A DNA stretch of 22,737 nucleotides from a virus. Below, piece by piece: positions 1 through 22,737 of the stretch (position 1 is the stretch's first letter; each line of letters begins with the position of its first letter). The notes beneath the pieces were generated by a model. That model was not told the origin of the DNA, ran no database searches, and saw nothing but the letters and a program-made list of their open reading frames with translations. The stretch covers positions 1 through 22,737 of the IMG/VR virus record IMGVR_UViG_3300025674_000432; one strand, given 5' to 3'. The position numbers and the translations under genes are program-made.

Positions 1-14
1 CAAAAGGCGTCAAG

Positions 15-50
15 CAAAAAAGAACGGGGCCAGAAAAATCCAGCCCCGCT
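15..50 (-). terminator. Rho-independent terminator of the leftward small-gene operon
   Basis: Read on the minus strand, an 8-bp stem (AGCGGGGC paired with GCCCCGTT, including one G-U) closes a 12-nt loop and is followed by a run of six T (plus-strand A at 16-21). It lies about 30 nt after the stop codon of the 79..336 gene. There is no T tract on the plus strand, so it should stop leftward transcription only. Confidence 0.85.
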
Positions 51-78
51 CTCCACACACAACAACGAAAGTGTATCC

Positions 79-336
79 CTACGAACTACCAACCTCGTAA
101 GGAATACCCAGTTTTACCAAGACGTGACGGTGCTTGTCAAGCCATCGTTTACACTCTTGTTCACTTTTTCCGACAAAAATTGTAACGAGGCGCAGATAGT
201 CTACGGCCTGCTTCTTCTTGACAAGTTCACGGCTTGTCTCCCCGATGCGTACGGACGACACTGGAGCGACAACCTCCCACCGCCATCGGTTGACAATCTC
301 TATCTCTAGGGGCTTGGTCTTCAGGTTATTCTTCAT
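79..336 (-). CDS. Hypothetical protein, 85 aa, last gene of the leftward operon
   Basis: I do not recognise this protein. It is a mixed-charge soluble protein with no membrane segment or obvious motif: an N-terminal beta-rich part (residues about 8-30) followed by Lys/Arg-rich helical stretches. I chose ATG at 336 because GAGGA sits 8 nt upstream. An in-frame ATG at 345 would put the GAGG directly against the start. The gene overlaps the end of the ribbon-helix-helix gene by 11 nt, which suggests translational coupling, and it is followed by the terminator at 15-50. It has a clean open frame and a proper ribosome binding site, so it is probably real. Co-transcription with a putative regulator hints at an early or regulatory role, but that is only context. 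Confidence 0.7.
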   Translation of the reverse strand: MKNNLKTKPLEIEIVNRWRWEVVAPVSSVRIGETSRELVKKKQAVDYLRLVTIFVGKSEQECKRWLDKHRHVLVKLGIPYEVGSS

Positions 337-526
337 CAGGTACATCCTCGTCTAGGGCGTCCAAGTATATGTCGATACCCTCACGCATCAAGTCAGACAC
401 AGCAACTTGTTCCCTGCTTGTCTTCTGTAAGCGTTCAGAATGTGCAGCCAGTCTCTCGTACTGTTTGACTGACATCAACAGACTATAGGTCTTTGTCGGT
501 TCGTCTATCTTCGCTGGTCTTCCCAT
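326..526 (-). CDS. Ribbon-helix-helix (CopG/Arc-like) DNA-binding protein
   Basis: A protein of 66 residues that begins MGRPAK and then has the ribbon-helix-helix pattern: a short strand (KTYSLLMSVKQYERL), helix A (AAHSERLQKTSREQ), a turn, and helix B (VSDLMREGIDIYLDAL), ending in an acidic tail. Such proteins bind operator DNA as dimers through the paired strands, and phages use them as small repressors or anti-repressors. ATG 526 was preferred over the GTG at 529 because AAGG lies 9 nt upstream and MGRP is a common start in this class. It overlaps the upstream gene by 44 nt and the downstream gene by 11 nt. Its position next to the divergent control region makes it a candidate regulator of the promoter at 720-748. 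The fold assignment is by pattern only. Confidence 0.7.
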   Translation of the reverse strand: MGRPAKIDEPTKTYSLLMSVKQYERLAAHSERLQKTSREQVAVSDLMREGIDIYLDALDEDVPDEE

Positions 527-644
527 CACGAATGTCCTTCTTAGCTTGTTTGTCTTTTTCTTTGGTACGTTTGTCAGGTATTACTTGTTTACCATACTTA
601 CGTAACTCTTTAGCTATAGGGTTGATTCTATTGATCTTTTTCAT
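483..644 (-). CDS. Small basic 'NPIAK' protein, 53 aa
   Basis: This very short ORF starts with a Lys-rich leader, then INPIAKELRKYGKQVIPDKR and a Lys-rich middle. The 'NPIAK.LR ... V.P.K' pattern matches a family of tiny basic proteins I recall from many marine phages, where it is conserved but has no known function. The high positive charge suggests nucleic-acid or host RNA polymerase binding, which is inference. The first gene of the leftward unit, it starts at 644. A possible AGGGA ribosome site lies 10 nt upstream inside a small hairpin. Its end overlaps the ribbon-helix-helix gene by 44 nt in another frame, so the last ~15 residues could be poorly conserved. Confidence 0.65.
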   Translation of the reverse strand: MKKINRINPIAKELRKYGKQVIPDKRTKEKDKQAKKDIRDGKTSEDRRTDKDL

Positions 645-665
645 AACAGGGTATTCCCTATAGGG
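645..665 (-). promoter_or_regulatory. Possible bistable leader hairpin over the ribosome site of the 53-aa gene
   Basis: On the minus strand the leader reads CCC-TATA-GGG-AATA-CCC(T) just before the start codon at 644. The central GGG can pair with either flanking CCC, giving two mutually exclusive small hairpins. The GGG is also the core of the only Shine-Dalgarno-like sequence (AGGGA). As DNA, 656-665 is the perfect palindrome CCCTATAGGG and could be a protein operator instead. The stems are only 3-4 bp, so this is a weak structural call. Confidence 0.3.
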
Positions 666-719
666 TGTTGTTCTTTGTGTGTAGCTGGTTTGTCAACAGG
701 GGTCAAGGGATTTTTCGTG

Positions 720-748
720 TTGACAAGATTTGCCATGTCGATTATGCA
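720..748 (+). promoter_or_regulatory. Sigma70-type promoter of the rightward early operon
   Basis: A perfect -35 box TTGACA (720-725) is followed by 17 nt and a -10-like TATGCA (743-748), 35 nt before the primase start codon. It is the only convincing host-type promoter seen in the window and lies in the only large intergenic gap, where a rightward early promoter is expected. A second TTGACA on the opposite strand (696-691) has no matching -10 box at 16-18 nt. Confidence 0.65.
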
Positions 749-783
749 GGGGGCATGTCTTCTGACAAACAAGGAACGCAACG

Positions 784-1590
784 ATGAAATCACCAGCTTG
801 GTTATGTGGGTACGTTGAGTCACTCGACTTCCCTGCGCTGACAAGATACAGATCAGACTGTCCTGTCTGCGGCAAGAAGAATACATTTAGCGTCACCGAC
901 GACGGAATGCAACGCCTGTGGTATTGTTTTCACGCTGACTGTAACGTGTCTGGTCGCACAGGTATCACTCTGACAAAGGAACATGCCAGCCGTGCCCTGC
1001 GTGGGTCGCAGGCTTTGGTGCCTGCTCCTTTCCGTACTAATAACACTTACGAGGTGCCCGACACATTTGTCAGTCTTTCTCGCAGCTTAGACGCGGAACT
1101 TTATGTTAAACGTGTACATGCGTACGATGCGTATCTGTCGGGTAAGGCTGACATTCGGTACGACTTCAAGCGTAATCGTGCAGTATTTTTAATCAAAGAT
1201 GGCAATAGGGTTGTCGATGCAGCGGGGAGATCATTAGATGATAGAAGTCCTAAGTGGTATAGGTACGGAGATAGCAAACGTCCTTTTGTATGTGGCTCTT
1301 CTTCTGCCGTCATTGTTTGCGAAGATTGCGCTAGTGCTTGCAGTGTGTGTTCTGTGGCGACGGGTGTAGCCCTCTTAGGAACTAATCTTCTTAGCGAACA
1401 CGTCGATGTATTGAAACAATATGACCGTGTGTTCGTCGCCCTTGACAAGGATGCCACTGACAAGGCTATTACGATGGTACGTGCGCTACACACCCACGTG
1501 CCTACAAAGCTTATGGTTCTTCGAACCGACTTGAAAAACATGCAAAAGGACGAACGTGATGACTTCCTACGATCCTACATCGATAGATAA
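784..1590 (+). CDS. DNA primase (zinc finger plus Toprim domain)
   Basis: This enzyme makes short RNA primers for lagging-strand synthesis. The 268-residue protein has an N-terminal zinc ribbon with Cys26, Cys29, Cys48 and Cys53, as in the primase half of T7 gp4. A Toprim domain occupies the C-terminal half: an acidic motif (VIVCEDCASA) at about residues 175-185 and a metal-binding motif (VFVALDKDAT) at about 217-226. T7 carries primase and helicase on one protein. Here they are two genes, and the helicase starts 32 nt before this stop codon. AAGGA lies 8 nt before the ATG. It is the first gene after the promoter at 720-748. The assignment is secure at family level. Confidence 0.92.
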   Translation: MKSPAWLCGYVESLDFPALTRYRSDCPVCGKKNTFSVTDDGMQRLWYCFHADCNVSGRTGITLTKEHASRALRGSQALVPAPFRTNNTYEVPDTFVSLSRSLDAELYVKRVHAYDAYLSGKADIRYDFKRNRAVFLIKDGNRVVDAAGRSLDDRSPKWYRYGDSKRPFVCGSSSAVIVCEDCASACSVCSVATGVALLGTNLLSEHVDVLKQYDRVFVALDKDATDKAITMVRALHTHVPTKLMVLRTDLKNMQKDERDDFLRSYIDR

Positions 1591-2788
1591 ACAACTACTG
1601 GGCTTCTGCCTCAACTCTGAATTCTTCTCGAACGTGGCTAACACGGTGACACGTGAGATGTTCACCAAAGAGATGCGTGATGTGTTCGACGTGATATCCC
1701 ACGCGCACACTACCTACGAGAACGACATCACTGTTGGTGAACTTGCCATCCTGTTCAATGATCGCAACCCTGCTATGCCGGACTCCACACGAGAGCGGGC
1801 ACAGGAACTGATCGTCACCCTAGAGCAGGGCAATCCACACAACATGGACATGCACCTCGACATGGTGCGTAACTTCTGGCTGCGTGATCGTGCCCGTATA
1901 ATTGGTGAGAAGGCCATTGAGATATTCACGGGTGAGAGCGAGGACTTCGGTGAGTTGCGGGCTATGGTCGAGTCTGTTGAGGATGGACGCATGTCTGACC
2001 GCACCACCTATGAAGAGGTGACGGACAGTCTCGACGAACTGCTCGACGCAAACACCGGAGAACCTGACTTCCCTTTTGAGTTCGGCCTGATCAACGAGCG
2101 TGTGGCTGGCCTTGATCGTGGCAACTTGGGTATTATCTTTGCCCGTCCGGAAGTGGGCAAGACGACATTCTGCTGCTTTCTCGCTGCCTCGTACGTACGG
2201 GCCGGACACAAGGTTGTCTACTGGGCAAACGAGGAGCCTGCTGAGAAGATCAAGCTGCGCCTCATCCAGTCGTTCTTCAACATCACACGCAAGGAACTCG
2301 ACGACAATCGTGCCAAGTACACACCGATGTACGAGCGTGACGTGATGCCATACCTCAAGGTAATGGCTGCTGTGGGCATGGGCGTCGAGGAAGCTGACGC
2401 ATACGCAAAGCTGAACAAGCCAGACATCATGTTCATGGATCAGCTTGACAAGTTCCGCATATCTGGCGAATACAACCGTGGTGACGAGCGGCTCAAGGAG
2501 ACGTATGTTCACGCCCGTGAGATTGCCAAGCGCAACAAGATGCTGGTGTGGGCTGTTAGTCAGGCATCGAACGACGGGCATGACCGGCAGTTTATCGACT
2601 ACAACATGATGGACAACTCAAAGACCGGCAAGGCTGGCGAGGCTGACATCATCATCGGCATTGGCAAGACAGGGGCGAGTGATGTTGAGAACATCGTGCG
2701 TCACATCTGCATCTCAAAGAACAAGATCAACGGATGGCACGGCCCCATCAACGCACAGATAGATGTTCAGCGTGGGGTGTACTACTGA
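1559..2788 (+). CDS. Replicative DNA helicase, DnaB-like
   Basis: This is a ring-forming ATPase that unwinds the replication fork. The N-terminal part (residues 1 to about 150) is helical and looks like a DnaB N-terminal/linker region. The RecA-type motor follows. Its Walker A is ARPEVGKTT (residues 195-203, the DnaB style rather than the T7 gp4 style), the H1a glutamates are in WANEEP, Walker B is IMFMDQ with Asp294, and a sensor-like motif VWAVSQASN and C-terminal basic residues complete it. ATG 1559 was chosen because AGGA lies 8 nt upstream; a GTG at 1556 is also in frame. It overlaps the primase gene by 32 nt, so the two are probably translated coupled and work as a pair. Confidence 0.9.
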   Translation: MTSYDPTSIDKQLLGFCLNSEFFSNVANTVTREMFTKEMRDVFDVISHAHTTYENDITVGELAILFNDRNPAMPDSTRERAQELIVTLEQGNPHNMDMHLDMVRNFWLRDRARIIGEKAIEIFTGESEDFGELRAMVESVEDGRMSDRTTYEEVTDSLDELLDANTGEPDFPFEFGLINERVAGLDRGNLGIIFARPEVGKTTFCCFLAASYVRAGHKVVYWANEEPAEKIKLRLIQSFFNITRKELDDNRAKYTPMYERDVMPYLKVMAAVGMGVEEADAYAKLNKPDIMFMDQLDKFRISGEYNRGDERLKETYVHAREIAKRNKMLVWAVSQASNDGHDRQFIDYNMMDNSKTGKAGEADIIIGIGKTGASDVENIVRHICISKNKINGWHGPINAQIDVQRGVYY

Positions 2789-3090
2789 TGACTACGGATA
2801 GGTACAAGAAATACAGACGTAGGCATTGGATAAGTATGTACAAGATCAAGAAGGGATGCTCTGTGTGTGGCTACAATGAAAACCCCGTAGCCATGCACTT
2901 TGATCACAAAGACCCCAAGACTAAAAAGAAATCAATAGCGCACATGCTAGAGTATGCAATCAAAACGCTGATAGAGGAGATAAGAAAATGCGATGTTTTA
3001 TGTGCAAACTGCCACTGCATCAAAACACACAGAGAACGTGTGTTGGACGGGAGCCGACATGAGCAACCACCAAAACGAAGAGATACTTGA
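2788..3090 (+). CDS. HNH endonuclease
   Basis: A 100-residue protein with a compact HNH nuclease fold. A zinc site is formed by Cys24, Cys27, Cys72 and Cys75. The catalytic region AMHFDHKDP contains His37, Asp39 and His40, and the second half has LCANCH with Asn74. Members nick or cut double-stranded DNA with a metal ion; in phages they are often free-standing homing enzymes, and some act in packaging. The start ATG overlaps the helicase stop as TGATG. A longer reading from 2734 would run inside the helicase gene and is unlikely. It lies between helicase and exonuclease/polymerase genes, typical of a homing nuclease inserted in a replication cassette. Its tail overlaps the next gene by 32 nt. 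Confidence 0.85.
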   Translation: MTTDRYKKYRRRHWISMYKIKKGCSVCGYNENPVAMHFDHKDPKTKKKSIAHMLEYAIKTLIEEIRKCDVLCANCHCIKTHRERVLDGSRHEQPPKRRDT

Positions 3091-3211
3091 AAACCTGTAC
3101 GACGAGGAGTACGTTCGCGTACGTAAGCGTTGGCCTATGCTATCAGACGAACACACAGAGAAGTTCGCTGCATACTTTGCACAGAAGCGGTTCGAGGAGG
3201 AGTCGGAATGA
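3059..3211 (+). CDS. Hypothetical acidic small protein, 50 aa
   Basis: This is a short, charged protein rich in Glu and aromatic residues, with a likely amphipathic helix (DEEYVRVRKRWPML) and a second helix toward the C-terminus. It is not recognised. The ATG at 3059 has GGGAG 5 nt upstream, lies inside the end of the HNH gene, and the stop codon overlaps the start of the exonuclease gene as ATGA. The tight fit on both sides supports it as a real coupled gene. It could be a small partner of the exonuclease or polymerase, but only its position suggests this. Confidence 0.6.
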   Translation: MSNHQNEEILENLYDEEYVRVRKRWPMLSDEHTEKFAAYFAQKRFEEESE

Positions 3212-3792
3212 ACGTCCTGACCTTTGACGTAGAGACAACCCACACGGGCAAGCCCAACGGTGGCACGACTGCGTTGCCCTACTTCGGTAACCGCCTTGTG
3301 TCGATAGGCTACAAGTGGCTGGGTGAAGACAATGTATTCTACCACTGCTACTATCACGAGACTGAGCCACCCACGCCCAACGCAATGCACAGCTTTCAGA
3401 CTGCCCTCTACTGCGCCGATGTGGTCTTGGGCCAGAACATCAAGTTTGACTTGCAGTGGATACGTGACTGCGGGTTCATATACAAGGGAGACATCTATGA
3501 TACTATGGTTGCGGAGTATGTTTTATCAAAAGCGAGACGCTGGCCTCTTGGACTTGCTGCTCTTGCAAAAAAGTATGACACAGTGCAAAAGGAGAAGGAC
3601 CTTGTTCAGCCGTATCTGGACGGGGGCAAGACGTTCTACGAGATACCGTGGGAGATAGTACGAGAGTATGGCATTGCTGACGTGATAAGCACGGAGCAAG
3701 TAGCCCTGAAACAACTGGATGCCTTTGGCACTACATTCGAGGACTTATACAATGACGAACGATCTACTGCCGACACTGCGCTTGTCGTTTGA
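3208..3792 (+). CDS. 3'-5' proofreading exonuclease (DnaQ-like), separate from the polymerase
   Basis: This domain removes misincorporated bases. All three Exo motifs are visible in 194 residues: Exo I (FDVETT, Asp7 and Glu9), Exo II (NIKFD, Asp81) and Exo III of the YxxxD type (YGIAD, Tyr154 and Asp158). In T7 DNA polymerase this domain is the N-terminal part of one chain with the polymerase. Here it ends at a stop codon 41 nt inside the polymerase gene, which is in the +1 frame. The start ATG overlaps the previous stop as ATGA. The two products presumably assemble, but a frameshifted fusion is an alternative. The activity call is strong; the assembly is inference. Confidence 0.9.
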   Translation: MNVLTFDVETTHTGKPNGGTTALPYFGNRLVSIGYKWLGEDNVFYHCYYHETEPPTPNAMHSFQTALYCADVVLGQNIKFDLQWIRDCGFIYKGDIYDTMVAEYVLSKARRWPLGLAALAKKYDTVQKEKDLVQPYLDGGKTFYEIPWEIVREYGIADVISTEQVALKQLDAFGTTFEDLYNDERSTADTALVV

Positions 3793-5290
3793 AATGGCCG
3801 ACACACTGGCCCGCATCGAACGCAACGGATTGCGGGTCAACCTAGATACACTACAAGAGATTGAGAAGCAGTACCAAGAGGAACTCGACGCACTCGAACT
3901 GCGCCTCAACGAGATGGCACGTGAGGCTATGGGTGACACGCCCATCAGTCTGACCAGCCCAGACGACAGGTCGATGCTTCTCTACTCTCGCAGGGTAAGA
4001 GACAAGAAGGCGTGGTCACAGATGTTCAACTTGGGCATGGAGCGTCGTGGTGCCACGATGAAGCCCAAGCAGCGCACACGCATGTCAGGCAAGGACTTCC
4101 GCCTCGCTGTACGCAACAACACGGATGTCGTATATAAGACAATTGGTGAGCAGTGTCGCACCTGTGTCGGATTCGGCAAAGTTCGACCTGTACGCAAGGA
4201 CGGCACACCAAGCAAGGCTCTGCGTATCTGTAAGACATGCGGCGGCAAGGGTGTGGTCTATCGCCCGACAAGTGAGGTGGCAGGCTTCAAGATCGTACCG
4301 CGCAACGTGCGTGACGTGGCATCTGCTGGCTTCAAGACGGACAAGGACACACTGGCTGAACGCGAACTCGAACTGTCGGGTCCGGCCCGTGAGTTTGCAT
4401 CGTCGTACGTGCGCTACAATGCGTTGCGTATGTATTTGGGAACCTTCGTAGAGGGGATGAAAAACAATGTCGATGACTACGGAATCGTACATCCGGAATT
4501 TATGCAGTGTGTTACGGCGACGGGTCGCCTTTCGTCTCGTAACCCGAACTTTCAGAATATGCCACGTGGTAATACCTTCGAGATACGCAAGGTTGTCGAG
4601 AGTCGCTTTGAGGACGGCAAGATCATTGAGGGCGACTACTCGCAACTCGAATTCAGAGTCGCAGGATTTCTAGCCAATGATCAGCAGGCGTACGATGATG
4701 TGCGTATCGGCACTGACGTACACAGCTACACTGCTGGTGTCATAGGCTGCTCACGTCAAGAAGCGAAGGCCCACACCTTCAAGCCTCTCTATGGTGGCAC
4801 TACGGGCACAGAGGCCCAGCAACGCTACTACAGGGCCTTCAAGGAGAAGTATGGGGGTGTATCCCTCTGGCATGAAGACTTGCAGCGAGAGGCCGTCGAG
4901 AAGCGCGTAGTGACGCTTCCGTCTGGCAGGCAGTATGCTTTCCCTGATGCGCGGTGGACAAAGTACGGCACGGCTACACACAGGACAAACATATGCAACT
5001 ATCCTGTGCAGGGGTTCGCAACCGCCGACCTCTTGCCCGCTGCCCTCGTTCGCCTCGACAGCCTGTTCATAGAAAACAAACTACAGTCTGTGATATGCAA
5101 CACGGTCCACGACTCGATTGTAATTGACTGTCACCCAGATGAAAAAATCATTTGCGTCAAGCTGATGCGGGATGCTATGCTCTCTCTACCTGAAGAGACG
5201 ATACGACGCTATGGTGTCGAGTATGACATGCCCGTCGAGATTGAGATAAAAATGGGCGATAACTGGCTTGACTTGCACGTCGTAGAGTAG
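3752..5290 (+). CDS. DNA polymerase, family A (polymerase domain only)
   Basis: This is the replicative polymerase. Of 512 residues, motif A is DYSQLEFR (catalytic Asp295), motif B follows R-x3-K-x3-F-x3-Y (Arg335, Lys339, Phe343, Tyr347) and motif C is VHDS (His453, Asp454, Ser455). Phe343 corresponds to position 762 of E. coli Pol I; Phe or Tyr there has been associated with lytic phages. The usual HDE of motif C is HDS here. A four-cysteine cluster (Cys135, Cys138, Cys160, Cys163), like a zinc knuckle, sits in the thumb-side region before motif A. No exonuclease domain is present; it is the preceding gene. ATG 3752 has GAGGA 8 nt upstream and begins with the usual LLPTLRLSFEM helix; the ATG at 3719 lacks this site. 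Confidence 0.93.
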   Translation: MTNDLLPTLRLSFEMADTLARIERNGLRVNLDTLQEIEKQYQEELDALELRLNEMAREAMGDTPISLTSPDDRSMLLYSRRVRDKKAWSQMFNLGMERRGATMKPKQRTRMSGKDFRLAVRNNTDVVYKTIGEQCRTCVGFGKVRPVRKDGTPSKALRICKTCGGKGVVYRPTSEVAGFKIVPRNVRDVASAGFKTDKDTLAERELELSGPAREFASSYVRYNALRMYLGTFVEGMKNNVDDYGIVHPEFMQCVTATGRLSSRNPNFQNMPRGNTFEIRKVVESRFEDGKIIEGDYSQLEFRVAGFLANDQQAYDDVRIGTDVHSYTAGVIGCSRQEAKAHTFKPLYGGTTGTEAQQRYYRAFKEKYGGVSLWHEDLQREAVEKRVVTLPSGRQYAFPDARWTKYGTATHRTNICNYPVQGFATADLLPAALVRLDSLFIENKLQSVICNTVHDSIVIDCHPDEKIICVKLMRDAMLSLPEETIRRYGVEYDMPVEIEIKMGDNWLDLHVVE

Positions 5291-5336
5291 TAATATCTAT
5301 CTACCAACCCTAGAACGTAAAGGAGATCGAAGGATC

Positions 5337-6209
5337 ATGTTAGGGACAGAACTAATGGAAATGGACAACGACCTTGATAACATCGTAGCGGCTATGTCGA
5401 GCGATAACGTCGAGGAGATGATGAAGCTTACTGGACAGGGTGGCGGTGCCACTGAGAAGGTCGGGCTTCCTCGTTTGAACATCAACTACGATCAGGAGAC
5501 GGACGACGGTCACAACCTCACACGGGGCGACTGGAAGATGTTTCTCAACGGTCAGTACATCTTCGCCAAAGAAGTCAAGCTTCGAGCGTTGCTGCGTACC
5601 TACGAGTATTCTATGTGGGATGCAGAGGCTAACGAGGGCAAGGGCGGCTTCTCATGCAAGTCAGTCCAGAAGACTTCATTTGGCGGTGGATTCCCCGACA
5701 CGCAGGGCGGTAACAAGTGTGGTCGCCTCACTCGTGACGAGGAGGATGCACTCGACAAGGATGACGTGCGATACCTGACCTCTCGTGCCGTCGTCTGTAA
5801 TCAGGTCATCTATGGACGCATCAGTGGCACGTTCCACTCTGCGGATGGTACGCCTGTCGAGGTGACCGACGAGCCGGTGATTGCTTACTTCAAGCGATCA
5901 GGGTTCAAGCCTATCGCAGACTTCATTCAGGGTCTGACGAAGCAAAACAAACTGATGGCGCAGACCAGCATCTTGCTGCGTACGAACCGTCAAAAGAAGG
6001 GCAGCGTGACCTACTGGACGCCGATGCCTACGTTCGATAGCACTGTAGCTATCACGGACGACGATAAGGAACTGTTGGGAACTTTTGCGGAAACCGTCAA
6101 GGGTCACAACGAAAACGTAATGAATGGGTACAGGGAAGCATCTAAGCTGATGTCAGACGATAGCGATATCGATCTGGCTGCGGATTTCAAAGATGCTGAC
6201 GCTGCTTAA
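5337..6209 (+). CDS. Putative single-stranded DNA-binding protein
   Basis: This 290-residue protein has an acidic C-terminal tail (DDSDIDLAADFKDADAA), the hallmark by which phage and bacterial SSBs contact replication partners. The middle (about residues 45-225) is rich in beta-prone and aromatic residues (GDWKMFLNGQYIF, RTYEYSMWD, VIYGRISGTF, VTYWTPMP), consistent with an OB-like fold, though no fold can be proven by eye. Its place directly after the polymerase fits an SSB such as T7 gp2.5. A strong AAGGAG site lies 11 nt before the ATG, as expected for a highly made protein, and it follows one of the few short gaps in the operon (46 nt). Alternative: another replication accessory protein. 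Confidence 0.6.
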   Translation: MLGTELMEMDNDLDNIVAAMSSDNVEEMMKLTGQGGGATEKVGLPRLNINYDQETDDGHNLTRGDWKMFLNGQYIFAKEVKLRALLRTYEYSMWDAEANEGKGGFSCKSVQKTSFGGGFPDTQGGNKCGRLTRDEEDALDKDDVRYLTSRAVVCNQVIYGRISGTFHSADGTPVEVTDEPVIAYFKRSGFKPIADFIQGLTKQNKLMAQTSILLRTNRQKKGSVTYWTPMPTFDSTVAITDDDKELLGTFAETVKGHNENVMNGYREASKLMSDDSDIDLAADFKDADAA

Positions 6210-7086
6210 CATTCAGGACTACATGTCTAAGGCTTTGCGGGGGGAGACCAGCGCTTCCCCCGCAGGTCTTTCTGCGTTTGTAGAAGAGACGAGACACTCA
6301 GTAAACAGGCAACTCACTGAAAAGCGCGGTGAGTATCGCATACGTATGTCCGGCTTGGGTCGCCCCCTATGCCAGCAAGTCCTAGAGAAGAAGGGCATCA
6401 AGGAGTCGATGCAGTACAATACGCTGTTTCGATTTATCTTCGGTGACATCACAGAGGCTATCCTCATGCTTGTCATGCGAGAGGCGGGCGTGGACATCGT
6501 TGATTCACAGCGTCAGGTCGAACTGAAGGTGGGTGATCAAACGATCAAGGGCACACTCGACGTAATCATACGTGACGAGACCGGCACAGAGAAGGTGTGG
6601 GACATCAAGTCAGCAAGTGACTGGGCGTTCAAGAACAAGTTCACTGGGTTCGGTGGCTACGATGGCCTCAAGGAAGATGATCCCTTTGGATACGTCATGC
6701 AGGGCTTCCTCTACTCTGCGGCGACGGGCATGCCATTCGGCGGATGGATCGTGGTCAACAAGTCGAGCGGCGAGGTGGCTATGGTCGAGGCACCGGAGTG
6801 GCAGGATGAGGACCGTGCCAAATATTTGGCGGATGCTGAGGAGCGTGTCAAATTCCTGACAGACCCCGACGTTAAGGAATTCAAACCCTACCCCGATGAG
6901 TTCGAGACGTACCGCCGCAAGGGTGAAACCCTGCGTACAGGCAACAAGGTCTTGGCAAAGGAATGCAATCTGTGTGGCTTCCGCAGTCACTGCTGGCCGA
7001 AAGCAGAACTGCACCCCCGTGTGACATCACAGGCCAAGTCGCCGCCACAGGTGTGGTACACCAAGCTGAAGACAAGGGAGGTGTGA
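6193..7086 (+). CDS. Cas4/RecB-like PD-(D/E)XK nuclease with Fe-S cysteines
   Basis: This is a probable DNA exonuclease. The 297-residue protein shows the RecB-family motifs in order: Glu88 (GDITEAI), Asp123 (GTLDV), Asp137 and Lys139 (WDIKS), and the QxxxY motif (Gln170, Tyr174). Four cysteines, one N-terminal (Cys60 in RPLC) and three C-terminal (Cys258, Cys261, Cys267), match the 4Fe-4S arrangement of Cas4 and AddB. It likely takes the role of the T7 gp6 exonuclease in recombination and host DNA turnover, which is inference. The start overlaps the SSB-like gene by 17 nt. ATG 6223 has a better AGGA site and is a possible alternative start. Confidence 0.85.
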   Translation: MLTLLNIQDYMSKALRGETSASPAGLSAFVEETRHSVNRQLTEKRGEYRIRMSGLGRPLCQQVLEKKGIKESMQYNTLFRFIFGDITEAILMLVMREAGVDIVDSQRQVELKVGDQTIKGTLDVIIRDETGTEKVWDIKSASDWAFKNKFTGFGGYDGLKEDDPFGYVMQGFLYSAATGMPFGGWIVVNKSSGEVAMVEAPEWQDEDRAKYLADAEERVKFLTDPDVKEFKPYPDEFETYRRKGETLRTGNKVLAKECNLCGFRSHCWPKAELHPRVTSQAKSPPQVWYTKLKTREV

Positions 7087-7087
7087 T

Positions 7088-7468
7088 ATGCCCTACCTGT
7101 TCGTACGAGACTACGAGATAGAACTGATGGAGATGAACAAGGAACTGCATCACGTCTATGTCGAGTCTCACGGCGGCAGTGGCGGGGAGCGTAAGCTTGT
7201 TCGTCTTCGCATGAATGAGCGGGGTCTCCCCCTCACACTGCGCGACAACTACAGTGAGTTGGGTACGCTGTCTTCGGGTACCGAAAAGCGTGACATCACC
7301 ACACTCGAATCTGAATTGCAGAAGATAGGAAGAGTAGCACACTCTGGAGCAAACGTATGCGTCCCACTGAATCGTTTGACAAACGAACTATCTATAATCG
7401 AAAAACTTTCCCCAAGAGTGGCAGGGTACGTGATACAAAGAATGGGGTCGATAGGAATGCAGATATGA
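7088..7468 (+). CDS. Hypothetical protein, 126 aa
   Basis: I do not recognise this protein. It has no clear membrane segment or catalytic motif; the N-terminal half is charged and strand-rich, and the C-terminal third carries hydrophobic helices. It starts one base after the nuclease stop with a good GGGAGG site 6 nt upstream, and its stop overlaps the endonuclease I start as ATGA, so it sits precisely in the translational chain between two DNA nucleases. The last ~110 nt are also open in the endonuclease I frame (from an ATG at 7357), so the C-terminus may be less constrained. Confidence 0.7.
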   Translation: MPYLFVRDYEIELMEMNKELHHVYVESHGGSGGERKLVRLRMNERGLPLTLRDNYSELGTLSSGTEKRDITTLESELQKIGRVAHSGANVCVPLNRLTNELSIIEKLSPRVAGYVIQRMGSIGMQI

Positions 7469-7854
7469 AGCGCGGCAATCGCAAGGCAGGGTTCCGGTCT
7501 AACTTCGAGTTAGGCATAGCGAAAAAGCTGAGTAGCAAAAAAATTCCATACGAATATGAGAGCCTACGACTTACGTACGTGCCCAAGCCCCGCACCTACA
7601 CACCAGACTTTCATCTTACCAAGCAGAACATAATCATCGAAGCGAAGGGATACTTCGACAAGGGTGACCGTGTTAAGATGCTTCTGATCAAGGAGCAGCA
7701 TCCTGACTTGGACATTCGTATTGTTTTCCTGAATGCACGGAATAAGATTTACAAGGGAAGCAAGACCACGTACGGTGCGTGGGCAGAGAAGAATGGATTC
7801 AAGTGGGCAGAGGGTTCGATCCCAGAGGAGTGGCTAAAAGATGACAACGATTGA
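7465..7854 (+). CDS. Endonuclease I, Holliday junction resolvase (T7 gp3-like)
   Basis: This enzyme cleaves branched DNA and in T7 also degrades host DNA and resolves concatemer branches before packaging. The 129-residue protein aligns with T7 gp3 by eye over nearly its whole length: GFRSNFE, YEYE, RTYTPDF, IIIEAKG, LLIKEQHPDLDIRIVF, YKGSKTTYG and PEEWLK all have counterparts. The four T7 active-site residues (Glu20, Asp55, Glu65, Lys67) correspond to Glu15, Asp48, Glu59 and Lys61. ATG 7465 was chosen because it matches the T7 start region, overlaps the previous stop as ATGA, and has AGGA 8 nt upstream; the longer frame from 7357 adds 36 residues unlike the family. Confidence 0.95.
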   Translation: MKRGNRKAGFRSNFELGIAKKLSSKKIPYEYESLRLTYVPKPRTYTPDFHLTKQNIIIEAKGYFDKGDRVKMLLIKEQHPDLDIRIVFLNARNKIYKGSKTTYGAWAEKNGFKWAEGSIPEEWLKDDND

Positions 7855-8185
7855 TGAGGGTGAATTCGAAAAGGCAACCCTGATGCCTAACCGCTGGTAC
7901 ATTATCCTGCGTAAGATCGACGAGGAAAGCTTCCAAGTGTCTGCGTACGATACGACCACAGACGACGACGAAGAGTTCTACGAGGCCGGTACGATTGTGA
8001 CGAACGGCATGATGGAACTCCTAGAGTCTGACTTCGACAGAGTGATGGAAGCAGGCTTGGCGCGGCTGGCCTTCGAGAGTGTCAAGGAGAAGATGCTTGA
8101 CGAGGTGGACAACGACAACGGCCCCGTCGTAAAGCACGAAGACGGTACGAACATAGTCAAGATAGATTTTGGTAAGACGCAATGA
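7841..8185 (+). CDS. Hypothetical acidic protein, 114 aa
   Basis: Strongly acidic (many Asp/Glu, including DTTTDDDEEFYE), this protein has a beta-strand-rich N-terminus (RWYIILRKIDEESFQVSAYD) and a helical middle (MMELLESDFDRVMEAGLARLAFESV). It is not recognised. Its ATG lies inside the end of the endonuclease I gene (14-nt overlap) and its stop overlaps the MazG start as ATGA. The charge pattern would suit a DNA mimic or an inhibitor of a DNA-binding protein, but nothing in the sequence proves that. Confidence 0.7.
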   Translation: MTTIDEGEFEKATLMPNRWYIILRKIDEESFQVSAYDTTTDDDEEFYEAGTIVTNGMMELLESDFDRVMEAGLARLAFESVKEKMLDEVDNDNGPVVKHEDGTNIVKIDFGKTQ

Positions 8186-8517
8186 TCAAAGAGAACTGGA
8201 CCCTCAACAACTATCAGATGCAGGCTCGTGAGTTTGCCATCTACCCAGAGGACATGAAGATCACCTACCCCACTCTGGGCCTAGCCGGTGAGGCGGGCGA
8301 GGTGGCAGACAAGGTGAAGAAGGTCTACCGTGACGGGCGTGACGACTCACGGTTCAAGGGGGAGATAGCAAAAGAGATCGGTGACGTTCTCTGGTATTGC
8401 GCTGCCCTCGCAGATGATCTAGGGTTTTCTTTGCAGCAGATTGCAGAGATGAATATGTACAAGCTGAAGTCTCGCAAGGCTGCTGGTAAGATACAGGGTG
8501 ATGGAGACAACAGATGA
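8182..8517 (+). CDS. mazG: MazG-like nucleoside triphosphate pyrophosphohydrolase
   Basis: This enzyme hydrolyses NTPs or dNTPs to monophosphates; phage MazG proteins were first thought to lower ppGpp but seem to act mainly on (d)NTPs. The 111-residue protein has the EXXE...EXXD metal-binding pattern: EAGE (Glu37, Glu40) and EIGD (Glu65, Asp68), in the surroundings GLAGEAGEVADKVKK and EIGDVLWYCAALA typical of the MazG helices. Its length fits a single MazG domain. It overlaps the neighbours by 4 nt on both sides and shares the operon with the DUF3310 protein and ribonucleotide reductase, so a nucleotide-pool module is likely. Confidence 0.92.
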   Translation: MIKENWTLNNYQMQAREFAIYPEDMKITYPTLGLAGEAGEVADKVKKVYRDGRDDSRFKGEIAKEIGDVLWYCAALADDLGFSLQQIAEMNMYKLKSRKAAGKIQGDGDNR

Positions 8518-8795
8518 GACACGACGAATACATGAAGATACGCAACGAGGATTACTTGGGGGAGAAGAGCAAGGATGTCGATAACGTCAATCACCCGCCA
8601 CACTACAATCAGGCAGGTATCGAATGCCTTGACGCAATCGCAGCGGCGACAGGCGACGGCTTCCAATACTACCTACAGGGAAACATCCTCAAGTACCTCT
8701 GGCGGTACAGATACAAAAACGGAATTGAAGACCTCAAGAAAGCACAGTTCTACCTAAACAAATTGATCGCAACAAAGGAAGATAACAATGAATAA
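8514..8795 (+). CDS. DUF3310 family protein
   Basis: The 93-residue protein carries the conserved DUF3310 pattern: HPPHYN, GIECLDAI, a middle GNILKYLWRYRYKNG and DLKKAQFYL. The family is widespread in tailed phages of many hosts and is sometimes annotated as a nucleotide kinase, but I know of no firm biochemical support, so no activity is claimed. The first ~23 residues are a charged, non-conserved leader. The start overlaps the MazG stop as ATGA, and the end overlaps the reductase start by 8 nt. Its place between MazG and RNR agrees with a role around nucleotides. Confidence 0.88.
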   Translation: MRHDEYMKIRNEDYLGEKSKDVDNVNHPPHYNQAGIECLDAIAAATGDGFQYYLQGNILKYLWRYRYKNGIEDLKKAQFYLNKLIATKEDNNE

Positions 8796-10716
8796 TATGC
8801 TACCAACAACCTACCAACAGTTTATCCACAAGTCACGCTATGCACGTTGGCTTGATGACGAGGAGCGTCGTGAGAACTGGGACGAGACCGTGTATCGCTA
8901 TACAAACTTCATGGCGAACCACGTCAAGGACAAGCACGGCTTCGACATACCCCGTGACGATCTTCTCGACATTCACGATGCCGTGATCGGACAGGAGATC
9001 ATGCCGTCTATGCGGGGCATGATGACAGCAGGCTCTGCTCTCTCAAGGGACAACATCTGCGGCTATAACTGTAGCTACATCCCTGTGGACAGCCCCCGCT
9101 CGTTCGACGAGTGCATGTACATCCTGATGTGTGGCACGGGTGTCGGATTCTCTGTGGAGCGTGAGAACGTGGACAAGCTGCCCGTGATCAGTGACGCTAT
9201 GCACGAGACGGACACGGTGATACGTGTGGGTGACTCCAAGCCGGGGTGGGCCAAGTCTCTGCGCGAACTGATTGCGCTGCTCTACGCTGGGCAGATTCCT
9301 CAGTGGGACCTGTCCGCTGTGCGTCCGTCCGGTGCGCGGCTCAAGACGATGGGCGGCAGGGCATCTGGCCCCGGACCCCTAGATGATCTGTTCCACTTCA
9401 CAGTCGAACTGTTCAAGAAGGCACAGGGTCGTCGCCTCTTCCCTATTGAGTGTCACGACCTGATGTGCAAGGTCGGTGAAATCGTAGTCGTTGGGGGCGT
9501 ACGTCGCTCTGCTCTCATCTCCCTCTCGAACCTCAACGACGATCAGATGGCACATGCCAAGTCTGGTGCGTGGTGGGAGAACGAGGGGCAACGTGCCCTC
9601 GCAAACAACTCCGTAGCCTACAAGGGCAAGCCGGAGATGGGCACGTTCATGCGCGAGTGGCTGGCTCTCTACGACTCGAAGTCAGGTGAGCGTGGCATCT
9701 TCAACCGTGATGCAGCAGACAAGCAGGTCGCCCGCAATGGACGCCGTGAGACAGGGCACATGTGGGGCACGAACCCCTGCTCTGAGATCATCCTGCGTCC
9801 CTATCAGTTCTGCAACCTGTCAGAGGTGGTCGTGCGTGAAAGCGACACGCTGGAGTCCCTGAAGCGCAAGGTGCGCCTCGCTACGATCTTGGGCACCCTA
9901 CAGTCAACCCTAACCGATTTCAAATATCTGAGGAAAGTATGGCGGGACAACACAGAAGAAGAACGCCTCTTGGGCGTATCCTTGACTGGTATCATGGATC
10001 ACTCAATTTTATCGAAGACCGTCGATTCCCCTCGTTGGCTCGAAGAGATGAAGCAAGTCGCCGTAGAGACGAATCGCAAGTATGCAAAGATGCTTGGAAT
10101 CCCACAGTCCGCTGCCATCACCTGTGTCAAGCCATCGGGCACTGTGTCTCAACTCGTAGACGCCGCTAGTGGTATCCACGCCCGTCACAATGACTACTAC
10201 ATTCGTACGGTGCGCGGAGACAACAAGGACCCCTTGACACAGTTCCTAAAGGAGCAGGGTGTGTACAGTGAGGCGTGTGTGATGAAGCCGGACTCGACGA
10301 CTGTCTTCTCGTTTGCTATGAAGTCACCAGAGGGTGCCGTCACACGGACACAGATGACAGCCATAGAGCAGCTTGAGTTGTGGAAGACGTATGCTGTTCA
10401 CTGGTGTGAACACAAGCCGTCTGTGACCATCACAGTCAAGGAAGACGAGTGGATGGACGTGGGTGCGTGGGTGTATGAAAACTTCGACGTGGCATCAGGG
10501 GTATCCTTCCTGCCGCATTCAGATCACACCTATCAGCAGGCACCCTATCAGGACATCGAAGTCGATGACTACTTGGAGTGGCAGCAGGAGCGGGGCAGTC
10601 TGATTATCGACTGGACTGCACTGTCAGAGTACGAGAAGGAAGACAACACATCCGGATCACGTGAACTGGCGTGTACTGCGGGCGTGTGTGAAGTGGTAGA
10701 CTTGAATGCCGCCTAA
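8788..10716 (+). CDS. nrdJ: Adenosylcobalamin-dependent ribonucleotide reductase (class II, monomeric type)
   Basis: This enzyme reduces ribonucleotides to deoxyribonucleotides for phage DNA synthesis, using coenzyme B12 to make the thiyl radical. In 642 residues the radical cysteine is Cys331 in NPCSEI, with Glu333. Cys342 lies 11 residues on, the same spacing as Cys408/Cys419 of the Lactobacillus leichmannii enzyme, and Cys95 (YNCSY) is the likely partner. The C-terminal redox pair is Cys629/Cys634 (CTAGVC), again the same spacing as the Lactobacillus pair. Other family signatures are VGGVRRSAL, RVGDSKPGWA and VKPSGT. It is about 100 residues shorter than the 739-residue reference, mostly before the radical cysteine. 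No separate small subunit gene follows, as expected for class II. Confidence 0.95.
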   Translation: MNNMLPTTYQQFIHKSRYARWLDDEERRENWDETVYRYTNFMANHVKDKHGFDIPRDDLLDIHDAVIGQEIMPSMRGMMTAGSALSRDNICGYNCSYIPVDSPRSFDECMYILMCGTGVGFSVERENVDKLPVISDAMHETDTVIRVGDSKPGWAKSLRELIALLYAGQIPQWDLSAVRPSGARLKTMGGRASGPGPLDDLFHFTVELFKKAQGRRLFPIECHDLMCKVGEIVVVGGVRRSALISLSNLNDDQMAHAKSGAWWENEGQRALANNSVAYKGKPEMGTFMREWLALYDSKSGERGIFNRDAADKQVARNGRRETGHMWGTNPCSEIILRPYQFCNLSEVVVRESDTLESLKRKVRLATILGTLQSTLTDFKYLRKVWRDNTEEERLLGVSLTGIMDHSILSKTVDSPRWLEEMKQVAVETNRKYAKMLGIPQSAAITCVKPSGTVSQLVDAASGIHARHNDYYIRTVRGDNKDPLTQFLKEQGVYSEACVMKPDSTTVFSFAMKSPEGAVTRTQMTAIEQLELWKTYAVHWCEHKPSVTITVKEDEWMDVGAWVYENFDVASGVSFLPHSDHTYQQAPYQDIEVDDYLEWQQERGSLIIDWTALSEYEKEDNTSGSRELACTAGVCEVVDLNAA

Positions 10717-10852
10717 GAAGGAAAAGAAAAAGCCACCCCTCGTGTGGAAGAGAGGTGACGGATGGGTTCAGTACGACCCCCATCCTCACCATCCCTGCTA
10801 TGAGGAGTGGATGCTGAAACGTGAGAAGTATGAGCAAGAGAAACAAGCCTAA
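10706..10852 (+). CDS. Hypothetical small protein, 48 aa
   Basis: A small ORF starts inside the end of the RNR gene (11-nt overlap) and ends inside the next gene. The product has a Lys-rich N-terminus (PPKKEKKKPP), a Trp/Tyr/His/Pro-rich middle (WVQYDPHPHHPCYEEW) and a charged helical tail. AGTGG about 10 nt upstream could serve as a ribosome site. It fills a gap of 104 nt between recognised genes that would otherwise be unusual in this operon. I cannot assign a function. Confidence 0.55.
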   Translation: MPPKKEKKKPPLVWKRGDGWVQYDPHPHHPCYEEWMLKREKYEQEKQA

Positions 10853-11324
10853 TCCCTACACAGGGAATCCTATGTACTACAAGGACAATCCTGAAGCTGT
10901 GAAGAAGCGGGACTCCCAGCGTATGTACGTAAACGGCAAGGAAATTTCTAAGCTTCACCCCCTGCACAAGCCGGGGAAGTACCGATCTCTGGATGACGCA
11001 TGGTCTCACGAGAAGATCGAAAGCACGAAGGAGGGTGAGGTGTATGCCATCACCAATCCAGCGTGGCCTGAGTGGATAAAGATCGGCAAGGCAGTTAGGG
11101 CGGATGACCGCCTCAACGGCTATCAGACTTCATCCCCACACAGAGACTATGAGATTCTTGCACGTATATCTGCGGACAATCGGCACGAGAAAGAACTTGA
11201 AATGCACAAGCGTTTCGAGGACAATGCCAGTGACCGCAAGGGTGAGTGGTTCAAGACCGACGAGTCCACAGCAATTCTTTTATTCCTAGAGGAAACCGAT
11301 GCTACAAGTAAAGATAACTCCTGA
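10830..11324 (+). CDS. T5orf172/Mug113-type GIY-YIG nuclease-like protein
   Basis: The 164-residue protein has a disordered, Asn/Lys/Tyr-rich start (to about residue 60) followed by a domain resembling the T5orf172 branch of the GIY-YIG superfamily: EVYAITNP, then WIKIGKAVRADDRLNGYQ, a run of strands and helix with HEKELEMHKRF, and a closing GEWFKTD. In this family the first motif supplies the tyrosine, an arginine follows in the second helix and a glutamate later. Nuclease activity is presumed, not shown; such proteins are common in phages. ATG 10830 was preferred to GTG 10821, though neither has a strong ribosome site. It overlaps both neighbours (23 and 26 nt). Confidence 0.8.
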   Translation: MSKRNKPNPYTGNPMYYKDNPEAVKKRDSQRMYVNGKEISKLHPLHKPGKYRSLDDAWSHEKIESTKEGEVYAITNPAWPEWIKIGKAVRADDRLNGYQTSSPHRDYEILARISADNRHEKELEMHKRFEDNASDRKGEWFKTDESTAILLFLEETDATSKDNS

Positions 11325-11787
11325 GATCATAGCACGTGCCAAAAAGAAAGCTGCCACTGTAGGCAATCTACAGGGCAGCATCACAGGTAGCTTGAGTCAT
11401 GTTGTCGGTGCGATAGGCGAGATCATCGTGGCTGACGCTATGGGCGCAGACCAGTCGAATACCTACGACTATGATTTGGTGAGGGACGGGGAGCGGATCG
11501 ACGTGAAAACGAAACGCTGCAATACCCGTCCCTTTCCACACTACGATTGTTCGGTGGCTGCACACGGGGCCAAACAGGATTGCGACAGTTATGTGTTTGT
11601 ACGCATCCTGACCGATTCATCGCAGGCGTGGATACTGGGCAAGATTCCGAAGCAGGACTTCTACACGAAGGCAACGAAATACCAGAGGGGCGACGTAGAC
11701 CCCGCAAACGGCTTCACGTTCAAGGCCGATTGTTACAATCTACCTATTAGTGAGTTGTCTGATGTCAAACAAAGCGTCTCTGTTTAA
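11299..11787 (+). CDS. PD-(D/E)XK-like putative nuclease, 162 aa
   Basis: The N-terminal half shows a restriction-endonuclease-like arrangement: Glu41 in GAIGEIIVADAMG, acidic residues at 57-59 (YDYD) and Asp68-x-Lys70 in ERIDVKTK, followed by strands and a WILGKIPKQDF segment. This is the E...D...DxK pattern of small phage nucleases, but the match is by motif only. It might cut host or competing DNA, or work in recombination with endonuclease I. GAGG lies about 7 nt before the ATG, inside the previous gene (26-nt overlap). The end overlaps the last gene of the operon by 26 nt. Confidence 0.65.
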   Translation: MLQVKITPEIIARAKKKAATVGNLQGSITGSLSHVVGAIGEIIVADAMGADQSNTYDYDLVRDGERIDVKTKRCNTRPFPHYDCSVAAHGAKQDCDSYVFVRILTDSSQAWILGKIPKQDFYTKATKYQRGDVDPANGFTFKADCYNLPISELSDVKQSVSV

Positions 11788-11977
11788 GTTCGAAGCGAAC
11801 CTCCTTACCAACGGAAAGGTCGAGTTGCTCTGTGAATCTGTGAGGCCCGAAGAGTTCGAGGGCGTTATCAACAACGGCTTGCCGGAGTATGACGGGGCAC
11901 ACTCCATAGCAAGCCTGTTGAGATACTTGAAGTCTTGGTCAGATGAGGCGATAGATAAGTCGGCCAGATATATCTAG
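11762..11977 (+). CDS. Hypothetical protein, 71 aa, last gene of the early operon
   Basis: This soluble protein of mixed character has two likely strands (LFKFEANLL, KVELLCESV) and helices toward the end (IASLLRYLKSWSDEAIDKS). I do not recognise it. ATG 11762 is preferred; a GTG at 11750 is in frame but would extend further into the previous gene, and neither has a strong ribosome site, so coupling with the upstream gene is likely. Its stop codon TAG lies in CTAG, shared with the stop of the convergent gene on the other strand, so there is no room for a terminator between the two operons. Confidence 0.65.
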   Translation: MSNKASLFKFEANLLTNGKVELLCESVRPEEFEGVINNGLPEYDGAHSIASLLRYLKSWSDEAIDKSARYI

Positions 11978-12255
11978 CTTTTGCCCTTGCCGTCTGCAGC
12001 AAAGTCAGGGACCATCTTACCGGCTTTGTTCTTGACCATAGTCATTCCGCCGCCTGCCATCATTTTCGGACCCTGCATCATCGTGTTCTGCATCTGATTC
12101 TGCTGGCCCTGTGTGGCTGTCATCATGCCCCCCGCTTGAGCCTTCTTGCGGGTTTTCTTTTTGGTGGTGGCCATGCCGCCGTACATCATAGGCTTACGCT
12201 TTGCAGCCCCGCCGTACATCATGCCCTTGCGCTGGCCGTTATTGTACATTTTCAT
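11974..12255 (-). CDS. Met/Gly/Lys-rich repeat protein, 93 aa
   Basis: This low-complexity basic protein is built from KGMMYGGAA / KPMMYGGMA repeats, a Lys-rich patch (TTKKKTRKKAQ), then Gln/Met/Gly-rich sequence (QQNQMQNTMMQ, MMAGGGM) and a short ordered-looking end (VKNKAGKMVPDF). Similar 'MMYGGM' proteins recur at the end of virion operons in marine phages as I recall them, with no known role. A good AAAAGGAAC site precedes the ATG, which lies in the last codons of the 1546-aa gene (17-nt overlap). High positive charge suggests DNA or membrane contact within the particle, as inference. Coding is supported by position and the repeat, although the reverse strand is also open here. Confidence 0.75.
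   Translation of the reverse strand: MKMYNNGQRKGMMYGGAAKRKPMMYGGMATTKKKTRKKAQAGGMMTATQGQQNQMQNTMMQGPKMMAGGGMTMVKNKAGKMVPDFAADGKGKS
12176..12222 (-). repeat. Two direct repeats coding for the MMYGG motif
   Basis: The 14-nt sequence ccgccgtacatcat occurs at 12176-12189 and again at 12209-12222, exactly 33 nt apart, so each copy encodes the same MMYGG unit in frame. It points to internal duplication of an 11-residue unit in the small basic protein. Confidence 0.8.
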
Positions 12256-15200
12256 CGTCTTGTTCCTTTTTAGGGTTGTAATATGCTGCTTCTACTGCTT
12301 CTTGCGGCACGTAGTCTGGTGCCCGTTCAGTCTTCTTCAAAAGTTCCCTGACAGTAACGGATGTCACTATCGTAGAGAATGTGCGGACATCTGCTTCCGT
12401 CAAGAGTTCTGGGTCTTTCATAAGAAGCTGCATTATTCTTGCCCCCTCCTTACTGCCCGCTGCTATCTCAAATGCAGATACCTTCTGCTCTTCCAGAATA
12501 CGGAAAGCAAACTCCGCCCCAACGTAGGTGGGACTGACCATGCCACGTGCCACGTTAAATGCACGACTGATCATCTCATTGGGAGATATTCCCCGTATGC
12601 CCTTCTGTGTAAATCCTGCCAGAGATGTGCCTGATGAAATCACCATCATATCGGCCATATCCTGCATATATTGAATATGATCGTCACTCAATACATTTCT
12701 TAGGATTTTTAAAGTGGATGGGTCTTTCAAGTCGCTTGCCATCTGTGCAGCATTAGTTGCAGTTTCTATCTGCTTAACGCTTCCGTCAAAGGATTTAAAT
12801 GTTGCCTCAGAACTAGGAGACACTTTTGCTCGTGCAAGTAAGCCGTTAGTCACCATGTAGGCAAAACTCTGGTTAAACACTTCTTCTGCTTCTTCTGGAC
12901 TTACGTTCCTTTCAGCCGCAGAGTACCCCTCCATGAACTTTTGCTTCAGAGTATCGAACTGTCCCTCATTGTAGTTCAACACATACTTTTCATAGAATTG
13001 AGCAGGATCGGGAAGCCTAGATGCCTCTTCAAGTTTCTGTGCACCCCTTTTATCTCTGGCAATTTCAAGTTTGCCAGCCTCTGCTACGTCCGAAGTTTCG
13101 TCGTTTACAAACTGTACAAACTTTTCGTACTTTTTACGAACGTCGGCATCCAGTTCGACCAGCCTCACAATATCGTTTTCTTCGGATATTAGCCGTTCCA
13201 TGTTGAACCACTGTCTAGGTTCAAGTTCGCCGCTGGCTGTTTTTACGTATACTGTGAGTTCGCCCTCAAGCTGTCTCATGTTTTCTATACGAGAGAAGTC
13301 GTACGCTCCCCCTACGGGACCGGACCCTGCACTGCTCGTGGCACCCAAACTTCCCAGCTTCAGTTTGTCTAGGGTGTTGGTTCGAACCTGATCTCCCCAC
13401 GCATTGTATATAGCGTTTTGAAGCATGCCGCCAATGTTGTTAAAGTTCTCTTCACTGTTTCCGTCGATAGTCATATCGTAGACAAAGAAGTTTCTTCCGC
13501 CCACCTCTGTCACACTGTCTGCCCAAAACTTTCCAAACTCGTTCATCTGGGCACCAAATGCAAGAATGTCAGAGTTATTGCCCGTAGATATAGCCATGCC
13601 TGCAGCCTGTGCCATAGGATCGTGCCAAGTATCTGGGTATTCGTCTGAAGCAAATCGACGCTGATAACCTTGTGGTGTCGGCTCTTCAACTTCGGTCCTT
13701 TGCATAGCCGAAGAAATTTTGTTACCAAGCGTACCGGGACTCTGTATGGGATCGAATACTACACGCTTATATTCTTTTCTTGCCGCCCTCATAGGTTCCT
13801 GTATTTCAGGAAACTGTGCAAAAGAAGCTTCTACAGCATCCGCAGCATCAGAGTAGGGCGTACCCTTACTGGCGTCGTCTCCAGCAAATGATCGTGCCTT
13901 TGCGTTGAAGTGTCGTTTTATTTCTTCCGCTTCGAAGGGAGTGGCAGGAAAAGCCATAAACCTCTCACCATCCTCAGACTGTCTCGCGGATAGTGTAGCA
14001 GCTATCTCTGCGAACGATGCGTCTTCAGAAATAAAATTTTCGTTGGGCACTTCTTTACCATCAGGAAGGCGAGGATCATCATACACTACTTTTGTAGGAG
14101 TCCTAGATATCAGGAGGAGTTGTTCGAAGTCGGCCTGATCATTGTCCGTAAGATTGCGGAGAGATCGTTCTGCTGCATCGTTGAGTGCTGCAAATGCAAA
14201 CTTGCCCGTACGACTACGCAAAAACTCAGACTGGGGGCTGAAGAACGCACTGATTGCACCCTCCCCAGAAATTTCCAACTTGTTGAGCAGGTCATCGAAC
14301 AGGGGCTGCATGTCTATAGACCTGTTACCCATCGCATCGTTTGCGTTTTTATACGCAGCCTGTCCCAGCGCACGTACCTTCTGATCCCGCACACTAGCCA
14401 TCAACTCTGCCATTCTGCCGGAAGCTAGTTTATGGTCTGCAGTTCCGCGCAACGCATTAACACCCTCCATGCGTTTTGCAAGGGCAGTGTCGAGTTCAAC
14501 CATAGAATTTACAAGGATGGTTCTCTGTTGTTCTATATCATTCATGGCTCCCGGCGTGAGGCTTACCTCCACGTCAACCAGCTTTTGAAGCAAGTCTCCG
14601 CTTATTTCAGAGGATGGGTCTTCAATCACGGATGTTTTGTACTCACGAAGGTACTTTAAGTATTCTGTCTTTCTTAGGTTCATAAGCTTCAGTTGACCAT
14701 CTGCTGCCGCTTCGAAGCCATTGACCATCATCTCTATGTAGTCCCTGTCGGCTACATCGATCATATCGCCGGACTCCTTCATCATACGACGAAGATTGTC
14801 CATGCCCAGAGAGGCCATGCGAAGACTGTCCTCTGCCTCTAGCTGTGCATTAACTGCTCCCTGCAGACCATCAAGATTAGTCTTTAGTTTCTTGATGTTT
14901 GTTTTTTCTAGGACTTGTAGGGGAGCCAAGCCACTTGCATGTCCAAAGGAAAGAGTGAAGGCATTCAAAGCCTCAATTCTGGGTTCTCCTTCAGGGAAAG
15001 AATTGACGATACGGTTACGAATTTCGCCGTACTTTTGTAGGGATGTAAATACTTTTTCTCTAGCGGCGGGTGTAAGGTTTGCCATCAACTTGTTAGCCTG
15101 TTGAAAAGAAACAACCTCTTCAGGAGTTAGTTGCCTGCCAAGAGCATCACTTACGTCATCAAATGTCCTGTCTACAAAAAAGGAACGAGGGGCGAGATGT

Positions 15201-16879
15201 ATGTCCTCTATAAATCTCCCGATGTTAGATACGGGCTGATCAAGAGTTGAAACCCTTCCAAGAAACTTAGCCGATCCCTTTACACCACTAAGAGCCGGAC
15301 GACCACCAAACGCTGTAACCAAAGCCCCGATCATCCCCCCTGTATCGCCCTCCATTTCCTGAAAGAAGCTAGGTAGGATGTTGTAACCTGCTGTTTGACC
15401 TGCAGTGACCAAGACCTCATCGGATATGAGTTCTGCCATAAACGGGTTGCCTGTGTACATAGTGCCCCGCCTAAGATCGTCCATCCTAGTCTGTAAGTTT
15501 TGTCTGCGGGTTATGGCATCCTTGAGGGTCATTTCCAGACCCTTTTGAGTGCCATCAGCCACAATTACAATGCTATCATCGCCGCCCCTTATAGCCTGCT
15601 GTGTGTGTATTACATCATCATATTTTGCTATTTCAGAGTCTAGCTTGTTTAATTGACGTGCATGTTCAGCATTTTCAGTGGCATCTCCAATCGGTCCCCG
15701 GTAGCCAACTGTCCGTGAGAAGTACGATCCTATGTTCGCTTTAAATTTGCGAACTGCTAGTGCGTAACGGTTCTTAGAGTCTTTAATCCGTAAAGCGCGT
15801 ATGGCATCTGTTGGATTCATCTTTTTTATGTCGGGATTTTTTTCTATGGAATTTTCAATTCTTTTAATTTGTGCTGCACCCCTAGCCAGATGAAACTTGC
15901 CGAATGCTGTGGACACTCCAAGATTGGGCAGGAACAAGGCTGCGAACTGTTCTTGTGCAGGAAGTTCTGAAAACCCGAAAGTGAGGAGTGCATCTGCCGC
16001 CTCATCAGACACAAGAGGCAGCTTCAGACGCTCCCCTGTCTCTTCATTTATCAGGGGTTCGTATCTTTGTAGGTACGCTTCTCTGCCGTACTGTGCAATG
16101 TATCGCTCTTTGAGTTCTTCGTTTAGTCCCGCTGCGTAAGTAGGCTCGAAGTTAAGTCGGTTAGAAATAAACCGGCGGTGATCAGCTAGGTCTGCAACGG
16201 CGTCTGATGAGTAGTTCTGCCATGCTTCCGCAAAAGTCCTGTCTGTTGCTATTGAATCTGCCGCTGCACGAAGGGCGTACTCACTGTACACGTACGCAGT
16301 CTTAGGTAGCTTGAATGCTCCCTTTGCCAAGTTTTCTGCGTCCCTAGCTACCTGCGGAAAGAATCCAGTCCTGTAGTAGTCTGCCAGAAGTTCTTGGACA
16401 TCAGGAGTAACAAGACCTCCCAAGCGTTCCTGTAGGTTTATTTGAGATGCAGCTATGTCTTCGGCTTGCTCCTTTTCTGAAGGGCCGAAGCCGCCTATTA
16501 CGGGCACCTTCACAGCAGGGTCTGTGGAGAGGGTCGGCGGAATGTCCGCTACGAGTTTGCCCGCATCATCACGCTTCGTAAACATGAATTGAGGTTCAGA
16601 GGCTTTCTTGTCAACGCCCCTGTTGTACTCAATAACTTGGCGGTTTATAGCAGAGATAGCCTCGACATCGTTCTGTGCTGCCTTTGCTACAAGAGACGGA
16701 CGAATCGGCGTGTCGCCAAGAGAAGTGATTTCTCCTGACAGAACCTTGTTCACATCAACGCGAGATGGCGGGGTGATGGAAGCCTTTGCTGCCTCTTCGA
16801 CAGCAGGGAATACTCCCGGACTCATAATTCCAGCCGTCGCACCTACATCCGCTAGGTCTGCTCTTGTTTGTTCTGCCAT
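12239..16879 (-). CDS. Giant virion protein, 1546 aa (candidate internal/ejection protein)
   Basis: This is one of the two largest genes in the window. It is almost wholly soluble and alpha-helical, with Ala/Glu/Arg-rich stretches (for example around 380-480 and 680-860) and no signal peptide, clear membrane segment or recognisable lysozyme or transglycosylase motif. In T7-like phages two adjacent giant proteins, gp15 (747 aa) and gp16 (1318 aa), leave the capsid to form the DNA-ejection tunnel. Size and order here (898 aa then 1546 aa) fit that pair, but no sequence homology can be claimed by eye. The start codon follows the upstream stop by 9 nt with AGGA overlapping that stop. A tape-measure-like or scaffolding role is the main alternative. 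Confidence 0.8.
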   Translation of the reverse strand: MAEQTRADLADVGATAGIMSPGVFPAVEEAAKASITPPSRVDVNKVLSGEITSLGDTPIRPSLVAKAAQNDVEAISAINRQVIEYNRGVDKKASEPQFMFTKRDDAGKLVADIPPTLSTDPAVKVPVIGGFGPSEKEQAEDIAASQINLQERLGGLVTPDVQELLADYYRTGFFPQVARDAENLAKGAFKLPKTAYVYSEYALRAAADSIATDRTFAEAWQNYSSDAVADLADHRRFISNRLNFEPTYAAGLNEELKERYIAQYGREAYLQRYEPLINEETGERLKLPLVSDEAADALLTFGFSELPAQEQFAALFLPNLGVSTAFGKFHLARGAAQIKRIENSIEKNPDIKKMNPTDAIRALRIKDSKNRYALAVRKFKANIGSYFSRTVGYRGPIGDATENAEHARQLNKLDSEIAKYDDVIHTQQAIRGGDDSIVIVADGTQKGLEMTLKDAITRRQNLQTRMDDLRRGTMYTGNPFMAELISDEVLVTAGQTAGYNILPSFFQEMEGDTGGMIGALVTAFGGRPALSGVKGSAKFLGRVSTLDQPVSNIGRFIEDIHLAPRSFFVDRTFDDVSDALGRQLTPEEVVSFQQANKLMANLTPAAREKVFTSLQKYGEIRNRIVNSFPEGEPRIEALNAFTLSFGHASGLAPLQVLEKTNIKKLKTNLDGLQGAVNAQLEAEDSLRMASLGMDNLRRMMKESGDMIDVADRDYIEMMVNGFEAAADGQLKLMNLRKTEYLKYLREYKTSVIEDPSSEISGDLLQKLVDVEVSLTPGAMNDIEQQRTILVNSMVELDTALAKRMEGVNALRGTADHKLASGRMAELMASVRDQKVRALGQAAYKNANDAMGNRSIDMQPLFDDLLNKLEISGEGAISAFFSPQSEFLRSRTGKFAFAALNDAAERSLRNLTDNDQADFEQLLLISRTPTKVVYDDPRLPDGKEVPNENFISEDASFAEIAATLSARQSEDGERFMAFPATPFEAEEIKRHFNAKARSFAGDDASKGTPYSDAADAVEASFAQFPEIQEPMRAARKEYKRVVFDPIQSPGTLGNKISSAMQRTEVEEPTPQGYQRRFASDEYPDTWHDPMAQAAGMAISTGNNSDILAFGAQMNEFGKFWADSVTEVGGRNFFVYDMTIDGNSEENFNNIGGMLQNAIYNAWGDQVRTNTLDKLKLGSLGATSSAGSGPVGGAYDFSRIENMRQLEGELTVYVKTASGELEPRQWFNMERLISEENDIVRLVELDADVRKKYEKFVQFVNDETSDVAEAGKLEIARDKRGAQKLEEASRLPDPAQFYEKYVLNYNEGQFDTLKQKFMEGYSAAERNVSPEEAEEVFNQSFAYMVTNGLLARAKVSPSSEATFKSFDGSVKQIETATNAAQMASDLKDPSTLKILRNVLSDDHIQYMQDMADMMVISSGTSLAGFTQKGIRGISPNEMISRAFNVARGMVSPTYVGAEFAFRILEEQKVSAFEIAAGSKEGARIMQLLMKDPELLTEADVRTFSTIVTSVTVRELLKKTERAPDYVPQEAVEAAYYNPKKEQDDENVQ

Positions 16880-16888
16880 AGGTGTTTC

Positions 16889-19585
16889 CTACATTACCGC
16901 TGGTTTTACTTGTTGATTAGCATCTACGGGAATCAGTATTCCGCCCCTTACAACATACTTGCCCTGCATGGGGATTCCAGTTTCCTTGTCTATGATCGTA
17001 ATCCCTGTTTCGTTGTTTCCTGATCCCGGACGAATGTCATAGTCATCTAGGCTCAACCCCTGCTGGGCAGGTACTTCAGGTGCAGCAGCAGCGACAGGGG
17101 TTTCATCGCCCTGATCGCCCGGAACTTGGGAAACATCCACGTCAGCGCGAGGAGGTACGGGCTTGGATTTTCTAGGGGCTGTGGTCGCCGCATTTGGATC
17201 GAATCGTCTGCTTGTGCTTCTGACCTCATCAAGTCGTGCAATCTCTTCGGCACTACGTAGATCGGAAGCTGCAGGCGGAAGAGGTTCATTACCTCCCGGA
17301 CCAGTTGGGGCACGGTATGGAGTCGGTGGAGAGTCTATTCTTTCAGATAACATGTTCTGCCGCAGTGTTGATTCATAGTTTTGTGTTTCAGGAGCAGCCG
17401 TGCTACTTGCTGAAGCGGCTTGCCCTGCAACAACCGTGCCGGTGTAAGCGGTATATGTAGTTTCGCCATCTTCACCCGCAGTTGCCGTATACGCTATAGG
17501 CTTATTGTTTTCATTCATCTGCGCCTGATTGTTGTCGTTATAGGCGTAGAATATCTGCTTATTATCTTCTGTTACTAGACCAGCAGCAGATTCAAAGGCA
17601 TTGAAAGCGAGTGTCTGACTCTTAGATTTATCTACTGAGCCGACATCAGCACGTCTCTGAAGATGATCAACAGCTACGGCTGCATCTATGACAGCCTTGT
17701 TCTGTCTGGTGAGTTTTCCTGTTCCCTCGCCGTAGTTGACAAGTATGTTAAGCTTGCTGTAGCGGGATTCAAACTCACGCTTTACAATTTGTATTTTTGA
17801 TAGGACTTGATCTACAGTATCGAAGTCGCTGCCCAGACGATCAAGGGCCTGTTGGACATCTTGGTTAGACAGTCGTCCTGACGGGTCAGCAGCGCGGGCC
17901 ATCTTAAAGGCGAGTCCAAGACGTAGAGAAGCAAGTTCTGCGTATGTTATGCCATCGCTTCGTGGTTCGTTTTTATCACGCTCTCGCGCTTGATCCAGTA
18001 TATTCGTTGTCAGGCTAGATAGGTAGCCCTCCGTAAGGAATTTTTCATCACTGTCCGTGGGCTGATAACTGTCTGACCTTACAGTTATGCTTGTGGTATC
18101 AATTCCTGCTTCTTGGAAGAATTTTTCACGACCACTTGAGTTTGAAAGATCAGCCATAAAAGATTGTGCGAAAGCGACAGGAACCCGGAATACAGCCTGC
18201 TTAAACTGTTGGTACGCTCCTATCTGATTGCCTTGCGCCTTGAGTTCAGATGTTTTTGTAGACAGCAAGTCCAGATCATCCATAACCTGCTTGTTTGTGT
18301 CTCGTTCAGTCCGCATCTCCCCGAAAGATTTAGTATCATACACATTAATTCCATAATGCAATTTCATCACGTGGTTTTGCCGCGATACTTCTGCCGGAAT
18401 TACCGTATATATGCTGTCAGGGTTACCCGCCATGTCATCGTCAGAACGAGCAGTTATCATGTAGGGGTACAGAGCAAAAACCTTGCTTTCGAAAGTTGAC
18501 CCTGTGGACTCTGTTGCTGTGTTGAGTTTCGTGTACAAAGCTTTTGGCGAACTAGACCCGGTGGCCGGAAGAGAATACAAAAACGTGTTCTCTGCTGACG
18601 GAGACAGGTTTTCAATGGCTGGTATGTATGAGGGTCCACCCTCTCTCCCCAACATCACAGACGCTTGAAACGCTCCCACCAGAGTAGCATCGTCCATTCC
18701 GGGCATCTGTATGGGTTTCGTAAAGTCTACAAATACGTCATTTGAATCTGCGGACTCAAAAATATTCCCCAAGTTTGCGATAGAAAACGCTTGTCCTGCT
18801 GCAATGTCTGCGTTATCAGACAACATAAACGGGCCGTAGTCAACGCCCCCATCAGGATTCGATATAGCCCATACAGCCCCAATCTTGTTCGAATCTATAT
18901 TTTGGTTGTCAACCATCTCTTGAGCGGCAATGGCTGCATCAGACGGACCCTCTGGGGAGTCTGCGGGACGAAGCATTTTAAAGTCTTTGACCCAAGCGAA
19001 CTGATCCGCATTCCAATTCAAGGGTATAAATGGCTCTCCTTCAGCACGTTTACGGGCATCCCTGTTCTCCTCAATGAGTGCAAATTTTGCACCATTGACT
19101 GCGGCGTTCATTTGAGTCCATGCGTTAGGATCATTCTTGAGATACTCTCTGTAAGTATCGTTGCCCATAATTCTTTCGAATTCGCCAAACATAGCCTTTG
19201 CTGTACCACCAGTGTAGCTAGTCGGACGGGGTATATACACAGGAATTCTTGTGTTACCGGAGCCGTAGTAAAACTCTGCGCCATCTACATCATCTAGGGT
19301 GGAGGACAGAGTAGCCATGTCGAGGTCTAGGCCGTCAGAGGCTGTGCCAAATATGTCGATACCCTCACGATCACTGAGTTGTTTTCTGGCATCCTTAATC
19401 ATTGCTCGTGCAGCGTTGATACCCGCTGCTGACCTATCAGAGGCAGGCTTCATGGTGTACTCCATCACCAGAGCATCCATAGCATCCACCTTCTCCCTTT
19501 CAGAGAGACGCTTTTGCTGTTCTGTCATTATGTTTTGCGTAAAGCCCTTTACAAGGCCCATAGCAAATCCTGCACCTATACCCAT
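16889..19585 (-). CDS. Large virion protein, 898 aa (candidate internal/ejection protein)
   Basis: A short Gly/Met/Phe-rich N-terminus (MGIGAGFAMGLVKGFTQNIM) could insert in a membrane or pack against the inner core. It is followed by a helical segment and a long mixed middle. Residues about 690-860 are Pro/Ala/Thr/Asp-rich and probably disordered (SPPTPYRAPTGPGG, AAAAPEVPAQQG), ending in a small ordered tail (TIIDKETGIPMQGKYVVRGG). The flexible linker with a compact end is unusual and could tie the protein to a partner. It is adjacent to the 1546-aa gene, and the pairing resembles T7 gp15/gp16, as inference. AAGGGAAG lies before the start; the gap to the upstream gene is one base. Confidence 0.78.
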   Translation of the reverse strand: MGIGAGFAMGLVKGFTQNIMTEQQKRLSEREKVDAMDALVMEYTMKPASDRSAAGINAARAMIKDARKQLSDREGIDIFGTASDGLDLDMATLSSTLDDVDGAEFYYGSGNTRIPVYIPRPTSYTGGTAKAMFGEFERIMGNDTYREYLKNDPNAWTQMNAAVNGAKFALIEENRDARKRAEGEPFIPLNWNADQFAWVKDFKMLRPADSPEGPSDAAIAAQEMVDNQNIDSNKIGAVWAISNPDGGVDYGPFMLSDNADIAAGQAFSIANLGNIFESADSNDVFVDFTKPIQMPGMDDATLVGAFQASVMLGREGGPSYIPAIENLSPSAENTFLYSLPATGSSSPKALYTKLNTATESTGSTFESKVFALYPYMITARSDDDMAGNPDSIYTVIPAEVSRQNHVMKLHYGINVYDTKSFGEMRTERDTNKQVMDDLDLLSTKTSELKAQGNQIGAYQQFKQAVFRVPVAFAQSFMADLSNSSGREKFFQEAGIDTTSITVRSDSYQPTDSDEKFLTEGYLSSLTTNILDQARERDKNEPRSDGITYAELASLRLGLAFKMARAADPSGRLSNQDVQQALDRLGSDFDTVDQVLSKIQIVKREFESRYSKLNILVNYGEGTGKLTRQNKAVIDAAVAVDHLQRRADVGSVDKSKSQTLAFNAFESAAGLVTEDNKQIFYAYNDNNQAQMNENNKPIAYTATAGEDGETTYTAYTGTVVAGQAASASSTAAPETQNYESTLRQNMLSERIDSPPTPYRAPTGPGGNEPLPPAASDLRSAEEIARLDEVRSTSRRFDPNAATTAPRKSKPVPPRADVDVSQVPGDQGDETPVAAAAPEVPAQQGLSLDDYDIRPGSGNNETGITIIDKETGIPMQGKYVVRGGILIPVDANQQVKPAVM

Positions 19586-19586
19586 A

Positions 19587-20138
19587 CTATTCGCTTCCCT
19601 TGACGTTTAAGAAGTTTTCTTCTTTGCGTTCTTCTGGCATGTAGCCCTGCCGGATACCCTCATTGATCTGTTCCCTGACGAACGAGAATAGAGCAGGGTT
19701 GTTTTGCTTCATCATTGCAAAGAATGTACGATCATCCATTTCACCCTTGTTCAGTTCGTCAGCATTCTCGAAGAACCTGTAGGGTACGCCCTCTTCTTCA
19801 GCCATAGCAGCTATGTACATGGCAAGTGGCCCCTTGATCAGAAGTCCCACATCCGGGTTGAACTTGCCGTCCTGAAAACTTTGAAACAAGTAACCCTCGA
19901 CGAGAGACTCGACTGAAGCCCCTACCATCAGAAGCTTCATCATTTCCTTCTTGATTTTAGGAACATCTAGGGAACGAGCCGCTTCATTCATCGCCTGTTC
20001 AGGATCGACAATCTGTGGGGGCTTACCCCACGGCCACCTCTGATTGTCAGAAATCATTCCATAGCCCGGAGGTGCAGATGAAAATTCATCCTTTGCTTCT
20101 ATGCTGCCCACTGGGGCTGCATTCATGTCCATCTTCAT
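19587..20138 (-). CDS. Marine-phage virion-type protein, 183 aa
   Basis: The N-terminal segment (SAPPGYGMISDNQRWPWGKPP) resembles a motif I recall at the start of structural proteins of marine cyanophages and pelagiphages (PPG-x-DN-x-W-x-WG-x-PP). A helical body follows, with MVGASVESLVEGYLF and KFNPDVGLLIKGPLAMYIA, and a charged tail. No enzymatic motif is visible. It sits one base after the preceding stop (TGA-C-ATG) in the virion operon. Function is unknown; a role in the head core or the connector is plausible from context alone. Confidence 0.7.
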   Translation of the reverse strand: MKMDMNAAPVGSIEAKDEFSSAPPGYGMISDNQRWPWGKPPQIVDPEQAMNEAARSLDVPKIKKEMMKLLMVGASVESLVEGYLFQSFQDGKFNPDVGLLIKGPLAMYIAAMAEEEGVPYRFFENADELNKGEMDDRTFFAMMKQNNPALFSFVREQINEGIRQGYMPEERKEENFLNVKGSE

Positions 20139-20139
20139 G

Positions 20140-20556
20140 TCACTCTACCTTAGATGATTCTAGTGAAAGTGTGGGCGCAGATCGACCTATAGTCGGACTT
20201 ACTACTGCGTACTCTCTAAGTAGGTCTTTTACCTGTGAATTATTTGAGTATTGGAGCCTGTCCATTACTCGCTGCATCATCGGACTCTGGAATCCGTTGA
20301 ACGGCTGTGCAGCACTTAGCGTGGGTCCAGCGGCAGGATTGCCACGAGTAAGTTCCTGCACGGACCTAGCCCTAGCGTCTATTTGGCGGTATGAGAAGGG
20401 CTGCTCTGTTTCGTCTGCCCCAGTTAATTTTACAAACGCAGAGGCTGCATCCCCCAAGAAGCTGTCTTCTTTTTTGCCCTTGCCCTTTGACGGTGTTCCT
20501 CCCGTCGTTCCTGCAAGAAGAGGCAACCCGATAGCCAGTATAGTTCCCAAATCCAT
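20140..20556 (-). CDS. Hypothetical virion-operon protein, 138 aa
   Basis: This starts with a hydrophobic stretch (LGTILAIGLPLLAG) that could be a membrane or packing segment, then a Lys/Gly-rich linker (TPSKGKGKKED) and a helical, Arg-rich body (RQIDARARSVQEL, MMQRVMDRLQYSN). It has no recognised family. The start overlaps the preceding stop as TAATG and the end is followed after one base by the next start, so it is translated in tight coupling with its neighbours. An internal head protein or ejection component is plausible from position. Confidence 0.65.
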   Translation of the reverse strand: MDLGTILAIGLPLLAGTTGGTPSKGKGKKEDSFLGDAASAFVKLTGADETEQPFSYRQIDARARSVQELTRGNPAAGPTLSAAQPFNGFQSPMMQRVMDRLQYSNNSQVKDLLREYAVVSPTIGRSAPTLSLESSKVE

Positions 20557-21929
20557 TAGGTAGTACCTCCGTCGCTTCTATTCGCTGCCCAGAGAGCGAT
20601 CCAGTTGCCTACACCCATAGCTAGATTGTCCTTCTGCTCTTGACTGTACAATTCTTTGGTATTTGCAAACTCCATAGCCATGATGCCAACCTCATGCTGA
20701 CGCTGCAATTCAGACTCACTCTTTTGGAAGTTCCATGCTGCATTATCACGGTACATCTGCCACAGATTATTTAGGGCGTTCTGAGATACATTCAACTGAT
20801 TCTGGACGTTTATTCGGTTTGTTTCGTTCTGTATCGCTGTCGCAGCAGTGTTTGTTTGTCTGCGCCACTGAACATTCGACTGATCTATGGCAAACTGCAT
20901 GTTGGCGTTGAACTTTGCCCTAGCATCTCGTAGTGATGCGTTGTACTGCGTCATGGCGTTGGTTTCACCTGCGTTGAACTGCTCCATAGCAGCCACGCGG
21001 TTAGCGTTTGCAGCCTCTACTTGTGATCCCAGTTCGGCAAAAAACTCTTCGACCTGTATCTCGTTTTTTGCGTTGAACTGCTGTCGGGCGTTGTCCTCTG
21101 CAGCATCCTTGAACATAGCCTGTGTTAGGGCGTTGTATGACAGGGTGTTGCCCTGCTGCCGTGCGTCGAGGTTCTTTGTCTCAGTTGACAAAAGTATCTG
21201 CGCGTTGGTGACAGCCCCCTGAAGACGGGCCGACAGATTTGCCTTGTCCATACCCGCAAACACAGCGGCGTTAGCTAGGGCTGTCTGCTGTTGATTGTTC
21301 AGATTTTGTAACTGTATCGTGGCGTACTTGTTTGCATCCTGTGCAGCGATAACAACGCCCGACTCCATGACAGCCTGTGTCATAGCTGCTGCAGCCATAG
21401 ACGAGGCACCCAAGCCACGTGCCTGCATAACACCAGCAACCTTGCGTACGGCAGGTGCGGCCCATGCTGGCATAGGCTTGCCCTCTTCGATGCTGCCAAG
21501 CAACTCACTAAGCTGGTATTGGACAGTGGCGCGTTGGTCGAGTTCCTGTGTAGCAGCTACGGCCTGTGATCCAGCAGACACAGTGCCCTCAACCTGCGAG
21601 ATATCAACCTGCGGACGACGTGCGTCCTCAATCTGTGCCGCTGTCATGCCCGTGATATCGGGAGCGATTTTTGTCGTAGAGGCTACCTGCCCAAGAGAAG
21701 GACCAGATACTGTAGGTGTGGCTACAGTCAAGCCAGTTATATCCGCTGTTGATGCGGTTACTGTGTCAGGCTGGTCGATAAGAGTACCCGTGGTTTTTTG
21801 AAGTTCGTCATCGCTGACAGTGGGAACTACGGCTGTTACTTGGGGAGTCCCCCCAGCCTCTCCGGCTGCAAGCGTACCAACTTCATCCATCAAGTCCTTG
21901 TCGGTAGATATCTTATTTACGTCAGCCAT
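20556..21929 (-). CDS. Repeat-rich alpha-helical virion protein, 457 aa
   Basis: Residues 1 to about 130 are Thr/Val/Ala-rich and probably extended. A conserved-looking helical segment follows (VMQARGLGASSMAAAAMTQAVM), a pattern I recall in virion proteins of marine phages. Residues about 230-410 are rich in Gln, Asn and Ala and built on an 11-residue register (QFNAGETNAMT, QYNASLRDARA, KFNANMQFAID, QSNVQWRRQTN), which suits a right-handed coiled coil or long helical rod. There are no enzyme motifs. By size, composition and order before two giant proteins it could be the counterpart of T7 gp14 or a rod in the ejection channel; this is inference. Confidence 0.78.
   Translation of the reverse strand: MADVNKISTDKDLMDEVGTLAAGEAGGTPQVTAVVPTVSDDELQKTTGTLIDQPDTVTASTADITGLTVATPTVSGPSLGQVASTTKIAPDITGMTAAQIEDARRPQVDISQVEGTVSAGSQAVAATQELDQRATVQYQLSELLGSIEEGKPMPAWAAPAVRKVAGVMQARGLGASSMAAAAMTQAVMESGVVIAAQDANKYATIQLQNLNNQQQTALANAAVFAGMDKANLSARLQGAVTNAQILLSTETKNLDARQQGNTLSYNALTQAMFKDAAEDNARQQFNAKNEIQVEEFFAELGSQVEAANANRVAAMEQFNAGETNAMTQYNASLRDARAKFNANMQFAIDQSNVQWRRQTNTAATAIQNETNRINVQNQLNVSQNALNNLWQMYRDNAAWNFQKSESELQRQHEVGIMAMEFANTKELYSQEQKDNLAMGVGNWIALWAANRSDGGTT
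20872..21102 (-). repeat. 33-nt (11-residue) internal repeat array in the 457-aa virion gene
   Basis: The core gcgttgaact (or close variants) recurs on a strict 33-nt register at 20905, 20938, 20971, 21004 (gcgtttgca), 21037 (degenerate) and 21070, with a further degenerate copy near 20872. On the coding strand each copy gives a [QK][FY]NA unit, so the protein contains hendecad repeats that diverge toward both ends. Confidence 0.75.
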
Positions 21930-21930
21930 A

Positions 21931-22131
21931 CTAATTCATTCCCATAAATACTGTAACTACCATAGCAACCACCATCACCGTGCTACCCATTATCATTGCT
22001 TCCAGCCGCCACATGCGCTTGTCGAGTGCTTCCAGTTTCTCTTGCACAGAAGCGTACCGAATGGCGCACTCCTTCTCGTGTGCCTCAAGTTCCATCTGGG
22101 TTTTGAGTACGGGTTCCATTGCCAGCTTCAT
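21931..22131 (-). CDS. Coiled-coil plus C-terminal membrane anchor protein, 66 aa (holin/XhlA-like)
   Basis: This small protein has a charged helical N-terminal part (EAHEKECAIRYASVQEKLEALDKRMWRLEAM is coiled-coil-like in pattern) and one C-terminal transmembrane segment (MGSTVMVVAMVVTVFMGM). That layout matches XhlA-type holin-associated proteins and some phage holins, which act in the cytoplasmic membrane at lysis. The ATG overlaps the upstream stop as TGATG. No endolysin gene lies beside it in this window, so a structural or superinfection-related membrane protein is also possible. The topology is clear; the function is tentative. Confidence 0.65.
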   Translation of the reverse strand: MKLAMEPVLKTQMELEAHEKECAIRYASVQEKLEALDKRMWRLEAMIMGSTVMVVAMVVTVFMGMN

Positions 22132-22319
22132 CAGTCGGCGTCAGCTATGGTCAGCGTACCGGCTGCGACCTGTCGCATGATTTCGTCGCTTTCTTTATTG
22201 GCAGCATCGTTAAGAGGCACATACATCTCCACACCGTCAATGGTAGCTTTGATGCTGGAGTTAGTGCCATCAATAGGATGTGCAATGTATTGTGCGTTTG
22301 TAATGTTCATCTCATCCAT
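22131..22319 (-). CDS. Small conserved marine-phage protein, 62 aa, next to the tail fibre
   Basis: The pattern MNIT.A.YI..P.DGTNSSIKATIDGVEMYVPL....AAGTLTIADAD matches a small protein that I recall downstream of tail-fibre genes in many marine phages, where function is unknown. It appears to be a compact strand-rich domain (YIAHPIDG, IKATIDGVEMYVPL) with a short helix. ATG 22319 has GGAG 8 nt upstream; that site overlaps the end of the fibre gene. A later ATG at 22310 (MNIT) is possible. A chaperone or accessory role for the fibre is only suggested by position. Confidence 0.7.
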   Translation of the reverse strand: MDEMNITNAQYIAHPIDGTNSSIKATIDGVEMYVPLNDAANKESDEIMRQVAAGTLTIADAD

Positions 22320-22321
22320 GT

Positions 22322-22737
22322 CTATAACTCCGCACTAATATCAAGCACACCATTGTGAAGGTACTGAACATCGTTGGCATTTCGACTTGTTGCACTAGCC
22401 ATAAAAAAGTTCATTGTCGTAAAGTCACTAAATGTTGGTGTGCCGGTATAACCTGAACCGCTGCTAAATGCAGTGCTTATAGAAACACTGGGAGCCGCCC
22501 TCATTACTACAGGTATGTTATACTGTGTGAGAGGCGTACCCCCATCGTGATGCCATCTACCAGCCAAATGGTATGAAAACTCTTCAGTCCGAATAAAGTA
22601 CCTCTGACACCTAATCAACTCATCGCCAAACGACCGATGCTCAAACGGCGTGGCCTGTTCGCCAACTTCCATCTGCACTCCGGTGATGTACCATTCGTTA
22701 CCAACCGTGTCGGCAAGATTTACCTGACTGGGGTGTA
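22322..22737 (-). CDS. Tail fibre / receptor-binding protein, C-terminal part (cut by window edge)
   Basis: The frame is open from the right edge and ends at 22322; the in-frame Met at 22678 is internal. The first visible part (LADTVGNEWYITGVQMEVG, then ATPFEHRSFGDELIRCQRYF) is the very common end of a jelly-roll carbohydrate-binding module in phage fibres and tail proteins. A Ser/Thr/Gly-rich strand-forming tail follows (SVSISTAFSSGSGYTGTPTF and SATSRNANDVQYLHNG). It likely contacts the host surface. The N-terminal attachment domain lies outside the window. Confidence 0.85.
   Translation of the reverse strand, partial: HPSQVNLADTVGNEWYITGVQMEVGEQATPFEHRSFGDELIRCQRYFIRTEEFSYHLAGRWHHDGGTPLTQYNIPVVMRAAPSVSISTAFSSGSGYTGTPTFSDFTTMNFFMASATSRNANDVQYLHNGVLDISAEL

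Follow-up and report, generated by a model that had tools for sequence, protein, structure and literature searches.

The 457-residue protein analysed here contains a rod of 11-residue repeats (hendecads) whose length, across 356 members of its family, changes only by whole hendecads. It is encoded by an HMO-2011-type phage, in a virus record of 22,737 bases that we call the window (Table 1). From 367 collected loci we extracted 366 proteins, that of the window included, and measured in each the distance between two profile anchors that flank the array and correspond to N209 and N352 of the window protein. The distance was measurable in 356 of the 366 proteins, and it departs from the window value of 143 residues by a multiple of 11 in all 356 and by a multiple of 22 in 343. 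Twelve length classes are represented, from −22 to +506 residues relative to the window (number of proteins in parentheses): −22 (2), −11 (11), 0 (166), +11 (2), +22 (2), +66 (108), +154 (33), +176 (8), +198 (1), +264 (6), +286 (16), and +506 (1). Between 121 and 649 residues, or 11 to 59 hendecads, thus separate the anchors, and complete members of the family are 443–1445 aa long. An outward pair of anchors (A195 and L389) returned multiples of 11 in 357 of 357 proteins, the one gained being that of phage CRP-207, at +55; eight of the nine remaining proteins are cut by contig ends, and the other (L192) is complete and lacks an anchor. As a control, the N-terminal and C-terminal regions of the same proteins come in 159 and 49 distinct lengths, respectively, covering all residues modulo 11. 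If the 11 non-zero classes were independent, all would be multiples of 11 by chance with a probability of about 11 to the power −11. In 190 pairwise alignments, whose pairs are non-independent, lengths divisible by 11 account for 38 of the 49 gaps that fall inside the array and for 43 of 1182 outside it; since the net distance is always a multiple of 11, the other 11 gaps inside the array probably reflect split alignments. A comparison of repeat number in relatives had been suggested by the original prediction, and the number not only varies but always does so by whole hendecads, which is a stronger result than had been claimed. Because length changes only in whole hendecads across relatives, the phase of the helix is strictly conserved while its length is free.

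In the window protein the repeat is visible in DNA and protein alike. The core GCGTTGAACT occurs at positions 20905, 20971, and 21070 and a variant, GCGTTGTACT, at 20938, all in a common 33-nt register and one codon frame, so the strict register that was first described stands. Units of the form [QK][FY]NA begin at residues 284 (QFNA), 317 (QFNA), 328 (QYNA), and 339 (KFNA). The degenerate hendecads EFFA (295) and AANA (306) lie between them and QSNV (350) follows them; the 11-residue register proposed for this motif is strict, but the motif itself is absent from the degenerate units. Likewise, the interval to which the array was originally assigned holds the best preserved hendecads, but the array is longer, reaching about residues 196–209 on its N-terminal side and occupying about residues 196–360 in all.

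Table 1. Features of the window, all coordinates being those of the 22,737-base record
Feature	Position	Strand	Basis
457-aa hendecad-rod protein, first gene of putative ejection block	20556..21929	-	ORF; tblastn-confirmed relatives
Best preserved hendecads, [QK][FY]NA, aa 276-353	20872..21102	-	self-similarity, codon frame
Array N209 to N352, 143 residues = 13 hendecads	20874..21305	-	anchor distances
Predicted helix aa 178-262, N-terminal part of rod	21144..21398	-	AlphaFold2, mean pLDDT 61.9
Predicted joint aa 263-272 between helices, pLDDT <50	21114..21143	-	AlphaFold2
Predicted helix aa 273-451, C-terminal part of rod	20577..21113	-	AlphaFold2
Conserved motif region aa 154-199 ahead of array	21333..21470	-	alignment, 66 sequences
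N-terminal region aa 1-134 (net charge -12), little helix predicted, length highly variable in relatives	21528..21929	-	
Weakly hydrophobic C-terminal segment aa 434-452	20574..20630	-	19-residue hydropathy 0.35
138-aa protein, second gene of block	20140..20556	-	
183-aa protein, third gene of block	19587..20138	-	295 matching ORFs in 367 loci, E<=1e-3
898-aa protein, fourth gene of block	16889..19585	-	size as T7 gp15-class
1546-aa protein, fifth gene of block	12239..16879	-	size as T7 gp16-class
Tail fibre gene, 3' part, open at window edge	22322..22735	-	phrog_4492 tail fiber protein, E 5.4e-23

BLOSUM62 self-similarity over residues 196–432 peaks at lags 22, 11, and 33 (z 5.6, 5.0, and 3.7, respectively), to be set against a shuffle maximum over 40 lags with a 95th percentile of 3.15 and a 99.9th percentile of 4.06, of which lag 33 clears the lower only. 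Taken alone, residues 281–360 give z 6.6 at lag 11 and residues 196–280 give z 5.3 at lag 22; residues 361–432 yield no clear signal at lag 11 (z 0.6). The three top lags of the DNA against codon shuffles are 66, 33, and 99 nt (z 3.2, 3.0, and 2.8), and the array is absent from the output of Tandem Repeats Finder. The periodicity recurs in all 24 homologues examined (z 3.4–9.8 at lag 11 and 3.0–12.5 at lag 22). The same kind of statistic recovered the known hendecads of phiX174 H (z11 = 6.4) and gave z7 = 4.0 and z11 = 0.0 for the needle segment of P22 gp26. One control failed, in that the heptad region of phiX174 H gave no lag-7 signal (z7 −1.6); for this reason the lack of a lag-7 signal in residues 196–432 of the window protein (z −1.0) is, by itself, weak evidence.

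The periodic residues fall inside predicted helices, in keeping with the 11-residue helical repeat that had been proposed. AlphaFold2, run with 66 sequences, predicts two long helices with one break between them and an N-terminus that is mostly non-helical; since the mean pLDDT indicates modest confidence, we take only the secondary structure from this model. Residues 230–410, a region in which a globular fold would have spoken against a rod, have none in the prediction. Just after the predicted joint, D275, A277, N280, and A281 are at least 90% conserved, and P154, W156, A157, G172, and A195 are invariant in the 66 sequences. In 42 arrays thinned at 70% identity, Ala, Gln, and Asn make up 17%, 15%, and 14% of residues (45% together), and cysteine and proline each round to 0.000. 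Position 3 of the hendecad is Asn in 68%, position 4 is Ala or Leu, position 9 is often Gln, and odd and even hendecads are unlike, which produces a 22-residue super-repeat. Averaged over the family, hydropathy has a second harmonic (13.8) larger than the first (6.7), as expected of a two-faced helix; this argument is weak in single sequences and clear only on the family average, and we do not rely on it.

A physical account of the length rule can be suggested. A hendecad would complete three helical turns over about 16.5 Å, so that stripes of side chains would run straight along the helix. Copies of the protein could pack laterally through these stripes into a straight α-helical tube or strut with a high content of Asn and Gln, comparable to the phiX174 pilot tube. 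Gain or loss of a whole unit would leave the packing undisturbed, while any other in-frame insertion or deletion would twist the stripes out of register. If whole units alone keep the packing, selection would fix the phase and length would drift by lineage.

Length changes are found at several depths of divergence. Two family members (L314 and L328) share 91.4% DNA identity over 1344 aligned bases and 93% identity in protein; L328 lacks exactly 33 nt of the array relative to L314, and outside the array each lacks one codon. In a second pair (L217 and L215, 76%) there is a single gap of 110 residues in the array, and the N-terminal gaps are 1, 3, 5, 12, and 51 residues long; in a third (L183 and L184, 63%) the arrays differ by 66. 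A tree built from the flanks only (111 rows after thinning at 85% identity, with long branches) calls for 17 or more switches between length classes, which group by clade, compared with a mean of 59.5 after shuffling. Rod length follows phage lineage. A length dictated by some host dimension finds no support, and we reject it, as phages of one strain, Rhodobacteraceae FZCC0040, have unequal rods (CRP-3, CRP-212, and CRP-235 at 0, CRP-207 at +55). Nor is genome size a guide among the named phages examined: those of about 53–55 kb have rods at 0, +55, +66, +154, and +176, and those of 63–68 kb range from −11 to +22.

These length data bear on two other explanations. The first holds that the 11-residue steps are mere slippage between 33-nt DNA repeats and have no structural meaning, and the longest member of the family (L240) lends it some colour, since blocks of about 110 residues repeat there in phase (judged by eye) and look like in-phase duplications. 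In the window, however, DNA identity at a lag of 33 nt is 33%, which leaves little for slippage to act on; the phase holds between proteins only about 25–35% identical to that of the window, and other in-frame insertions and deletions are frequent just outside the array. We regard slippage as very improbable. The second makes the rod a strut resembling a tape measure, a ruler that would govern how long a tail or nozzle part becomes in the course of assembly, as 11-residue repeats may do in the tape measure proteins of some siphophages. Tape measure proteins with a variable number of 11-residue repeats are known (PMC3271669), and rod length here likewise changes in units, but a ruler sits poorly with phages that we take to be short-tailed and that carry an SU10-type adaptor, with an anchor distance that spans 121 to 649 residues, and with a length that fails to track genome size among the named phages examined. 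It seems to us an improbable reading.

The family is carried by a broad set of phages. Relatives of the window protein were found in 27 phage records, among them Puniceispirillum phage HMO-2011, pelagiphages HTVC033P, HTVC103P, HTVC104P, and HTVC115P, eleven Roseobacter phages (CRP), Vibrio phage CHOED, Aeromonas phage MQM1, and phages of Rhizobium and Sinorhizobium; a first scan of viral contigs gave 188 tblastn-confirmed stretches, of which the best 80 were kept, and plasmids gave no match to the window protein. HMO-2011-type phages are widespread in the ocean, and HMO-2011 itself is, we assume, a short-tailed phage. Related roseophages are abundant according to the title of one report (PMC6918029). 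In 17 of 18 named phages the homologue is annotated as a hypothetical protein; that of MW202701.1 (L087), a record titled Podoviridae sp. ctYwJ313, is named "huntingtin," probably a misannotation prompted by its Gln-rich helices. The window protein has no match in PHROGs, Pfam, or NCBIfam, and 66 relatives have scattered Pfam and PHROGs family matches only, with no tape measure family among them. Against PDB chains, sequence and profile searches gave nothing at E ≤ 1 and Foldseek a single meaningless match (E 8.8). Foldseek against a viral library gave two matches at E ≤ 0.001, which at 22–27% identity we presume to belong to the same family.

The setting of the gene suggests a function. Read leftwards from the rod gene, the window encodes proteins of 457, 138, 183, 898, and 1546 aa, and this order, with varying sizes, is common to HTVC033P, MQM1, Slicky01, RHph_I3_11, CHOED, and phiM6; HMO-2011 has it too, except that the second gene is not annotated. 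In HTVC115P, HTVC103P, CRP-207, and CRP-2, additional genes or genes of other sizes interrupt the order downstream. Genes for ejection proteins are described as typically clustered, a small protein being followed by two large ones (PMC8954989). In phage SU10, gp20–24 are reported to be present in virions and gone after genome release, and are termed ejection proteins (PMC9509320); they are consecutive, with lengths of 260, 350, 322, 551, and 1473 aa, and gp22 is annotated "putative DNA injection protein." Pfam SU10_adaptor was matched by all three candidate adaptors scanned (HMO-2011, MQM1, and RHph_I3_11). From gene order we infer that the rod protein is a component of the virion; the papers listed in our literature search showed no virion mass spectrometry for HMO-2011-type phages. 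Gene placement, the C-terminal caps discussed below, and the analogy with phiX174 lead us to propose that this HMO-2011-type podovirus uses the 457-aa protein for DNA ejection, as a pilot protein whose helices form a straight tube or strut, a reading to which we give an even chance. The rod protein would be packed together with the four proteins encoded after it, would be set free on attachment, and might then line or brace a DNA conduit across the cell envelope.

The resemblance to known ejection genes is one of placement. Single-sequence HMM searches found no convincing homology between the window protein or its neighbours and proteins of T7, P22, SU10, 7-11, H6/1, and AH02. With two anchor profiles, P22 gp7 and T7 gp14 scored below the non-family background; with a whole-protein profile T7 gp14 appeared at E 2.3 and P22 gp7 was unlisted. 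The highest score in a set of 26 proteins went to P22 gp16 with the 1546-aa profile (E 0.0074, 4.7 bits), a weak match in the expected slot. The lag-11 signal is missing in SU10 gp20–23, P22 gp7, and T7 gp14 (z11 at most 1.3) and is 2.8 in SU10 gp24. Against the PDB, the 183-aa protein gave no match, and the 898-aa (E 0.01 and 0.57) and 1546-aa (E 0.75 and 0.84) proteins gave two weak matches each, to proteins with unrelated names. A fold search with the 898-aa model returned nothing at E ≤ 0.001, a phiM1 ejectosome chain ranking 13th (E 2.0), and the matches from VIA-align were of a common helical-bundle kind (best Z 8.8); these results speak neither for nor against a relation to T7 gp15. Within the 1546-aa family, Pfam LPD38 (large polyvalent protein associated domain; E 1.3e-23) is matched by one of the 21 members that were scanned, and two families that PHROGs labels "virion structural protein" have one matching member each. 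Right after the 1546-aa gene, on the same strand (11974–12255, minus), is a 93-aa protein rich in Met, Gly, and Lys, with the near-repeats GMMYGG and PMMYGG and 36 matching ORFs in the collected loci. Separately, gp17 of Pseudoalteromonas phage H6/1 (L370:3137-4213), an annotated ejection protein with an S74 cap, has 11-residue periodicity (z 4.0, 4.1, and 4.3 at lags 11, 22, and 33); it has no detectable homology to the window family, and a scan of viral contigs found no relatives of it.

The gene block also bears on the idea that the rod belongs to a permanent helical tail tube that is not ejected. Phage DEV provides the model: its gp75 (321 aa) forms a dodecameric tube of about 330 Å that has been likened to an inverted portal barrel (PMC10925440) and is close in size to the rod. 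The position of the rod gene, however, resembles that of ejection genes, and the N-terminal region of its product is long, variable, and predicted to be mostly non-helical. A permanent tube is, in our estimation, quite unlikely.

The C-terminal ends of the family are diverse. The segment that is weakly hydrophobic in the window protein has a median hydropathy of 1.31 in the +66 class, which holds HMO-2011; over all 356 relatives the value exceeds 1.0 in 106 and 1.6 in 9, and some end in a hydrophobic stretch with many glycines. The rod protein of HMO-2011 and of close contigs ends in an extra domain, CWVAREVYG..W..FR.W (L081:14700-14900), which in the phage collection was found, at E ≤ 1e-5, in the two HMO-2011 records only. 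Other members end in an S74-type chaperone domain: Pfam identifies it in one contig protein (L229), a corresponding segment is common to CRP-738, CRP-235, CRP-3, and CRP-212, and the ends of two more (L221 and L230) resemble it by eye. The same segment ends annotated DNA injection or ejection proteins of phages 7-11 and H6/1, and in PVA1 it is matched in an unannotated frame just upstream of an annotated DNA injection gene. In the collection it is more often found on tail fibres, which account for 19 rows among the 38 records matched (17 named long tail fibre, mainly from Vibrio phages that are almost identical to one another, and 2 named distal tail fibre, from Thermus).

Such caps raise the possibility of a trimeric coiled coil on the exterior of the virion, a fibre or tail needle with the hendecad as its repeat, tipped in some relatives by S74 as a trimerising chaperone. 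The tail fibre annotations among matches to the CRP-738 segment favour this reading, as do the tail fibre genes that adjoin the rod gene and the near-100-nm lengths of the longest rods, which would fit a fibre. Most relatives scanned, on the other hand, have no cap (Pfam S74 in 1 of 66, a set outside which the CRP phages fall), the Asn plus Gln content is like that of the phiX174 H tube and unlike that of the P22 needle, the helix is two-faced on the family average though unclearly so in single sequences, and the rod gene heads a block of giant proteins. Compared with the P22 gp26 needle itself, the window rod is missing the lag-7 signal and the gp26 HMM score is at background. We think a fibre or needle unlikely. 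The ejection reading, for its part, has to accommodate a C-terminal segment that in the window protein is barely hydrophobic, S74 caps that are commoner on tail fibres, and a block order that is not universal.

A further difficulty is posed by the longest protein (L240:2516-4195), which has 649 residues between its anchors and 775 residues without a proline. As a single straight helix these would measure 116 nm, more than the width of a podovirus capsid, so the protein would need either to fold up within the virion or to lie beyond it. In its boldest form, the ejection reading would give these short-tailed phages a helical conduit for DNA that is modular, adjustable in length, and put together only when infection begins, an enlarged version of the phiX174 pilot tube with 11 to 59 hendecads between anchors, rich in Asn and Gln and often made of paired hendecads (22 residues); we offer it tentatively and consider it somewhat doubtful. 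Were it correct, a conduit of up to about 100 nm would amount to a long tail kept inside the head, and it would be one that evolves by whole helical quanta.

However the rod is used, the length rule in 356 proteins reveals a physical constraint, that of straight stripes of side chains on a helix, in a protein that has gone unannotated, and it points to a likely ejection block. The family also offers a natural series of rod lengths with which to ask which factors do, or do not, determine how long a DNA conduit is. In the literature we searched, mostly as listings and with subscription journals thinly covered, we found no description of the HMO-2011-type hendecad array.

Several known systems share parts of this design. 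SU10 (Kuravirus) gp20–24, five consecutive late genes of which the last is giant, resemble the window block in number and order, and the adaptor family is shared by relatives of the window phage; unlike the window protein, gp20–23 lack 11-residue periodicity, and there is no convincing sequence similarity between the two sets. P22 gp7 and T7 gp14 are smaller proteins encoded ahead of two large ones, an arrangement that the window may share, although two short genes intervene there, and the C-terminus of P22 gp7 is glycine-rich and hydrophobic (hydropathy 1.31), as in the HMO-2011 class; they differ in being 181–240 aa long, in having no HMM match, and in having no lag-11 signal. The siphophage tape measure proteins of Belcaid et al. 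(2011) share with the window family a variable number of 11-residue helical units, marked there by Trp or Phe (PMC3271669) and here by Asn, Gln, and Ala, but the window phage is presumably short-tailed, and its rod would not necessarily set a tail length. The direct homologue in HMO-2011, phage1322_25 (ADW08438.1, a hypothetical protein), stands in a similar gene order and has six more hendecads and the extra C-terminal domain. The closest functional analogy is perhaps phiX174 H, which forms a decameric DNA-translocating tube whose lining is chiefly of amide and guanidinium groups on side chains (PMC7354561). It too is a helical rod with hendecads, with 26% Asn plus Gln in residues 151–271, the window rod having 27% and the P22 needle segment 12%; there is no sequence match, and the window phage is a double-stranded DNA tailed phage. 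The H protein has three hendecads, a transition, and eleven heptads (PMC7354561), whereas the rods described here have 11 to 59 hendecads between the anchors; its role is in DNA delivery, and a corresponding role is what we suspect for the window protein.
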